From Labrenzia sp. R4_2 (GTDB taxonomy: Bacteria > Pseudomonadota > Alphaproteobacteria > Rhizobiales > Stappiaceae), in contig NZ_JAGHRJ010000003.1 of NCBI RefSeq assembly GCF_017743865.1, positions 310,001 through 374,000 on the forward strand: a stretch of 64,000 bases of DNA, written 5' to 3'. Positions 1 through 64,000 of this stretch are shown in pieces. The notes below the pieces were generated by a model. That model searched no databases. It worked only from the letters and a program-made list of their open reading frames with translations, and was not told the DNA's origin. The position numbers and the translations under genes are program-made. Every line of letters begins with the position of its first letter. Position 1 is the first letter of the stretch.

Positions 1-271
1 CACCGACGAGGCCTGCACGGGCGTTGGGCGCACCGCAGACAACCTGAACCGGCTCGCCGTCCCCGGTATCGACCTTTAAGACGCGCAAACGGTCTGCGTT
101 CGGATGTTGTTCGGCTTCCAGGACTTTCGCGATCTTGAAAGGCTTGAGGCGGTCGGCGCGGTTCGTAACCTCTTCCACCTCCAGGCCGATCATGTTCAAG
201 CGGTCCAAGATGTCCTCAAGGCTGGCATCCGTGTCCAGATAGTCCTTGAGCCAGGACAGAGTGAATTTCAT
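1..271 (-). CDS. pheT: Phenylalanyl-tRNA synthetase beta subunit, N-terminal part (runs off window edge)
   Basis: About 90 N-terminal codons of PheT, which pairs with PheS to charge tRNA-Phe in the cytoplasm. The start [13 protein letters not shown] is the classic PheT opening, and it leads into the EMAP-like tRNA-binding fold ([15 protein letters not shown], then [14 protein letters not shown]). The ATG at 269-271 is preceded by AAGAGAC on the minus strand. The rest of the gene lies before base 1, so integrity cannot be judged. It is the third gene of a pheS-membrane protein-pheT series transcribed leftward. Identity is firm from the N-terminus. Confidence 0.93.
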
Positions 272-327
272 AACAAGTCTCTTTATCAATCATGCGGCGC
301 AGGCCGCGAATTTTGTTCAAGAAGCGC

Positions 328-993
328 TTACTGGCTAAAGCGGTCCACTTCCGGGATAACCGTTGCTTCGCCGTAGTTCTCCGCAAACCGGCGCCCGATT
401 GCGGACAGGTCGCGGGTCCAGTCGGTTACCATTGCCGGTGTGATTTGCTGACCAGTTGCGATCGATTGTGCTGCTTCCGTTTCGATCCGGTCACGCAAGA
501 TGCCAAGCTCGACCTGTGCAGCGTATTCGGCCCGGTACTTGCCGAGCCAGCCCATGGCAACGATGATCACCATCACAAGCAAAGCCGCTGTGCTGGTCAG
601 GCTTGCCCACTTTGCTGTGCCGCCAATACGGCGTTCACTCGCAATCAGCACGATCGAGGCGATCGTCAGGAACGCCACGATATAGATCGCTTGCAGAAAG
701 CTCTCATACTTATCGGCAGAACTGGTCTCGTGAGAAGCCCGCAGACGTGTGATCCGGTCTCTGAGGTACAGCAGCGCGTCAGCTTCAGTTCCGAGCTTGT
801 CGCGAAAATAGGTGTCACAGAAACGAAGTCGGCCACGTTCTTCGATCTTCTCGGCACAGGCCTCCAGGAACGACGTGGGTGCAGCAACGCGCGCGTCACG
901 ATCAGACGTTTGGCTTGCTGTCTGTGCGGCCGCCGGCAGAAGGCTTGCGACAATCAAAACAGTTGCGACACAAAGACGGGTCAGGACTGACAT
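328..993 (-). CDS. Small membrane protein between pheS and pheT, function unknown
   Basis: A 221-aa protein I cannot assign to a family. It has an N-terminal signal peptide or anchor (residues about 4-24, ending AAAQ), a periplasm-sized segment with two cysteines (C46 and C59), and two transmembrane segments at about 101-119 and 131-150. The C-terminal 70 residues are soluble and partly helical. If residues 1-24 are cleaved, the helical hairpin leaves both termini on the periplasmic side. The ATG at 993 has a good AAAGGGG ribosome-binding site. It sits 27 bp after pheS and about 56 bp before pheT on the same strand, so it is probably co-transcribed with both. Codon use looks like that of its neighbours, so no recent transfer is suggested. 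Function is unknown; a translation role is not implied by the sequence. Confidence 0.8.
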   Translation of the reverse strand: MSVLTRLCVATVLIVASLLPAAAQTASQTSDRDARVAAPTSFLEACAEKIEERGRLRFCDTYFRDKLGTEADALLYLRDRITRLRASHETSSADKYESFLQAIYIVAFLTIASIVLIASERRIGGTAKWASLTSTAALLVMVIIVAMGWLGKYRAEYAAQVELGILRDRIETEAAQSIATGQQITPAMVTDWTRDLSAIGRRFAENYGEATVIPEVDRFSQ

Positions 994-1020
994 GAAGAAT
1001 GCCCCTTTAAAGATCCCAAG

Positions 1021-2103
1021 TTAGCTGGACAGCCCGCCGAACAGGGTCGGCAAGTCGAGCGGCCGGAAACCATAGTGCTGGATCCAGCGGACATCTGCAT
1101 CAAAGAACGCGCGCAGATCGGGCATACCGTATTTCAGCATGGCGATCCGATCGATGCCCATGCCCCAGGCAAAACCCTGGTAAACGTCTGGGTCCAGTCC
1201 GCAGTTGCGGATCACGTTCGGATGCACCATGCCACAGCCGAGGATTTCTAGCCAATCATCGCCCTGGCCGATTTTGATTTCGCCGCCGGACCGGTCGCAC
1301 TGGATGTCGATTTCCATGGACGGTTCGGTGAACGGGAAGAAACTCGGGCGCAAGCGCATTTTGATGTCGTCGACTTCGAAAAACGCCTTGCAGAATTCTT
1401 CCAGAATCCACTTCAGGTGGCCGAGGTGGCTTTCCTTGTCGATCACCAGGCCTTCGACCTGGTGGAACATCGGCGTATGGGTCTGGTCGCTGTCGCAGCG
1501 ATAGGTCCGGCCGGGAATGATCACACGGATCGGCGGTTCCTCGGTGCGCATGGTGCGGATCTGAACCGGCGATGTGTGGGTTCTCAAAAGCAGGCGCTCA
1601 CCGTCGTCCTTTTCATTGAAGAAGAAGGTATCGTGCATTTCCCTTGCAGGGTGGCCTTCCGGAAAGTTGAGTGCCGTGAAATTGAGTTCATCCGTCTCAA
1701 TGTCCGGACCTTCCGCAATCGAAAAGCCCATATCGGCGAAAATTGCGGTCAGTTCGTCGATGACCTGGCTGACCGGGTGAATGCGTCCGGTGTCGGTCGG
1801 GGACGGCCGCATCGGCAATGTGACATCGACTGTCTCGCTTGCCAGCCGGGCTTCCAGCGCGGCTTCCGCAAGGACGTCTTTGCGGGCCGCGACGGCATCA
1901 GTGATTTTCGCCTTGAGGCCGTTCAGCGCCGGGCCCATCACCTGGCGTTCTTCCGGCGTCATCTTACCGAGCGTCTTCATTTGCTCAGAGATGCTGCCCT
2001 TCTTGCCAAGCGCGGCGACCCGCACTTCTTCCAGGGCGGATTCGGAGCCGGCGTTTTCAATGGCTGCGAGGAGTTCAGATTCAAGAGTATCGAGATTGGA
2101 CAT
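1021..2103 (-). CDS. pheS: Phenylalanyl-tRNA synthetase alpha subunit
   Basis: Class II aminoacyl-tRNA synthetase catalytic subunit (360 aa, normal length), forming an alpha2-beta2 enzyme with PheT. The N-terminal ~90 residues form the helical coiled-coil arm ([19 protein letters not shown]). The catalytic domain shows motif 2 ([18 protein letters not shown]) and motif 3 ([14 protein letters not shown]), with the HPVSQ and FTEPSMEID segments expected of PheS. The start ATG at 2101-2103 matches the usual PheS N-terminus. It is the first gene of the leftward unit that continues to pheT. No Phe-rich leader peptide is evident upstream. Confidence 0.97.
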
Positions 2104-2431
2104 GCGTGCTCAGGTCGGTTCGCGCGCGGTGCGCGGTGTCTTCGAAACAGAAAGTCGGGGTCTTTTAGCGAATAATGGCGCACAATGCCACGGCTTCAAA
2201 CGCATTATTGCGGGAGCCCCAAGGATGATGTTCGCGCTGTAGAAATCTGGCGCGTCAGCGCATAAATCGCCCGCAAGCGGGACCCTGGCACTCGGCAAAC
2301 CGCCGCCTCCCCGATGCGTCGGCAACCGGAGCGCATAAATGGCAAGCAGATGCGTCTATGTGGACCAGATAATTCATGCGGGCAGCATAAGCGGATGCTT
2401 GATCAAAACAAGAAGAAACGTCAGCGGGGGA
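2104..2431. other. 328-bp non-coding stretch upstream of pheS
   Basis: This stretch separates the end of the LysR gene from the pheS start. Short ORFs here lack ribosome-binding sites and recognisable content. I looked for an attenuator with a run of Phe codons and a T-tract terminator and did not see one. The 11-mer ATTTATGCGCT occurs twice when read on the minus strand (around 2269 and 2337). It presumably holds the pheS promoter and leader. Confidence 0.5.
2172..2199 (-). promoter_or_regulatory. Possible pheS promoter
   Basis: On the minus strand, TTGAAG (2194-2199) and CATTAT (2172-2177) are separated by 16 bp and lie about 70 bp before the pheS ATG. Both boxes match the sigma-70 consensus at 4 of 6 positions. 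This is a weak prediction by eye. Confidence 0.3.
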
Positions 2432-3367
2432 TCAGTCGGGGTCCTGGCGTTGCGCCGGGGCCACATCGCTTCCCTTGGGACGTCCAATCGATCGCTGCAA
2501 TTCGCTCGTGAGCCAGGAGCCGAATGCGTCCTTTGCTCGTGTCCGAGGCACATTCTTGCCGCTGATCAGCCAATAGCCGAGACCCGTGGCTGGCCGTTCA
2601 GGAAACGGTGCGATCACCTGCCCGGAATTGACGGCGTAAACGGCTAATGTTTCCCATGCGAGGAAAACCCCTTGGCCCGCGATTGCAGCGTCCATGCATA
2701 AAGAGCCGTCGGAAAAACTGGGGCCATCCTGCAGTATGCTTTCGTCAAGGTCAAAGAGGTCCAACCAGGTCTTCCAGGTAAACATCTGGCCGGGGTCGCG
2801 AATAATGGGCAGCTTGCCAATGTCTTCAGGGCATTTGATCTGTTCCGCCAGCGCAGGGCTGCAGACCGGGAAGACCCGTTGATTGAGTAGTTTTTCCGCA
2901 TTCACGTCCGGGTAGGGGCCGTTGCCCACGCGGATGCAAAGATCGACATCACTTGTGTTCGGGTCCACGAGATCGACGGTTGCTTCCACGCGGACCCGAA
3001 TGCCCGGGTGCATTTTGTTGAAGTGTTTCAGATGCCAGACGAGCCACTTACCGGCGAAAACCGGCGCGACAGAAATCGTCAATGAATCCTCGCGGCCACG
3101 CTGGGTAATCGCAACGGCCGTTGAGAGGGAGGACATGCCGGACGTCAGATGGGGCTGCATTGCCTGAAGATGCGGGGTCGGAACGAGCAGTCTGTTCTTC
3201 CGTTCAAACAGCTGAACGCCCAACTGGGCTTCTGTTTTCTGGATCTGTTGGCTGACCGCTCCGACGGTCACGCCGAGCAGGTTTGCTGCCGCTTTGACAG
3301 AGCCCAGGCGTCCGACCGCTTCCACAGCGCGCAGGCCTGACAAATGCACTTGATTGAGTGTTTTCAT
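2432..3367 (-). CDS. LysR-family transcriptional regulator (GcvA-like)
   Basis: A 311-aa LysR-type regulator. The N-terminal winged helix-turn-helix (residues about 6-64) reads AAANLLGVTVGAVSQQIQK, followed by the linker helix and an effector-binding domain (about 90-295) with the usual LSGLRAVEAVGRLGS start and IRVGNGPYP motif of the GcvA branch. The effector cannot be read from sequence. It is transcribed away from a small basic protein gene, with only 101 bp between the starts. A T-N11-A palindrome abuts its own start codon, so autoregulation and control of the small gene are likely (inference). It is not otherwise linked to pheS or to the cassette on its other side. Confidence 0.92.
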   Translation of the reverse strand: MKTLNQVHLSGLRAVEAVGRLGSVKAAANLLGVTVGAVSQQIQKTEAQLGVQLFERKNRLLVPTPHLQAMQPHLTSGMSSLSTAVAITQRGREDSLTISVAPVFAGKWLVWHLKHFNKMHPGIRVRVEATVDLVDPNTSDVDLCIRVGNGPYPDVNAEKLLNQRVFPVCSPALAEQIKCPEDIGKLPIIRDPGQMFTWKTWLDLFDLDESILQDGPSFSDGSLCMDAAIAGQGVFLAWETLAVYAVNSGQVIAPFPERPATGLGYWLISGKNVPRTRAKDAFGSWLTSELQRSIGRPKGSDVAPAQRQDPD

Positions 3368-3368
3368 A

Positions 3369-3381
3369 TTAGAAAATCTAA
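3369..3381. promoter_or_regulatory. LysR-box palindrome (T-N11-A)
   Basis: TTAGAAAATCTAA is a perfect 5-bp inverted repeat around AAA and fits the T-N11-A pattern bound by LysR-type regulators. It lies one base before the lysR start codon and about 90 bp before the divergent small gene. Binding is inferred from placement. Confidence 0.5.
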
Positions 3382-3468
3382 ACTGAAAACCAGAATAAGT
3401 CGATTTTTATATGGAAAATATGCGCCTATATATAGCCATGCTAAATTCAAAAATTAAGGAATTTGGCC

Positions 3469-3639
3469 ATGAGAAAAACAACAAGAAGGAAAATAAAGAT
3501 CATGTTGAATTTGTTCAAACGTCGTCATTTGACTGCTCAATCTGGAAACAGCCTTGACCGCCGCGACCCGCTGGCGCACCCGGCAATCCAGCGCATGAGC
3601 CCGCGTGAACTGGCTGATCTGCCGTTTAACCGGCGCTAA
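3469..3639 (+). CDS. Very small basic protein (45-56 aa) divergent from LysR
   Basis: A short, Arg-rich ORF. From the ATG at 3469 (ribosome-binding site AAGGA, spacing 7) it has 56 codons and begins with a strongly basic stretch. From the in-frame ATG at 3502 it has 45 and begins MLNLFKRR. The C-terminal half carries HPAIQRMSPRELADLPFNRR, a pattern that recalls the short DUF1127-like proteins often found beside LysR regulators in alphaproteobacteria (similarity judged by eye). No membrane segment is present. A strong terminator follows 80 bp downstream, supporting expression as a single-gene transcript. Function is unknown; RNA-related roles are known for some DUF1127 proteins but are not shown here. 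Confidence 0.6.
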   Translation: MRKTTRRKIKIMLNLFKRRHLTAQSGNSLDRRDPLAHPAIQRMSPRELADLPFNRR

Positions 3640-3716
3640 GCCAACCGGCCGGTTGTCGAACCGGCCTCAAGACTTCTGATCGGCCATGGCCGGTCGGCAA
3701 CACCTAGAAAAAATAG

Positions 3717-3750
3717 AAAACGGCGCCGCGGTAGATACCCGGCGCCGTTT
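3717..3750 (+). terminator. Rho-independent terminator after the small protein gene
   Basis: A 7-bp perfect stem CGGCGCC/GGCGCCG (3721-3727 with 3741-3747) is flanked by AAAA on the left and TTT on the right, with a 13-base loop. The near-symmetric ends suggest it may also act on leftward transcripts leaving the AT-rich cassette. Confidence 0.75.
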
Positions 3751-3827
3751 CTGTATTTGTTTGTCTACCGAACCTGAATAGTTAGTTGTATCTATATTAT
3801 CTTGGCGGGCACTTAGAATTTTTCTTG

Positions 3828-4280
3828 TTACTTTTTACTATCAATGGTTTGTTGATCATAATAATATACAAAGGCATATGTGGTAGAAGTGAAAACTAAA
3901 ACAATCATTGTACTGATAAATACAGTTGTGAGTTCGCTGCTGTGCTCAGAGAATTCAATAATAAAATTATCTTTATTAAACGACAAGCGATCGATATTTG
4001 GCAAAAAGGATAGGATGCTTGCCAGAGATGCAAAAAAAGCTGTTGTAAGGAGTCGGCAGGTCCCTGCCAAAAGGCGAGTTGGTTTAGGTTCGTAAAAAAA
4101 CCACCGAATTACAAACGCTAAAAGGAATGAAAATACTATTATGTTAACCACGGCAAGTATTTTAAATGAAATATAGTTCAAAGAATTCAGGTAACCAGCT
4201 GGAAAGAAAAAAAATGAGATAGCCATAATAACAGAAAACGACAGAAGGGCTGTCGAAAATATTTTATGCTTATCACGCAT
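3828..4280 (-). CDS. Four-TM membrane protein, third gene of the AT-rich cassette
   Basis: About 150 aa from the ATG at 4280 (MRDKHKIF), which overlaps the end of the upstream gene by 8 bases (ATGCGTGA). A start seven codons earlier at 4301 is possible but would overlap 29 bases. Hydrophobic segments lie at about residues 7-27, 35-57, 70-90 and 110-134. A roughly 20-residue extramembrane loop rich in Asp, Glu and Ser (NFIIEFSEHSSEL) sits between TM3 and TM4, and the tail is short and charged. I recognise no family. Base composition is near 35% GC, far below the surrounding genes, and rare AT-ending codons dominate. It is the last gene of a three-gene leftward cassette. A channel or membrane-anchor role is a guess only. 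Confidence 0.72.
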   Translation of the reverse strand: MRDKHKIFSTALLSFSVIMAISFFFFPAGYLNSLNYISFKILAVVNIIVFSFLLAFVIRWFFYEPKPTRLLAGTCRLLTTAFFASLASILSFLPNIDRLSFNKDNFIIEFSEHSSELTTVFISTMIVLVFTSTTYAFVYYYDQQTIDSKK

Positions 4281-4809
4281 TTTTTGTTTTCCGGCGGACA
4301 TCGCTTCTGATCTTAAAAGTTAGATATGTTGGATAGTACGAAGCTAAAAATAGGCAGGCGTAGATAACAGATAATATGTAGTCATGTTTTGAAAAGCTTA
4401 GTGCTGACAATAATATTGCAAAAAAAGAAATCGCTAAGCCTATAGCCGGTAAGATCTCGCTCATTAGAGAAAACATTGATGCTTTGATATGCCTTGCAGT
4501 CTCAGTTTTAATTTTTTCCTCATCTGGGATGTAGGTTACAGTTAACTGACGGCGTGTTTCAGCCATAGTTGACATCTCAGTCTCTAGTGCATCAAGTTTC
4601 TCAATAATATCATTCAGATCAACGTGCGGATCGTTTGCTTGAGGTGCATTCATGCGCGTTACATTATCGCGTAACGATTTGTCGAAAAAAGAAACTCTGT
4701 ACTCACGATCGACGAAGTCATAACCCCCGGTCGGGAAATTATCTTGTTTTACAGGGAACTCGTCTGTTAGTTGCTTAACTAGTTCATGTTGCTCGTTGCG
4801 TTGTCTCAT
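4273..4809 (-). CDS. Two-TM protein with N-terminal coiled coil, second gene of the AT-rich cassette
   Basis: 178 aa. The first ~105 residues are soluble and charged, with a likely coiled coil around 62-90 (LNDIIEKLDALETEMSTMAE). A helix continues into two closely spaced membrane segments at about 112-135 and 141-163, and the tail is basic (RSDVRRKTKNA). The start ATG at 4807-4809 overlaps the previous stop by one base (TAATG) and has an AGGA ribosome-binding site, so translation is probably coupled. The helix-then-2TM layout resembles two-TM effector proteins such as the SLATT group, but I see no diagnostic sequence, so this is only a shape comparison. Composition is AT-rich like its neighbours. 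Confidence 0.75.
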   Translation of the reverse strand: MRQRNEQHELVKQLTDEFPVKQDNFPTGGYDFVDREYRVSFFDKSLRDNVTRMNAPQANDPHVDLNDIIEKLDALETEMSTMAETRRQLTVTYIPDEEKIKTETARHIKASMFSLMSEILPAIGLAISFFAILLSALSFSKHDYILSVIYACLFLASYYPTYLTFKIRSDVRRKTKNA

Positions 4810-5459
4810 TAGAGTTCCTCTTCTCCCGCAACAAAATACGAAACGCCGTCAACTTTGGCTTCGGACGCATTGCATATTTTTATTTTATTGACGATGTCCC
4901 GCAGCGTGTCTGCGAGTTCTTTCAAGTCTTTCTCATCCATTGCTAGAGATAGCTCACGTCGATTTCTTGAGCTCTGTTCGCCATACTCTATCGTAAGCGT
5001 AGGGATAGTGATTGAGCCTACAACCTTTGTTCGGTCAACACCAAATACTGGACGTATATCGACCTTTGATCTTACCGACAAAAATACAACGGGGTGGTCG
5101 TATGAAAGTGAATATGCTTTTGCTGCTAGTATTATCGGTTCAGAATCAATAGTATGTTTCAATAACGTCAAGTGTTCTTGGGTAATTTTAAATTCATCAC
5201 CTATCTCCTCAAATAGTTCTTTCGAAGTAGGTGGGGGGTTTTTTTGTATCGCAACTTGAAAATTAACTGCAGCACGAACCAAGCTGCGGGCTTGGTCCTC
5301 AGATACAGTGTTGCCGATAGAGTTACGAATTTCTGAGGGTTTTATGGTTTGACTTTTGAGATCTTGCAAAATCTCAATAATCTCAGAAATTTTCTCAGGT
5401 TCAATCGAGTTAATTACCGTCAGATCTTCTTCAACGGCTTTAGTGTATTTAATGGGCAT
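4809..5459 (-). CDS. Soluble protein with helical N-domain and small alpha/beta C-domain, first gene of the AT-rich cassette
   Basis: 216 aa from the ATG at 5457-5459 (a GTG one codon earlier is possible). No signal peptide or TM segment. Residues 1-120 look wholly helical (KISEIIEILQDLKSQ; SEDQARSLVRAAVNF). Residues about 125-200 look like three beta strands followed by one long helix (VVFLSVRSKVDI, SITIPTLTIEYGE, RRELSLAMD, then DLKELADTLRDIVNKIK). That order, and the overall length, recall eukaryotic COMMD proteins (HN domain plus COMM domain), but I could not test this and the sequence match is weak. A clear promoter-like pair lies 60 bp upstream. It begins a cassette of three overlapping genes with low GC between ordinary-GC genes, suggesting horizontal gain. 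Confidence 0.75.
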   Translation of the reverse strand: MPIKYTKAVEEDLTVINSIEPEKISEIIEILQDLKSQTIKPSEIRNSIGNTVSEDQARSLVRAAVNFQVAIQKNPPPTSKELFEEIGDEFKITQEHLTLLKHTIDSEPIILAAKAYSLSYDHPVVFLSVRSKVDIRPVFGVDRTKVVGSITIPTLTIEYGEQSSRNRRELSLAMDEKDLKELADTLRDIVNKIKICNASEAKVDGVSYFVAGEEEL

Positions 5460-5519
5460 CACATTTTCTTCTTACCGACCGTAATACAATTCCGACGATC
5501 AAACTCACAATCCACGAGG

Positions 5520-5547
5520 AATATATCGTAAAGAAACGTGACTTCAA
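5520..5547 (-). promoter_or_regulatory. Likely promoter of the AT-rich cassette
   Basis: On the minus strand, TTGAAG (5542-5547) is followed after 16 bp by TATATT (5520-5525), about 60 bp before the first cassette start codon. It lies in the 110-bp gap after lepA, so the cassette can be expressed independently of lepA. Confidence 0.45.
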
Positions 5548-5568
5548 GTTGCATCTGATGTTACAATA

Positions 5569-7383
5569 TCACTCATCCATCTTAAGAGCTTGAATGAACG
5601 CTTCTTGCGGGATTTCCACCTTGCCGAACTGGCGCATCTTTTTCTTACCCGCCTTCTGCTTTTCCAGAAGCTTCCGCTTACGCGTCGCATCACCGCCATA
5701 ACATTTGGCGGTCACATCCTTGCGCAGCGCAGACAGGGTTTCACGGGCAATCACCTTGCCGCCGATCGCTGCCTGGATCGGGATCTTGAACATGTGCCGT
5801 GGGATTAGCTCTTTTAGCTTTTCCACCATCGCCCGGCCGCGGCGCTCAGCTTGCGAGCGGTGAACCAGAACAGACAAGGCATCGACCGGTTCTTCATTGA
5901 CGAGGATCGACATCTTGACGAGATCGCCCGCGCGATAGTCGGAGATCTGGTAGTCGAAGGACGCGTAGCCCTTGGAAATCGACTTCAGCCGGTCATAAAA
6001 GTCAAAGACCACTTCGTTGAGCGGCAGATCGTAAGCAACCAGTGCACGGCTGCCTACATAGGAAAGATCCACCTGGATGCCGCGCCGTTCCTGGCACAGT
6101 TTCAAAATTCCGCCGAGATATTCGTCCGGCGTCATGATGGACGCGCGGATCCAGGGTTCGCGGATTTCAGAGATCTTCACCACTTCCGGCATGTCGGCCG
6201 GGTTGTGCAGATCAATGTCGGTGCCGTCCGTCATGGTCATTTCGTAGACCACTGATGGCGCTGTCGCGATCAGATCGAGATTAAACTCACGGGACAGACG
6301 TTCCTGGATGATCTCAAGGTGCAATAGGCCGAGGAAACCGCACCGGAAGCCAAAGCCGAGCGCTGCCGATGTTTCCATTTCATAGGAGAAGCTGGCGTCA
6401 TTGAGACGAAGCTTGCCCATTGCCGCCCGCAGGTCTTCAAAGTCGTTGGCATCCACAGGGAAGAGGCCGCAGAAGACCACCGGCTGGGCTGGTTTGAAGC
6501 CGGGAAGCGCTTCGGTGCAAGGTTTCTTCTCAAGGGTAATGGTGTCGCCGACGCGTGTGTCAGCCACTTCCTTGATGGACCCGGTGATCACACCGATCTC
6601 GCCGGCCTTCAGTTCGTCAACCTGCATGAATTTCGGTGTCATGACACCGACCCGGTCAACGTCATAGGCTGCACCCGTGCCCATCATCTTGATCTTCTGG
6701 CCCCTTTTGAGCGAGCCATTGATCACGCGCACCAGAACCATCACGCCGAGATAGGTGTCATACCAGCTGTCAACCAGCATGGCCTTGAGCGTGTCGTCCG
6801 GGTCACCTTGCGGGGCAGGCAGTTTTTCGACGATCGCTTCCAGAACCGTTTCGACACCGAGCCCGGTCTTGGCCGAAATCATGCAAGCTTCAGACGCGTC
6901 GATACCGATCACATCCTCGATTTGCTCCTGGATCCGTTCCGGCTCTGCCGCTGGCAGGTCGACCTTGTTCAGGACCGGAACGATTTCGTGGTCGTTGTCG
7001 ATTGCCTGATAAACGTTTGCAAGGGTCTGCGCTTCCACACCCTGGGAGGCATCGACCACAAGCAGGGAGCCTTCACAGGCCGCCAGCGAGCGAGACACTT
7101 CGTAGGCAAAGTCCACGTGACCCGGAGTGTCAATCAGGTTCAGGATATACTGCTGCCCGTCCTTGGCATCGTAGATCAGCCGCACGGTCTGCGCCTTGAT
7201 TGTGATGCCGCGCTCACGCTCGATGTCCATCGAATCGAGGAGCTGCTCGGTCATTTCCCGATCGGTCACGGTGCCTGTCATCTGGATCAGCCGGTCAGCA
7301 AGCGTCGATTTGCCGTGATCGATGTGGGCAACGATTGAGAAATTGCGGATGTTGGAAAGGGTCTTCGTCGTCATGGCGCCCAT
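5569..7383 (-). CDS. lepA: Elongation factor 4 (LepA) GTPase
   Basis: A 604-aa ribosome-associated translational GTPase of normal length. Domain G shows AHIDHGKST (P-loop), DTPGHVDF (switch II) and NKVD. Domains II, III and V follow, and the LepA-specific C-terminal domain ends with the basic segment [19 protein letters not shown] and FIQALK. It acts on the ribosome to remodel stalled or mis-set complexes. The first ATG (7383) gives [11 protein letters not shown]; the ATG three codons later gives the commoner LepA start and is equally possible. It is transcribed leftward, divergent from the acetyltransferase gene. Identity is certain. Confidence 0.98.
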
Positions 7384-7615
7384 TTACCACCGCAATCCCG
7401 TTTCTACCAGAGGATTGCGACGCGTTACTGCGGAAAAGCGAGGGAATAATTATGCTGGATTCTGTTTTTAGGCTCGGCACTTCGTTCAAGGTGCGCGTAT
7501 TGGCCGCGGACGCCTGACATTATTGCGTAATTTCCGCTCGACCAGTACGATCAGGCACGAAACATGTGGCCGTCGGTATTCTGCCGTGCGCCTTTACAAA
7601 AAAGATGATCGTTTT

Positions 7616-8134
7616 ATGCCGCTCAGAGATGCCGAGCCGGGCGATATACCGGCGATTCTTGCGCTTTATAATCAGGCCGTCCGGGAAACAACAGCGGCTT
7701 GGACGTCACAAGAAGAAACGCTGGATGAGCGCATAACCTGGTTCGAAACGCGTCAGAACGCAGGCTGGCCGGTCATCGTCGCGACCAGCCCAGAAGACAA
7801 ACTGATTGGCTTTGCCAGCTATGGAGTGTTTCGCCCGCGGGAAGGCTATCGCAAGACCCTCGAACATACAGTCTATGTTGATCCTAAGTTCCAAGGGCAG
7901 GGGATCGGGGCAAAGCTTTTGCAACAGCTCATCGAAAAGGCGCAGACACAAGAGGTGCACGTGCTTGTTGGGGTGGTCGATGGAGACAACACCGCATCAA
8001 TTGCTCTTCACAAGAAGCTTGGATTTGAAGTCGCCGGCAGATTGCCGGAGGCTGGAACAAAGTTTGGTCGCTGGCTTGATCTGGTTTTCTTGACGAAAAT
8101 CGTCACGCCCAGCTTGGACAGTCCTGACGTTTGA
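7616..8134 (+). CDS. GNAT N-acetyltransferase, phosphinothricin-acetyltransferase-like
   Basis: 172 aa from the ATG at 7616 (MPLRDAEPGDIPAILALYN). The reading frame stays open 31 codons upstream, but that part has no family-like sequence. The acetyl-CoA-binding motif A appears as VDPKFQGQGIGAKLLQQL, and the segments TAAWTSQEETLDER, GFASYGVFRPREGYRKTLEHTVYV and FGRWLDLVFL match the Pat/YncA/MnaT subgroup, which acetylates free amino groups such as methionine sulfone/sulfoximine or phosphinothricin-like amino acids. Actual substrate is unknown. Single gene, divergent from lepA and convergent with mepA. Confidence 0.88.
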   Translation: MPLRDAEPGDIPAILALYNQAVRETTAAWTSQEETLDERITWFETRQNAGWPVIVATSPEDKLIGFASYGVFRPREGYRKTLEHTVYVDPKFQGQGIGAKLLQQLIEKAQTQEVHVLVGVVDGDNTASIALHKKLGFEVAGRLPEAGTKFGRWLDLVFLTKIVTPSLDSPDV

Positions 8135-8154
8135 AGGGGAGCATTCTGCCCCTA

Positions 8155-9249
8155 TCAGTTCGCGGTCAGAACACTTTGACAGGCCGTTGGTAGCGCAGCC
8201 AGGGCCATTGGGCGTTTCTTGACGATTTTCGGTTTTTCGCCGGCTTTGGGCGGGTTCTTTGGAACCCAAGGCTCATCGGAGAGCCAGTAGGTCAGGTGTT
8301 CACCGCATCCATCGCCCGGTGGCGGCGGGTTTTGGTTTTTGCAGCCGCCGCTTCCTGACGGGCAGGAGAGCCGCACATGGAAGTGGTAATGATGTCCCCA
8401 CCATGGGCGCACCTTGCGAAGCCAGGCCCGGTCTCTGCTGGTTTCAAACTCGCATAGTGCCTTTTTGATGGTCGGGTTCACGAAGATCCGGGCAACACGT
8501 TTGTCTGATGCAGCGCGCCGGATCAGCCGTGCATGTATATCGGTCCATTTCTTCGGATCGACGCTGCGGTCCGCCCCTTTCACATCAAGGCGGCCTTTCA
8601 GCATTGAGATTGCCGAAATCTGTTCCCGCTCTTCGGTTGTCAGCCGCCGTTGCGGCATCTCGGTCAGCCAGATATCGGCATCCAGACCAATCTGGTGGCT
8701 GGCATGTCCCGACACCATGGGCCCACCGCGTGGCTGCGCAAGATCACCCACGAGAAGTCCGTTCCAGCCAAGGCCCGGTGCGTCCTTGGCAAGATCTTTG
8801 AGAAAATCGATTAACTCCGGATGGCCCCAGTTGCGATTGCGTGACAAGCGCATCGCTTGCCAAGTCGGTCCATCGGTTGGCAGCATGGCCCCGCCGGCAA
8901 GACATCCCTTTGCATAAGAGCCAATGGCGCGGGCTTTCAAAGGGGCTGGTCCTTCCACATAACCAAAATAGTCCTTGGCGGGCTGACTGCCACGCAACAC
9001 GAGTTTGGGCTTGGAAGGTTGATACCCCTCCGGTACGGCCCGCTTTTCAGCCGGGATTGGAATTCCGGCGAACTTCTGGACCACTGAAGCCGCCGGTGGA
9101 TTGACCGTGCCGGGTTTTGCAGACGGAACGGGTTCTGCTGCAACACCTATCAAAGGCACCAAGGGCAGTGCGCCAAAAGCAAAGACGATTGCCTTAAGCG
9201 TGGTTTTCTTCCGGTTTGCGAAGTTGCGATGCGTCACGGCGGACCTCAT
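8155..9249 (-). CDS. mepA: Penicillin-insensitive murein endopeptidase
   Basis: A zinc-dependent LAS-type endopeptidase that cuts D-Ala-meso-DAP cross-links in peptidoglycan. The signature zinc motifs are present: GHASHQIGLDADIW and WWGHHYHFHVRLSCP. The N-terminus has a basic stretch followed by a hydrophobic signal segment (AIVFAFGALPLVPLIGVAAE), then a Pro-rich linker, so the enzyme should be periplasmic. The start is taken as the ATG at 9247-9249 (364 aa); an ATG nine codons upstream is possible and neither has a strong ribosome-binding site. A Cys-rich Pro/Gly segment follows the catalytic domain (CPSGSGGCKNQNPPPPGDGC), typical of alphaproteobacterial MepA. Confidence 0.94.
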   Translation of the reverse strand: MRSAVTHRNFANRKKTTLKAIVFAFGALPLVPLIGVAAEPVPSAKPGTVNPPAASVVQKFAGIPIPAEKRAVPEGYQPSKPKLVLRGSQPAKDYFGYVEGPAPLKARAIGSYAKGCLAGGAMLPTDGPTWQAMRLSRNRNWGHPELIDFLKDLAKDAPGLGWNGLLVGDLAQPRGGPMVSGHASHQIGLDADIWLTEMPQRRLTTEEREQISAISMLKGRLDVKGADRSVDPKKWTDIHARLIRRAASDKRVARIFVNPTIKKALCEFETSRDRAWLRKVRPWWGHHYHFHVRLSCPSGSGGCKNQNPPPPGDGCGEHLTYWLSDEPWVPKNPPKAGEKPKIVKKRPMALAALPTACQSVLTAN

Positions 9250-9308
9250 GCTCTGTGGCCGAAACCAAGTGCACAAAGATGCTGGCTCCTGAGGTTTCGG
9301 GCGCCCTT

Positions 9309-10394
9309 TTACGCAGCATGCCCCAAAACGGCATCGCTGGCATCTTTTTCGCGCGTTTCCACATGATCCTTCAACAGATCTGCAAGGTTATCCAGAAGCA
9401 CGGTATTGTCTCGGATCATGCGATCGGCCGCACCGTTCAAGGTCAAAATGTTGCCTGGGCGTGCGTTGTCGAAGTCTTCAGCGCTCGCCTCAAGCTCCCC
9501 TTCGATCCGGTGATAGGTGACACTGGGCAACTCATTGAACAAGTGGGTCGCCTGGTAAGATGCCGTCTGGGTTTGGCCATCTGAGAAGATAGATAGGATA
9601 GGCACACCCTTTGATGGCTGCATCCAACCAAGGGCTCCCCAACCAACGGCCTCCTGATAGGAGAAGGTTCGTTCCTGGGCCCGTCCCGTCCCGAGTGAAA
9701 TGATGACTAGTTCTTCAGTATCCCAACCCAGTTTGCGCGCTTCCAGATAGGCCGCAATGGTCGGATCGTTCATGAAGACCCCACCGTCCACCATGGGTTC
9801 TTCGCGCTTGCGGGTCAGGTTTTCGATTTTTGCCGGTTCGAAATAGGAGGGAGCTGCGGTTGTCGCCCGCACGGCCTGCCAGAAATAATAATCGTCGGGC
9901 CGGCTGCCGTTTTGCTCCAGTCCATTGGTCATGAACACGGCTTTGCGCTGCTCAATGTCGTAGGCGGTGAGAACCAGCTTGCACAGGCCGCTTGCCATGG
10001 ACGTCCATCCGAATTGCTCCTTCAGGATCTTTTCGAGAGAACGGGCATCATACGTTTCATCGAACAGACCAAGCGGATTGGTGAATGCACGGGCAAGGCG
10101 TGCGCTTAGCGAATATGAAAAAACCTCGCGGGCATCGCGCTCATAAAATGTTCGAAGTTCTGAGATCGTTGCTGCGGCTTCCCCCTTGTTGCCGCCAGGC
10201 CTCGGGGCGGAAAGTCCGGCTGCAATCAAACCGCCGGTCGAGGTGCCGGCCATGAGATCGAAGAGCTCGTGCATCGGCTGCGTGACGCCACGGTGCACGA
10301 GGCGGCTCTCCAGAGACTCCAGAATGCGCAACGGGATCAGACCCCGGACACCACCACCATCTATGGAGAGTATGAAGCGCTTCTTCTGGGTCAT
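9309..10394 (-). CDS. Patatin-like phospholipase
   Basis: A 361-aa patatin-fold lipid acyl hydrolase. The oxyanion loop DGGGVRGLIP (about residues 12-21), nucleophile elbow GTSTGG and catalytic Asp in MVDGGVFMNDP form the Ser-Asp dyad. The DGGGxRG-xxP form and length are those of the plant-patatin/CapV-like branch rather than the RssA type. No signal peptide, so it is cytoplasmic or membrane-peripheral. CapV relatives are CBASS effectors, but no cyclase (CD-NTase) gene is in this window, so a defence role has no support here. The gene is monocistronic, with 286 bp between it and the divergent M42 peptidase. Confidence 0.9.
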   Translation of the reverse strand: MTQKKRFILSIDGGGVRGLIPLRILESLESRLVHRGVTQPMHELFDLMAGTSTGGLIAAGLSAPRPGGNKGEAAATISELRTFYERDAREVFSYSLSARLARAFTNPLGLFDETYDARSLEKILKEQFGWTSMASGLCKLVLTAYDIEQRKAVFMTNGLEQNGSRPDDYYFWQAVRATTAAPSYFEPAKIENLTRKREEPMVDGGVFMNDPTIAAYLEARKLGWDTEELVIISLGTGRAQERTFSYQEAVGWGALGWMQPSKGVPILSIFSDGQTQTASYQATHLFNELPSVTYHRIEGELEASAEDFDNARPGNILTLNGAADRMIRDNTVLLDNLADLLKDHVETREKDASDAVLGHAA

Positions 10395-10463
10395 GAAAAA
10401 TCCCCTTGTTCAATTGATGGGTTTCCAGTCGATCTGCCGTAACGTCGTCTGAATGTCTTGTTA

Positions 10464-10555
10464 TACCAAAATCAATTATTTGACGGGAATTACGTCACAG
10501 CAATGGCAGTTGGTGAGATTCAGCCGCAAAATGCCGACATAACTTGATTTTGGTA
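10464..10555. repeat. Perfect 12-bp inverted repeat pair in the patatin/M42 intergenic region
   Basis: TACCAAAATCAA (10464-10475) and its exact complement TTGATTTTGGTA (10544-10555) are separated by 68 bp. The region lies between two divergent starts. It could be a pair of operator half sites for looping, or ends of a small repeated element. No other copy was noticed in the window. Confidence 0.5.
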
Positions 10556-10680
10556 AATCACCGCGCGGCATGTGGCGCTTTTTTGCCGCGAGAGCAGGTG
10601 GCTTGTTTCCACTCAGCCTTTGTCCAGGCTGAAATTTCAGATTAGGATCGCGGCGATTTTCATATCAAACAGGACATTCC

Positions 10681-11724
10681 ATGAATATCGATCTGCTTCG
10701 ACGTCTTTGTGAAACACCAGGTGTGCCGGGTCATGAGCATCGGGTTCGGGACTTGATCAAATCCGAAATCGAAGGGCTCTTTGATGAGGTGACAACGGAC
10801 CCCATGGGCTCGCTGCTTTGCCGCCGGAACTCTCGCAAGAAGCCGAAGAGAGGGGATCCGAAGAAGGTCATGTTGCTGTGTCACATGGACGAGATCGGTT
10901 TTTTGGTTTCGCATGTAACCGACAAGGGGTTTGTGCATGTTCAGCCGGTCGGCGGCTTTGACGCGCGCAACCTGTTCTCCCGCCGCGTGCTCGTCTCGAC
11001 GGACGATGGCGACTACAAGGGTGTCATGAACCCGGGCGGCAAGCCGATCCATATTTCTTCTCCCGAGGAACGCAAGAAGGTTCCGGAGCCCAAGGACTTT
11101 GTCGTGGACTTGGGTCTTGGAGAGAGCACCAAGGATCTCATCAAGGTCGGTGATATGGTCACCATGGATGAGCCTTTGATCGAAATCGGCGAAAAGATCG
11201 TGTCAAAGGCGTTGGACAACCGGATTGCCTGCTGGCTCGGGATCGAGGCCATCAAGGCGCTGGGCAAGTCCAAGCACGAATGTGAAATCCATGTCGCCTT
11301 CACCTGCCAGGAAGAGGTCGGTCTGCGGGGCGCACGCACCGCATCGTTTGCTATCAAACCGGACATCGGACTGGGCATCGACGTTACACTGGCCTGCGAT
11401 ACGCCGGGAGTTCCGGAACAGGATCGCACTACGGTGCAGGGCGAAGGGTTCGGCCTCCATGTCAAGGATTCCAGCTTCATCGCCGACCGTGATCTGGTGA
11501 AGGAGATTGAAGCGCTGGCTGAGAAGGAAGAGATTTCGTATCAGCGCACAATGCTGGCAGCAGGCGGTCAGGACGGTGCGGCTGCTCAGCAGGCGGCGGC
11601 AGGTGCGAAAGCTGTCGGGATCGTGGTCGGCACCCGCTACATCCACACGGTTACAGAGATGATCCACAAGTCCGACCTTCAGGCAGCCCTCGACATTCTT
11701 GCCGCATATCTGAAAAAAGCTTGA
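10681..11724 (+). CDS. M42-family metallo-aminopeptidase (FrvX/endoglucanase-like)
   Basis: A 347-aa M42 peptidase, a dinuclear-metal cytoplasmic aminopeptidase of the PepA/TET group that usually forms a dodecamer. Visible elements: the start LLRRLCETPGVPGHEHRVRD, the metal-binding HMDEIGFLVSHV (His-x-Asp), ALDNRIACWLGIEA, the catalytic Glu pair in FTCQEEVGLRGA, and GTRYIHTVTEMIHKSDL near the C-terminus. The length is typical. Members are often misnamed endoglucanase. It is a single gene with a start ATG at 10681; a weak GC-rich hairpin follows at 11738-11758. Confidence 0.92.
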   Translation: MNIDLLRRLCETPGVPGHEHRVRDLIKSEIEGLFDEVTTDPMGSLLCRRNSRKKPKRGDPKKVMLLCHMDEIGFLVSHVTDKGFVHVQPVGGFDARNLFSRRVLVSTDDGDYKGVMNPGGKPIHISSPEERKKVPEPKDFVVDLGLGESTKDLIKVGDMVTMDEPLIEIGEKIVSKALDNRIACWLGIEAIKALGKSKHECEIHVAFTCQEEVGLRGARTASFAIKPDIGLGIDVTLACDTPGVPEQDRTTVQGEGFGLHVKDSSFIADRDLVKEIEALAEKEEISYQRTMLAAGGQDGAAAQQAAAGAKAVGIVVGTRYIHTVTEMIHKSDLQAALDILAAYLKKA

Positions 11725-11783
11725 TGATGTGTCAGCTCAGGGCGCGTTTGGTGCCCTGGGCGCTTTGCTCGGTGCTTTTGGTA

Positions 11784-12374
11784 TCAGGCGGTTAGACCCG
11801 CCAGCTTGGAAATCTGTGACCCTGTACCAGCATAGAGCTCGCTGACTGCGGAGCTTTGGTAGCTGAAGGATCCGTTGTCAAATTCGCCTTCAATGGTGGA
11901 AGCGTTTGCAGAGCGCACCGAGAGCCCGGTCTCGGAATTGAAGGACACCCGTTCGAACGAGACGAACTGCGCAGAAACGGTTTCCCCGTCGATCTCGGCT
12001 TCAATCGTTGTTGTTGAGATTGTCGCGCTTTCATAGGCGAGGGACGAACTGGAGACACTGCCATCTTCGCCGAGTGCCGATTTCAACTGACCAGCCGTTT
12101 TCTGATAATCCTCGACGGTCGCCAGCGCGCCGTCTTTCTCGTCTTCGTCGCCCTCTTTGCCGTCTTCAACGGCTTCACGAAGGGCTGCAATCACAACGGC
12201 GTCTTCTTCCGCCTGCTGCGAGGCAGCCTCCGATAGGCTGACGGCGGTGTCCTTGGGCGGCTGACCTGGCTTTCCGTCTTCAGCCTCCTGCTTTGCAGAC
12301 GGGTTTGCGGAGCCTTGAAACGAAGCGGACAACAGGCTGGTGCTTTGTGTTGTGGTTTCAATCGAGATTTGCAT
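11784..12374 (-). CDS. Acidic Ser/Thr-rich hypothetical protein
   Basis: About 196 aa from the ATG at 12372-12374, which has a GGAGCG ribosome-binding site; ten further codons upstream are open. The N-terminal third is low-complexity and Ser/Thr/Gln-rich, the middle is highly acidic (EAVEDGKEGDEDEKDG), and the C-terminal half has an alternating beta-like pattern (TTTIEAEIDGETVSAQFVSFERVSF). No signal peptide, TM segment or known motif. The layout resembles proteins with a disordered N-terminus and one small beta domain. It lies between convergent M42 and the esterase/MFS pair and is probably transcribed alone. Function unknown. Confidence 0.65.
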   Translation of the reverse strand: MQISIETTTQSTSLLSASFQGSANPSAKQEAEDGKPGQPPKDTAVSLSEAASQQAEEDAVVIAALREAVEDGKEGDEDEKDGALATVEDYQKTAGQLKSALGEDGSVSSSSLAYESATISTTTIEAEIDGETVSAQFVSFERVSFNSETGLSVRSANASTIEGEFDNGSFSYQSSAVSELYAGTGSQISKLAGLTA

Positions 12375-12478
12375 GACGCGCTCCGGATAGTCCCCAGTTA
12401 ACAAGGAGACACTTCATTAGGAGACTGGACCAAAACCGTTAAGAAGCCATTAACCAATTGCCGGGGCTCATGTGACGG

Positions 12479-13147
12479 CTAGAGGAATGTCTTTTCAAGA
12501 AATTGGCGCCCCAAAATGAGCCCGCGCTCGTCAATGCCATGTCCCAAATCATCCAGGCAATGCGCTTCGACTGTTAAACCAGCCTGCGCTAGTGCGATTC
12601 GTGCGGCTTTCAGATGATAGGCAGGAACGACATCATCATCTGCGCCATGCACGATTAAGGTAGGAGGAGGTGCTGGGAGGACCGGGAGCGTCGCAACTCC
12701 CGGCAAAAGACCTGAGTAGGCCATAAGACAGGCGGGCGGTGTTTTCCGGCGCAGACCCGCTTGAAACGTCATCATGGCTCCCTGACTGAACCCAACCAAT
12801 GCAAGAGCTGCATCGTTGAGACCCAGGGAGATCAGTTCGGCATCGAGGAACCGGTCGAGCGCTGGTTGAGCCGCTTGCGCACCGATTTCGTACTCCCGCG
12901 GTGTCCGCTCTTCCAGGGCAAACCACTGCCGCCCTCCAAAGGCTTCAAATGGCAAGGGCTCAGGAGCATTGGGCGCAACGAAAGCTGCGTTGGGAAGAAT
13001 CTGTTGCCAAGCCTGGCCGAGATCAATCAGGTCGGTGCCGTCGGCGCCATAACCATGGAGGATGACGACCAGTTGTTCTGCAGCGCCTCCGGAGAGCGGT
13101 GCAAGACGAGGCCCGTCAAGCGACGGGTTGAACGAAGATGATGTCAT
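12479..13147 (-). CDS. Alpha/beta-hydrolase esterase (carboxylesterase/phospholipase family, YpfH-like)
   Basis: 222 aa with a complete hydrolase triad: oxyanion segment VVILHGYGADGTDLIDLG, nucleophile elbow GFSQGAMM, Asp in VHGADDDVVP and His in LGHGID. This is the acyl-protein-thioesterase-like family that hydrolyses short acyl esters and thioesters. Length is normal and no signal peptide is seen. Its start overlaps the end of the MFS transporter gene by 4 bases (ATGA), so the two are translationally coupled, hinting that the esterase may act on a compound handled by the transporter (inference). Confidence 0.92.
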   Translation of the reverse strand: MTSSSFNPSLDGPRLAPLSGGAAEQLVVILHGYGADGTDLIDLGQAWQQILPNAAFVAPNAPEPLPFEAFGGRQWFALEERTPREYEIGAQAAQPALDRFLDAELISLGLNDAALALVGFSQGAMMTFQAGLRRKTPPACLMAYSGLLPGVATLPVLPAPPPTLIVHGADDDVVPAYHLKAARIALAQAGLTVEAHCLDDLGHGIDERGLILGRQFLEKTFL

Positions 13148-14412
13148 TCTTTCACCGGCGTTTGCGAAGGGGCTGTTTGCGTGTTTGCTAAGGCGATCCG
13201 TTGATTTTTGAGGAACGGGAGTGCGATTAAGCCAGATAATGAGATAAGCACTGCGGCAATCACAAACGGGATGCCTGGGAAGTAAAGGTCTGTCCCGTCC
13301 CTCGTAAAAAAGGAAAAGCTCTGGGTCATGACAAAGGGGCTGATGATCATGGCAAGCCCGGCTGCACTCGCGATCAGACCCTGCAGTTCGCCTTGCGCGT
13401 TGTCGGGAACCCGGTTGGACATCAAGCCGGTGAAGGCAGGTGTCGCAAGCGCGCCCATAACAGCAAATCCAATAAACGCATAAGCGACCCAGCCGCTTTC
13501 AGCGACGGAAAGAGCAACAAACGCAATCAGGTTGCAGGTGAGGCCAATCATGAGAGTGGCGCCGGTCCCGATCCTGCGGTCCAGAACGCGGATCAGATAT
13601 CCTTGCACGATTGCGTAACCGAACCCGACCACGGCAAGGGACAAGCCGATATCGGCTGGGGTCCAGGCAAAGACTTCTGCAGTGAAATAGCTCCAGACAG
13701 CCGGATAAACGTAGTGGGCAATGTCAAGCAGAAGTAGCGCCAACAGGAGCACACGCACCTCCTTGTTGGAAGAGATGTGTTTTAAGGCGCCGAATGGATT
13801 GGCGCGCTTCCAATTGAAGGCGCGACGGTTTTCCAGTTTCAGTGTTTCTGGCAGCACAAAATAGCCAAAGAGGAAGTTGACAAAAGACAACGCAGCACCG
13901 GCGTAGAACGGGGCTCGAGATCCGTATTCCCCAAGCAGCCCTCCAATGACCGGCCCCAGCACAAAGCCGACGCCAAAAGCCGCACCAAGAAGGCCGAAAT
14001 TCTTCGCCCGGTCTTCCTTCTCCGAGATATCTGCAATGTAAGCCGCTCCCGCAGAGTAGGTGGCACCGGCAATCCCGGAGATCATCCGGGCAATGAACAG
14101 CACCGCAAGGTTCCAGGACAGAGCAATCAGGAGATAATCAGCCGCCACGGTCAGCGTCGAGATAAGCAAAACGGGCCGGCGTCCGAACCTGTCTGACAGG
14201 CTGCCGAGCGTTGGACCGAACAAAAACTGCATCAAGGCAAAGACGACACTCAGCCATCCGCCCCACAGTGCAGCTTCACCGACAGGCAGGCTGGTGAGTT
14301 CGGTCAATAGGCTCGGCATCACCGGCATCATGAGACCGATGCCCATCGCATTGATGGTCAAGGTAATGAAGATGAAGATAAGCGCGTTGGATCGCTTCGG
14401 GCGGCCGGGCAA
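13144..14412 (-). CDS. MFS drug/proton antiporter, TetA-like
   Basis: A 422-aa, 12-TM major facilitator. Motif A is [16 protein letters not shown] after TM2, and motif C-like [21 protein letters not shown] is in TM5. The N-terminus ([14 protein letters not shown]) and overall layout match the TetA(41)/TetA family of inner-membrane efflux pumps. This assigns family only; tetracycline resistance is not established. No divergent tetR neighbours it. It is co-transcribed with the downstream esterase by a 4-base overlap. The upstream gap holds the cold-shock terminator, so it has its own promoter or relies on readthrough. Confidence 0.9.
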
Positions 14413-14491
14413 AGAATTGTTCCTTCAATACAACTTGAAGGAAACGCGCAAAACCAGTTTCAGGCAAGAGTGTTTCTGGGGAAAGGCCAAC

Positions 14492-14516
14492 AAAAAAGGG
14501 CGGTGAAACCGCCCTT
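14492..14516 (-). terminator. Terminator of the cold-shock gene
   Basis: On the minus strand AAGGGCGG-TTTCA-CCGCCC is followed by TTTTTT. The 6-bp GC stem, 5-base loop and T run form a textbook intrinsic terminator 24 bp after the gene stop. Confidence 0.85.
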
Positions 14517-14540
14517 CCATACCGCAAGTGCCGATTGGCC

Positions 14541-14741
14541 TTACAGGACTTTGAGGTCTTCGGCGACCATCTGGCCACGGCGCCACTCAAGATCGAATGC
14601 CACGAGTTGGCCTTCCTTCAGCGAGTCGATGCCGGACCGGCGCAAAGCCGTGATGTCAACGAGGATGTCGTCCCCGTCTTCGGGTTCGATCGTGCCGACA
14701 CCGCGGCCCTTATCAAACCATTTTACGTTTCCATGTAGCAT
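14541..14741 (-). CDS. Divergent CspA-family cold-shock protein
   Basis: 66 aa with one OB-fold cold-shock domain (NVKWFDKGRGVGTIEPEDG). The RNP1 motif, normally KGFGFI, is KGRGVGTI, and RNP2, normally VFVH, is ILVD, so several aromatic nucleic-acid-stacking residues are absent. The segment ALRRSGIDSLKEGQLVAFDLE is well kept. It is therefore likely an RNA- or DNA-binding protein of altered affinity, and cold induction cannot be assumed. It has its own terminator and a long upstream gap (271 bp) that could hold a structured leader with a TCAAAGCTTTGA palindrome near 14803. Confidence 0.87.
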   Translation of the reverse strand: MLHGNVKWFDKGRGVGTIEPEDGDDILVDITALRRSGIDSLKEGQLVAFDLEWRRGQMVAEDLKVL

Positions 14742-15012
14742 GGAGTCTTCTTTCCAATTTCTTGCATCAAAGCATCAGCGCGCTTGTCTAGCGCAGCATT
14801 TCAAAGCTTTGATGACAGTTCTTTATTGTAATACTAAAATACAAGTCTGCAGCGGGAGGCTTGTCTGGCGCTTGTTCCAATGAGGAAGAAAATACAAGCG
14901 GCCCAAAACCAAAAACTACAGCCGGTCTGAGCAGTCTTCGTATGAACTCAGACCACTTAGACTGACTTGATATGGTTGCTCAATCGTTAAATACAAGGTT
15001 GGGCGGTTGAGC

Positions 15013-15465
15013 TTAGAGTTCTGCGTTGATGACGTAGTTGAGGATTTTGACGATCTGGTCCGGGGTTTCCGCGACAGCAAGAGCTGCAGCATCAACTTCC
15101 TTCAGAGGATGGGTCAAGGACGGATCGTGAAGTATGATCAATGACTTACCAAGGGCTGAAGCGTAGCCGGCATCGAAGGCTGCATTCCATTGCTTGTACT
15201 TGTCGCCGAACCGGACAACGACGATATCGGCCTTTTCAATCAGTGTCCGGGTGCGGATGGCATTCACCTTCGCGCCTTTGTGATCGTACCAGAACTTCTT
15301 GTCTTCGCCGCCGAGAATCGCTGCGCCGCAATCGTCGCTGGCCTCGTGGTTGGTGACCGGTGCAGAAAAACTGACCGGCAATCCGGCGACCTCCGTTGCG
15401 CTAACGATCTGTTCGCGCCAGTCGGTGTGAATCTCACCGGAGAGATAAACGCGCCATTCACTCAT
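15013..15465 (-). CDS. ytoQ: YtoQ-family protein (nucleoside 2-deoxyribosyltransferase-like fold)
   Basis: 150 aa from the ATG at 15463-15465 (MSEWRVYLSGEIHTDWRE), which has an AAAGGCAAG ribosome-binding site; the longer open frame upstream lacks one. The motifs YLSGEIHTDWR, SAPVTNHEASDDCG, RTRTLIEKADIVVVRFGDKYKQWNAAFD and GYASALGKSLIILHD are those of the YtoQ family, a branch related to nucleoside 2-deoxyribosyltransferases. Enzyme activity has not been defined for the family as far as I know. It lies 80 bp after the epimerase-like gene on the same strand and may be co-transcribed. Confidence 0.9.
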   Translation of the reverse strand: MSEWRVYLSGEIHTDWREQIVSATEVAGLPVSFSAPVTNHEASDDCGAAILGGEDKKFWYDHKGAKVNAIRTRTLIEKADIVVVRFGDKYKQWNAAFDAGYASALGKSLIILHDPSLTHPLKEVDAAALAVAETPDQIVKILNYVINAEL

Positions 15466-15545
15466 GTTCTTGCCTTTCTGGGTCGAGGGATGCGGGCAGT
15501 GTGCCGCATCCGTTGGCCAGAAACTGGAAAACCGGTTCGCAGGTG

Positions 15546-16409
15546 TCAACCGTAGTTCTGGACAAGAGTGTTTAAGGCAATCCGATAATCCGGATAGCGG
15601 AAGGTATAGCCGAGTTCGTTTTTGACGCGTTCGTTCGAAACCCGTTTGTTCTCACCATAAAATGACCGGGCCATTGGTGTGAGGTCCGCTGTTTCGAAGG
15701 CAACTTCCGGCGGTGGTGTCACACCCAGCAGTTCAGCAGCGTATGTCACGACATCTTGCGGCGGCGCAGGCTGGTCATCCGTGACATTGAAAATGCGTGT
15801 CTTTGGCGACTGCATGGCGATTGAAACCGCGCCTGCAATGTCCGCGACATGGATCCGGTTGAACACCTGTCCGGGCTTGATCAAGCGCCGGGCGCGGCCT
15901 TTTTTGAAGTTCTCGAACGTGTTGCGGCCTGGCCCGTAAATTCCGGAGAGCCTAAAAATCTGAACAGGCACCGAGGTCCGCTCTGCGAAAGAAAGCCAGG
16001 CCTCTTCAGCGGCGACGCGTTGGACTGAGCGTTTGGAGACCGGTTTGCAAGCGGTGGTTTCGTCCACCCAAGCCCCGTCGTGGTTTCCATAAACGCCGAC
16101 AGTCGACAGGTAGCCGACCCATTGCGGAGAGGCTGCGGCAATATCCGCGCCGTGTCGGTTGAGAACTGGGTCGCCGGCCTCATTCGGGGCAATGGACACA
16201 AGCACGTGGGTTGCGGTTGAAAGCGCGTCCGCAATCCCGTCGCAAGGAGTTTCGCCATCGAAGATAAACGGCTCAATACCGTTTTCGCGGAGAGCGCTGG
16301 CCTTTTCCGCAGACCGTGTCGTGCCACCGATCCAGTCAAAGCGATCCCGCACTTCTTCGATAATCGCTTTTGAAGAATACCCGACACCAAAAACAAACAG
16401 GCGCATCAC
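15546..16409 (-). CDS. NAD(P)-dependent epimerase/dehydratase-like protein (YeeZ-like SDR)
   Basis: A 287-aa extended-SDR protein. The N-terminal Rossmann motif is RLFVFGVGYSSKAI, and the later segments YLSTVGVYGNHDGAWVDE, SKRSVQRVAAEEAW and IFRLSGIYGPGRN match the YeeZ-type family. The usual YxxxK catalytic pair is replaced by a TVGVYG/SKRS arrangement typical of atypical SDRs, so a redox or epimerase reaction should not be assumed. Its start overlaps the stop of the TrmH-type methyltransferase by 4 bases, indicating an operon. Confidence 0.87.
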   Translation of the reverse strand: MMRLFVFGVGYSSKAIIEEVRDRFDWIGGTTRSAEKASALRENGIEPFIFDGETPCDGIADALSTATHVLVSIAPNEAGDPVLNRHGADIAAASPQWVGYLSTVGVYGNHDGAWVDETTACKPVSKRSVQRVAAEEAWLSFAERTSVPVQIFRLSGIYGPGRNTFENFKKGRARRLIKPGQVFNRIHVADIAGAVSIAMQSPKTRIFNVTDDQPAPPQDVVTYAAELLGVTPPPEVAFETADLTPMARSFYGENKRVSNERVKNELGYTFRYPDYRIALNTLVQNYG

Positions 16410-17248
16410 GACAGCTCCAAATGATTGCGGCGGATTTCATAAAGCGAGATGCCGGTGGCAACAGCAAGGTTCAGACTGTCGGCTTCCCCCACTTGCGGGA
16501 TCCGGATCAAGGTCCGGCAGGCCTCGGCCATATCGTCCTCCAGCCCCTTTTGTTCATTCCCCATGACGAGCAGAGCCGGTTGTTTGTAGTCCGGCGTGCG
16601 GTAGTCGACCGACCCTTTCAAATGCGTCGCAGCTACGGTTCCCGGCCAGTCTTTTGCAAGCGCCTTGAACTCGTCCTTTGTCATCTTTGCAATGGGCACA
16701 TGGAACAGCGACCCCATCGTGGCGCGGACGGCTTCGACGGCAAATGGATCAGTGCAATCGCCAACCAGCATCACGCCACTGCCGCCGACCGCATCCACCG
16801 TCCGGATGATTGTACCGAGATTTCCAGGATCCCTTACCCGATCCAGCGCGACCCAGACTGTGGTGCCTTGCGGATCAATGTCCCGGGCGCTGAGGATGTT
16901 TTGCTCGTAAACACCCACAACCATCTGGGGATTGTCCTTGCGGGTCATGGCGCTCATGACTGCAGTCGAGACTTCAAGAATGAGTGCGCCGCGTGCCTTG
17001 GCCGTCGCCGCGGCTTTTTGGGCAACCGGGTTGTCGCGAGCCTCTGGGCCAAGGGCGAGGTAGCGGACGCCCCAGCCGGCAGCCATGGAATCGGTCGCCA
17101 ATTTGAGGCCCTCGGCGACAAACAGGCCGGACTGGGTGCGGTGCTTGCGCTGGGCTACAAGCCCTTTGATTTCCTTGACGATCGGATTCGAATGGCTCGT
17201 GATCTGTTTGACCGCGCCGATTTTTTGAGGTTTGCCGGTCTGCGGCAT
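16406..17248 (-). CDS. TrmH/SpoU-family RNA 2'-O-methyltransferase
   Basis: A 280-aa SPOUT methyltransferase. The N-terminal substrate-binding domain starts ITSHSNPIVKEIKGLVAQRKHR with GLFVAEGLKLATD, typical of 23S rRNA 2'-O-ribose methylases of the TrmH/RlmB group. The SPOUT domain shows the three motifs: DRVRDPGNLGTIIRT, VMGNEQKGL and IPQVGEADSLNLAVATGISLYE, which form the trefoil knot that binds S-adenosylmethionine. The exact target nucleotide is not readable. It is coupled to the downstream epimerase-like gene. Confidence 0.93.
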   Translation of the reverse strand: MPQTGKPQKIGAVKQITSHSNPIVKEIKGLVAQRKHRTQSGLFVAEGLKLATDSMAAGWGVRYLALGPEARDNPVAQKAAATAKARGALILEVSTAVMSAMTRKDNPQMVVGVYEQNILSARDIDPQGTTVWVALDRVRDPGNLGTIIRTVDAVGGSGVMLVGDCTDPFAVEAVRATMGSLFHVPIAKMTKDEFKALAKDWPGTVAATHLKGSVDYRTPDYKQPALLVMGNEQKGLEDDMAEACRTLIRIPQVGEADSLNLAVATGISLYEIRRNHLELS

Positions 17249-17341
17249 GCGGGAGCTCCAAGGGCTCTTCTTGAGCCAGCTGAATTCTAAAGACAGTTTG
17301 GATTGGATTAGTCCCCGCGACCGACCGGGTCAAGAAGCGAC

Positions 17342-17956
17342 CTACGGCACCGATGGAAGCAGACGTTCTGTCGCGATCAGAATAGAGTCTTCAATGTCGA
17401 CCGGAAACTCCGTCACATCCAGTTTGCCATCGATGGCGAGGAACGACAGCCCGTGGACTTGTGTCCACAAGGGGAAAGATGTGCGGAGTACCGTCTCGTT
17501 TATGTCCGGCTCGCCCAGATAGTCTGCGACTTCTCGGAGCAAGACACCATAGGATCCGCGGCCAACCTGCTTAAGCTCATCAATTCGATCATGATGAGAC
17601 ATTGTGCTGAACATGAGCCGGAACGTATGCGGCTCGCGTCTTGCGAACGCAACATAGGCGCGCCCCATCGCGGCAATCGACTGAACAGTGCCGCGCGCCT
17701 GCTTGGAGGCTCGGGCTTCCATGTCGATTCCAAGGCGAGTGAGGCCGTCTTTTGCGATCTCGCTCAAAAGATCCTGTTTGGATGAAAAATGCCGGTAAGG
17801 CGCCGCCGTGCTCACACCGGCAAGACGGCAAGCATCCGACATGGAAAATCCATCCGGCCCATGTTCTTCAATAAGTTGGCGCGCTGCGGCGATCAATTCA
17901 CCGCGCAAATCACCATGGTGATAGCCCGCTTTTTTATGAATTTCTGCTTTGGCCAT
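17342..17956 (-). CDS. TetR-family repressor of the adjacent RND pump
   Basis: About 204 aa from the ATG at 17954-17956 (MAKAEIHKKAGYHHGDLR). The N-terminal helix-turn-helix is SMSDACRLAGVSTAAPYRHFSSKQDLL (residues about 38-64), and the C-terminal part fits the TetR_C_33-like ligand domain (GRAYVAFARREPHTFRLMF). It is divergent from an efflux operon, with a perfect palindrome in between, so it is the likely local repressor released by a pump substrate (inference). An in-frame start at 18016 would run through the operator and is rejected. Confidence 0.91.
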   Translation of the reverse strand: MAKAEIHKKAGYHHGDLRGELIAAARQLIEEHGPDGFSMSDACRLAGVSTAAPYRHFSSKQDLLSEIAKDGLTRLGIDMEARASKQARGTVQSIAAMGRAYVAFARREPHTFRLMFSTMSHHDRIDELKQVGRGSYGVLLREVADYLGEPDINETVLRTSFPLWTQVHGLSFLAIDGKLDVTEFPVDIEDSILIATERLLPSVP

Positions 17957-18008
17957 GTAAGGCGTTTCCGAATTTTTTCTTGTTGTGTCTCTTGCCGAAG
18001 TTAATTCC

Positions 18009-18024
18009 GCTAACATATGTTAGC
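18009..18024. promoter_or_regulatory. TetR-type operator palindrome
   Basis: GCTAACATATGTTAGC is a perfect 16-bp palindrome between the tetR start and the divergent pump genes. A degraded second copy (GGTAACATAGTTAGTGC) follows at 18029-18045, suggesting two repressor dimers. Both lie where they would cover the pump promoter. Confidence 0.7.
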
Positions 18025-18113
18025 AACGGTAACATAGTTAGTGCTGCTTACATTGGGAAGATGATGCTCCCCGAAATCGCACTGGCAGCCAGCGGACAAG
18101 GTGAGAATGTGCC

Positions 18114-19319
18114 ATGTCGAAGGATCATCAGACCCCTCAGCCAAAGACGACCGGCAGTAAAAGCAGGCTCCGGCGTTTTGGCAGAATGGCGCTGAGTACG
18201 GCGACCTTTTCCATCAATGTTGGTCTTGCCGCCGCTGCAGTGATGATCGGTGTCACCACCATCCAGATGCGTGCAGAAGAAAAACCATCCGTTGAACCCT
18301 CGCCCCTGGCCGTTGTGGACGTATTCACACCGGATTGGGAGACCGGCTATGACGTTGAGCGCAGTTTTGTGGGCAGGCTAGAGCCCGCACGCAACACGGA
18401 CTTGGCCTTCGAGCTCTCCGGGACAGTTCGAGAGGTTCGGGTCGATGAGGGTGACCTGGTCGAGGAAGGCGACGTCATTGCTGTTCTCGACACACGGACA
18501 CTTGAGGCGGACCGCCGGCGCCAGGTCGCCAATCGTCAAGCGGCTGAAAGTGATCGGGAACTGGCCTCGCTGACGTTGAACCGCCGTCAGCTGCTGAAGG
18601 ACAATGGTCATGTCAGTGCGCAGGTGCTCGACGAGGCCCGCCTGACCCTCAGCCGTTTGGACGCCACGATCGCGCAGATCGATGCTGCGATCGACAACAT
18701 CGATATAAATCTTGATAAGGCGGTTTTGAAAGCGCCGTTTTCGGGCCGGGTTGGAGAGCGCCTTTTGGACGACGGTGCAACCGCGTCTCCGGCAACGCCC
18801 GTTCTACGGTTGCTGGAGAGTTCACGGCCAACGGTCCGCATCGGTTTGTCGCCGGAAGTAGTCGACCGGCTGGATCGGTCGCACAGCTATGACATCCAGA
18901 TCTCGGGCCGGACGTTTAAGGCCGGCTTGGCAGCGCTTCGTCCAGACCTTCAAACCCGCACCCGGACAATAGAGACCTTGTTTGAACTCGATACACCGGA
19001 GGCAACACCCGCATTTGGACGATTGGCGGAACTGTCAATTGTTGAGCGTGTGGAGACGGAAGGCGCCTGGATCCCGATTTCGGCATTGAAAGAAGGTCCG
19101 CGTGGTCTCTGGACCGTGCTGACCGTTGCCGAGGATGTCGATCAGGCGTCGCCCACCTCGACATACGTTGTGGTGCGGGAAGCGGTGGAAATCCTGCATG
19201 CGGAAGAAGGGCGGGCGTTTGTCCGTGGGACCTTGACGCCAGACAGCCGGATCGTTCGGGATGGCGTTCACCGGGTTGTCGTTGGCCAAGCTGTAGACCT
19301 TGCGAAGGCGGGAGGCTGA
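18114..19319 (+). CDS. RND efflux periplasmic adaptor (membrane fusion protein)
   Basis: A 401-aa HlyD/AcrA-type adaptor. An N-terminal TM or signal segment (about 28-50) is followed by the lipoyl half-motif LAFELSGTVREVRVDEGDLVEEGDVIAVLD, a helical hairpin of moderate length (residues about 125-205), the second lipoyl half ...LKAPFSGRVGERLLDDGATASP, a beta-barrel and a membrane-proximal domain. It links the inner-membrane pump to an outer-membrane channel, which is not encoded nearby. It is 3 bp upstream of the pump gene. It has no lipobox Cys, unlike AcrA, so it is TM-anchored. Confidence 0.93.
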   Translation: MSKDHQTPQPKTTGSKSRLRRFGRMALSTATFSINVGLAAAAVMIGVTTIQMRAEEKPSVEPSPLAVVDVFTPDWETGYDVERSFVGRLEPARNTDLAFELSGTVREVRVDEGDLVEEGDVIAVLDTRTLEADRRRQVANRQAAESDRELASLTLNRRQLLKDNGHVSAQVLDEARLTLSRLDATIAQIDAAIDNIDINLDKAVLKAPFSGRVGERLLDDGATASPATPVLRLLESSRPTVRIGLSPEVVDRLDRSHSYDIQISGRTFKAGLAALRPDLQTRTRTIETLFELDTPEATPAFGRLAELSIVERVETEGAWIPISALKEGPRGLWTVLTVAEDVDQASPTSTYVVVREAVEILHAEEGRAFVRGTLTPDSRIVRDGVHRVVVGQAVDLAKAGG

Positions 19320-19322
19320 AGC

Positions 19323-22300
19323 ATGGAAACCCTGTTCTTTCGCCAACCCCGTCTGGTGGTCCTGACGCTTCTTGTGATCTTGGCAGCTGGGGCGACGGCC
19401 CTGATCGGTATTGGTCGGCAGGAAGATCCTACGATCACCAACCTTTTTGCAACGGTCACGACCGTCTACCCAGGCGCTGATCCGGGGCGTGTCGAGGCTT
19501 TGGTCACGGAAAAGATCGAGGAAGAGCTCCGTGAAGTTGAAGAGATTGATATTATTGAATCGACGTCGGCCTCCTCGATTTCGATTATTCAGATCGAGCT
19601 GCTCGACACGTTGACTGAAGACGTGATTGAACAGGCTTGGTCGGAGATCCGGGACAAGATAGGTGACGCCACGCGCGAATTTCCCCAAGGTGTTCTGGAG
19701 CCGGAGTTCAGCACTGACGGTGCTGGTGCTTTCGCATCTATCAGCGCACTTGTTCCCGAGCATGACTCGGTTTCTCAGGCAGTCATGCTTCGCTATGCCG
19801 AGGTTTTGTCTGATACACTTCGGAATGTATCCGGCACAAAGTCCGTCGAGATTTTCGGCGAGCTGGAAGAAGAGATTCTGGTTCGCATAGATCCGGCAAC
19901 GCTCATTTCCTTATCTCTGACTGTGGATCAGGTCGCCTCTGCCATACAAAACGCCGATGCGAAGGTCCGTGCAGGCCGCCTGCGCAGTCCGGACCGCGAA
20001 TTTCTGATCGAGGTGTCTGGAGAAATTGCCGCGATTGACCGGATCCGCGCCATCCCTTTGACAACTGCAAGCAATGGTCTGGTGACCCGCGTTGGCGATG
20101 TTGCCACCGTCACGAAGGGCATCCGCCAACCCGCTGAAGAGCTCGCCTTCTCAGGAGGGCGTCCGGCAATACTCGTTGCTGCGAAAATTGCGGATGGCCT
20201 TCAGGTGGACACCTGGATGACCCGTGTTCGTGACCGGATTGCTGCCTTTGAAACGGATATGCCGCATTCAATCCAGCATCAACTCGTGTTCGATCAAAGC
20301 CGCTACACGATCGACCGTCTGACAGATGTTGGCGCCAACATAGCCATCGGTATGGCCTTGGTGATTGGCGTGCTGCTTGTCACGATGGGGCTGCGGTCGG
20401 CAGTGATCGTTGCAATGGTGTTGCCCGTGGTCACTCTGGCCTCTTTTGCAACGATGAGCATGATCGACCTGCCGCTTCATCAGATGTCGCTTACGGGACT
20501 GATCGTGGCTCTCGGCCTACTGGTTGATGCTGGGATCGTCATGACCGATGAAATCGGTCAGGCTCTGGCGCGTGGAGAGGAGCGGCGGGAGGCCGTCCGC
20601 AAGGCCGTTCGACGCCTCTTTGCGCCACTGCTGGCATCGACCGCAACCACAGCCCTGTCTTTCCTGCCCATGGTTCTGCTGCCGGGACCGGCTGGAGACT
20701 TCGTCGGGGCGATCGCGATTGCCGTGATCATCATGCTTGTCTGGTCGTTCCTCGTTGCCGTGACCTTGACGGCGGCAATCGCCGGCTGGCTGTTACCTGC
20801 AACGAGATTAGATACCAAGCGCCGTTCTTTCCAACCCGGTAAGTTGGTGTCCGTGCCATTCAGGTTCTCACTGCAGCTCGCCATGAGAAACCCGGCAAGT
20901 TCGGTCGCGTTTGCGCTGGTTTTGCCCGTGATCGGTTTCATGAGCATGCCGACCCTGACTGCGCAGTTTTTCCCGGGCGTAGACCGGGATCAGTTCCACA
21001 TTGAAGTGGAACTTTCTGATGGTACCGCGATTGCCGAAACATCCGAGGTGGTTCGTTCCATGGATGGATTCCTGTCCGATCAAGAGGGCATCGAAAAAGT
21101 GGTTTGGGTTGCGGGCAAGAGCGCTCCGGCCTTCTACTACAACATCGTTGGCAACCAGGACCGCGCTCCGGCTTTCGCTCAGGCACTTGTCACAACCAGC
21201 TCGCCGGATACGACAGCGGGTCTTGTGCCGCGCCTGCAAGGCGAACTGACCGCCCGGTATCCGAACGCGCGTATTCTTGTGCGGGATCTCGTTCAGGGAC
21301 CGCCGGTGGATGCGCCTGTCGAGTTGCGCCTAGTCGGCCCGTCCTTGGACGTCTTGCGCGAACGCGGGGATGCTCTGCGCCAACTTGCATCCGGGATCGA
21401 GGAAGTAACCGTTGTGCGAACGACGCTGGAGAGCGGCGCACCGCAACTGAAATTTTCGGTCGATGAGGACAAGGCACGGCTTGTCGGGCTGAGCTTGGCG
21501 GATGTTGCCCGTCAACTCGAGGCAACCCTGGAAGGGGCTGTCGGGGGCAGTCTGATTGAAGGCACAGAAGAACTGCCGGTGCGCGTCCGGATCGGCGATG
21601 CTGCCCGCAGCGACTTGTCTGACATTGCGAGCCTGCCGTTGTTGCCCGCGATCGGAGCCGCCGGAACAGCTGGTTATGACGGGGTGCCGTTGTCTGCGAT
21701 CACGGACATTCGTCTGGAGCCCTCGGAGGGTGAAATCAATCGCCGGAATGGAGAACGCACCAACACGGTTCAGGCATTCGTCCAGTATGGTGTTTTGCCG
21801 GAAGAAGCCCTGAAGAAGCTCCAAAGCGAGATGGACCTTGCCGGCTTTGCAATGCCGGACGGCTACCGTATCGAAACGGGCGGCGACTCCGATGCGCGTT
21901 CTGACACGTTGAACAATCTGATCGGCTCGCTCGGATTGATCGTGCCATTGTCGATCGCAGCGATCGTTTTGACCTTCAACTCGTTCCGATTGTCCGCTGT
22001 CACGCTGGCCGTGTCTGGGCTGTCGGCGGGGCTCAGCATTCTAGCGTTGGCGATCTTCCAGTACCCATTCGGCATCAATGCCATCATCGGCGTGATCGGC
22101 TCGATCGGCGTTTCAATCAACGCAGCCATCATCATCCTGACCGGTCTTCAGCAGAACAGCCGGGCGGTCGATGGTGATCGGGAGGCGATGGTCGACGTGG
22201 TAATGGGGTCGGGCCGGCACATCATCTCCACAACGCTTACGACATTTGGAGGGTTTTTACCGTTGATCCTGGCCGGAGGTGGGTTCTGGCCACCATTCGC

Positions 22301-22478
22301 CATGTCGATCGCCGGCGGCGTGTTGCTGTCGACCGTGATCTCGTTCTATTTCGCACCGCCCATGTTCGCATTGGTTTATGCACGGCGGAGCAAGGCGAAA
22401 GCCGAAGACACCCCAAGTCAAAATGACGATACAGATTGGTCGAACGACAATCGCCCCATTGCACTCGCGGCTGAGTAG
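19323..22478 (+). CDS. RND-family efflux transporter permease
   Basis: A 1051-aa inner-membrane pump with 12 TM segments and two large periplasmic loops. The start FRQPRLVVLTLLVILAAG and segments VYPGADPGRVEALVTEKIEEEL and GLIVALGLLVDAGIVMTDEI are typical. By eye alignment the TM4 proton-relay pair Asp-Asp is Asp402-Ala, and the TM10 Lys of AcrB is replaced (IGVSINAAIIILTG, Asn933), so its proton pathway differs from AcrB and is nearer HME-type pumps in TM4. Substrate unknown. Forms one unit with the adaptor under the TetR palindrome. Confidence 0.94.
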   Translation: METLFFRQPRLVVLTLLVILAAGATALIGIGRQEDPTITNLFATVTTVYPGADPGRVEALVTEKIEEELREVEEIDIIESTSASSISIIQIELLDTLTEDVIEQAWSEIRDKIGDATREFPQGVLEPEFSTDGAGAFASISALVPEHDSVSQAVMLRYAEVLSDTLRNVSGTKSVEIFGELEEEILVRIDPATLISLSLTVDQVASAIQNADAKVRAGRLRSPDREFLIEVSGEIAAIDRIRAIPLTTASNGLVTRVGDVATVTKGIRQPAEELAFSGGRPAILVAAKIADGLQVDTWMTRVRDRIAAFETDMPHSIQHQLVFDQSRYTIDRLTDVGANIAIGMALVIGVLLVTMGLRSAVIVAMVLPVVTLASFATMSMIDLPLHQMSLTGLIVALGLLVDAGIVMTDEIGQALARGEERREAVRKAVRRLFAPLLASTATTALSFLPMVLLPGPAGDFVGAIAIAVIIMLVWSFLVAVTLTAAIAGWLLPATRLDTKRRSFQPGKLVSVPFRFSLQLAMRNPASSVAFALVLPVIGFMSMPTLTAQFFPGVDRDQFHIEVELSDGTAIAETSEVVRSMDGFLSDQEGIEKVVWVAGKSAPAFYYNIVGNQDRAPAFAQALVTTSSPDTTAGLVPRLQGELTARYPNARILVRDLVQGPPVDAPVELRLVGPSLDVLRERGDALRQLASGIEEVTVVRTTLESGAPQLKFSVDEDKARLVGLSLADVARQLEATLEGAVGGSLIEGTEELPVRVRIGDAARSDLSDIASLPLLPAIGAAGTAGYDGVPLSAITDIRLEPSEGEINRRNGERTNTVQAFVQYGVLPEEALKKLQSEMDLAGFAMPDGYRIETGGDSDARSDTLNNLIGSLGLIVPLSIAAIVLTFNSFRLSAVTLAVSGLSAGLSILALAIFQYPFGINAIIGVIGSIGVSINAAIIILTGLQQNSRAVDGDREAMVDVVMGSGRHIISTTLTTFGGFLPLILAGGGFWPPFAMSIAGGVLLSTVISFYFAPPMFALVYARRSKAKAEDTPSQNDDTDWSNDNRPIALAAE

Positions 22479-22481
22479 GCG

Positions 22482-23435
22482 TTAGCGGCTGCTCCAGCGG
22501 GAGAAGAGAGATGTCGAAAGGGCACGCGTGCTGTCTTCTTCGCGGATGACCAACTCGCCGGATTCCAGCCGTCCTCCTTGCCTGGACAAGGTTTCGGCCA
22601 TCAACTCGTGGATCGAGACAAAGCTGGAGCGGATTGCGTAAGCGGTCAGGATCATGAAGAGGGCGTCTTTTGCCAGCAGCTGCTCCAGGTCTTTCAGCAT
22701 ACCGGGCAAGCTGGTGTAGATGTCCCAGACTTCGCCCTTTGGGCCGCGCCCATACTTTGGCGGGTCCAGAATGATGCCGTCGTAGGTGTTGCCACGGCGA
22801 ACTTCGCGAGCCACAAACTTGGACGCATCTTCGCAGATCCAGCGGATCGGGAGCTCTTCCAATCCGGAAAGAGCCTGGTTTTCCCGCGCATAGCCGATGG
22901 CCTTTTTGGAGGCGTCGACATGGGTGACCTGTGCGCCTTCGGTCGCCGGTAGGAGCGACGCCAAACCGGTATAGCCAAAGAGATTGAGGATCTTCAGCGG
23001 CTTCTCCGGGTTTTTCTTCTTCTCTGCCCGGATCCTGGAGTTGACCCAATCCCAATGCGCGGCCTGTTCCGGAAAGACGCCAACGTGGCGGAATGACATA
23101 AACCGGCCATTGTAAGTGACCGGTCCGTAGGACATTGGCCAGGTTTCCGAGACGTTGCCGGAATACTTCCAGCGGCCAGGTCCTTCTTCGTCCGTATCGC
23201 CGGAAAAGACGGCATTGGCGCGGTCCCACACAGCTGTCTTCTGGCGGCGGCTGCCCATTGCCTGGGGTTCCGGCCGAACGATCGTATAGCGGCCGTATCG
23301 TTCCAGTTTCTGACCTTCGCCCATGTCCAGAAGGCGGTAGTCCTTCCAGCCCGGGGTCTCAAGGATCACGGGCCACGCCTGCACGGGCGGCTGTCCGGGT
23401 TTTGCAAATTCTGGCGCGTCGGTTCTTTCCGCCAC
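22482..23435 (-). CDS. Class I SAM-dependent methyltransferase, RlmI-like
   Basis: A 317-aa methyltransferase of the Methyltrans_SAM (RlmI/RlmK-like) family that modifies rRNA bases. SAM motif I is KILNLFGYTGLASLLPA, acidic motif II is VTHVDASKKAIGYARENQ, and motif IV is IILDPPKYGRGPKGEVWDIY. It lacks an N-terminal PUA domain; instead residues 15-130 form a beta-rich region (DYRLLDMGEGQKLERYGRYTIVRPEPQA). Target unknown. It converges with the RND pump gene, whose stop is only 3 bp away. Confidence 0.88.
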   Translation of the reverse strand: MAERTDAPEFAKPGQPPVQAWPVILETPGWKDYRLLDMGEGQKLERYGRYTIVRPEPQAMGSRRQKTAVWDRANAVFSGDTDEEGPGRWKYSGNVSETWPMSYGPVTYNGRFMSFRHVGVFPEQAAHWDWVNSRIRAEKKKNPEKPLKILNLFGYTGLASLLPATEGAQVTHVDASKKAIGYARENQALSGLEELPIRWICEDASKFVAREVRRGNTYDGIILDPPKYGRGPKGEVWDIYTSLPGMLKDLEQLLAKDALFMILTAYAIRSSFVSIHELMAETLSRQGGRLESGELVIREEDSTRALSTSLFSRWSSR

Positions 23436-23525
23436 GGTGGTCTCTCTCGTCAGTCACGAAGGTGTTCGACCACGCCTTAGAGCTATGCTGCTTCAAGGTC
23501 AACGTTGAGGCAGGGCCAGACAAAG

Positions 23526-23560
23526 AAAAAGGCGGGGTGACCAGCACACCCGCCTTTTTT
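23526..23560 (-). terminator. Terminator after the chemoreceptor gene (possibly bidirectional)
   Basis: AAAAAGGCGGG...CCCGCCTTTTTT: a 6-bp GC stem with a 2-3 bp inner extension, flanked by an A run on one side and a T run on the other. Placed 21 bp after the MCP stop on the minus strand. The following gene is 90 bp further on in the same direction, so it separates two leftward units. Confidence 0.8.
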
Positions 23561-23580
23561 GATCTTTAAGTGTTTGCTGA

Positions 23581-26016
23581 TCAGGCAGCAGCAACTTCCG
23601 AGAGGAAGGTCTCCACTTCTGACTTCAGTTGGTCGGTCTTTTCGTTCAGCTCACCAGAGGCTGCCAGAACCATGTCGGCTGAAGAGGACGTCTGATCGAC
23701 TGCCTGCGAAAGCTGTGTCATGGACGAGGAAACGGCACCAGTTGCCTCAGCAGCCCGCTGAACGTTCTGCGAGATTTCCGCGGTTGCCGCACCTTGTTGC
23801 TCGACAGCGGAAGCGATGGCAGTCGTGTAGCTGTTGACCTCTGTCATGGTCTCGGCGATTTCACCGATCGCGACAACAGAGTCTTTGGTGGCTGTCTGGA
23901 TCGCAGTGATCTGGGAACTGATCTCCTCGGTCGCCTTCGACGTTTGCGTCGCAAGTTCCTTGACTTCCGCTGCAACAACCGCAAAGCCCTTGCCAGCTTC
24001 ACCAGCCCGCGCTGCCTCGATCGTTGCGTTCAGAGCAAGCAGGTTTGTCTGTTCGGCAATGGCCTGGATGAGCGTGACCACTTCACCAATCTTTGTCGCC
24101 GCTTCTGCCAAGCCTTCGACCTTCTGATTTGTGATGCGGGTGCCGGTTGTGGCTCGTTCCACGATATCTGTTGTTTGGGCTACCTGACGGGAGATCTCGC
24201 CGATGGACGCCGCAAGCTCTTCTGCCGCGCTGGCAACAGTCTGCACGTTGTTGGTTGTCTCGTTGGACGACGATTGTGTTTCGCTCGCGTGACCAGCACT
24301 GTCGCGCGCAATATCCGTCAAGGCGCGAGCGGTTGAATCAAGGCTGTCGGCGGTGGACTCCACGGAGCCAATTGCCTCTTCGGCTGTTGCACGGAAGCCT
24401 TGGATCAGATTGTCGATCCGCTGTTGACGTTCCTGGCGGGCCGATTCTTCCTGCGCATTGCGTTCCTGCAAGTTTGCACGCTCAATCGCGTTGTCACGGA
24501 AGACTTGAACCGTACGGCTCATGTCACCGATTTCATCACCGCGGTCGATGCCCGGGATTGCAACTTCATTGTTGCCGCCGGCCAAGCTATTCATCACATC
24601 CGTAATCGTTTTGATCGGCCGGGTGATGGCAAGGTTCAGGACAATCGCGAGACCGACACCGCCCAGAATGGAAAGAAGCACAGTCATTGCGATCTGGAGC
24701 TCGGCAGCTGTTGCAGCGGCACCGGCTGCCTCAGATTGAGCTTGAGAAATCCCGGCAATTTCAGCGCTGACTTGCTTGGTCAGCGTATCCAGCTGTGCCC
24801 GTTTTGCCTGCAGGTCTTGCTTTGTAGACAGCATGTCCTGGAAGGCGCGATCGAAACTCGCGATGGAGATTGCGATGCTGTTGATCGCATCCGCTGTGCT
24901 GGGCAGAACATCTGCGTAGCCGACGAGTTTTTCTTCCAGTTTGACCAGCTCAGTAATCTCTGTTTGCACACCTGCCGGATCGCTGATGCCAAAGTTGCCA
25001 AACAGGGCGAGTGTCTCAGCCTCGGCACGCAACGCATGCTCACCAAGAGCCGTCGCTTCGATCATGACCGTTTTAATGCTGCCAAGCCGCGTATTGGCGG
25101 TCAGAACGGTTGCCTTTGATTTGCTGACTGCAGCGATAGCTTGCTCTCGAATTTGGTAAGCGAGCTCGGTAATGGCATCGAGGGTCGTACCAACAGCGGT
25201 TCTGGCCTCGTAGGCCTCTGCAAAGCCAAGATCTTCTTTCAACCGCGCGATCGCCTTATCCAGCTTGTTCGCCTGGCCGGCGAGTTTGCTCACAGTCTTG
25301 CGCTCAATGCCTTCGATCTGGCGATACCGCATCTCGCGGGTCCGGTCGACGATCTCTGCTGAGATTTTCAAGCTTTGCTCGAGAGCGTCACCGTCCAGAG
25401 AGCCGTTGCTTTTCAGGTAGGCGAACTGGATCTTGGACACATCGTCCTGCAAATCAAACACGCCGCGCAGCATGAGGTTTGCGTCTTCCAACGTTCCGTT
25501 GGCGGAGAAAACGTCTGCGCTAACCTTTTTCTCTTCAGACAGAACAGCATCGGCGATAGAAACCGCTAGATTTTCCAGTTCCAGTACGCTGGATTTCAAA
25601 GACTTCAATCGATCAGCCTGCTGCTGTGTCTGGTTCACAACCTCATCGAAGGTTGTTCCAAATTCTCCGACCGCAGAAATCGCTGTATCCACTTGAGACG
25701 CTGCGGTTGGGTCTCCCGCAACATCGTTCGCAAGGGTTTGAAGCGAAGAATTGAGGCCGGCGATCTCTTGGCGGGTTGCTTCCGCGAGCTCCGGAGTTGG
25801 CGCGTTCAAATAGTTCTCGCGTACCAATGAGGTGCTTTGAACTTGCCGCCCAACATTTGCTGATTGATCAGCCACTTCAAATCTTGCAGACAGCGAAGAT
25901 ATCGCAAAATATCCAACACCGCCAACGATCGCGGTCAATAGCAAGATTGCTGCAAAACCGCCGCTGACTTTGAAGCCGAACTTCAGATCAACCAACCACT
26001 TCAAGGCACGTTTCAT
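23581..26016 (-). CDS. Methyl-accepting chemotaxis protein with long helical sensor domain
   Basis: An 811-aa transmembrane chemoreceptor. TM1 at about 15-37, a long all-helical periplasmic region to about 425 (HBM-like in length), TM2 at about 430-455, a HAMP domain starting [19 protein letters not shown], and the cytoplasmic signalling hairpin with the conserved tip ([41 protein letters not shown]). It should signal to CheA/CheW. Ligand unknown. There is no CheB/R-binding pentapeptide at the C-terminus. Monocistronic with its own terminator; no other chemotaxis genes nearby. Confidence 0.95.
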
Positions 26017-26196
26017 CGAATCCCCGCACGTCCGGAAAACTGTGATTACTGACCAAGGTATGGGGGATAGCGATGAAGAATAGGTAAAAATGCATAAAAT
26101 TACTAAGCAGAATTATAAATTTAAACGTGATGACATTAATATTTTTGCGTAAGGAAAAAAACGGAGAGAGTTTTGAAAGCGATTATTGAGTTTTTA

Positions 26197-26970
26197 TTAA
26201 ACATGTTGACCGCCGTTTATGTGGATTTCTGACCCTGTCACATAGGACGACGTTTCGCTGCACAAGTAATAAATTGTTTCGGCAACCTCGTTCGGCTGAC
26301 CAAGACGGCGAAGGGGAATATCTTCAATCATGTCCTCTGTCCCCGGAGATAGGATGGATGTATCGATCTCGCCGGGCGCTATCGCATTGACCCGAACGCC
26401 ATGCGGCCCAAAATCTGCTGCCATTTCCCGCGTAAGGGACGCAAGCGCAGCCTTTGACGTGGCATAGGCCGTGCCTGCAAACGGGTGTACTCGGACACCA
26501 GCAATGGAAGTGACGTTCACCACCGAGCCAGTGGCCGCCTTAAGTTCGCTAAATAATCCTTTTGCGAGCAAAATGGGGGCAAAGAAATTCACCTGAAAGA
26601 CATTGCGCCATTCATGCATCGGAGTGTTCAGTGAGTTGAGCCGTTCCCCGCCGTTTCCTTTCGGACTGATCCCTGCATTATTGACCAGTGCATGGAGCCG
26701 GGATCCGTTGGGCTCAAGCCTCTTCCGGATTTCCTGGATCGCAAACCCCATGTTTTCCGGATCTGAGAGATCGACCTGGATATGATCTTCCGGTCCCATC
26801 GGCCAGGGACACTTGTCGGAAAAGGCTTGACGAGAACATGTAATAACACGCCAGTTTTCCGCGGAGAACTTTTTGACTGTCGCGTGCCCGATACCACGGC
26901 TGGCTCCGGTGAGAACCAGTGTCCGCCGTTCGTCAGTCGGTTTGCCATTGTTCATTTGCTGATCCGCCAA
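26197..26970 (-). CDS. Short-chain dehydrogenase/reductase
   Basis: A 257-aa classical SDR. It has the nucleotide motif TGASRGIGHATVKKF, NNAGIS, a catalytic Ser in VTSIAGVRVHPFAG, the YATSKAAL catalytic Tyr-Lys pair, and NAIAPGEIDTSIL. The Arg and Ser after the second strand (CSRQ) favour NADPH. Oxidoreductase substrate unknown. The ATG at 26970 has about 110 bp to the divergent bfd gene, so both promoters share a short region. Slightly AT-rich relative to neighbours. Confidence 0.92.
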   Translation of the reverse strand: MADQQMNNGKPTDERRTLVLTGASRGIGHATVKKFSAENWRVITCSRQAFSDKCPWPMGPEDHIQVDLSDPENMGFAIQEIRKRLEPNGSRLHALVNNAGISPKGNGGERLNSLNTPMHEWRNVFQVNFFAPILLAKGLFSELKAATGSVVNVTSIAGVRVHPFAGTAYATSKAALASLTREMAADFGPHGVRVNAIAPGEIDTSILSPGTEDMIEDIPLRRLGQPNEVAETIYYLCSETSSYVTGSEIHINGGQHV

Positions 26971-26984
26971 GTGCTAAGTATGCT

Positions 26985-27020
26985 CTAAAAAGTTGACTTT
27001 TATAGTACGGTTTCTGTATT
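26985..27020 (+). promoter_or_regulatory. Near-palindrome and promoter upstream of bfd-bfr
   Basis: CTAAAAAGTTGACTTTTATAG (26985-27005) is an imperfect inverted repeat (CTAAAAGT/ACTTTTATAG). It overlaps a -35 box TTGACT (26993-26998), which is followed after 16 bp by TGTATT (27015-27020), about 60 bp before bfd. Placement suggests an operator, perhaps for an iron regulator of the Irr/Fur family, though the sequence is not a clear match to either. Confidence 0.4.
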
Positions 27021-27079
27021 CCGCTGCCATCTGTCAAACACTATATGCGATGAAGTCCTCGTAACGGCCAGACCCCAGT

Positions 27080-27322
27080 ATGCTCATTTGCTCCTGTAAT
27101 GTATTATCAGACAAGCAATTACGTGAAGCTGCGGCAGAGATGCGTGACGATCCGAATGGTAAAATCCCAACGCCTGGATCTGTTTTCCGCCATTTAGGGT
27201 GCCGGCCGCGTTGCGGTGGATGTTTTCCAAGTGTCATTGACATTATTCACGAAAACACACCAGAGAATGAGAAACCTAAACAGCGGCAGGCGTCTTCCGG
27301 GCGCAAAGCCGAGAACCGTTGA
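27080..27322 (+). CDS. bfd: Bacterioferritin-associated ferredoxin
   Basis: An 80-aa BFD-like [2Fe-2S] protein. Cluster ligands are the pairs C4-x-C6 and C45-x-x-C48, in the segments LICSCNVLSD and CRPRCGGCFP; C41 is an extra Cys. Bfd reduces the stored Fe(III) of bacterioferritin and releases iron. The basic, Lys/Arg/Gln-rich tail (about 60-80) is longer than in E. coli Bfd. It is 17 bp upstream of bfr on the same strand, so they form an operon and are likely iron-regulated. Confidence 0.92.
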   Translation: MLICSCNVLSDKQLREAAAEMRDDPNGKIPTPGSVFRHLGCRPRCGGCFPSVIDIIHENTPENEKPKQRQASSGRKAENR

Positions 27323-27339
27323 GCTTTTAAGAGGGACTG

Positions 27340-27825
27340 ATGAAGGGCGACGCGCGGGTCATTGACTACTTGAACAAGGCTCTCCGGCATGAGTTGACAG
27401 CGGTCAACCAATACTGGCTGCATGGCCGCTTGCTTGCGGATTGGGGATTCGGAAAACTTGCTGCCAAAGAATTGGAAGAGGCGGAAGAGGAGCGTCAGCA
27501 CGCACAGGATCTGATGGACCGGATCTTGTTCCTGGAGGGGTTCCCGAACCTGCAAACGCTCGACCCTCTGCGGATCGGCCAATCGATGAAAGAATGCCTC
27601 GAAGGCGATCTGGCAGCTGAGTACGCAGCCCGCTCTCTCTACCACGAAGCGCGCGAAGTTTGCCGTGAGCAGGGCGACTATGTCTCAATGAAACTGTTCG
27701 AGACCCTGCTCTCCGATGAAGAAAGCCACATCGATTTTCTTGAGACCCAGTTGGCTCTGATCGAGCGCATCGGGATCGACAATTATTCGCTGCTGCAAGC
27801 CCAGTCTGCAGATACGGCAGAGTAG
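27340..27825 (+). CDS. bfr: Bacterioferritin, lacking the heme-ligand methionine
   Basis: 161 aa, normal length. The ferroxidase ligands are all present: E18, E51, H54, E94, E127 and H130. But position 52, the axial heme ligand Met52 of canonical Bfr, is Arg (EERQHAQD), so this subunit should not bind heme in the usual way. It would store iron as a 24-mer shell, or mix with a heme-binding subunit from elsewhere. It follows bfd by 17 bp and is likely co-transcribed. Identity as a Bfr-family protein is certain from [28 protein letters not shown]. The Met52 loss is read directly from the sequence. Confidence 0.95.
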
Positions 27826-27837
27826 CTGCAGCCCAGA

Positions 27838-28515
27838 TTATTGCGGTTCAGTCGCCGGACTATCCAACCTGTAGACTGGACCGCCGGCCACTTCAGCATC
27901 CTCGAAATCATGCGTGACCAGAAGAACGGGCAGGGCGCGTTCTCTGGCGATCGAGAATACCTTTTGCCGGACGTCAGTGCGTCTCGACTGATCGAGGCTG
28001 GAAAAAGGTTCGTCGAGCAAAAGGGCTTTGGGTCTGGCCAAAAGAGTTCGCATCAAGGCCACTCTCGTTTGCTGCCCGCCTGAGAGCTTGGCTGGATCTT
28101 TGGGGCCAAGCCCTTCAAGATTTACGGCCTCAAGGGCTTCCGCAGCTAACCTCTGCCGTTCTGTCCGATTATTGATCTCGGAAGGAATTGCAAACATAAG
28201 ATTTTGCGCGACAGACATGTGCGGGAACAAAAGCGGCGATTGAAACATCAAGCCGATATGGCGCTCTTGCGCAGGAACGGTGGTGACGTCGGTACCGTCC
28301 AGGATGACACGGCCTGTGGACTTGAAGTCGGGTTTCAAAAAACCTGCGATGAAGTCAAGAAGGCTTGATTTCCCGCTGCCGCTTTCTCCCATGACGGTCA
28401 GCACCGTCCCCGGTTCAATCGTTGTATCAAGCTCCAACAGAGTGCGGCCATCCAGCTGGATGTTTACATTCTCCAGGATGAGCCCCTTCTGGTTTTGGAG
28501 AGTGCGGGCGTTCAT
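27838..28515 (-). CDS. ynjD: ABC transporter ATP-binding protein, YnjD-like
   Basis: About 225 aa from the ATG at 28513-28515 (MNARTLQNQKG); a start at 28527 would overlap the permease stop by 8 bases. ABC ATPase motifs are complete: Walker A GESGSGKSSLL, Q-loop MFQSPLLFPHMSV, signature LSGGQQTRVALMRTL, Walker B ALLLDEPFSSLD and His switch VLLVTHDF. It energises the YnjBCD importer whose permease and binding protein are directly upstream. Confidence 0.92.
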   Translation of the reverse strand: MNARTLQNQKGLILENVNIQLDGRTLLELDTTIEPGTVLTVMGESGSGKSSLLDFIAGFLKPDFKSTGRVILDGTDVTTVPAQERHIGLMFQSPLLFPHMSVAQNLMFAIPSEINNRTERQRLAAEALEAVNLEGLGPKDPAKLSGGQQTRVALMRTLLARPKALLLDEPFSSLDQSRRTDVRQKVFSIARERALPVLLVTHDFEDAEVAGGPVYRLDSPATEPQ

Positions 28516-28519
28516 TGAC

Positions 28520-30220
28520 TTAAGCATCCAGGCGCAACGCGGTTCTGTTTTTGAATAGAACAGCTGGGATCGCAGCAGCAACAGCGAAACCGGCAAACGG
28601 GATAAGCAATTGCAGCAAGGCGTAGACGGCTGTGATTTGCCTGTTTCCACCACTTGCGAGCGCAACGCTCTCTGTTGTCACGGTGACGACCCGGCCGGCT
28701 CCGATCATGAGTGTGGGGAGGTATTGCCCGACCGATACAGCAAGGGCAACTGCCAACGTCACGAGGACCGGGCGTGTCAGCATTGGTAGTTGTACCCTGA
28801 AGAAGATTCTGGCTCTGCTGGCGCCCATGGAAGCTGCGACGCGGGCATATCGGGGGTCCTGCCGCTGCCACGGGTCACTGAGCGCAAGAAAGGCATAGGG
28901 CAAGACGAAAACCAGATGTGCAAGAAGCACGGCTGTGAAACTTCCATCCAGACCAATCATCAAGAACAACATCTTGAGGCCGAACAGGAACGCAATTTGC
29001 GGCAGGAGAAGGGGCACAAAGATGAGCGTTCTCAGCTGATGATCTACAGGCTCTGCGGCGTGTGTTTTTGTTTCCAACAGCCAAAGCGTCAACGAAGTGC
29101 TGATGAGCGCTGCCAGAACACCAAGCAAAATCGTCGTGCCGAGGATCTGCGGTGTTTGCATCAAGGCCATTGAAAGCGCCGATATGGACCAATTCTGGGG
29201 CAGCGGGGCCGGATACCACCAGGACTTGGCTAAACTCCATATTATCAGGACAAGCAGGGAAAGGCACATGGCAGACACAATGAAAACCATTGTACCGAGC
29301 GCTGCCATCCGGCCTGCACCATCTGACTTTATGCGGTGTCCAAGCGCCAAACGGGTGGAGCTCAGCTTGGTGACAATGGCTTCGAACAACAAATAAACAA
29401 GAATTGCTCCAGCGCTAACTCCAAGCTGAAGCAATGCACCAGCTGACGCGGCAAGACGCAGACTCAGATCCGGATCATTCATCCAAACCACCAGCCGCGC
29501 AGCCAACGGTGCCGGTGTCGTCGGCCCCAGTATCACCGCGACATCCACCACGGAGGTCGAGTAAGCGATCACAGCCAGCATCGGTAGACGGATGAGCGGA
29601 TAAATCTGGGGCAGGATGACTTTGAAAAAGCCTGACATCCGACCGTAACCGAGACTGGCTGCCACTTTGGTGTAGGACTTGATCTCTGGTCGGTTCAAAG
29701 CGGCCAGTGTCAATAAAAACAGGAATGGAACCTCTTTTGCGATGAGACCCAGGGTCATGGCGACCCCATAGGGGTCGTTAACCAGCAACAAATCCGGCGG
29801 ACGCTCCCACCCAGTTGCCCAAGGCGACAAAAGCCGGGCAAGGAACCCGGACGGGGCGATCAGAAAAGCGAGACCGATTGCGGCCGCAGCGTGCGGTACT
29901 GACAAAAGCGGCGACAGGAAACGGCTGACGCGTTGAAAGGTTTGGGTGCCGCTCCATGCGGCTGAAAAACAAAGAACGATTGCAAGCGAAACCAGTGACG
30001 CAACAAGGCCTGTCCAAAAACTCAGCGCCGTTGATTGCAGCAGGCCCGGCATGGAGAAAAGCTGTGCGAAAGGCTCAAGCGTTATCTCTCGCGCCCCAAG
30101 AACAGGGAGGTAGCCGAAAGCCGGCAGAACGGTTCCTGCAAGACCGGCCAGAACCGGTCCCGCCAACAGCAACACAACGATCAGCGAGGGTAAATTCGAG
30201 CCTGGCCGGAATTTGGCCAA
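28520..30220 (-). CDS. ynjC: ABC transporter permease with two fused permease domains, YnjC-like
   Basis: 566 aa with about 12 TM segments in two six-helix halves, each carrying the EAA-type loop (SLGYGRMSGFFKVILPQIYPLIRLP and SMGASRARIFFRVQLPMLTRP). This duplicated layout is shared by ThiP/YnjC-type permeases in the thiamine/iron/polyamine superfamily. It pairs with the YnjB-like binding protein 5 bp upstream and the ATPase just downstream. Substrate not readable from sequence. Confidence 0.92.
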   Translation of the reverse strand: MAKFRPGSNLPSLIVVLLLAGPVLAGLAGTVLPAFGYLPVLGAREITLEPFAQLFSMPGLLQSTALSFWTGLVASLVSLAIVLCFSAAWSGTQTFQRVSRFLSPLLSVPHAAAAIGLAFLIAPSGFLARLLSPWATGWERPPDLLLVNDPYGVAMTLGLIAKEVPFLFLLTLAALNRPEIKSYTKVAASLGYGRMSGFFKVILPQIYPLIRLPMLAVIAYSTSVVDVAVILGPTTPAPLAARLVVWMNDPDLSLRLAASAGALLQLGVSAGAILVYLLFEAIVTKLSSTRLALGHRIKSDGAGRMAALGTMVFIVSAMCLSLLVLIIWSLAKSWWYPAPLPQNWSISALSMALMQTPQILGTTILLGVLAALISTSLTLWLLETKTHAAEPVDHQLRTLIFVPLLLPQIAFLFGLKMLFLMIGLDGSFTAVLLAHLVFVLPYAFLALSDPWQRQDPRYARVAASMGASRARIFFRVQLPMLTRPVLVTLAVALAVSVGQYLPTLMIGAGRVVTVTTESVALASGGNRQITAVYALLQLLIPFAGFAVAAAIPAVLFKNRTALRLDA

Positions 30221-30224
30221 GGGT

Positions 30225-31442
30225 TTATTGGCCCCCTGCGCCGTAACGTGTTGCCCAAGCCTGTTCCAGGGCAGTGACCCAGCTCGGATGCGGCTCTGGG
30301 AGAGTTGGACCGAGTTCTTCCGGCGTCAGGGTCGCAGGTCTAAGGTCTTGGGTATCGAACAGCGCTTTTTCATTGGCTGGAAGGTCCGCCACGTTCAACA
30401 CGGTCGGGTCGCCCCAAATCTCCGGGTCCTGTTTGCGCATCTGGGCCATTGGTGACAGCAAATGGTTCGCGAATACCTGTGCGCCTTCCTGAGCCGAACT
30501 GTTGAACGGAATGGCGACAAAGTGAGTATTGCCGACTGTGCCGCCATCAAAAACGAATGTTCGTACAGTTGGTGGCAGTTCGCCGTTCACGATCGCGCCG
30601 GACGCATCACCCGGATTGAACGAAAAGGCAATGTCCATTTCACTGTCCGCAAGGAGCTGACGCATATGGGCTGCATTCTTTGGAAACGCTTGTCCCTGAC
30701 GCCAGAGATGCGGATGTAGCTCATCCAGGAAATTGAACAATGGCGCCGTCTGTGCCTCGAATTGGTCCGGATCGACCGGAGCAGACAGCACGCTTGTATC
30801 TGCGATGGTGTTGAGGAGTGCTTGCTTCAGGAAGGTCGTTCCGTAAAAATTCGGCGGTTGCGGGTACGAGAAACGGCCCGGATTGGACTTCGCATAGGCG
30901 AGCAGCGCGTCGAGAGACGCCGGAGGTGTATCGAGCCGTGCGGTGTCAAACATGAAGACCAGCTTTGCCATGCCCCACGGACTTTCCTGGCCATCGGTTG
31001 GAACGGTAAAGTCGACCAAGACCGTCGGTTTGTTTTCCGTGTCGACATACGTCCAGTTCGGCAGGCTTTGTGCCCAACCGGGCTCTGCGAGTAACTCATT
31101 TGTCTTCATGGCGGCAAAGTTTTCGCCGTTGATCCAGACGAGGTCGACGCCGCCACCGCTCGTCTTGCCGACCGACTTCTCTGCGAGCACCTGGGACACG
31201 ACACTCGCAGTGTCGCTGACCTTCACATGAACAACCCGGACATCATAGAGGTTTTCGACTTCCCGAGCGGCCCACTGGATATAAGCGTTGATCCGCGGCT
31301 CGCCGCCCCATGCATGGAAGTAAACAGTCTGTCCCTTGGCTTCGTCCAGAACGTCTTTCCAGTCGCTGTCTTGTGCCGACACCGGCTGTAACGTGAAAAG
31401 ACCGGAGATTAGCGCAGCGGCAGCGATAAGCAGACGTTTCAT
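30225..31442 (-). CDS. ynjB: ABC transporter periplasmic binding protein, YnjB-like
   Basis: 405 aa from the ATG at 31440-31442 (MKRLLIAAAALISGLF), with an AGGA ribosome-binding site 5 bases away. A further ATG at 31454 and the open frame above are less likely. A signal peptide ends at SAQ-DS (about residue 23), so the protein is periplasmic. The start of the mature form (WKDVLDEAKGQTVYFHAWGGEPRINAYIQW) is typical of the YnjB branch of spermidine/thiamine-like binding proteins. Ligand unknown. First gene of the ynjBCD operon. Confidence 0.92.
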   Translation of the reverse strand: MKRLLIAAAALISGLFTLQPVSAQDSDWKDVLDEAKGQTVYFHAWGGEPRINAYIQWAAREVENLYDVRVVHVKVSDTASVVSQVLAEKSVGKTSGGGVDLVWINGENFAAMKTNELLAEPGWAQSLPNWTYVDTENKPTVLVDFTVPTDGQESPWGMAKLVFMFDTARLDTPPASLDALLAYAKSNPGRFSYPQPPNFYGTTFLKQALLNTIADTSVLSAPVDPDQFEAQTAPLFNFLDELHPHLWRQGQAFPKNAAHMRQLLADSEMDIAFSFNPGDASGAIVNGELPPTVRTFVFDGGTVGNTHFVAIPFNSSAQEGAQVFANHLLSPMAQMRKQDPEIWGDPTVLNVADLPANEKALFDTQDLRPATLTPEELGPTLPEPHPSWVTALEQAWATRYGAGGQ

Positions 31443-31538
31443 TTCAATCCTCATGGTGCGGGAGTGTCCTCCCTCGCTTACGGCAACGAACACGGTCAAG
31501 ACAAGGCTTTGTGATTAGCCTGGGCATCCGGACTGGGC

Positions 31539-31994
31539 TCAGACCGGCAGAATATGCGTGTCCTTTATTTCTTCCATGACCGCATAAGTATGCGTTTCCC
31601 GGACGCCGGGAAGGGCCAACACCACATCAGACAGGAATGCCCGGTAGGCCTCCATATCCTTGACGCGGCTTTTCATCAGGTAATCGTATCCCCCAGCAAC
31701 CATGTGGCATTCCAGAATATCTGGCGATCGTTCGACGGCCCGCTTGAAGGCATCAAAGATCTCCGGAGATGTGCGTTCCAGCCGAATTTCGACAAACACC
31801 AAAAGCCCTCGGTCCACTTTCTTCGGGTCCAGGCTTGCCGAAAAATGTTCGATAAATTTTTCCCGTGTCAGGCGTTTGACGCGCTCTGCGGTCGCTGTCG
31901 GAGAAAGCCGGACTTTTTCCGAAAGGTCGGTATTGGTGATCCGGCCGTCTTCCTGAAGTACCTTGAGAATTCGCCGGTCCGTTGCATCAAGCAT
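31539..31994 (-). CDS. putR: Lrp/AsnC-family regulator, probably PutR
   Basis: A 151-aa Lrp-type regulator: N-terminal helix-turn-helix (TNTDLSEKVRLSPTATAERVKRLTRE) and a RAM ligand domain (GGYDYLMKSRVKDMEAYRAFL). It is divergent from putA, the arrangement in which PutR activates proline catabolism in rhizobia-type alphaproteobacteria. The putA gene product lacks its own DNA-binding domain here, which fits control by PutR. The function is inferred from family and position. Confidence 0.9.
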   Translation of the reverse strand: MLDATDRRILKVLQEDGRITNTDLSEKVRLSPTATAERVKRLTREKFIEHFSASLDPKKVDRGLLVFVEIRLERTSPEIFDAFKRAVERSPDILECHMVAGGYDYLMKSRVKDMEAYRAFLSDVVLALPGVRETHTYAVMEEIKDTHILPV

Positions 31995-32073
31995 GTGAAT
32001 TTAGTCCGAATATCGCATTTCTAAAGTTATATACTTCGTAATTTGGGTAAAAAATAGAGAAAAACACAGCCGA

Positions 32074-32102
32074 TTGAGACGTATCATAGGTGAATGTATC
32101 GT
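32074..32102 (+). promoter_or_regulatory. Possible putA promoter
   Basis: TTGAGA (32074-32079) and TATCGT (32097-32102) lie 17 bp apart, 33 bp before the putA start. Matches are moderate. AT-rich tracts upstream may hold PutR sites, but no perfect repeat was seen. Confidence 0.4.
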
Positions 32103-32135
32103 TTGGTCCTGACAGGGCCGCTTTGGGAGGTGCCT

Positions 32136-35100
32136 ATGTCCGCAACTGCTGCCGTTTTGCCGGGCGTTAGTGAAAAAGATCTGCAACCGTTTCGCGCCGC
32201 CTATGCGCCGAGCGACAAGCCGCTTGTGGAAGCGCTTTTGAAAGAAGCGGCCGGAGATCCTGTCGTTGAAAAGCTGATTGACCAGAGAGCCCGTGGTTAC
32301 ATCGATGACATGCGGTCAGTTCAAGTTGGTCTCGGCGGTGTCGAAGACTTCATGCGGGAGTTTGGGCTGACCACCCGCGAGGGTCTTGCCATGATGGTGC
32401 TGGCCGAGGCCTTGCTTCGGGTTCCAGATGCTGAAACGGCAGACAAGCTGATCGAGGACAAGCTGGCTGCGGCCAAATTTGACGATCCGAGCGGCCCGAA
32501 ATCCGACACTTGGCTCGTCTCGGCATCATCCTGGGCGCTGGGCGTCACCTCCCGTCTTTTGCATCCTGGTGATACACCGCAGAATATTCTGTCCAGCCTG
32601 GTCAAACGGATGGGTATGCCGACGGTGCGGCTTGCGACCCGAAAAGCCATGCAACTTCTTGGGCATCAGTTCGTACTGGGGGAAACCATTTCGAAGGCGC
32701 TAGAGCGCGCGAAGACGCAGGAAGCCAAGGGCTACCGCTACTCATACGACATGCTGGGCGAAGGCGCCCGGACCGAAAAGGATGCCGAGCGCTATTTCCA
32801 ATCCTATGCCGCTGCGATCGAAGCGATCGGAAAATCCGCTGGCGACAAAAAGCTTCCTGATCGTCCCGGTATTTCGGTGAAGCTCTCCGCTCTGCATCCG
32901 CGGTATGAGGCTATCAAGGGCGCTCGCGTTCAGGAAGAGTTGCTGCCACGCCTTAAAAAGCTCGTCCAGATGGCGCGGGAGCGGGATCTGAATTTCACCG
33001 TCGATGCAGAGGAGGCAGATCGCCTCGAAATATCCCTAGACGTCATCGCGGCACTTTTGTCCGATCCGGTCACAGAGGGTTGGGACGGCTTTGGCCTTGC
33101 CGTTCAGGCCTATCAGAAACGAGCAGTCCATGTGGTCGACTGGCTGGTGGACGCTGCGCGAATAACCGATCGCAAGTTGATGGTGCGTCTTGTGAAAGGC
33201 GCGTACTGGGATACCGAAATCAAACACGCCCAAGAAAATGGCGCGGACGGCTATCCGGTCTTCACCCGGAAGGCTGCAACGGACCTATCCTATCTGTGTT
33301 GCGCCAAGCGGATGCTGGCTGCACGCGATGTTCTTTATCCGCAATTTGCGACCCATAACGCGCTGACTGTTGCGCAAATCGTTGAGTTGGCCGGTGGAAA
33401 TGCGGACGGCTACGAGTTCCAGCGCCTCCATGGTATGGGCGAAAGCCTGTTCAAATCCGTCTGTGAGCGGGATGGGTTCCCGACCCGGATTTATGCTCCG
33501 GTGGGCGGGCATAAGGATCTACTGGCTTATTTGGTACGCCGTCTCTTGGAAAACGGCGCCAACTCGTCCTTTGTGACGATTGTCGGCGATACATCCGTCC
33601 CCGTCGAAGCCATGTTGGAGCGGCCGCGCGACATTCTTGATGGTGGCCACCACGCCGCAAACCGCTCCATCCCAATGCCGGATGATCTGTATGGGGCTAG
33701 CCGAAAAAACTCGGATGGCGTCGAGTTCGGCTGGGCCGAAGAGCGCAACATTCTTGTTCGCGAAATGGCAAAGACCACAGCTCCGTTCACGGTTGCGACG
33801 CCGCTTGGCAAAGGGCTTCCAGCGAACGGCGAACCGAACCCGATCTTTTCTCCAATGGACGGGACAACCAAGGCGGGGACAGTTTCATTTGCCGACAAGG
33901 CAACTGCAGAAAAAGCAATGGATGTTGCTCAGGCCGGGTTCGAGCGCTGGTCACGCCGCCCCGTGGAAGAGCGCGCGGACATCCTGGCAAAGGTCGGGGA
34001 TCTTCTGGAAGACAACCGCGATCGTCTGATGACCATCCTGTCGATTGAGGCCGGCAAGTGTTTGCCGGACGGGATCGCTGAGATCCGGGAGGCCGTTGAT
34101 TTCTGCCGCTACTATGCGCAGGAAGCGCGCACCCAGTTTGGCGATGGGCGCTTGATGCCGGGACCAACCGGCGAAGAGAACCGGTATCGTCATCGTGGCC
34201 GAGGCGTGTTCGTTTGCATCTCGCCCTGGAATTTCCCGTTGGCGATTTTCCTTGGCCAGATCAGCGCGGCCCTGCTTGCCGGAAATGCGGTCGTCGCAAA
34301 GCCTGCAGAACAAACGCCACTCATAGCCTATGAAACCGCAAAACTGCTCTATGAAGCAGGGGTGCCGGAAGATGTGTTCCTGCTCTTGCCTGGCGATGGC
34401 GAGGTTGGGGCTGCCTTGACCGCGCACCCGAAGGTCGCCGGCGTTGCCTTCACCGGTTCAACGGAAACTGCTTGGGCGATCAACCGGACACTTGCCATGA
34501 AACGCGGTCCAATCGTGCCGCTCATTGCAGAGACCGGCGGGATCAATGCCATGCTGGTCGATGCGACGGCCTTGCCGGAACAGGTGTGCGATGACGTCAT
34601 GATGTCCGCCTTCCGGTCCGCCGGTCAGCGCTGCTCGGCTCTGCGCCTGCTCTATGTTCAGGAAGATGTGGGAGATACCCTGTTAGCCATGCTGGAAGGC
34701 GCCGCAAAGGAACTGGAGCTTGGCGACCCCCGTCTTCCATCAACCGACATCGGCCCGGTGATTGACGATGAAGCCAAGGCCAACATTCAGGCGCATATCG
34801 ACGAGATGCAGGAAAGCCAAACGCTGCGCTTTGCCGGGAAAACGCCGGCAGGAAACCTTGCCAACGGGTCCTGGATCGCACCGCACATCATCGAATTGGA
34901 CAAGGCGGAAGCGCTCACCCGCGAGGTGTTTGGGCCCGTGCTCCACGTCGTCCGCTATAAGGCCAAGGATATCGACAAGGTCCTCGATCAGATCGCCGCG
35001 ACGGGCTACGGTTTGACGCTCGGTGTCCACAGCCGGATTGACGCCACCGTGAAGAAAGTTGTCGACCGCCTGTCGGTCGGCAACGTCTACGTCAACCGGA

Positions 35101-35276
35101 ACACGATCGGCGCTGTCGTGGGAACCCAGCCGTTCGGCGGTTCCGGCCTTTCCGGCACCGGCCCGAAAGCCGGCGGCCCTGCTTATCTGACCCGCTTCGC
35201 CCTGGAGCAGGTTGTGTCGATCAACACGGCTGCCGCCGGCGGCAACGCAAGCCTTGTCGCCGCGTCCGACGACTAG
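32136..35276 (+). CDS. putA: Bifunctional proline dehydrogenase / L-glutamate gamma-semialdehyde dehydrogenase
   Basis: 1046 aa from the ATG at 32136, which has GGGAGG six bases upstream; the longer frame from 32094 lacks this. The FAD-containing proline dehydrogenase barrel covers about residues 45-460 (SVKLSALHPRYE, NFTVDAEEADRLE, YEFQRLHGMGE), and the aldehyde dehydrogenase domain covers about 540-1030 (ISPWNFPLAIF, AFTGSTETAW, AETGGINAM, catalytic Cys833 in SAGQRCSAL, GTGPKAGGP). Proline is converted to glutamate. The ribbon-helix-helix DNA-binding domain of E. coli PutA is missing, so regulation is left to PutR. Confidence 0.98.
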   Translation: MSATAAVLPGVSEKDLQPFRAAYAPSDKPLVEALLKEAAGDPVVEKLIDQRARGYIDDMRSVQVGLGGVEDFMREFGLTTREGLAMMVLAEALLRVPDAETADKLIEDKLAAAKFDDPSGPKSDTWLVSASSWALGVTSRLLHPGDTPQNILSSLVKRMGMPTVRLATRKAMQLLGHQFVLGETISKALERAKTQEAKGYRYSYDMLGEGARTEKDAERYFQSYAAAIEAIGKSAGDKKLPDRPGISVKLSALHPRYEAIKGARVQEELLPRLKKLVQMARERDLNFTVDAEEADRLEISLDVIAALLSDPVTEGWDGFGLAVQAYQKRAVHVVDWLVDAARITDRKLMVRLVKGAYWDTEIKHAQENGADGYPVFTRKAATDLSYLCCAKRMLAARDVLYPQFATHNALTVAQIVELAGGNADGYEFQRLHGMGESLFKSVCERDGFPTRIYAPVGGHKDLLAYLVRRLLENGANSSFVTIVGDTSVPVEAMLERPRDILDGGHHAANRSIPMPDDLYGASRKNSDGVEFGWAEERNILVREMAKTTAPFTVATPLGKGLPANGEPNPIFSPMDGTTKAGTVSFADKATAEKAMDVAQAGFERWSRRPVEERADILAKVGDLLEDNRDRLMTILSIEAGKCLPDGIAEIREAVDFCRYYAQEARTQFGDGRLMPGPTGEENRYRHRGRGVFVCISPWNFPLAIFLGQISAALLAGNAVVAKPAEQTPLIAYETAKLLYEAGVPEDVFLLLPGDGEVGAALTAHPKVAGVAFTGSTETAWAINRTLAMKRGPIVPLIAETGGINAMLVDATALPEQVCDDVMMSAFRSAGQRCSALRLLYVQEDVGDTLLAMLEGAAKELELGDPRLPSTDIGPVIDDEAKANIQAHIDEMQESQTLRFAGKTPAGNLANGSWIAPHIIELDKAEALTREVFGPVLHVVRYKAKDIDKVLDQIAATGYGLTLGVHSRIDATVKKVVDRLSVGNVYVNRNTIGAVVGTQPFGGSGLSGTGPKAGGPAYLTRFALEQVVSINTAAAGGNASLVAASDD

Positions 35277-36055
35277 AGCGGTTTTTGAGAATGGGGCGAA
35301 TTGATGAAACAATCGCCCCAGTCCCCTTCGCCTTCGCCGAAGGGGATGTAGCCGCGGGCCGCTAAGAACTCAGGTAGGTCTGTGTCCGATTGGGCCTCGT
35401 CGAGAGCAGTTTCAAAACCTTCAAATTCTCTGGCTGCCAAGTTTTCATCCTCCGCCAGAATCCGTCCCGAGGCTACCGCGTCGCGGGCGACAGACGTCAG
35501 CTCTGAGTATCCAAGATCGGCGATCGCTATCAGCCAGCCGCTCCAGATTGGATCGTCCGCTGGCGGTGCATCTTCCGATTTGAGAAAACCGCGAAGATTG
35601 CGCTCTGTGGAGACAGCATTCACCCTGCCCTTAAGCGCCTCGTAAGTCCAAGCCCTTAAAAACGCATCCCGGATCATGAAATCCAGTTTGTCATTCTGAA
35701 AGCCTTCCCACAGGTCAGTCGCTTTTCCATAGCCCAGGCACATCAGGACACGTGGAAAAGTCTCGCCCAATCCAACTTCCCCAAGAAGGTCCGCGAGTAT
35801 CAGAGGCTGTCGGGTCGCAAGTCTGTAGACGCCGTCAAATGTGTTTTGTGTTCGAAGGACGGCGAGGATGTGAAGACCAAGGTAAAAGGACTGCGCCTCC
35901 AATGCGTCCAATTCCGTGCCGTTTGCGGCCTTACCAAGGATTGGCAAAAAGATAGCAGCTGAGCGATCCGGGTTTTTCAGACAGTACGCGAGCATCTCAG
36001 CCGGATAGGTTTCCGGATCCGCCAGGTTTTCCAAGATGTCACGACGATCGAGCAT
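35273..36055 (-). CDS. DUF1186-family hypothetical protein
   Basis: A 260-aa helical protein, probably cytoplasmic (no signal or TM). The segments MLAYCLKNPDRSAAIFLPIL, LGLHILAVLRTQNTFDGVYRLA and LMCLGYGKATDLWEGFQNDKLDFMIRDAFLRAW have the repeat-helix look of DUF1186 proteins. Function unknown. It converges with putA with a 4-bp overlap of stops and has about 40 bp between its start and the hrpB stop. HrpB lies upstream on the same strand, so it may be the last gene of that unit. Confidence 0.85.
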   Translation of the reverse strand: MLDRRDILENLADPETYPAEMLAYCLKNPDRSAAIFLPILGKAANGTELDALEAQSFYLGLHILAVLRTQNTFDGVYRLATRQPLILADLLGEVGLGETFPRVLMCLGYGKATDLWEGFQNDKLDFMIRDAFLRAWTYEALKGRVNAVSTERNLRGFLKSEDAPPADDPIWSGWLIAIADLGYSELTSVARDAVASGRILAEDENLAAREFEGFETALDEAQSDTDLPEFLAARGYIPFGEGEGDWGDCFINSPHSQKPL

Positions 36056-36096
36056 AAAACCTCCGGCGAAACTCTATCACAGGTAGAATGGGAAAT

Positions 36097-38616
36097 TCAG
36101 CTTCCCTTTGGTTTTATCCGCCGTGTGGCTTCAGCTGAAGTCGGATCATCAGGCCACGGATGTTTGGGATATCGACCTTTCATGTCGGCTTTCACGTCGG
36201 ACCAGGAACCCGCCCAAAAGCCAGGCAGATCCTTGGTAATCTGGATCGGTCTCTGCGCGGGAGAAAGAAGCTCCAGAAGCAGCGGCAAACGCCCGTTGCA
36301 GACTGCTGGGTGTTCACTGAGGCCGAACAGTTCCTGCACACGGATCGACATAGTCGGCCCTGCCGCCGCGCCATAGTCGATTGGTACCCGGCTTCCGGTC
36401 GGGGCCGTGAAATGGGACGGTGCGATGGCTTCAAGTTTCTCAGTCGCATCGTAAGGAAGTTTTGCGGCGAGCGCGGTCCCGAGCACGGCGGCGTCAATCG
36501 CGGCCAAACTGGTCAGGCCTGCTATGAACGGCCCAAGCCAGTCCTCAAGGCTATCGGTGAGCGCACGGTCTGACAGATCCGGGAGATCGTCCGCACCATT
36601 GTCTCGCGCATAGGCCAGACGCTTGCGCAGACGGTCCTGATCCTTGCTCCAGGGGAGGCGGGAAACACCGCGTCGCCTGATCTCTGTAAGGAGCGCCTTC
36701 TCGATAGCTGCTGGATCGGGTGAGGTTATGTTTCGCGATTGCAACTCCACGGCCTTGTACCGTAAGACGCGCCGTGCCTTCAGGGCACCTTCTTTGGTCA
36801 GTTGCACCTCATCGGTTTCGATGATGTCGTTGGAAAACAAATCCTCGATTTCATCGCGGCTTATCGGCGCGCAAAGCTGGATCCTGCCACTCGCCGCTTT
36901 GCCTTGAATATCCGCTACAGTCAGGAATGGTTCTGATGCCAAGCCATGCTCTGCGGGCAATTCGGCACCGCGGCCATTGGCGAGACGAAAACGCCCCTTT
37001 GCGCCCCGTGCCTGGGCGACGCGATCTGGATAGGCGAGGGCGAGCAGCATGCCGCCGCGCTCGATATCGATCTCCGAGCCACTGCCGCCGGCAAGTTTCA
37101 ACCACCGGGCCGCGAGGGCTTTGCCGTCCTTTGCGCGTTGGCCTCTGTCGTTCTTCAAAGTCTGCAAACGCACGCGCAGATCGGGATCGCGTCCTCCGAG
37201 CCCAGGTTCAGAAAGCAACAGGACGATGAGCGCTGCCGTATAGCCCAGACCCCGCGCCGCACCCTCCATCACCATGTGGGCGAGCCGCGGATGCAAAGGA
37301 AGCTTTGCGAGGCTTTTTCCCTCCGCTGTCAACCGCCCGGAACTGTCGAGCGCATGTAAGTCCGCTAATAGCGTGACCGCTTCGTTCCAGGCAGCTGTTG
37401 GTGGTGGATCTGGAAACGTGAGAGATGCCGGATCCGAGGTGCCCCAGGCCGCAAGATCCAGCACGAGGCCGGTGAGATCGGCTTCCAGAATTTCCGGTGT
37501 CTCGGCTGCGGGCAGTGAAACTGTCTGTGCTTCGTCCCAAAGCCGGTAACACACACCTGGTTCCGTCCGCCCGGCACGCCCCCGTCTTTGGTCAGCAGAG
37601 GCTCTTGAAACGCGCACTGTCTCCAGGCGTGTTAGGCCCGTTTGCGGCTCATATTTGGGGACGCGCGCAAACCCGCTGTCGATCACGACACGCACCCCTT
37701 CAATCGTGAGGGAGGTCTGGGCAATGGCACTGGCGAGCACGATCTTGCGATTGCCACCGGTTGCTGGCCGGATGGCTGCGTCCTGCGCCTTGCTGTCCAG
37801 GCCGCCATAGAGCGGGGTGATTTGGTAGTTTGGCGCAACGTTACCAGCAAGCAGATCCGCCGTCCGTTTGATTTCGCCCTGACCGGGCAGGAAAACAAGA
37901 ACAGAACCGCTTTCTTCGCGTATTGCCTGTTGAACAGCTCTCGCGATCTGATGTTCGATCCGCTCGTTTTGAACGCGACCAAGATAACGCGTTTCAACGG
38001 GAAAACTGCGGCCTTTGCTTTCGATCACAGGAGCGTTGCCGAGCAACTGGGCGATGCCGGATGCGTCAATCGTCGCGGACATCGGGACGAGCCGAAGATC
38101 CTCACGCAAGGCGCCTTGTACGTCCAGGCTTAGGGCGAGGCCCAGATCTCCGTCGAGTGACCGCTCGTGAAATTCATCAAAGAGGATCGCGGCAACACCG
38201 CTCAATTCCGGATCATCGAGAACCATGCGGGTGAACACACCTTCGGTAACAACCTCGATCCGTGTTTGAGCGCTTACCTTGGTTTCCATGCGCACGCGGT
38301 AACCAACGGTTTCGCCGGGACGTTCGCCAAGTTCACTTGCCATACGCCGGGCGGCGGCCCGCGCTGCGAGGCGCCGTGGTTCCAGGACCAGGATCTTGCT
38401 GTCGCCCCGCCAAGAAGCATTCAGAAGCGCCAGCGGTACGCGTGTCGTTTTGCCAGCGCCTGGTTCTGCAACAAGAACAGCGTTGGTGTTTGTCTCCAGC
38501 GCTGAGAGCAGTTCCGGCAGAACCCCGTCAATCGGTAAGGACGTTTTGAACTCAGGTGTTTTTGCCACGGATGATCGGGGCCTCACGCCGGGATTGTTGC
38601 CGGATTGACTAACCAT
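36097..38616 (-). CDS. hrpB: ATP-dependent helicase HrpB
   Basis: A DEAH-box RNA helicase-like protein of 839 aa. It shows motif I AEPGAGKTTRVPLALL, motif II DEFHER, motif III SATID, VI-like QRRGRAGRTEPGVCYRLW, and an HrpB-specific C-terminal region (LLELLSPAQRPIQITKDLPGFWAGSW). The annotated start at 38616 overlaps glk by 34 bases. HrpB proteins often start nearer TSLPIDGVLPELL, so the GTG at 38568 or another internal start may be used. It is part of the mgsA-glk-hrpB unit. Biological role in the cell remains uncertain. Confidence 0.93.
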   Translation of the reverse strand: MVSQSGNNPGVRPRSSVAKTPEFKTSLPIDGVLPELLSALETNTNAVLVAEPGAGKTTRVPLALLNASWRGDSKILVLEPRRLAARAAARRMASELGERPGETVGYRVRMETKVSAQTRIEVVTEGVFTRMVLDDPELSGVAAILFDEFHERSLDGDLGLALSLDVQGALREDLRLVPMSATIDASGIAQLLGNAPVIESKGRSFPVETRYLGRVQNERIEHQIARAVQQAIREESGSVLVFLPGQGEIKRTADLLAGNVAPNYQITPLYGGLDSKAQDAAIRPATGGNRKIVLASAIAQTSLTIEGVRVVIDSGFARVPKYEPQTGLTRLETVRVSRASADQRRGRAGRTEPGVCYRLWDEAQTVSLPAAETPEILEADLTGLVLDLAAWGTSDPASLTFPDPPPTAAWNEAVTLLADLHALDSSGRLTAEGKSLAKLPLHPRLAHMVMEGAARGLGYTAALIVLLLSEPGLGGRDPDLRVRLQTLKNDRGQRAKDGKALAARWLKLAGGSGSEIDIERGGMLLALAYPDRVAQARGAKGRFRLANGRGAELPAEHGLASEPFLTVADIQGKAASGRIQLCAPISRDEIEDLFSNDIIETDEVQLTKEGALKARRVLRYKAVELQSRNITSPDPAAIEKALLTEIRRRGVSRLPWSKDQDRLRKRLAYARDNGADDLPDLSDRALTDSLEDWLGPFIAGLTSLAAIDAAVLGTALAAKLPYDATEKLEAIAPSHFTAPTGSRVPIDYGAAAGPTMSIRVQELFGLSEHPAVCNGRLPLLLELLSPAQRPIQITKDLPGFWAGSWSDVKADMKGRYPKHPWPDDPTSAEATRRIKPKGS

Positions 38617-39620
38617 TCGCGCCCGCGCCGATCGACCGCAAATTGTTCGGGTTGTCGGGCATAGGCAGCCAAACCTTCCAGTGCAGGGTCCGGATGACGC
38701 ACAATAAAGGTCGGGATTTTGTGCATCAGCTGTTCGTGGGGCGCCTTTGCTTCAAACGCTGCGCGGAAGTTTCCATCCGTCAAGAACTGCGGGATGCGGG
38801 GCGTGATGCCGCCGGTCAGATACACACCGCCGCGAGCAAGGGTCGTCAACGCAAAGTCCCCTGCAACACGGCCAAGAGCCCTTGCAAAAACCTGCAGCGT
38901 TTTCAGGGCAACCGGGTCGTTCTCTTCTGCTGCCTTCGTAATCATCGCGGGCGTCGTAAAGTCCCGGGTCATATCCATCCACGTGGAAACGGCCCCGGCG
39001 AGGCGCGGAAGCCCCGTGCCACTCAAAACCTCCTCGGCACCGATTCGGCCATTGCGCTTGGTTATGAAAGGCCAAATCTCAAAGTCTTCGGGAGTTACGG
39101 GCCCCAGTTCCACATGCCCTCCTTCTCCGGGAACCGGTACCCAGGTGTCGGCCGCATAGATCATCGACGCCGCTCCAAGCCCAGTGCCGGGCCCAAGAAC
39201 AAATTTTGTTGCGTTTGGCCGGGCATCACCCTTACCAACCTGCTCAATATCCGCACCTTGATATCCAGGCAAGGCAAGGGCTTGCGCCTCGAAGTCGTTG
39301 AGGACAATGACCCGGTCAACGCCGAGGTCCGCGATCATCCTGAGCGGTTCGATCACCCAAGCTGCATTTGTCAGTGGTATCGTGTCGCCGGTCACCGGGC
39401 CTGCTACCGCAATGATGGCAGTCCTCGGATGTTCCGAAGTGTTTGGCAATACGGTCTGCCGAATGGCTGAGGAAATGTCTGCATGATCTGCGGTTGCTGT
39501 CTTGCCGCACATCCGGGTGGGTGCCGTCTCATTCTCGACCATCGCGAAACGTGCATTCGTGCCGCCGATATCGGCAACCAGGACCGGATAGGAAAATGGA
39601 GCTTGGGATTTGAACGTCAT
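38583..39620 (-). CDS. glk: Glucokinase
   Basis: 345 aa, the Glk (bacterial glucokinase) family. It has [17 protein letters not shown] (ATP phosphate-1 site), the [12 protein letters not shown] catalytic Asp segment, [11 protein letters not shown] and [10 protein letters not shown]. It phosphorylates glucose with ATP in the cytoplasm. Its start overlaps the end of mgsA by 4 bases (ATGA), and its end overlaps the start of hrpB. Coupling to methylglyoxal synthase links both to sugar-phosphate overflow (inference). Confidence 0.95.
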
Positions 39621-40048
39621 TGGGCAACCGCGCCCACTTCCGGTGTGTTGGACGTTGTCGTCAAACCAGTCAGGCGGGATGACCGAAGCAGAATCCCGGC
39701 CGTTGAAGGGTTCAACGCCATTGGCATGTCATACACAACAGCAAGGCGCATCAAAGCTTTTACATCGACATCGTGGGGCATCGGGGACAGCGGATCGACA
39801 AAGAAAATCAAACCATGAAGGCGTCCTTCGGCAATCATCGCACCAATTTGCTGATCGCCGCCCAATGGGCCGCTTTTAAATCGATTGATGTTTAGGCTGG
39901 GGCAGGCCTCTTGTATGCGGCCGCCCGTCGTGCCGGTCGCGACAAGATCGAATGATGTCAGTTTCTCTTCATGCCGCTCGGCAAACTCGACCATGGCGTC
40001 TTTTTTGGCATCGTGGGCCACCAGGGCAAGGGTTGGTTTGGCGGGCAT
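39617..40048 (-). CDS. mgsA: Methylglyoxal synthase
   Basis: 143 aa, close to the usual length. The start [20 protein letters not shown], the phosphate-binding ATGTTGGRI, the catalytic Asp segment [19 protein letters not shown] and [22 protein letters not shown] are all typical. It converts dihydroxyacetone phosphate to methylglyoxal, a bypass that frees phosphate when sugar phosphates build up. The first gene of a leftward mgsA-glk-hrpB unit. Confidence 0.96.
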
Positions 40049-40180
40049 GAGAGGCGTCCTTTGAGAACGGATTGGAAATTGTTTTCGTGTTTAGCGTCAA
40101 AGGCGGCCAGGCGCAAAGAAAGATCGGAATTTGCTGAGACAGTTTCGCTCAACCAGACCGGAAGGCCGCTGAAATCTGAA

Positions 40181-40212
40181 GATAAAAAACGCACCTGCCG
40201 GAACAGGTGCGC
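40181..40212 (-). terminator. Terminator after the vWA protein gene
   Basis: On the minus strand GCGCACCTGT-TCCGG-CAGGTGCG is followed by TTTTTTATC. Stem about 8 bp with strong GC content. It lies 31 bp after the stop at 40243 and separates this gene from mgsA. Confidence 0.85.
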
Positions 40213-40242
40213 TTGAAAGACACTGATGGAGACGTGGCTTGA

Positions 40243-41094
40243 TCAGTCGAACAAATTACAACGCACCGGTTCACGTGCGGAGACAGTGTGGAAGTAGTTG
40301 TCCGGTTCTGGCATCGAAATACCGGCAATCTCCATGACGAGTTTCATGCGGATTGCATCCGCAAAGCCTTCTTTCGATCGCACAGGGATTGCAAACGAAC
40401 CCGGGCCACCAATCACGCAGTCTTCGTAATAATGGTCGAGGTTCAGCATGGCTTGCCAGGTGTTTTTGTTTGATTTCATCATCAACGGAAGGCCGTTGAT
40501 GGTCACGCCGGCGTTCACCATGCGGTCACGCATGGCTGTCACTGAGCCGCCTTGGTTGTTCGGGCCATCGCCCGAAATGTCGATGACCTGCCGCAAGCCC
40601 GTGTACTTGTTGTTCTGAACCATCCAGACCGACTTTTCCAGTGCGGAGGAAATTGATGTTCGTTGCACCTGCCGCAACGGAGCTTCAGAAACCTTGGAAG
40701 CGAAATGCGCCGCTGAAGCCGCATCTTGGACAACTGTCCAGTCGGCGACGACGAAATGTTCGTCAACACCGCCCCATTCCATGTACATGATCGCGATTTT
40801 ACCGATGGGACCGACCTGTATCGCATCCAGAAACTCTTGAGATGTCAGAGCCGAGATATATCCAGCGCGCTGGATCTCCTGCTCTTCGGTATCCATGGAT
40901 TGGGAAATGTCGACAGCGAGCACCAGTTCAACGTCTACTTCGTTGGCGGGATCATAGCTATATTGCGCTGAAACAAGTGGCGACCTCAAAAAGTCGCGTG
41001 CTTGAGTTTGCGTGGAAAATACGGTGGCCACGCAGAGGAAGAGAAGTAACTTAAACGCTTTCAGTGCACAGTCTTGTGTTGATTCGAGACGCAT
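40243..41094 (-). CDS. DUF1194 secreted von Willebrand factor A-domain protein
   Basis: 283 aa from the ATG at 41092-41094, which has a GGAG site; alternative ATG at 41106. A signal peptide (KAFKLLLFLCVATVFSTQTQA) predicts export. The vWA fold carries the MIDAS motif AVDISQSMD at about residue 54 and the conserved SGDGPNNQGG segment. This family often occurs in alphaproteobacteria and may bind metal-dependent partners in the periplasm. Function unknown. Preceded by the long AT-rich region and followed by a strong terminator. Confidence 0.88.
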   Translation of the reverse strand: MRLESTQDCALKAFKLLLFLCVATVFSTQTQARDFLRSPLVSAQYSYDPANEVDVELVLAVDISQSMDTEEQEIQRAGYISALTSQEFLDAIQVGPIGKIAIMYMEWGGVDEHFVVADWTVVQDAASAAHFASKVSEAPLRQVQRTSISSALEKSVWMVQNNKYTGLRQVIDISGDGPNNQGGSVTAMRDRMVNAGVTINGLPLMMKSNKNTWQAMLNLDHYYEDCVIGGPGSFAIPVRSKEGFADAIRMKLVMEIAGISMPEPDNYFHTVSAREPVRCNLFD

Positions 41095-41647
41095 TGGTTT
41101 CTCCATCTTTCGGTCGTCTGACCAGGTCGCCACGTCTCCCCTTTTTGTTATTTTGTTATGTAATTTCTTATCTTTTCGTTTCTCGCTAATCCTACTTAGG
41201 TACTTTGACTCATTTGGTCGCTGCTCGTGAATTACTGAGCAAGCAGTGTGCCAACTGTACTAGATTTATGATTAACCGGCAAAATCAAATGCGCACAGAG
41301 TGCATTTATTCCACAGAAGGGAAATAAGTGCCGGTTTGCTCGGCAAAAATTGCCACTTGCTCTGAAGATGCGAAAATGATGCGGCATTTTTTGCCGGGCG
41401 CGTCTCTGCCGGAAAAACGTCGCTTTGATCAAAAATTCGGCAGTTTGCTGCATTTTTGTGACGCTTTTTTATTGACGCAAAGCTCTTGAAGCGACATGAT
41501 CTGCAGAAATTCTCACTATGTGAAGAATTTTTCAAAATGCTTTTGCGGCGACCAGTAAATCGTCGTGGCAATGGCGGATCAGGCTGGTTCGAGGGAGCCA
41601 CTTGGTCAAACGTGTTTGAGATATAACTCTTGGGAGCGGGTTTCTCG
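41095..41647. other. 553-bp AT-rich intergenic region with hairpins
   Basis: Separates the vWA gene from the nucleoside operon regulator. No convincing ORF. Repeated hairpin-like elements are seen around 41274-41460 (ACCGGCAAAATC, CTCGGCAAAAATTGCC, GCGGCATTTTTTGCCG, CGGCAGTTTGCTGCATTTT). It also contains the promoter and operator-like palindrome at 41472-41530. It presumably carries divergent promoters. Confidence 0.5.
41472..41530 (+). promoter_or_regulatory. Promoter and operator-like inverted repeat before the nucleoside operon regulator
   Basis: TTGACG (41472-41477) and CATGAT (41495-41500) are 17 bp apart. Just downstream AAATTCTCAC (41507-41516) and GTGAAGAATTT (41520-41530) form an imperfect inverted repeat around TAT. 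The position suggests an operator for the regulator's own gene or the whole unit. Confidence 0.42.
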
Positions 41648-42631
41648 ATGGCGGTACGCGGCGACGATTTGACATCTCACATGGCCATCCGGGCTGCGTG
41701 GCTGTCGTTTGTCGGTGGCCGGACGCAAGGTGAGATCGCGGCTCAGCTTGGTGTCTCTCCCGCCAAAGTCCATCGTTTGATTGCACACGCGCAAAAGGCC
41801 GGGCATGTAAAGTTCCAGATCGACGGCAGGCCAATGGAATGCCTGCAGCTGGAGCGGGAGCTGACGTCTCATTTCGGTCTGTCCAATTGCATCATTGCCC
41901 CGGATGTCGGCAGCGGCGATGAAGATGCAGCTTTGCGAGCGGTGGCTGTTTCCGCCGCGCAGTTCTTATCAGGTCTTCTTGGTGGTGCTGGTGTGAAGCG
42001 GTTGGGCGTTGGCATGGGGCGCACATTGACGGCATCAGTCGAAGCCTTGCCGAAGATCCAGCGCAGCGATCTAGAGATCATGTCGATCTGCGGATCCTTG
42101 ACGCGCACATTGGCTGCCAACCCTTACGACATCGTCCAGAAGATGCAGGAGCGGACTGGTGGCGTCGGATACTATCTGCCGGTGCCGTACTTTGCCGAAA
42201 ATCAGGACGAAAAGTCTATGTTTTTGACCCAGCGCAGCGTTCAGGATCTGATGAGCCGCGCGCGCCAGTCTGATGCCTTCCTTATTGGGCTGGGTTCGGT
42301 CGAAAATGAAGGGCACCTCGTGCAGCGCGGCATGATCTCCAAGCAGGAGCAGGAAAATCTAATGTCCGGCGGCGCCGTTTGTGATTTGATGGGGCGCTTC
42401 TTGACGATTGACGGAGAATTGGCTCCCGACCCGCTCGGAGATTGTGCGGTCGGCCTTCATTTTGATGAAGTTCGGGGGAGCCGTGTGATTGCGCTGGTGG
42501 GTGGTGAAAGCAAGGTGGATGCAACACTTGCTGCACTGCGTACCGGTGTCATTACCGATCTGGTTGCGGATGAGAGCCTAGCAAAAGCTCTCAGCGCACG
42601 GGTCGGGTTACAGTTGGCACAGTCTGCATAA
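41648..42631 (+). CDS. SorC/DeoR-type sugar-binding transcriptional regulator
   Basis: 327 aa from the ATG at 41648 (the open frame begins six codons earlier with TTG). An N-terminal helix-turn-helix (AWLSFVGGRTQGEIAAQLGVSPAKVHRLIAHA) precedes a SorC-type phosphosugar-binding domain (MGRTLTASVEALP, CGSLTRTLAANPYDIVQKM, GLGSVENEG). Family members respond to sugar phosphates. Placed directly before the nucleoside import and salvage genes, it likely senses deoxyribose- or ribose-phosphate (inference). About 69 bp before the first BMP gene. Confidence 0.92.
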   Translation: MAVRGDDLTSHMAIRAAWLSFVGGRTQGEIAAQLGVSPAKVHRLIAHAQKAGHVKFQIDGRPMECLQLERELTSHFGLSNCIIAPDVGSGDEDAALRAVAVSAAQFLSGLLGGAGVKRLGVGMGRTLTASVEALPKIQRSDLEIMSICGSLTRTLAANPYDIVQKMQERTGGVGYYLPVPYFAENQDEKSMFLTQRSVQDLMSRARQSDAFLIGLGSVENEGHLVQRGMISKQEQENLMSGGAVCDLMGRFLTIDGELAPDPLGDCAVGLHFDEVRGSRVIALVGGESKVDATLAALRTGVITDLVADESLAKALSARVGLQLAQSA

Positions 42632-42657
42632 AGCAGCTGGGTCTCTCGAGGGGAAAT

Positions 42658-42678
42658 GGGCCCGCCGAAGGCAGGCCC
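42658..42678 (+). promoter_or_regulatory. Intergenic hairpin upstream of the first BMP gene
   Basis: GGGCC-c-GCC-gaa-GGC-a-GGCCC forms an 8-bp stem with one symmetric mismatch. It ends 22 bp before the GTG start and no T run follows, so it is more likely a transcript-stabilising or processing hairpin than a terminator. Confidence 0.4.
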
Positions 42679-42700
42679 CCGCATGTCGGAGGACATATAC

Positions 42701-43702
42701 GTGAAGAAAATTCTGACCATCAGCACCGCTTTGGCGGGTCTGGCGTTTTCGGTGGCCGGCGCAATGGCCGCCGACATCAAGCCGGCAGTGCTCTATGATC
42801 TGGGCGGCCGTTTTGACAAGTCTTTCAACGAAGCAGCCTACACCGGTGCTGAGCAATTCAAAGCGGATTACGGCACCGAGTACCGCGACTTCGAAATCCA
42901 GAACGACAGCCAGCGCGAGCAGGCACTGCGGAACTTCGCAAAACGCGGCATGAACCCGATCGTTGCAATCGGTTTCTCTCAGGCCAACGCGGTTGAGAAA
43001 GTCGCGCAGGAATTCCCGGACACCCAGTTTGCGATCGTCGACATGGTCGTTGATCTTCCGAACGTTCGTTCGATCCTGTTCAAGGAGCACGAAGGCTCCT
43101 ACATCGTGGGCATGCTCGCTGCGATGGCGTCTGAAACCGACAAGGTCGGCTTCGTTGGCGGTATGGACATTCCGCTGATCCGTAAATTTGCATGCGGTTA
43201 CAAGCAGGGTGTGATGGCGACAGCGCCGGACGCTGAAGTCTTTGAAAACATGACGGGCACGACAGGGGCCGCATGGAACGACCCGGTCAAGGGAGGTGAG
43301 CTGGCAAAGTCCCAGTTCGACAGCGGCGCTGACGTTGTCTACCACGCAGCAGGTGCCACCGGTATCGGTGTTCTTCAAGCTGCTGCCGATGCCGGCAAGC
43401 TCGGCATCGGCGTCGACAGCAACCAGAACGGCCTGCATCCGGGCTCTGTGTTGACGTCGATGCTGAAGCGCGTTGACATCGCTGTTTACCAGGCATTTGA
43501 AGATGCTGCCAACGACTCTTGGTCTTCAGGCTTTGAAGTGCTCGGCCTGAAAGAAGGCGGTGTTGATTGGGCTCTGGACGACAACAATGCAGAACTCGTT
43601 AGCGATGAAATGAAGGCTGCTGTTGAAGAAGCATCCAACAAGATCATCTCCGGCGAAATCGTCGTTCACGACTACATGTCTGATCAGAACTGCCCAGTCT
43701 AA
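42701..43702 (+). CDS. BMP-family nucleoside ABC transporter substrate-binding protein (copy 1)
   Basis: 333 aa from the GTG at 42701, with GGAGG eight bases upstream; upstream in-frame ATGs lack this site. The signal peptide is VKKILTISTALAGLAFSVAGAMA, without a lipobox, so the mature protein is soluble in the periplasm. The BMP (basic membrane protein) fold is shown by GRFDKSFNEAAYTGAEQF, PIVAIGFSQANAVEKVA, FVGGMDIPLI and HAAGATGIGVLQAAADA. This family binds purine and other nucleosides. It is followed by a paralogue and the matching ABC genes. Confidence 0.94.
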   Translation: MKKILTISTALAGLAFSVAGAMAADIKPAVLYDLGGRFDKSFNEAAYTGAEQFKADYGTEYRDFEIQNDSQREQALRNFAKRGMNPIVAIGFSQANAVEKVAQEFPDTQFAIVDMVVDLPNVRSILFKEHEGSYIVGMLAAMASETDKVGFVGGMDIPLIRKFACGYKQGVMATAPDAEVFENMTGTTGAAWNDPVKGGELAKSQFDSGADVVYHAAGATGIGVLQAAADAGKLGIGVDSNQNGLHPGSVLTSMLKRVDIAVYQAFEDAANDSWSSGFEVLGLKEGGVDWALDDNNAELVSDEMKAAVEEASNKIISGEIVVHDYMSDQNCPV

Positions 43703-43716
43703 TCTCATTTGTCTTG

Positions 43717-43756
43717 GCATCCCGCGCGGTTCTGCGTGCGGGATGCATTTCTTTGG
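43717..43756 (+). terminator. Hairpin between the two BMP genes, possible partial terminator
   Basis: GCATCCCGCGCG-gttctg-CGTGCGGGATGC forms a 12-bp stem (one G-U pair) and is followed by ATTTCTTTGGGTTTT. The T run is broken, so termination is probably incomplete. It could raise expression of the first binding protein over the genes downstream. Confidence 0.55.
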
Positions 43757-43788
43757 GTTTTCCCGGTTCGCGGTCTAGCGGGGATCTG

Positions 43789-44781
43789 ATGGTCCGTTTT
43801 CGTACAGGAATAGTGTCTGTCGTTTTGGGCAGCTTGGCAGCCTTTGCTGCGCAAGCCGAGCCGGCGATTGTGTATTCGGTCGGCGGCAAATTTGATGGCT
43901 CCTTTAATGAGAGCGCTTATGACGGCGTGAAACGGTTCACGGATGAAACCGGCGAGGCTGTGCGGGAATTTGAGCTGGAACGCGATGCGCAGAGCCTTCA
44001 AGCACTGCGGAACTTTGCCAGCCGCGGCAGTGAACCAATTGTTGCCATCGGGTTTAACCAGGCAAATGCGCTGGGCCAGGTGGCGTCGGAGTTTCCGGAA
44101 GAAGATTTTGCCATCGTCGATATGGTGGTCGAGCAGCCAAATGTCCGTTCCTACGTCTTCAAGGAACATGAAGGCGCCTACATCGGTGGTTTGCTGGCCA
44201 GCATGGCCTCAAAAACCGGGACGATCGGATTTGTCGGCGGCATGGATATTCCGATCATTCAGCGTTTCTTGTGCGGCTATAAGCAAGGTGCACTGGCGGC
44301 AAACCAGCAAACCAAGGTCCTTTCGAATATGACCGGAGACACGCCGGCAGCGTTTGCCGATCCGGTGCGCGGCGCGGAATTGGCGCGCGGCCAGATCAAT
44401 CGCGGCGCGGATGTGGTTATCCAGGCAGCGGGTGGGACCGGGATTGGTGTCTTGCAGGCTGCCGCAGATGCTGGGGTTCTCGGACTTGGGACAGACAGCA
44501 ATCAGAATGGCCTGCATCCGGGCAAGGTACTGACATCCATCCGCAAGCGCGTGGACAATGCAGTTTACGACAGTTTTACCACTGCAGTGAATGGATCCTT
44601 CGCTCCAGGCATCCAGGTTCTGGGCCTTAAGGAAGGCGGCATGGACTGGGTGCTGGATGAAAACAATCAGGCCCTGATTTCAGAAGACATGAAAGCAGCT
44701 GCAAATGCAGCGGTCGACGCAATCTCCAACGGGGAGATTGTGGTCCATGATGTGGTGGCGGATGGGCCGTGCCCTTTTTGA
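43789..44781 (+). CDS. BMP-family nucleoside ABC transporter substrate-binding protein (copy 2)
   Basis: 330 aa from the ATG at 43789 (GGGGATCTG upstream). Signal peptide ends at AQA-EP. Clearly a paralogue of copy 1: SVGGKFDGSFNESAYDGVKRF, PIVAIGFNQANALGQVA, FVGGMDIPIIQRFLCGYKQG and QAAGGTGIGVLQAAADAGVLGLGTDSNQNGLHPG align closely along the whole length. Both keep the ligand-contact regions but differ in the second lobe, so they may bind different nucleosides while sharing one permease. A strong hairpin lies between the two. Confidence 0.93.
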   Translation: MVRFRTGIVSVVLGSLAAFAAQAEPAIVYSVGGKFDGSFNESAYDGVKRFTDETGEAVREFELERDAQSLQALRNFASRGSEPIVAIGFNQANALGQVASEFPEEDFAIVDMVVEQPNVRSYVFKEHEGAYIGGLLASMASKTGTIGFVGGMDIPIIQRFLCGYKQGALAANQQTKVLSNMTGDTPAAFADPVRGAELARGQINRGADVVIQAAGGTGIGVLQAAADAGVLGLGTDSNQNGLHPGKVLTSIRKRVDNAVYDSFTTAVNGSFAPGIQVLGLKEGGMDWVLDENNQALISEDMKAAANAAVDAISNGEIVVHDVVADGPCPF

Positions 44782-44851
44782 AGGCATGCCTGAACGCTGA
44801 ACAGGACACAGCAAGAATGACAAAAAGTAATCGTCACGCCTGGGGGATGGC

Positions 44852-46405
44852 ATGAGCGAAACACCTGCAATTGAGCTGCGCAAGATCAACAAAAGCTTTG
44901 GTGCGGTCCATGCCAACAAGGACATTGACCTTGTTGTAAAGAAGGGATCAATCCACGGCATTATCGGTGAAAATGGCGCGGGCAAATCGACCTTGATGTC
45001 GATCCTTTACGGCTTTTATCAAGCTGACACCGGAGACATTCTGGTCAACGGCAATAAGGTCACGATCTCGGACTCGAAGGCTGCGATCGGGATGGGGATC
45101 GGGATGGTTCACCAGCACTTCATGCTGGTCGACAATTTCACCGTTCTGGAAAATGTCGTCCTTGGCGCGGAAGACAGTGCGCTTCTGGCCGGCGGTCTTA
45201 ACCGGGCCCGATCCGAACTACATCGCCTGGAAACCGAATATGAGCTCCGGGTTGATCCGGAAGCAATCACCGGTGAGCTGCCGGTCGGACTTCAGCAGCG
45301 TGTCGAAATTCTGAAAGCACTCTATCGCAGCGCTGAAGTCCTGATCCTGGATGAACCGACCGGCGTTTTGACGCCTGCCGAAGCGGACCACCTGTTCAAG
45401 ATCCTGGAAGTTCTGAAGAACGAAGGCAAAACCATCCTGCTGATCACGCACAAACTGCGCGAAATCATGGCTGCGACCGACATGGTGTCTGTCATGCGCC
45501 GCGGAGAGATGGTGGCGACCCGCGAGACCAAGAACACCTCAATGGAGGAGCTGGCCGAGCTGATGGTCGGGCGCAGCGTGTTGTTGCGGGTCGACAAGAA
45601 ACCAGCCGAACCCAAAGCGCCCGTTCTCGAGGTGGAAAACCTCACGGTGACAGACAGCCGCGGCGTCGAAGTTGTGAAGGATGTTTCTTTCAAGGTGCAT
45701 GAAGGCGAAATCGTCGGCATCGCGGGCGTATCCGGTAACGGGCAGTCAGAACTTCTCGAAACTCTTTCCGGCATCCGTCGCGCCACCCGGGGTACCTTGA
45801 AAATCAACGGTGAGACGATTGATCTGGCCAACCGGGCACCGGACGCCGCCGATATGCGCGCAAAGAGCATGGGCCATGTTCCAGAAGACCGGCACCGTAT
45901 GGGGCTGATCAACAGTTTTGCCGAGTATGAGAACTCCATTCTCGGGTATCACCGGGACCCTGCCTATTCAAAAGGCCTTCTGCTCGACCTGCCAGCGATC
46001 AAGAAAAATGCGGTCGATGAAATCGAGAAATACGATATCCGGCCGCCAAATCCGATGCTCAAGACCGCTAACTTCTCAGGTGGCAACCAGCAGAAGGTTG
46101 TTCTGGCTCGGGAAATCGAAAGGGACCCAAACATCCTTTTGGTCGGCCAGCCGACCCGTGGTGTGGACATCGGTGCAATCGAGTTTATTCACAAGCGGCT
46201 CATTGAATTACGGGATGCGGGAAAAGGTATCCTTTTGGTCTCCGTGGAGCTCGACGAAATCCGTGGTCTGTCCGACCGGGTGCTTGTGATGTTCGACGGC
46301 AAGGTCGTGGGCGAACGTGGCGCGGATGCTGAAGAAAGTGATCTCGGCCTGCTGATGGCCGGGATTGAAGACAATAAGATCGCCGTTGAAGGAGACGTCC
46401 AATGA
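44852..46405 (+). CDS. Nucleoside ABC transporter ATP-binding protein (tandem ABC domains, NupO-like)
   Basis: 517 aa with two fused ABC domains, as in RbsA/YufO-type ATPases. Domain 1 has GENGAGKSTLMSILYG (Walker A) and VLILDEPTGVLTPAEADHLF. Domain 2 has the usual degenerate Walker A GVSGNGQSELLETLSG, signature NFSGGNQQKVVLARE and LLVGQPTRGVDIGAIEF. It drives uptake by the two permeases encoded next; the permease start overlaps its stop by 4 bases. Confidence 0.95.
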   Translation: MSETPAIELRKINKSFGAVHANKDIDLVVKKGSIHGIIGENGAGKSTLMSILYGFYQADTGDILVNGNKVTISDSKAAIGMGIGMVHQHFMLVDNFTVLENVVLGAEDSALLAGGLNRARSELHRLETEYELRVDPEAITGELPVGLQQRVEILKALYRSAEVLILDEPTGVLTPAEADHLFKILEVLKNEGKTILLITHKLREIMAATDMVSVMRRGEMVATRETKNTSMEELAELMVGRSVLLRVDKKPAEPKAPVLEVENLTVTDSRGVEVVKDVSFKVHEGEIVGIAGVSGNGQSELLETLSGIRRATRGTLKINGETIDLANRAPDAADMRAKSMGHVPEDRHRMGLINSFAEYENSILGYHRDPAYSKGLLLDLPAIKKNAVDEIEKYDIRPPNPMLKTANFSGGNQQKVVLAREIERDPNILLVGQPTRGVDIGAIEFIHKRLIELRDAGKGILLVSVELDEIRGLSDRVLVMFDGKVVGERGADAEESDLGLLMAGIEDNKIAVEGDVQ

Positions 46406-47508
46406 GTGGCGGCCAGCTACCCCGGTGGGTCGATTACGGCCTGATCCCGTTCCTGAATCTTGCGGCCGCATTTCTGGTCTCCGGTCTTGTGGTGATCCTG
46501 ATCGGTGAAAACCCGATCGATGCTGTGAAAGTCCTGATCTGGGGTTCTCTCGGCTACACGGAAGGTTTCGGATACACACTCTTTTATGCGACCAACTTTA
46601 TCTTCACCGGGCTCGCGGTGGCGGTCGCGTTTCATGCAGGCCTCTTCAACATTGGCGGTGAAGGGCAGGCGTACCTGGGCGGTCTAGGCGTGGCCATAGC
46701 GTGTCTGGCGTTGGACCATTATGTGCCGTGGTACGTCACATTGCCGTTCGCTATTCTTGGATCCGCTTTGATGGGCGCGGCATGGGCCTTCATCCCGGCC
46801 TGGCTTCAGGCAACGCGCGGCAGCCACGTGGTTATCACCACCATCATGTTCAACTTCATTGCTGCGTCCTTGATGGTCTATCTGCTCAATGGCTTTTTGA
46901 AAAAGCCAGGCTCCATGCAGAACGAGACCCGCACCTTTGAAGATGGCGGCCGCTTGCCGTTCCTAAACGACATCTTCCCATCTTTCGGCTTCGGTTTTGC
47001 GCCAGTCAATCTCGCGCTGTTTGTTGCTTTGGCAGCCTGTGTACTGGTCTGGCTGTTGATCTGGCGGACTAAACTCGGGTTTGAAATCCGCTCCTTTGGC
47101 GCCAACGCGACCGCGGCAGTCTATGCAGGCATTTCGCCGGTCCGCATCACAGTGGTGACCATGCTGATTTCCGGCGGTCTTGCTGGCATGATGGCAATCA
47201 ACGAGATCATGGGGTCCCAACACCGCTTGCTGATCGATTTCGTGACTGGGTATGGCTTTGTTGGCATCGCCGTTGCGCTGATGGGTCGGGCTCACCCGGT
47301 CGGGATTCTGCTGGCGTCTATCCTGTTCGGGATGCTGTATCAGGGCGGCGCAGAGCTCTCCTTTGAGATGCCCAACCTCACGCGTGACATGATTATTGTA
47401 ATCCAGGGTCTGGTCATCCTGTTTGCCGGTGCGCTTGAGCATATGTTCCGGCCGGCCATTGCCCAGTTTTTCATGCCCGCTCGGCCCAAAACGGCGCAGG
47501 AGGCTTGA
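46402..47508 (+). CDS. Nucleoside ABC transporter permease 1 (NupP-like)
   Basis: 368 aa, about 9-10 TM segments, of the BPD_transp_2 (branched-chain/ribose/nucleoside) family. Marks include FHAGLFNIGGEGQAYLGGLG, VITTIMFNFIAASLMVYLLNG and FVGIAVALMGRAHPVGILLASILFG. It forms the pore with the next permease. Start and stop overlap the flanking genes by 4 bases. Confidence 0.94.
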   Translation: MSGGQLPRWVDYGLIPFLNLAAAFLVSGLVVILIGENPIDAVKVLIWGSLGYTEGFGYTLFYATNFIFTGLAVAVAFHAGLFNIGGEGQAYLGGLGVAIACLALDHYVPWYVTLPFAILGSALMGAAWAFIPAWLQATRGSHVVITTIMFNFIAASLMVYLLNGFLKKPGSMQNETRTFEDGGRLPFLNDIFPSFGFGFAPVNLALFVALAACVLVWLLIWRTKLGFEIRSFGANATAAVYAGISPVRITVVTMLISGGLAGMMAINEIMGSQHRLLIDFVTGYGFVGIAVALMGRAHPVGILLASILFGMLYQGGAELSFEMPNLTRDMIIVIQGLVILFAGALEHMFRPAIAQFFMPARPKTAQEA

Positions 47509-48479
47509 TCATGTTTGAGACGTTGATCCTGACACTTGATTCCACGGTCCGCCTGTCAACGCCGCTCCTGCTGGCCTGTCTGGCAGGGCTTTATTCCGAA
47601 CGTTCGGGGATCGTCGACATTGGCCTGGAAGGCAAGATGCTTGGCGCTGCCTTCGGCGCGGGTGCGGTCGCCTACATTACCGGCAACGCCTGGATTGGGC
47701 TCATGGCGGGCATTGCCGTATCGATTGGCCTGGCGCTCATCCACGGATTTGCATCCATCACCAACCGCGGCAACCAGATTGTCTCAGGCGTTGCCATCAA
47801 CTTCCTTGCGGCCGGATTGACGGCCCTGCTCGGACAAACCTGGTTCAGCCAGGGGGGGCGGACGCCGTCGCTTCAAGGGGATGGCCGCTTCCGCGACATC
47901 GTTTTGCCGGGCGCTGAGCAAGTGCGCGATGTGCCGATTATCGGCCCGATCTATGCCGAGCTTTTGTCCGGTCATAACATCCTGGTCTATGCCGCCTTTG
48001 TTGCCGTGCCGGTCACATGGTGGGTGCTTTTCCGCACGCGTTTTGGTTTGCGACTTCGCGCGGTGGGTGAAAACCCGGCCGCCGTGGACACGGCAGGTAT
48101 TTCGGTGACCTGGCTTCGCTACCGGGCCGTGATTGCATGCGGCATTCTCTGCGGGCTTGCGGGCAGTTATCTTTCGATCGCTCAGTCTGCCGGTTTTATC
48201 AAGGATATGACCGCCGGTAAGGGCTTTATTGCGCTTGCAGCGCTGATCTTCGCCAAGTGGCGGCCTGCGAGCGCGATGTTCGCTTGCCTGCTCTTTGGGT
48301 TCCTCGATGCAACGGCGATCCGCATGCAAGGGCAAGAGGTTCCTGGCATTGGCGAGATCCCGGTCCAGTTCTTCCAGGCGCTACCGTACATCCTGACGGT
48401 CATCCTGCTTGCTGGCTTCATCGGGAAAGCAATCCCGCCGAAAGCTGCTGGTATTCCGTATCTGAAGGAGCGGTCATGA
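47505..48479 (+). CDS. Nucleoside ABC transporter permease 2 (NupQ-like)
   Basis: 324 aa, BPD_transp_2 family, shorter than permease 1, as usual for this pair. Segments: LLLACLAGLYSERSGIVDIGLEGKMLGAAF, FASITNRGNQIVSGVAINFLAAGLTALLGQ and AGSYLSIAQSAGFIKDMTAGKGFIALAALIFAKWRP. It partners NupP-like permease 1. The cytidine deaminase start overlaps its stop by 4 bases. Confidence 0.94.
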   Translation: MIMFETLILTLDSTVRLSTPLLLACLAGLYSERSGIVDIGLEGKMLGAAFGAGAVAYITGNAWIGLMAGIAVSIGLALIHGFASITNRGNQIVSGVAINFLAAGLTALLGQTWFSQGGRTPSLQGDGRFRDIVLPGAEQVRDVPIIGPIYAELLSGHNILVYAAFVAVPVTWWVLFRTRFGLRLRAVGENPAAVDTAGISVTWLRYRAVIACGILCGLAGSYLSIAQSAGFIKDMTAGKGFIALAALIFAKWRPASAMFACLLFGFLDATAIRMQGQEVPGIGEIPVQFFQALPYILTVILLAGFIGKAIPPKAAGIPYLKERS

Positions 48480-48874
48480 GCGATCTGGACAAGCTGTTCG
48501 AGGCCGCCAAAGCGGTACGCGAAAAGGCATATGCCCCTTATTCCAACTTCCTGGTTGGGGCAGCATTCCGCACTCCGGATGGGACGATTTTCACCGGCTG
48601 CAATGTGGAGAATGCATCCTATCCTGTCAGCGTATGCGCTGAAGGTGGTGCAGCCAGCGCCATGATTGCCGCCGGTTACCGGGAAATCGAAGAAGCGGTC
48701 GTGATTGGCGATGCGGCCCTATGCACCCCGTGCGGCATGTGCCGTCAGCGGTTTGCGGAATTCGGAACTGAAAATCTTGTGGTCCATGTTGCGGACCTCA
48801 ACGGCATTCGCCGCAGCTTCACACTTGATGAATTGCTGCCGGCGGCATTTGAACTAGAAGACAAGAAGGACTGA
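48476..48874 (+). CDS. cdd: Cytidine deaminase
   Basis: 132 aa from the ATG at 48476, typical of the tetrameric zinc enzyme. Zinc site: Cys in VCAEGGAAS with the catalytic Glu, and the pair of Cys in PCGMCRQRF. Substrate loop NVENASYP is present. Converts cytidine and deoxycytidine to uridine and deoxyuridine, feeding the phosphorylase that follows. Overlaps permease 2 by 4 bases and is followed 6 bp later by punA. Confidence 0.95.
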   Translation: MSDLDKLFEAAKAVREKAYAPYSNFLVGAAFRTPDGTIFTGCNVENASYPVSVCAEGGAASAMIAAGYREIEEAVVIGDAALCTPCGMCRQRFAEFGTENLVVHVADLNGIRRSFTLDELLPAAFELEDKKD

Positions 48875-48880
48875 CCCACC

Positions 48881-49690
48881 ATGAGTGGTTATGGCCGTGA
48901 GTGCGCGGATATTGTGCGCGCCGCCCGCGAGGGCTCCTACAAAATTGGCATGATCCTGGGATCCGGGCTCGGAACTTTGGCCGAAGAGGTCGAGGATGCA
49001 GTCCGCATTCCGTATGCTCATCTGACCGAGTTTCCGGTGTCCACGGTAACATCGCATTCCAGCGAGCTGGTTGCCGGCACGCTTGCCGGGGTTCCTGTGG
49101 TCATCCTGTCGGGCCGCGCGCACTATTATGAAGGTGGCGATCCGACCGTCATGCGGACACCAGTTGAAACCTTGAAGGAGCTCGGCTGCGACATCCTGCT
49201 TGCAACCAATGCCGCCGGGTCCTTGCGCGAAGAAGTTGCTCCCGGAAGTCCGATGGTCATTTCGGATCATATCAATTGGTCTGGCAAAAACCCGCTGATC
49301 GGCGAAGAAGACGAGAAGCGCTTCCTCGACATGAGTGCGGCGTATGATCAGGACCTTCGGGCGGCAATGAAGAAAGTTGCCGAAGAAACTGGCGACCCTG
49401 TCGCAGAAGGCGTCTACATGTGGTTCTCCGGCCCGTCATTTGAGACACCTGCCGAAATCCGCATGGCTAAGATGTTGGGCGCAGATGCGGTCGGCATGTC
49501 GACCGTCCCGGAAGTCATCATGGCCCGGTTCCTGGGGATGCGTGTCGCAGCGATGTCCATCATCACCAACTACGGTGCCGGCATGCAAACCCATGCCTTG
49601 TCGCACGACGAAACCAAATCCGTTGCGCTCACCGGCATGGAACGGATGAAGCAGCTTGTCCGCGCTTTTGTAAAAGAGGTCGGCCAATGA
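48881..49690 (+). CDS. punA: Purine nucleoside phosphorylase (trimeric type)
   Basis: 269 aa, family II PNP. Phosphate loop GMILGSGLGTLAEEVED, GRAHYYEGG, the base-binding segment MWFSGPSFETPAEIRMAKMLGADAVGMSTVPEV and the conserved Asn in SIITNYGAGM are visible. It phosphorolyses inosine and guanosine (and deoxy forms) to the base and (deoxy)ribose 1-phosphate. The deoC start overlaps its stop by 4 bases. Strong place in the salvage unit. Confidence 0.94.
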   Translation: MSGYGRECADIVRAAREGSYKIGMILGSGLGTLAEEVEDAVRIPYAHLTEFPVSTVTSHSSELVAGTLAGVPVVILSGRAHYYEGGDPTVMRTPVETLKELGCDILLATNAAGSLREEVAPGSPMVISDHINWSGKNPLIGEEDEKRFLDMSAAYDQDLRAAMKKVAEETGDPVAEGVYMWFSGPSFETPAEIRMAKMLGADAVGMSTVPEVIMARFLGMRVAAMSIITNYGAGMQTHALSHDETKSVALTGMERMKQLVRAFVKEVGQ

Positions 49691-50463
49691 CCGATATGAT
49701 TGAAACCGCCAAACGGGCCCTTGGCCTGGTGGATTTGACCAACCTGAATGACGATTGCACGGTTGAAGATATTACGGCTTTGACCAATCGCACAGTGACA
49801 CCGCATGGCGCCGTTGCTGCCGTATGCGTGTGGCCCCGTTTCGTCGCGCAGGCTGTCAAGGAGCTCGCCGGAACTGGGGTCAAAGTTGCGACAGTCGTCA
49901 ATTTCCCGGCTGGCGGTGAAGACACGCAAGCTGTGGTCGCTGAAACTCGGCAGGCGATTGCCGATGGTGCGGACGAGATTGATCTCGTCATGCCTTACCG
50001 GACGTTTGTCGAGGGCCGTAAAGGGTTTGCCGAAGAGCAGATCATTCAGGTCAAGGCCGCGATTCCAGAACCTGCCATCTTGAAGGTTATTCTCGAGACA
50101 GGCGAGATCAAGGATCCGCTCCTGATCCATGCTGCGTCCAATGTTGCGATCGCAGCCGGTGCGGACTTCATCAAGACCTCGACCGGCAAGGTTACTGTCA
50201 ACGCCACTTTGGAAGCTGCTGAAATCATGCTGACGGCCATCGAAGAAGCGCGGCGTGACAACGCTGAGCGCGTCATCGGCTTTAAACCTGCCGGCGGGAT
50301 TAAAACCGCTTCGGATGCGGCTGCCTACCTCGCGCTTGCAGACAAGATCATGGGACACAATTGGGTGTCCGCCTCAACCTTCCGTTTTGGCGCGAGCGGG
50401 TTGCTCGATGCTCTCACGGCAACGATAGACGGCAAAGACGCCGCAGTGGGTGAAGGATACTAA
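49687..50463 (+). CDS. deoC: Deoxyribose-phosphate aldolase
   Basis: 258 aa, class I aldolase of the DeoC family. [27 protein letters not shown] and the Schiff-base lysine in [12 protein letters not shown] are visible, as is [16 protein letters not shown]. It splits deoxyribose 5-phosphate into acetaldehyde and glyceraldehyde 3-phosphate. Overlaps punA by 4 bases and its stop is 1 base before the deoA start. Confidence 0.96.
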
Positions 50464-50464
50464 G

Positions 50465-51781
50465 ATGCTGCCACAAGAGCTCATCAGGAAAAAACGGGAC
50501 GGCGGAGCGCTGTCCTCCGAAGAGATCGCGTTTTTCGTAAAGGGCCTCGCTGACGGATCTGTCACCGAAGGACAGGTTTCCGCCCTTGCCATGGCGGTCT
50601 TTTTCAAGGGTCTCACCATTGATGAGCGTGTCGCTCTAACGCTCGCGATGCGCGACAGCGGCGATGTTCTGGACTGGTCGGACATTGAAGCTCCAGTCCT
50701 TGATAAACACTCCACCGGCGGTGTGGGTGACAACGTTTCGCTAATGCTGGCTCCGGCACTTGCGGCTTGCGGTGCAGCCGTCCCGATGATCTCCGGCCGT
50801 GGCCTCGGCCATACCGGTGGTACACTCGACAAGTTCGACAGCATTCCGGGCTACAAGACGCAGCCGGACAATGCACTTTTCAAGAAGGTCGTGAAGGAAG
50901 TCGGCTGTGCCGTGATCGGTCAGACTGGCAATCTCGCTCCGGCCGACAAACGCTTTTATGGCATCCGGGATGTGACCGCGACGGTCGAGAGCATTGACCT
51001 GATCACCGCGTCCATTTTGTCCAAGAAACTGGCAGCGGGTCTTCAAGGGCTTGTGCTCGATGTGAAGTGGGGAAGTGGCGCGTTCATGGCAACGCTTGAA
51101 GAAGCACGCGCGCTTGCCGAGAGCCTGGTCTTGGTCGCTAATGGCGCTGGCCTCAAAACAACAGCTCTGCTCACCGACATGAATGAGCCTTTGGCTTCTG
51201 CTGCGGGCAATGCAATCGAGATGCAGAACGCTGTCGATTTCCTGAAAGGGACTGCCATCGACAACCGTTTGTGGGATGTCACTGTCGCGCAAGGCGGCGA
51301 ACTCCTCGCAAGCGGCGGCCTTGCTGAAGATGCTGAGGCTGGATGTGATATGATGCGGTCAGCTTTTGAGAGTGGCAAGGCGGCAGAGAAGTTCGCCGAA
51401 ATGGTGAGTGCGCTTGGTGGGCCTGCCGACTTCATGGAAAAGCCGGAACTCTATCTTGCGAAAGCCAATTTCGAGGCACCGGTGTATCCGTTTGAGGACG
51501 GCGTCGTTACAGAAATCGACGCGCGCGGTGTCGGGGTTGCCGTCGTTGCTCTTGGCGGCGGACGTAAAGCTGCTGCTGACGTGATCGACCCATCTGTTGG
51601 GTTCACTAGCCTTGCCGGCGTGGGCAATTCGGTTGACGCAGATAGCCCGCTTGCAATCGTGCATGCCCGCAACGAAGAAGAAGCAGAAGCCGCAGCGATC
51701 GCATTGCGTGCAGCCTACACCGTCGGTTCAGCAAAGGACGTCATGGATCGTCCGAGTGTTGTAGAGCGCATCGCGCCGTAA
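50465..51781 (+). CDS. deoA: Thymidine phosphorylase
   Basis: 438 aa from the ATG at 50465, which has a GAAGGA site; the GTG at 50450 would overlap deoC. Motifs: [26 protein letters not shown], the phosphate loop [39 protein letters not shown] and the dimer-domain segment [20 protein letters not shown]. Converts thymidine (and deoxyuridine) to base and deoxyribose 1-phosphate. Confidence 0.96.
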
Positions 51782-51854
51782 CCGCGGCCGGGCCGGGAGC
51801 AAAACCCAGCCCTCTCCGGCATAACATGTCGGCAACAATAATGAGGAGATGCTC

Positions 51855-53075
51855 ATGCCCCGTGCGATCTTGTGCGTACTGGACAGTTTCGGGATTGGCG
51901 GCGCGGCGGATGCGGACGCCTTTGGCGATGTGGGGTCGGATACCCTTGGCCACATTGCGCAGCATTGCGCGGAAAGAAAGGGCGACAGGGACGGCCTTCG
52001 CTCTGGTCCTCTGTCGGTCCCGAATATGGACCGGCTTGGGCTCGGTGCGGCCGGCCGTCTGTCCACCGGTGAAGACGTTCCGGGTCTGACCTATTCTGGG
52101 GAGCCAGAAGGACTTTGGGGCTATGCAGCCGAAGTCTCGAACGGCAAGGATACCCCGTCCGGGCACTGGGAAATCGCGGGCGTGCCAGTCCGGTTCGACT
52201 GGGGCTATTTCCCGGAAACAATCCCGACATTTCCGAAAGAGCTGATTTCCAAGATCAGCGAAAAAGCCGGATTGAATGGAATCTTGGGCGACAAACATGC
52301 CTCCGGGACCGAGATCATCGCAGAACTCGGGGACGAGCATGTGAAGACCGGGAAGCCGATCTTCTACACTTCCGCTGACTCGGTCATTCAGATCGCTGCT
52401 CACGAAGAGCATTTCGGCCTGGAGAAGCTCTATGACCTTTGCGAAATCACGCGCGAATTCGCGGACCCGTACAACATCGGGCGCGTGATTGCGCGACCCT
52501 TTCTCGGCGAGAGCGCTGATACGTTCGAGCGCACGGCCAACCGCCGCGATTATTCCGTTTTGCCGCCTGAGCCAACGTTGCTTGATCGGCTGACTGCTGA
52601 TGGTCGGACAGTCTATGGCATTGGAAAAATCTCCGACATCTTTGCGCATCAGGGCGTGGCCAAGGTTCTGAAGGGGGCTGGCAATGATCAGCTTTTTGAC
52701 AAGACCCTTGAAGCCATGGATCTGGCGCAAGATGGCGACATGATCTTCGCCAATTTCATCGACTTCGATTCCCTTTTTGGGCATCGCCGCGATGTTCCGG
52801 GATATGCTTCGGCACTAGAGCACTTTGACGGACGCCTTCCGGAAATGATTGCCAAAATGCGGGAGGGTGACCTCCTAATCCTGACGGCTGATCACGGATG
52901 CGACCCGACCTGGCGCGGGACGGATCATACCCGCGAACATGTTCCTGTGATCGCCACGGGACCCGGCATTGCGGGCAAGGGTATTGGCGGGCGCAAGACT
53001 TACGCCGATATTGGGGAGAGCGTTGCGGATCATCTTGGGATCGACCAAGGCCCGCACGGAACCAGTTTCCTGTAA
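51855..53075 (+). CDS. deoB: Phosphopentomutase
   Basis: 406 aa from the ATG at 51855, which has AGGAG six bases upstream; an ATG two codons earlier would overlap the Shine-Dalgarno. Alkaline-phosphatase-fold metal motifs: [34 protein letters not shown] and [11 protein letters not shown]. It moves phosphate between C1 and C5 of (deoxy)ribose, linking the phosphorylases to deoC. Full length. Confidence 0.96.
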
Positions 53076-53095
53076 GAGAAGGACAGCGGACGACT

Positions 53096-54109
53096 GTGGC
53101 CCCAAAAGGTAAGGACGAAATTCTCGCGGTTCCCAAGGTCGAACTTCACTGCCACATTGAAGGGGCCGCTCCTCCGCGTCTCGTCCGTCAGCTCGCTGAT
53201 CAGCATGGTGTCGATGTCTCAGAGGTGATTGACGGCAAGGGGCAGTACGTCTGGTCCGATTTTACCTCTTTCCTAAAAGCCTATGACACGGCCAGTTCCG
53301 TCTTCAAGACACCGGCTGACTACGCGCTCCTTGCCGAGACTTATTTCCGGATACTTGCAGCGGAAGGGGCGATCTACGGCGAGATTTTCTTTTCGCCCGA
53401 TCATGCTCAAGCCGCCGGTCTTTCCTACCGTTCCTATGTAGAAGGCCTTGCGGCCGGGATCGAACGGGCAAAAATCGATACGGCCATAGACGGCCGGATG
53501 ATCGCAATCGGTGTACGGCACTTCGGCACAGCCTCCGTCGAACGTGTCGTCAAGGAAGTGATTGGCAATCCCCATCCCCTGGTCACCGGTTTTGGTCTTG
53601 CAGGGGATGAACGTTCCGGACATCCGGCAAACTTTGCCAAGGCGTTCCGTATGGCAGCCGATGCCGGGTTGGGAACGACAGCCCATGCCGGGGAGTTTGG
53701 CGGACCGGAAAGCATCACCGCAGCTCTGGAGTTCTTGCGGGTCAAGCGTCTTGGCCATGGTGTCCGGGCCATTGAAGATCGGGATCTTGTGAAACGGCTC
53801 GTCGACGAAGACGTTGTCCTGGAAGTGTGTCCGGGATCGAACATCGCGCTTGGCGTTTATTCCGTCTTGCGCTTTCACCCGGTGAACATGCTTCGAAAAG
53901 AAGGGGTCAAGATCACCCTGAATTCCGATGACCCGCCCTTTTTTGGCACCACACTCGGCAAAGAGTATTTGTCTGTTGCGGAGACATTCGGCTGGACAAG
54001 AGACGATCAAATGGAGATCAGCCGGACGGCCATCATGGCCGCGTTTTGTGACGACAGCACACGCAACCGGTTGCTGACCCGTCTCGACAGCGCAAAAATT
54101 GGCAGCTAA
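53096..54109 (+). CDS. add: Adenosine/adenine deaminase family protein
   Basis: 337 aa from the GTG at 53096; no better start lies between it and deoB. Zinc and catalytic residues: HxH in KVELHCHIEGAAPP, the His-Glu of TTAHAGEFGGPES, LGHGVRAI and the Asp pair in LNSDDPPFFGTTLG. It should deaminate adenosine, deoxyadenosine or adenine. The NSDDPPFF segment is seen in several alphaproteobacterial deaminases of both types, so adenosine versus adenine specificity is not settled. Context (before nucleoside phosphorylase products) fits adenosine. Confidence 0.9.
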   Translation: MAPKGKDEILAVPKVELHCHIEGAAPPRLVRQLADQHGVDVSEVIDGKGQYVWSDFTSFLKAYDTASSVFKTPADYALLAETYFRILAAEGAIYGEIFFSPDHAQAAGLSYRSYVEGLAAGIERAKIDTAIDGRMIAIGVRHFGTASVERVVKEVIGNPHPLVTGFGLAGDERSGHPANFAKAFRMAADAGLGTTAHAGEFGGPESITAALEFLRVKRLGHGVRAIEDRDLVKRLVDEDVVLEVCPGSNIALGVYSVLRFHPVNMLRKEGVKITLNSDDPPFFGTTLGKEYLSVAETFGWTRDDQMEISRTAIMAAFCDDSTRNRLLTRLDSAKIGS

Positions 54110-54120
54110 GTACGCCGACC

Positions 54121-55374
54121 ATGACCACCAAAGCCCAAAACGACAACAGCCTGTTGGAAATCTTCAAGGCCGAACGCGTTCGCTTAGTCGCGAACAACCT
54201 TCTGGATCGCGCGCTCGCTGATGAACTGGATCATGTTAGCGTGGACATCAGCAAACTGGATCAAGCCTTGATCCAGGTTCTTGAAATCACCAAGCAGACC
54301 TATCCTGATTTCCAGATCCCGCCCTACGGCGTCTGGCGTTTGTTTGAAGCAGGGGGCGTTGATCGGTGGAGCACACTTGCGTCGGCGCGCAACTTTCAGT
54401 CAGCGGATGAGCTTCTTGCAGCGGCATCGGACTTGGCAATTCTCGCGGCCTACATGGATGTGCACACACCTCAGGGCTGGTTCTACGAAGACACGATGGC
54501 TGGAACCGAAGTCAAAGGCCGTGAGGCCGCGGCATTGGCGGTCATCAACATGTTCGCCGCAGGATCGTTTTCCTCCGATCCTGTCGATCCTTTCCGAGTT
54601 GATGCAGACGCTTTGATCCGTCTTGAAATCGAAGAACTGGCCAACGGACTTCAGCTTAGCGCCGAGCAGGAAGGTGATTTCTTTAAACTCCTCCAGCGCC
54701 ACTTGAAGCGGTTTGGCGAAGCGCTGGCCTTGCGTCCCGATCTCTTTGGCGAAGGTCAATCCACGCGTCCTGGAAACCTCGTTGTAAAAATTGGCAGCGA
54801 AGGCTGGGGGGCGGTTGACGCCGCTGTTCTGCTGGATCGTTTGTTGCAAAGCCTTGCTCCGTTGTGGGAGGGCGGCGCCGCCGAGGGCGACGTCTCGTTT
54901 GGAGACAGTTTTGCGCATCCTGTGAAGGCCAATCCCGCAAATCAGGATATTGTGCCCTTTCATCTGACCGCCCAAAGAATGGTCTATTCCCTTGTGGAGC
55001 CGCTGGCCTGGGCCGGATATGAGGTGGATGAGCTTGATACGCTGACAGGACCGGGCGAGGCAGAACACACCGGATTATTCGTGAGCACCGGTGTTCTCAG
55101 TATGAAATCCGAAACTGACGACGTGTCTGATGATCAGGCATTGGACCGGCAGACGGAACTACGCGCTGTCACGATTGCGTTGACGGACAAACTCGCGGCC
55201 ATGCTGCGCAAGGAGCTGGATGTTGAGCAAGAACAATTGCCGTTGTCCTGCATTCTGGAAGGGGGAACCAGCCGGGCTGGAGCCGCGATAATCTCCGAAA
55301 ACCGGGAATTGCGGGAAAAACTGGAAAAAATGATGAACCCGGGCTCTATTTTTTGGTTGCCGTTCGGGGCATAG
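54121..55374 (+). CDS. DUF1688 protein, Urc4/Urg3-like
   Basis: 417 aa with the hallmarks of DUF1688: [14 protein letters not shown] (residues 70-83), [32 protein letters not shown] and [20 protein letters not shown] near the end. The family includes fungal Urc4, needed for the URC uracil-degradation route, in which URC1 (GTP cyclohydrolase II-like) and a uracil phosphoribosyltransferase also act. Here upp is 68 bp downstream, but URC1 is not in the window. Its reaction is not settled. Starts 12 bp after the deaminase stop, so part of the same unit. Confidence 0.88.
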
Positions 55375-55441
55375 GTCCACAACATCAAACAAACGGAAGA
55401 CCGCCCGCTATCGGATGCGGCCCACACAAAGAGAGGCAGAT

Positions 55442-56071
55442 ATGTCCGGAGCAAATGTCATCAGCCATCCGCTGGTCCAGCACAAACTCACCATCATGCG
55501 CGACAAGGGAACGTCAACTCAGGGGTTCCGGCGTCTATTGCGCGAGATTTCGACGCTGCTGTGTTACGAAGTGACCCGCGATCTTCCGCTGGTTCGCCAG
55601 ACCATCGAAACGCCGCTTGCCGAAATGCAGGCACCGTCACTGGCGGGCAAGAAGCTTGTATTTGCATCCGTCCTGCGCGCCGGTAATGGTCTCTTGGAAG
55701 GTATGCTTGACCTCGTGCCGTCTGCACGCGTCGCCCACGTCGGCCTTTATCGTGATCCGGAAACTCTTGAGCCGGTCGAATACTATTTCAAGGCTCCAGA
55801 AGATCTGAACGAACGTCTCGTTATTGTTGTCGACCCAATGCTGGCGACCGGAAACTCGGCCATCGCAGCTGTCGATAAACTGAAAGAACGCGGCGCAAAC
55901 AACATCCGGTTCCTGTGCCTGCTGGCATCTCCTGAAGGTGTGGCGAAATTCAACGAGAAACAGCCAGATGTGCCGATCTATACAGCTTCCATTGATGAGA
56001 AGCTCAACGAAAAGGGCTACATCGTGCCAGGTCTTGGAGACGCTGGTGACCGGATGTACGGCACCAAATAA
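55442..56071 (+). CDS. upp: Uracil phosphoribosyltransferase
   Basis: 209 aa from the ATG at 55442 (GAGGCAGAT site); a start nine codons earlier lacks a site. PRPP-binding motif [18 protein letters not shown] and the uracil-site segment [16 protein letters not shown] are typical. It makes UMP from uracil and PRPP, and in the URC pathway UPRT is the paired enzyme of Urc4. Last gene of the unit, followed by a terminator. Confidence 0.96.
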
Positions 56072-56092
56072 ATCTGACGGCTTTTTGTCTTT

Positions 56093-56124
56093 AAACGCGG
56101 TGCCAAATGGCGCCGCGTTTTTCT
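56093..56124 (+). terminator. Terminator of the nucleoside operon
   Basis: AAACGCGGtGCC-AAAT-GGCgCCGCGTTTTTCTTTT. An 8-9 bp stem with one mismatch and a T-rich tail, 22 bp after the upp stop. Marks the end of the long operon. Confidence 0.85.
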
Positions 56125-56237
56125 TTTGTGTCAGCCGTATTGGACCGATGTTCGGGTGTCTAAATTGAACCCAGAACGCTTTACGGTGCGATAAGGTTGT
56201 TGTGATAGCGCTAGGCTTCCGGCAAACGAGGCGGCCC

Positions 56238-56741
56238 ATGTATCGTTTTCTAATCGTCCTGGTTTTGTGCGCAGCAATTGCGCCTATCGTCCCGTTATGG
56301 GTTGAACATCAAAACAACCAGACAAGTGAGACTGCAGCTGCAACATCAAATGCCCCTTTAGAGACCGGTGAACGCCGGCATCGGATATCGGCAAACCGAA
56401 GCGGTCAGTTTGTGGCAGACGTTCATCTGAACGGTCAGATGCATGAAATGCTGGTCGATACGGGCGCGTCTGCGACGGTTCTGCCGGTTTCAGTCGCGCG
56501 GACTGTGGGTATTTTCCCGGCAAACGACGATTTCAAACTTCGGGTCAGTACCGCCAACGGAACCACCTATGGCGCCCGGGCTATCATAGACCGGCTGCAG
56601 ATCGGCCGGATCAATTTGAGAAACATTGAGGCATTGGTGTTGCAAGACAGCAGTCTGTCGATCCCGCTACTTGGCATGACGGCTCTCAACAAGCTGGACC
56701 GGTTTGACATTTCAAACGGCACCCTAGTACTGATCCAGTAG
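56238..56741 (+). CDS. Retropepsin-like aspartic protease (clan AA, TIGR02281 type)
   Basis: 167 aa from the ATG at 56238 (GAGGCGG upstream). An N-terminal membrane anchor (residues 4-20, LIVLVLCAAIAPIVPLW) is followed by a single-lobed retropepsin domain with active-site DTGAS (VDTGASATVLP) and the LLGMTALNKLDRFDI segment near the end. Likely works as a dimer in the periplasm. Substrate unknown; single gene with about 60 bp to the mutase. Confidence 0.9.
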   Translation: MYRFLIVLVLCAAIAPIVPLWVEHQNNQTSETAAATSNAPLETGERRHRISANRSGQFVADVHLNGQMHEMLVDTGASATVLPVSVARTVGIFPANDDFKLRVSTANGTTYGARAIIDRLQIGRINLRNIEALVLQDSSLSIPLLGMTALNKLDRFDISNGTLVLIQ

Positions 56742-56807
56742 ATTTGTCTTTGCTGTCACAATGGCCTCCTATACACCAATTAGATGCCAAAGCTTTTAGA
56801 GGACTTC

Positions 56808-58307
56808 ATGTTTCCGAAGCCAAGACCTGCCCTTACACCGAACACCTATGAATATGAAACGTTGCCGCTTGTGAAGCCAACGGGCTTCCGCGAGTACGAC
56901 GCGCGTTGGCTGTTCGAAAAAGAAATCAACCTGATGGGAATGCAGGCGCTCGGTATGGGCATCGGCACGCTCATTCATGAACGCGGCGTGCGGCCCGATA
57001 TCGTCGTTGGGCATGATTTCAGGGGCTACTCCGCATCGATCAAGATGGCTGTGATAAACGGACTTCTGGCAGCGGGCGTGAATGTTCACGACATTGGTTT
57101 GGCTTTGTCGCCAATGGCCTATTTCGCGCAGTTTGCACTCGATGTTCCGGCCGTTGCAATGATCACGGCGTCCCACAACGACAATGGCTGGACCGGCGTG
57201 AAAATGGGGATCGACCGCCCGCTCACCTTCGGTCCAGACGAGATGGGACGGCTCAAGGAAATCGTTTTGGATGCGGCCTTTGATTTGAAAGGTGGCGGCA
57301 ACTATCGCTTCGTCGACGGCTTTGCAGATGTTTACTTCAAGGAGCTGACAGACCGCGCAAAATTGAAAAAACCGATCAAGGTAGTTGCAGCTTGTGGCAA
57401 CGGCACAGCCGGTGCCTTTGCGCCAAAAATCCTCGAAGCGCTCGGCGCGGAGGTCATTCCGCTTGATGCCGAGCTCGACCACACGTTCCCACGCTACAAT
57501 CCGAACCCGGAAGATATGAAAATGCTTCATGCTCTCCGGGACAAGGTTCTGGAAGTTGGCGCGGATGTCGGTCTCGGGTTTGACGGAGACGGAGACCGTT
57601 GCGGCGTTGTCGACAATGAGGGCGAAGAGATCTTCGCCGACAAGGTCGGTGTCATGCTGGCCCGCGATATCTCGGCATTGCACCCGAACAGCCAGTTCGT
57701 TGTCGACGTGAAGTCCACTGGTCTGTTCAACACAGATCCCGTGCTTCAGGCCAACGGCGCCAAGACCGACTATTTCAAGACTGGTCACTCCTACATCAAG
57801 CGCCGGGTGACCGAGCTGGACGCAATCGTCGGCTTTGAGAAGTCGGGACACTATTTCTTCAACAAGCCCATCGGCCGCGGTTATGATGATGGCCTGGTGT
57901 CCGCAATCGCCATTCTCGACATGCTCGATCGCAACCCGGACAAGTCCATGGCAGACCTGCGCAGGGATTTGCCCAAAACCTGGGGCTCGCCGACCATGTC
58001 ACCGAAATGTGCTGACGAAGTAAAATACGATGTCGTTGACCGGGTTGTCGCCCGGTTCAAGGAAATGCATGGCGCTGGCGAGAAAATTGCTGGGCAATCC
58101 ATTACCGATCTGATCACAGTCAACGGTATCCGCGTTGTCAGCGAAGACGGCACCTGGGGCCTCGTTCGGGCCTCTTCGAACAAGCCGGAGCTTGTCGTTG
58201 TGGTCGAAAGTCCGGCTTCGGAAGCGCGGCTTCATGAAATGTTCAAGGCTGTTGATGCGGTTCTGCGGGAAAATCCCGAGGTTGGTGAGTACAATCAGAC
58301 GCTCTAA
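56808..58307 (+). CDS. Phosphomannomutase/phosphoglucomutase
   Basis: 499 aa from the ATG at 56808 with AGAGGA six bases upstream; the ATG at 56784 lacks a site. Alpha-D-phosphohexomutase motifs: catalytic Ser in TASHNDNGWTG, metal loop FDGDGDRCG, sugar-binding GFEKSGHYFFN, and phosphate loop VRASSNKPEL. Interconverts mannose or glucose 1- and 6-phosphates for sugar nucleotide and polysaccharide synthesis. Followed by a strong terminator. Confidence 0.95.
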   Translation: MFPKPRPALTPNTYEYETLPLVKPTGFREYDARWLFEKEINLMGMQALGMGIGTLIHERGVRPDIVVGHDFRGYSASIKMAVINGLLAAGVNVHDIGLALSPMAYFAQFALDVPAVAMITASHNDNGWTGVKMGIDRPLTFGPDEMGRLKEIVLDAAFDLKGGGNYRFVDGFADVYFKELTDRAKLKKPIKVVAACGNGTAGAFAPKILEALGAEVIPLDAELDHTFPRYNPNPEDMKMLHALRDKVLEVGADVGLGFDGDGDRCGVVDNEGEEIFADKVGVMLARDISALHPNSQFVVDVKSTGLFNTDPVLQANGAKTDYFKTGHSYIKRRVTELDAIVGFEKSGHYFFNKPIGRGYDDGLVSAIAILDMLDRNPDKSMADLRRDLPKTWGSPTMSPKCADEVKYDVVDRVVARFKEMHGAGEKIAGQSITDLITVNGIRVVSEDGTWGLVRASSNKPELVVVVESPASEARLHEMFKAVDAVLRENPEVGEYNQTL

Positions 58308-58326
58308 AGTCTTGACGTGGTTTGAG

Positions 58327-58357
58327 AAAGGCGGCGAAATCCTCGCCGCCTTTTTTG
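58327..58357 (+). terminator. Terminator after the phosphohexomutase
   Basis: AAAGGCGGCGA-aatcc-TCGCCGCCTTTTTT: a 9-bp perfect stem, 5-base loop and T run, 20 bp after the stop. The epimerase ribosome-binding site begins only about 10 bp later. Confidence 0.87.
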
Positions 58358-58379
58358 TTTTTCTCCAGGAGTTTTCTTA

Positions 58380-59375
58380 ATGATCCAGGAATTCGGTGTT
58401 CTTCCGGAGGGCACTCCCGTCGAGGAGATCACCTTGAAGAAGGGCGAGCTTGAAGCATCGGTACTAACCTTCGGCGCTATCATCCGGGATCTGAAATTCG
58501 CAGGTCAATCAGTCGTCTTGGGTTTCGACAATTTGCAGGACTATCTGGATCACTCACCGTATTTCGGCGCAATCGTCGGCCGGTGTGCGAACCGGATTGC
58601 AAATGGCAAGTTAGAGATCGACGGGCGTGCGTATCAGTTGAATCAGAATGACAACGGCCATCATCTCCATGGAGGCACTCAAGGGTTCTCGCGGCGAAAC
58701 TGGCAGATTGAGCAAAGCGACAAAGCGAGCGTGTTGCTCAAACTCGTGTCAGAGGACGGCGATATGGGCTATCCGGGACGTGTTGAGGTGCTGGTCCGGT
58801 ATACTCTGACAGGCGCAGGTGCGGTGCGGGTGAAGATGTCAGCAGCGACTGACCAGACCACTCCGGTCAACCTGGCGCAACACAGTTATTTCAATCTCGA
58901 CGGCAGCGATACGATCCTGGATCACCAACTAGAGATCGCCGCAGAAACTTATGTCCCCGTTAATGATCATCTGATTCCAATTGGGGAGATCCGGAGTGTT
59001 GCCTGGACGCCCTATGATTTTCAGGATGGCCGGCGGCTGCGCCGAAAATCGGGAGAAGAGGCGGTGATCTATGATCACAATTTCTGCCTGTCAGATGCAC
59101 CGAGAGATGCTGTCGAGTTTGCTGCAGCACTGGAAGATAAAAGCGGTGACCGACGGATGGAAGTCTGGACAACTGAACCCGGGCTGCAGCTCTACGACGG
59201 CGGAAAGATCGATGTGCCGGTGCCTGGACTTGCCGGGAAAAACTACGGTGCTCATGCAGGCTTGTGCCTGGAAGCACAACGTTGGCCAGATAGCGTCAAT
59301 CAGAAGACGTTCACGGATGTGTTTCTGAAACCCGGTGCCAGCTATAACCAGGTAACGGAATTCCGTTTCTCTTAA
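58380..59375 (+). CDS. galM: Aldose 1-epimerase
   Basis: 331 aa, galactose mutarotase family. Key residues sit in GRCANRIANGKLEIDG, HHLHGGTQGFSRRNW (catalytic His), NLAQHSYFNLDG (second His) and the Glu of CLEAQRWPDSVNQ. It interconverts alpha- and beta-anomers of aldoses. No signal peptide. Own Shine-Dalgarno AGGAG at nine bases. Likely transcribed alone given the upstream terminator. Confidence 0.94.
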   Translation: MIQEFGVLPEGTPVEEITLKKGELEASVLTFGAIIRDLKFAGQSVVLGFDNLQDYLDHSPYFGAIVGRCANRIANGKLEIDGRAYQLNQNDNGHHLHGGTQGFSRRNWQIEQSDKASVLLKLVSEDGDMGYPGRVEVLVRYTLTGAGAVRVKMSAATDQTTPVNLAQHSYFNLDGSDTILDHQLEIAAETYVPVNDHLIPIGEIRSVAWTPYDFQDGRRLRRKSGEEAVIYDHNFCLSDAPRDAVEFAAALEDKSGDRRMEVWTTEPGLQLYDGGKIDVPVPGLAGKNYGAHAGLCLEAQRWPDSVNQKTFTDVFLKPGASYNQVTEFRFS

Positions 59376-59429
59376 GATCGTTTAGAGTATTCTTCGACAA
59401 AGTGATTTCACCGGGACGGGGGCCAAATT

Positions 59430-60458
59430 GTGAAGACGGTTTTTTCAGCGACCCAGCTAGCCCACGCACCGGCGCAAGAAATTTCAGACGGTAAGCTCCA
59501 GCCCGCTGTCGAAATTCCGAGCAGGGCGGAAATCGTCTTGTCGACGGTGAAAGACCGCAAAGTCGGTGACGTCATCCCACCATTGGAGTTTCCGATCCGA
59601 CCGCTTCACCGGGTGCACTCCGAGGAATATGTATCCTTCCTTGAGCGGTTCTGGTCGCTGTGGACAGCCAGTGGCCGCGATGCGGAAGCCTTTCCCTTCG
59701 TCTGGCCAATCAGAAGCCTTCGGCAGGACACAAAGGTCGAACACATCGACGGACTGCTAGGGCGCTACTCCATGGATGCCGGCACACCGCTTGGTGAGCA
59801 TACCTACAGGGCCGCGCGGGCCTCAGCAGATACCGCGTTGACGGCTGCCAAACTCGTGCTCGACGGGGAAAAGTCTGTTTTCGCACTTTGCCGCCCCCCG
59901 GGACACCACGCCGGGCACGATTTTTTCGGCGGGTATTGTTTCTTCAACAATGCCGCAGTCGCCGCGCAATACCTTCGGGATTATGGTCTTCACCGCGTCG
60001 CAATTCTGGATGTCGACTATCACCACGGGAACGGCACGCAAGCGCTGTTTTATGATCGGCCCGACGTTCTCTTCCTGTCTCTTCACGCTGATCCGAAGGA
60101 CGAATACCCTTATTTTCTGGGCTATGCGGACGAAACCGGTGAACATGCCGGAACCGGTTTTACCCGCAACTGGCCGTTGCCCCTTGGAACAGACTGGGAA
60201 GCATATTCGCCGGCGCTCGACGAGGCGTGCCGCTGGCTTCTCGTTTACAAGCCGGAGGCAATGATTGTTTCGCTCGGATTGGATTGCTTCGAGCGGGATC
60301 CGATCTCCGGGTTCAAGTTCAATTCCGAAGATTTTGTGAGGTTGGGGCAACGTCTTGCGCGCGTTGGCGTGCCGACCATCTTCATCCTGGAAGGCGGCTA
60401 CGCCGTCGATGCGCTTGGGACCAACTGCGTGAATGTCCTTGAGGGTTTTTCCGGTTAG
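59430..60458 (+). CDS. Histone-deacetylase-family protein, acetylpolyamine amidohydrolase-like
   Basis: 342 aa from a GTG at 59430. The arginase/deacetylase fold is clear: PPGHHAGHDFFGGYCFFNNAA (catalytic HH), zinc ligands in DVDYHHGNGTQ and SLGLDCFERDP, and a C-terminal FILEGGYAVDALGTN. The N-terminal insertion before the fold (residues 1-85) is like acetylpolyamine amidohydrolases, so acetylated polyamines or acetyl-lysine-like compounds are probable substrates. Converges with the HAD gene. Confidence 0.9.
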   Translation: MKTVFSATQLAHAPAQEISDGKLQPAVEIPSRAEIVLSTVKDRKVGDVIPPLEFPIRPLHRVHSEEYVSFLERFWSLWTASGRDAEAFPFVWPIRSLRQDTKVEHIDGLLGRYSMDAGTPLGEHTYRAARASADTALTAAKLVLDGEKSVFALCRPPGHHAGHDFFGGYCFFNNAAVAAQYLRDYGLHRVAILDVDYHHGNGTQALFYDRPDVLFLSLHADPKDEYPYFLGYADETGEHAGTGFTRNWPLPLGTDWEAYSPALDEACRWLLVYKPEAMIVSLGLDCFERDPISGFKFNSEDFVRLGQRLARVGVPTIFILEGGYAVDALGTNCVNVLEGFSG

Positions 60459-60473
60459 CCATGCGGCTCGGAT

Positions 60474-61094
60474 TCACCGCGTGATCAAGTTGAGCGCAGC
60501 CAGCTCACGTTCCAAACCCGCTGCGTTTTCAAAATGATGCGCAGTCATTCCCAATCGCCGTGCGGTTTCAACATTCGGGAGTGAGTCATCAATGAAGAGG
60601 CAGCGTTCGGGGGCGAGATCATTGCGATCGATTAGGATCTGGTAGATCCGCACATCCGGCTTAAGCATGCGCTCTTCCGCTGAGACCACGATGTCCAGAA
60701 AGCTGGTTTTCAGAAATGGAAACCTGTCTTGCGCTTCGACGAATTTCTCCGAAGAGAAGTTTGTGATCGCATAAAGCGGTGTTTTGTTCGCTTTAAGTTC
60801 GGAGAGAAGAACCTCTGTTCCCGGGACCGGGCCAGGAACCATTTCATGCCAACGGTCTGAGTAGGCCCGTATCAACGCCGTCTTCTCGGGAAACTCCCTT
60901 GATAAAACCTCTACGGCTTCCGTCCAGGTCCGTCCAAGGTCTTGTTGAACATTCCAGTCAAGAGTGCAGACTGTCGTCAGAAACTCATGCCGTTCGTCAT
61001 CGTTCGGTATAAGTTTGCGATAGAGATTTTCCGGATTCCATTCGATCAGGACATTTCCTATATCGAAGACGACGTTGGTAATCGTGCTGGCCAT
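60474..61094 (-). CDS. HAD-superfamily hydrolase, subfamily IA
   Basis: 206 aa. Motif I FDIGNVLIEWNPENLYR, motif II YAITNFSSEKF, motif III Lys in EERMLKPDVRIYQILI, and motif IV CLFIDDSLPNVETARRLGM. The DxGNV motif I is typical of the YihX-like branch, which dephosphorylates small sugar phosphates. Substrate unknown. Divergent from the PhnD-like gene. Confidence 0.91.
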   Translation of the reverse strand: MASTITNVVFDIGNVLIEWNPENLYRKLIPNDDERHEFLTTVCTLDWNVQQDLGRTWTEAVEVLSREFPEKTALIRAYSDRWHEMVPGPVPGTEVLLSELKANKTPLYAITNFSSEKFVEAQDRFPFLKTSFLDIVVSAEERMLKPDVRIYQILIDRNDLAPERCLFIDDSLPNVETARRLGMTAHHFENAAGLERELAALNLITR

Positions 61095-61165
61095 GAGAAC
61101 CTTTTAGGCAATGATTGGTCTGAGAACTATTCTTCAGTTTCTTCGGACAGCATTAGGGTAGATAT

Positions 61166-62098
61166 GTGACGGACATAAAACGGTTTTTTTTGTTTGTCGG
61201 GTTATGCTTGGTACTTGTTGTGCCAACGTCGGCTGTTGCGAATTCAGATCTCCCGGATCGTGTCCGGTTGGGCGTTGTTGTAGCAACGGAACAAACAGCA
61301 CGAGAGCGTATTGAACCCTTTCGCAGGGCACTGGAAGAGATCACCGATTTACCTGTCGACCTGTTCTTGATGCCGACTATGGCCGATGGCATCGAGGCTC
61401 TTGCAGCTGGGCGCATTGACTACATTCGTCTCTCACCCTCCGGGTATGCCGCATCTTTTGAGCTTTGCGAATGTGTCGAGCCATTAGCGACCGCCGGCCC
61501 GGATGATTTCCCGGCGCGTTTTTACGCCATCATGATCGCCAAGCGGGATGGTGAAACGGTTTCGCTGGAAAGTCTGAAGGATATGCGGCTCGGTGTCGGT
61601 GCAAAACATGCGGTCACAGGATACCGGGTGCCGTTGGTCAACCTGGCGGCAGACGGCATAAACGCCCGGGAGTATTTCCAGACGCTTGTTGAAGTCCGGG
61701 ACCCGGTCGAGGGCATTCGGGCCGTGTTGGATGGGCGTGTTCACGCAACGCTCGGATGGTCCTCGCTGGCCGGGGAGGCGAAGAACGGCTTCACTGCCGG
61801 TACGCTGAACGAATATTACGTTTCGGGCGGGAGCCAGTTTGAAGATCTGGACATCGTCTGGCGGTCAGCGCCCATTCCATATTCGGCGCATACTGTCCGC
61901 ACCGATTTGCCTGATGTCTTGAAGCGGGCCATCAGAGCCGGGCTCATGGATTTGCGGCGGGAAGATCCCGCAGCCTACCTCGCAATCGAACCGGATCTCC
62001 CGGGCGGTTTTGAACCTGTTGTTCATTCCGACTACCGGCCAGTGCTGCGCACCTTCGAGAAGCCATATGCGAAGGTCATCCAAGCCGACGCCAATTGA
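61166..62098 (+). CDS. PhnD-like phosphate/phosphonate ABC substrate-binding protein (orphan)
   Basis: 310 aa from the GTG at 61166 (AGGG upstream). Signal peptide FFLFVGLCLVLVVPTSAVA. The type 2 periplasmic binding fold follows (RLGVVVATEQTARERIEPFRRAL, ALAAGRIDYIRLSPSGYAASF, RDPVEGIRAVLDGRVHATLGWSSLAG). No permease or ATPase gene is adjacent, so it either works with a system elsewhere or as a sensor subunit. Ligand unknown. Confidence 0.88.
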   Translation: MTDIKRFFLFVGLCLVLVVPTSAVANSDLPDRVRLGVVVATEQTARERIEPFRRALEEITDLPVDLFLMPTMADGIEALAAGRIDYIRLSPSGYAASFELCECVEPLATAGPDDFPARFYAIMIAKRDGETVSLESLKDMRLGVGAKHAVTGYRVPLVNLAADGINAREYFQTLVEVRDPVEGIRAVLDGRVHATLGWSSLAGEAKNGFTAGTLNEYYVSGGSQFEDLDIVWRSAPIPYSAHTVRTDLPDVLKRAIRAGLMDLRREDPAAYLAIEPDLPGGFEPVVHSDYRPVLRTFEKPYAKVIQADAN

Positions 62099-62164
62099 CA
62101 ACACTAATAGGCGTGACGATGTCGACCTGAACCGGCCCAGTTGTCCAAAGAGACTGTGATGAGA

Positions 62165-63349
62165 TCAGGCCGGTACAGGACTGGTCGTGAGGAGAGCTTC
62201 CGTGTGCCGGCGGATCATTTCTTCCTCGTTTGTTGGGACAGCCAGCACAGTGACTTTAGAATTCTGTTTGGAAATGGGTCCGTCGCCGGCATTGTTCAGC
62301 GCAGGATCGATTTGAATGCCGAGCCACTCTTGATCTGCGCAGACGCGCTCGCGAATGAGCGCGGAGTTTTCGCCAATGCCCCCGGTAAAGACAAGTGTGT
62401 CGACACCACTGAGAACAGCTGCCATCGCACCAAGTTCACGGCGCACCCGGAAGACATAGTATTCGATCGCTTCCGCAGCCCTGGGATCGTCACTCTGGCT
62501 GAGTGCGCGCATGTCCTGGCTGATGCCAGACAGACCTTTCAGGCCGGACTTCTTGTAAAGAAGATCAGAAATCTCGTCTGGGCTCATGCCGTTTGTTGTC
62601 ATGAGATAGAGAATGACACCCGGGTCTAACTGACCGCATCTGGTACCCATCGGCAAGCCATCCAAAGCGGTGAACCCCATCGTCGATCCGATGCTCTGGC
62701 CTGCCCGGATGGCGCACATGGATGCACCGTTACCGAGATGTGCGACAATGACTTTTCCCTTGTATGCGTCTTGGGCGTTTTGCTTCAGGTATTCGCAGAT
62801 GTATTCGTAAGACAGCCCATGGAAACCGTATCGGCGAACCCCCTCGTTATAGAAGGAGCGGGGAAGGGCGAAGGTATCGTTGACCCATGGGTGTTTCCGG
62901 TGAAAAGCCGTATCGAAACAGGCCACCTGATCAGCTTCTGGAAAAGCTTCCTGGGCGGCTTCGATGCCAGCAAGATTGTGCGGCTGGTGAAGAGGCGCGA
63001 GAGGTTCCAATACCCTCAACTCTTGCATGACAACATCTGTTATCCGGATCGGAAGATCGTGTTTGGTCCCGCCGTGGACCACGCGATGCCCGACGGCCGC
63101 GACAGGTCGTCCTCCAAGCTCTTCATTCAATATCGGAAGCAGAGCCGCCAGGGCCGCTCCGTGAGAGCTGCCGTCGCTGGTGTCTAACGCTCTGTCAATC
63201 TGGCGTCCGGAAAGCGGGGCCACGAGGTTTAAGTGCGGTTCCGCACCAAGCCCTGAAATTTGTCCGACGACCTGTGCTGTCGGCCCGTCATAGAGTGAGA
63301 ATTTGATCGAAGACGACCCGGAATTCAGAACCAGAATGACCGGGGCCAT
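62165..63349 (-). CDS. ackA: Acetate kinase
   Basis: 394 aa, ASKHA fold. VLVLNSGSSSIKFSLYD (phosphate 1), GHRVVHGGTKHD, RRYGFHGLSYEYI, AHLGNGASMCAIRAGQSIGSTMGFTALDGLPMGTRCGQLDPG and FTGGIGENSALIRE mark the enzyme. Makes acetyl phosphate or ATP from acetate. Two bases downstream of the phosphate acetyltransferase stop, so the pair forms one acetate unit. Confidence 0.96.
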   Translation of the reverse strand: MAPVILVLNSGSSSIKFSLYDGPTAQVVGQISGLGAEPHLNLVAPLSGRQIDRALDTSDGSSHGAALAALLPILNEELGGRPVAAVGHRVVHGGTKHDLPIRITDVVMQELRVLEPLAPLHQPHNLAGIEAAQEAFPEADQVACFDTAFHRKHPWVNDTFALPRSFYNEGVRRYGFHGLSYEYICEYLKQNAQDAYKGKVIVAHLGNGASMCAIRAGQSIGSTMGFTALDGLPMGTRCGQLDPGVILYLMTTNGMSPDEISDLLYKKSGLKGLSGISQDMRALSQSDDPRAAEAIEYYVFRVRRELGAMAAVLSGVDTLVFTGGIGENSALIRERVCADQEWLGIQIDPALNNAGDGPISKQNSKVTVLAVPTNEEEMIRRHTEALLTTSPVPA

Positions 63350-63351
63350 GA

Positions 63352-63999
63352 TCAGTCTTCCTCCCGGTCAAAGATCCCGGCAGGTGCAGAGTTCTCTTTC
63401 CAATGGGTGAAAAGAAGCGCCAGCGCACAAGAGGCCAAACGTGCGCGCCCATCGTCAGCCCGGCTGGTCAACATGACCGGCACTTTGGCACCGATTACCA
63501 ATCCAGCTGCTTCTGCATGAGCTATAAATGTCAATTCCTTGGCGAGCATATTGCCGGATTCAAGGTTGGGCACAATCAGAACCTCCGCATGGCCGGCAAC
63601 TAGTGATGTGATCCCTTTGGTCCGGGCAGCCTGCACATCGATTGCATTATCCATAGCAAGAGGGCCATCTACGATCCCGCCCTTGATTTGACCCCGCTCC
63701 GCCATCTTCGACAAAACCGCTGCATCTAAACTGGACGGAATGGCCGGATTGACCGTCTCAATGGCTGAGAGAATGCCGACACGTGGAGACTGGAGACCCA
63801 GTGAAAGGGCCGCATCAATGGCATTTTGCGTGATGTCGACTTTGGTGTTCAGGTCCGGCGAGATGTTGATAGCCGCATCTGATATCAGAACCGGTGTTTT
63901 ACGCCCTGGAATGTCCATCACAAAAACGTGGCTGATCCGGCGTTTTGTTCGAAGGCCACCATCTTTCTTCACCACGTGATGGAGAAGGTGGTCGGTGTG
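63352..63999 (-). CDS. Phosphate acetyl/butyryltransferase, C-terminal part (runs off window edge)
   Basis: The last ~215 codons; the frame stays open to the window end. RRISHVFVMDIPGRKTPVLISDAAINISPDL, AILSAIETVNPAIPSSLDAA-like segments, GGIVDGPLAMDNAI and VPNLESGNMLAKELTFIAHAEAAGLVIGAKVP are typical of the PtaB-like group that makes acyl phosphates from acyl-CoA and phosphate. It may be the C-terminal half of a bifunctional enoyl-CoA hydratase/phosphate acetyltransferase, which cannot be decided here. Pairs with ackA. Confidence 0.9.
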   Translation of the reverse strand, partial: HTDHLLHHVVKKDGGLRTKRRISHVFVMDIPGRKTPVLISDAAINISPDLNTKVDITQNAIDAALSLGLQSPRVGILSAIETVNPAIPSSLDAAVLSKMAERGQIKGGIVDGPLAMDNAIDVQAARTKGITSLVAGHAEVLIVPNLESGNMLAKELTFIAHAEAAGLVIGAKVPVMLTSRADDGRARLASCALALLFTHWKENSAPAGIFDREED

Positions 64000-64000
64000 A

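Follow-up and report, generated by a model that had tools for sequence, protein, structure and literature searches.

Heme-free bacterioferritin (Bfr) subunits and mixed shells are already known. In P. aeruginosa, heme-free FtnA dimers and heme-bearing BfrB dimers are reported to occupy one 24-mer, with Bfd docking on the BfrB dimers only; the two genes are dispersed, both subunits have ferroxidase centres, Bfd is the release partner, and the heme-free subunit is a ferritin that, in that account, does not bind Bfd (PMC8945002). In Shewanella (SoBfr12) and Magnetospirillum, a Bfr subunit lacking Met52, the axial heme ligand, occurs beside one that has it, and these hetero-Bfrs are described as products of tandem genes that are at most 45% identical, with a degraded ferroxidase centre in the heme subunit (PMC12120770, PMC6529640). 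The DSD-type hetero-Bfrs, exemplified by Lysobacter soli, have dispersed genes with bfd near one of them, and a heme-free subunit described as close to Ftn (PMC12120770). The locus analysed here lies in a 64-kb window (the whole stretch of DNA that was studied) of the 5.66-Mb genome of Labrenzia sp. R4_2, and places bfd next to a Bfr gene with Arg at codon 52 (Table 1).

Table 1. Positions of the bfd-bfr features and neighbouring genes in the window, and of the second Bfr gene of the same genome
Feature	Position	Strand	Basis
Promoter-like element 5' of bfd, AAAGTTGACT...	26986-27022	+	kept 5' of bfd in 37 of 45 genus genomes
bfd, bacterioferritin-associated ferredoxin, 80 aa	27080-27322	+	Fer2_BFD, 30.8 bits (cut-off 26)
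bfd-bfr gap, 17 bp, Shine-Dalgarno-like AGAGGG	27323-27339	+	sequence
bfr, R52 bacterioferritin subunit	27340-27825	+	ORF, 161 aa, TIGR00754
Codon 45, TTG, Leu for heme-pocket Arg45	27472-27474	+	sequence
Codon 49, GAA, Glu for heme-pocket Ile49	27484-27486	+	sequence
Codon 52, CGT, Arg for axial heme ligand Met52	27493-27495	+	sequence
ABC transporter-like genes for an ATPase, a permease and a binding protein, convergent with bfr	27838-31499	-	by eye from ORFs
Second Bfr gene, I49 and M52, no adjoining bfd	G000:C20:693596-694078	-	

A first-pass annotation of this DNA had reported a Bfr with all six ferroxidase ligands and Arg for Met at position 52, and both statements hold. The window protein scores 182.4 bits against the bacterioferritin profile TIGR00754 (cut-off 125.55), also matches Pfam Ferritin, and has E18, E51, H54, E94, E127 and H130 of the intrasubunit ferroxidase site; the Arg codon was confirmed, and positions 45 and 49, which the annotation did not mention, are altered as well. 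Because it has Arg52 in place of the axial Met52, the protein is a Bfr by descent and fold, and not a heme-binding Bfr by sequence. Its AlphaFold2 monomer (mean pLDDT 94.8) folds into four long helices and a fifth, short one, and the ten top-scoring PDB structures for this model are Brucella, Rhodobacter and Blastochloris Bfrs with TM-scores (query) of 0.95-0.97; the Brucella structures 3fvb, 8sqo and 9gzu align with all 161 residues without a gap. A closer relationship to Ftn than to Bfr is ruled out by the PDB sequence search, in which Brucella Bfr scores 206.5 bits versus 111.2 for 3r2h, the FtnA structure (PMC12120770).

The first-pass annotation had suggested looking for a Met52 Bfr elsewhere in the genome and for Arg52 in relatives, and both were found. 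The same genome has the second Bfr gene listed in Table 1, and also a Dps-like gene (named by eye), making two further ferritin-family genes besides the window bfr. The comparison genomes fall into genus groups, for which we infer the labels Roseibium (g1), Pannonibacter (g20), Pseudovibrio (g22) and Stappia (g23), along with g18, g19 and g21. In all 45 Roseibium-genus genomes the bfd-linked copy lacks Met52, with Arg in 42 and Gln in 3 (codons CGC 21, CGT 17, CGG 4, CAG 2 and CAA 1). Recurrence in independent genomes through three Arg codons rules out a sequencing error at codon 52. An unlinked M52 copy is present in 44 of the 45, the exception being G022, an assembly in 680 contigs; across R52-bearing genomes, the search found no M52 copy in G022 or in G093 (89% complete). 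Judged by residue 52, one predicted heme-free and one Met52 subunit are paired within a genome, as in hetero-Bfrs; identity between the paired copies of a Roseibium genome ranges from 57.6 to 67.7% (mean 64.1%, n=43), above the 45% ceiling given for hetero-Bfr pairs (PMC12120770). The presence of both suggests that iron storage may be split between heme-free and heme-binding parts.

Beyond Roseibium, Met52 is absent from the bfd-linked copy in 6 of 14 Stappia genomes and from an unlinked copy in 4 of 16 Pseudovibrio genomes (Arg in G058 and G068, Gln in G060 and G067), and is kept in the bfd-linked copies of five Pannonibacter genomes, one g21 genome and the other eight Stappia genomes. Wherever Met52 was replaced in the lineages of this Bfr family, the new residue is Arg or Gln. 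A class-wide sample of 61 Bfr copies, from 60 read places among 78 non-own places matched in 289 genomes, comprises 59 with Met52, one with Leu52 (a second copy, 42% identical) and one with Arg52; the search threshold of E <= 1e-40 favours window-like copies and would miss divergent heme-free subunits, and of the 18 places left out, 14 were the weakest matches and the others were G166, G214, G197 and G307, the last two interrupted by in-frame stops.

Several other Bfr arrangements were seen in these genomes. Three Roseibium genomes and one Stappia genome (G017, G008, G083 and G091; L249, L250, L251 and L252) also carry another type of Bfr, which shows about 40% identity and has Leu52 (EEMxEELGHS) and an intact ferroxidase site. 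Nine of the 16 Pseudovibrio genomes have one bfd-linked and two unlinked M52 copies (e.g. L243, L267, L268, L270, L271 and L272), the unlinked pair being in tandem on one locus in eight and on separate contigs in G066. The bfd-linked bfr of G042 (g18; L236, L247) is in two overlapping pieces, as if frameshifted. In the class sample, L302, L309, L319, L320, L324, L327, L332 and others are Met52 Bfrs with Thr or Ala at position 127 (EEHETH, EEHEAH), possibly heme subunits with an altered di-iron site.

The loss of Met52 is accompanied by change in the rest of the heme pocket. Pocket positions are taken from Mtb BfrA, for which 19, 22, 23, 26, 45, 49, 52, 53, 55, 56 and 71 are given (PMC2777505); with position 52 left out, the mean Jensen-Shannon divergence of the other ten was compared with that of the remaining sites by permutation. 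Roseibium R/Q52 copies diverge from bfd-linked M52 relatives more in the pocket than elsewhere (0.332 versus 0.147, p 0.019), as they do from the M52 copies of their own genus (0.501 versus 0.261, p 0.031), and Stappia R52 copies show a similar excess relative to bfd-linked M52 relatives (p 0.025); these p values are modest and uncorrected for phylogeny or multiple testing, and residues had been inspected before the published list was applied. Comparisons of M52 copies with each other gave no pocket excess, either between Roseibium and other genera (p 0.27) or between two groups from other genera (p 0.98). Of the 40 bfd-linked M52 relatives, 39 have Arg45 and one has Lys there, whereas Arg45 is missing from 43 of the 44 R/Q52 copies of Roseibium (Lys takes its place in one), from 6 of 6 Stappia R52 copies and from 4 of 4 Pseudovibrio R/Q52 copies. 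Ile49, present in 37 of the 40 relatives and in 44 of 44 Roseibium M52 copies, has given way to seven residues in the 44 Roseibium R/Q52 copies (D21 E10 A4 L4 K2 Q2 G1), and in Pseudovibrio R/Q52 copies position 49 is V in two, I in one and A in one. The split G084 copy was excluded from the position tables and pocket tests.

The first-pass annotation allowed that another residue might supply the axial ligand. No Met, His or Cys is fixed among 19 tabulated two-fold and heme-face positions of the Roseibium R/Q52 copies, and Met59 is ruled out as a fixed replacement by Ile59 in 9 of the 44; since Arg45 and Ile49 have been lost too, a substitute ligand is unlikely. The six ferroxidase ligands are invariant in 44 of 44 fully read Roseibium R/Q52 copies, and the most economical reading of the sequences is that the heme site was lost and the iron-oxidation site kept. 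Among residues assigned to the B-pore (34, 66, 132 and 135; PMC12120770) and to the Bfd dock (which include 68, 69, 70, 72, 81 and 85; PMC13136788), the B-pore set and dock positions 69, 70 and 72 show little or no variation in either Roseibium copy, and dock positions 68, 81 and 85 vary. Near the four-fold pore, the R/Q52 copy has mostly N148/S150 versus R148/G150 in the M52 copy. Of the 44 R/Q52 copies of Roseibium, 41 retain Trp26; those of Pseudovibrio have Leu or Arg there. Mean site entropy is higher in the Roseibium R/Q52 copy than in the M52 copy of the same genus (0.470 versus 0.267), which indicates a degree of overall relaxation as well.

The tree of copies, built after dropping duplicate sequences, copies shorter than 150 aa and class-sample M52 copies below 52% identity, places the Roseibium R52 copy among the bfd-linked, heme-binding (M52) Bfrs of its own family; the published heme-free subunits of hetero-Bfrs, described as a clade apart from heme-binding Bfr (PMC12120770), are not among its rows. 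Topology tests were run with columns 46-60 of bfr removed, on groups that had been named after seeing a tree. For bfr alone, also without all class-sample rows, near copies (>93%) and L52 copies, a single clade of all non-M52 rows was rejected (p-AU 0.026); a tree joining the R52 copies of Roseibium and Stappia in one origin was not (p-AU 0.563), and was even slightly better than the unconstrained tree. With bfr and bfd together (bfd-linked copies only, thinned at 95%, none from the class sample), a tree in which the bfd-linked non-M52 copies share one origin was rejected (p-AU 2.4e-5), and the Stappia M52 row G097 sits among the Stappia R52 rows. One shared origin of bfd-linked R52 is therefore rejected by the joint data but not by bfr alone, and under the latter result bfr may have entered the Stappia operon on its own, by transfer or conversion, which could lower the number of origins. 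The four Pseudovibrio R/Q52 copies may be a single event. The sequences support at least two losses of Met52 in this Bfr family, in either paralogue and to Arg or Gln, and three or four losses are perhaps the likely number.

As the first-pass annotation noted, a Bfd gene adjoins bfr; its product scores above the Fer2_BFD cut-off, and Cys4 and Cys6 are kept in 45 of 45 Roseibium-genus genomes. The short intergenic gap and its Shine-Dalgarno-like motif make a joint transcript likely, and bfd and bfr are probably transcribed together. The AAAGTTGACT element occurs 5' of bfd in 37 of the 45 genomes, beginning 91-103 bp before bfd in 35 of the 37, and is also found in Pannonibacter and g21 with an AACTTT arm downstream. 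The RirA box is TGA-N9-TCA; compared by eye, the element does not fit it. A generic promoter and terminator scan returned one minus-strand promoter-like site and one terminator-like site, close to the yield from shuffled sequence, and the element is not among the sites of that scan.

Irr, which binds ICE/Irr boxes, keeps its targets repressed when iron is depleted, and in Bradyrhizobium heme brings about its degradation (PMC3413700). The Labrenzia sp. R4_2 genome encodes IrrA (221.1 bits against a cut-off of 150) and RirA (197 bits against 193). The Irr-box consensus is TTTAGAANNNTTCTAAA, and a site in the 300 bp upstream that departs from it at no more than 3 of the 14 positions was called Irr-box-like. 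Such sites precede 42 of 44 Roseibium M52 copies and none of the 45 R/Q52 operons, whether before bfr or before bfd; the 42 Roseibium R52 copies have 5-7 mismatches before bfr and 4-7 before bfd. The R4_2 genome has a single TNTAGAANNNTTCTAAA, located 34 bp upstream of the M52 copy, and the best match within 300 bp before bfd of the R52 operon has 6 mismatches of 14. The same division is seen in Stappia (13 of 13 unlinked M52 copies, 0 of 14 bfd-linked) and in g20 and g21 together (6 of 6 and 0 of 6). In Pseudovibrio, sites lie before bfr in 16 of 16 bfd-linked M52 copies, before 0 of 21 unlinked M52 copies, and, for the unlinked copies that lack Met52, before 0 of 2 with R52 and 2 of 2 with Q52. 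Single-copy groups have 2 of 2 (g18) and 0 of 3 (g19). Sites were also counted before bfr in 4 of 5 order-level relatives, in no more than 7 of the 59 M52 copies of the class sample, and in 4 of 400 random stretches drawn from these loci. Across the 53 genomes with both an M52 and an R/Q52 copy, the box is before the M52 copy only in 49, before neither in 2 and before both in 2. It is probable from these sites that Irr controls the Roseibium M52 copy. Since the split is already present where both copies keep Met52, it probably preceded the loss of Met52.

We give a probability of roughly 0.53, slightly better than even, to the reading that Roseibium makes, together with Bfd, a heme-free and ferroxidase-competent R52 Bfr that probably co-assembles with an Irr-controlled M52 heme subunit. 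The R52 subunit would have arisen from an ordinary Bfr after duplication, would oxidise and store iron with its intact di-iron centre, and would no longer hold heme at the two-fold dimer interface. It would be produced from one operon with Bfd, and the gene for its predicted heme-binding M52/I49 partner lies elsewhere, downstream of an Irr-box-like site. Mixed 24-mers would probably form from heme-free and heme-bearing homodimers, an arrangement favoured by analogy with the FtnA/BfrB shell of P. aeruginosa, and the amount of M52 subunit would set both heme content and Bfd-driven iron release. The benefit would be storage capacity when iron and heme are scarce, with no heme spent on it. In SoBfr1, the heme-free Shewanella subunit, Lys52 interacts with Phe26 (PMC12120770), and by analogy Arg52 could interact with Trp26 in Roseibium R52; such a contact would not be general, since position 26 is Leu or Arg in the R/Q52 copies of Pseudovibrio. 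A more elaborate version, in which the Irr-box split came first, heme was then lost repeatedly from the boxless copy, and the cage came to adjust its heme load and Bfd-driven release to heme and iron supply, is tentative. The first-pass annotation had offered a mixed shell as one explanation; its interpretation is partly borne out, through the M52 partner, the conserved Arg52 and the intact ferroxidase site, with the shared shell and the absence of heme still inferred.

Counting for this reading are the invariant ferroxidase ligands, the divergence of the pocket, the loss of Arg45, the M52 partner, the retention of Met52 in nearly all of the class sample, the repeated loss of Met52 in this family, the Irr-box split, the presence of IrrA and RirA, and the conserved B-pore and Bfd-dock positions. 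Several observations count against it. Both copies keep a full ferroxidase centre, which would make the division of labour one-sided, and the R/Q52 copy is more variable than its M52 counterpart in the genus, which relaxed constraint would also produce. The single Roseibium and Stappia origin that bfr alone does not reject, the possible single event in Pseudovibrio and the modest pocket tests belong here too. Two Pseudovibrio Q52 copies have an Irr-box-like site and two Roseibium M52 copies do not, and such sites are missing in g19 and sparse in the class sample. In R. sphaeroides under iron limitation, bfr rises 4.5-fold and bfd, the next gene by locus number, 12.3-fold, but according to the authors Irr plays no major part in iron regulation there (PMC3413700). 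In Shewanella, iron oxidation was slower as well once heme had been lost (PMC12120770), so the predicted heme-free R52 subunit may likewise oxidise iron more slowly. G022 and G093, where no M52 copy was found, count against it as well.

The R52 protein might instead form its own heme-free 24-mer, a ferritin-like store that does not mix with the M52 shell. We regard this as doubtful, though it would suit a complete, confidently folded subunit with an intact ferroxidase site and nearly invariant B-pore residues, encoded apart from the M52 copy under probably separate regulation and differing from it near the four-fold pore. Heme-free and heme subunits do mix in P. aeruginosa (PMC8945002) and in Magnetospirillum (PMC6529640), however; the M52 copy is retained by nearly every Roseibium-genus genome, and a shell without heme would release iron more slowly, to judge from the M52L variant reported in Shewanella (PMC12120770). 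The differences between the copies may also be no more than neutral decay of a redundant heme site after duplication, with a functionless Arg52 in a drifting copy. The higher site entropy, the seven residues at position 49 and the repeated loss would all be expected from decay, but Arg or Gln at 52 has been kept through three Arg codons, the ferroxidase ligands are intact in every fully read Roseibium R/Q52 copy, and each lineage of the family arrived at Arg or Gln (though the distant Bfr type of four genomes has Leu), which makes decay improbable.

Very improbable, in our view, is a continued role of R52 in binding heme, whether in an R52/M52 heterodimer with a single Met ligand or through a new contact of Arg52. 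Copies about 64% identical could conceivably form heterodimers, and Trp26 is largely kept. Arg45 and Ile49 have mostly gone along with Met52, however, with no alternative ligand fixed at the tabulated positions; dimers in P. aeruginosa and Shewanella are reported to be of one kind each (PMC8945002, PMC12120770), and M52L removes the heme peak in Shewanella (PMC12120770).

If the co-assembly reading is true, the Roseibium pair would represent a recent, Bfr-derived route to heteromeric bacterioferritin. No description of an Arg52 Bfr was found in the titles and abstract openings of the open-access literature on bacterioferritin with Roseibium or Labrenzia, heteropolymers, heme-free subunits, pocket residues or paralogues. 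What differs from the known systems is the closeness of the partners, the nesting among heme-binding Bfrs, the two ferroxidase centres, the link to bfd, the loss in either paralogue and the split in Irr-box-like sites. With partners about two thirds identical, both ferroxidase centres kept, and some sister genera with Met52 in both copies, the order in which regulation, cofactor and assembly changed can be asked. For Bfd, the question is why it shares one apparent operon with a subunit predicted to be unable to hold the heme by which Bfd passes on electrons.

The Roseibium arrangement resembles each of the described systems in part. Brucella Bfr has the same fold, and there too bfd adjoins bfr (PMC13136788), but Brucella has Arg45, Ile49 and Met52, all three of which are changed in the window Bfr. 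With Shewanella and Magnetospirillum it shares a Met52-less subunit beside a Met52 one, and with SoBfr1 a basic residue at position 52, Arg in place of Lys (PMC12120770); unlike theirs, the Roseibium genes are dispersed and 58-68% identical, and both ferroxidase centres are intact. Dispersed genes with bfd near one of them recall the DSD type, whose heme-free subunit is close to Ftn, whereas the tree places the Roseibium one inside the bfd-linked heme-binding Bfrs. With P. aeruginosa it has in common two dispersed genes, ferroxidase centres in both products and Bfd as the release partner, but the predicted heme-free subunit of Roseibium is itself a Bfr whose place in the tree is among heme-binding Bfrs; it shares about 64% identity with its partner and is the copy linked to bfd.
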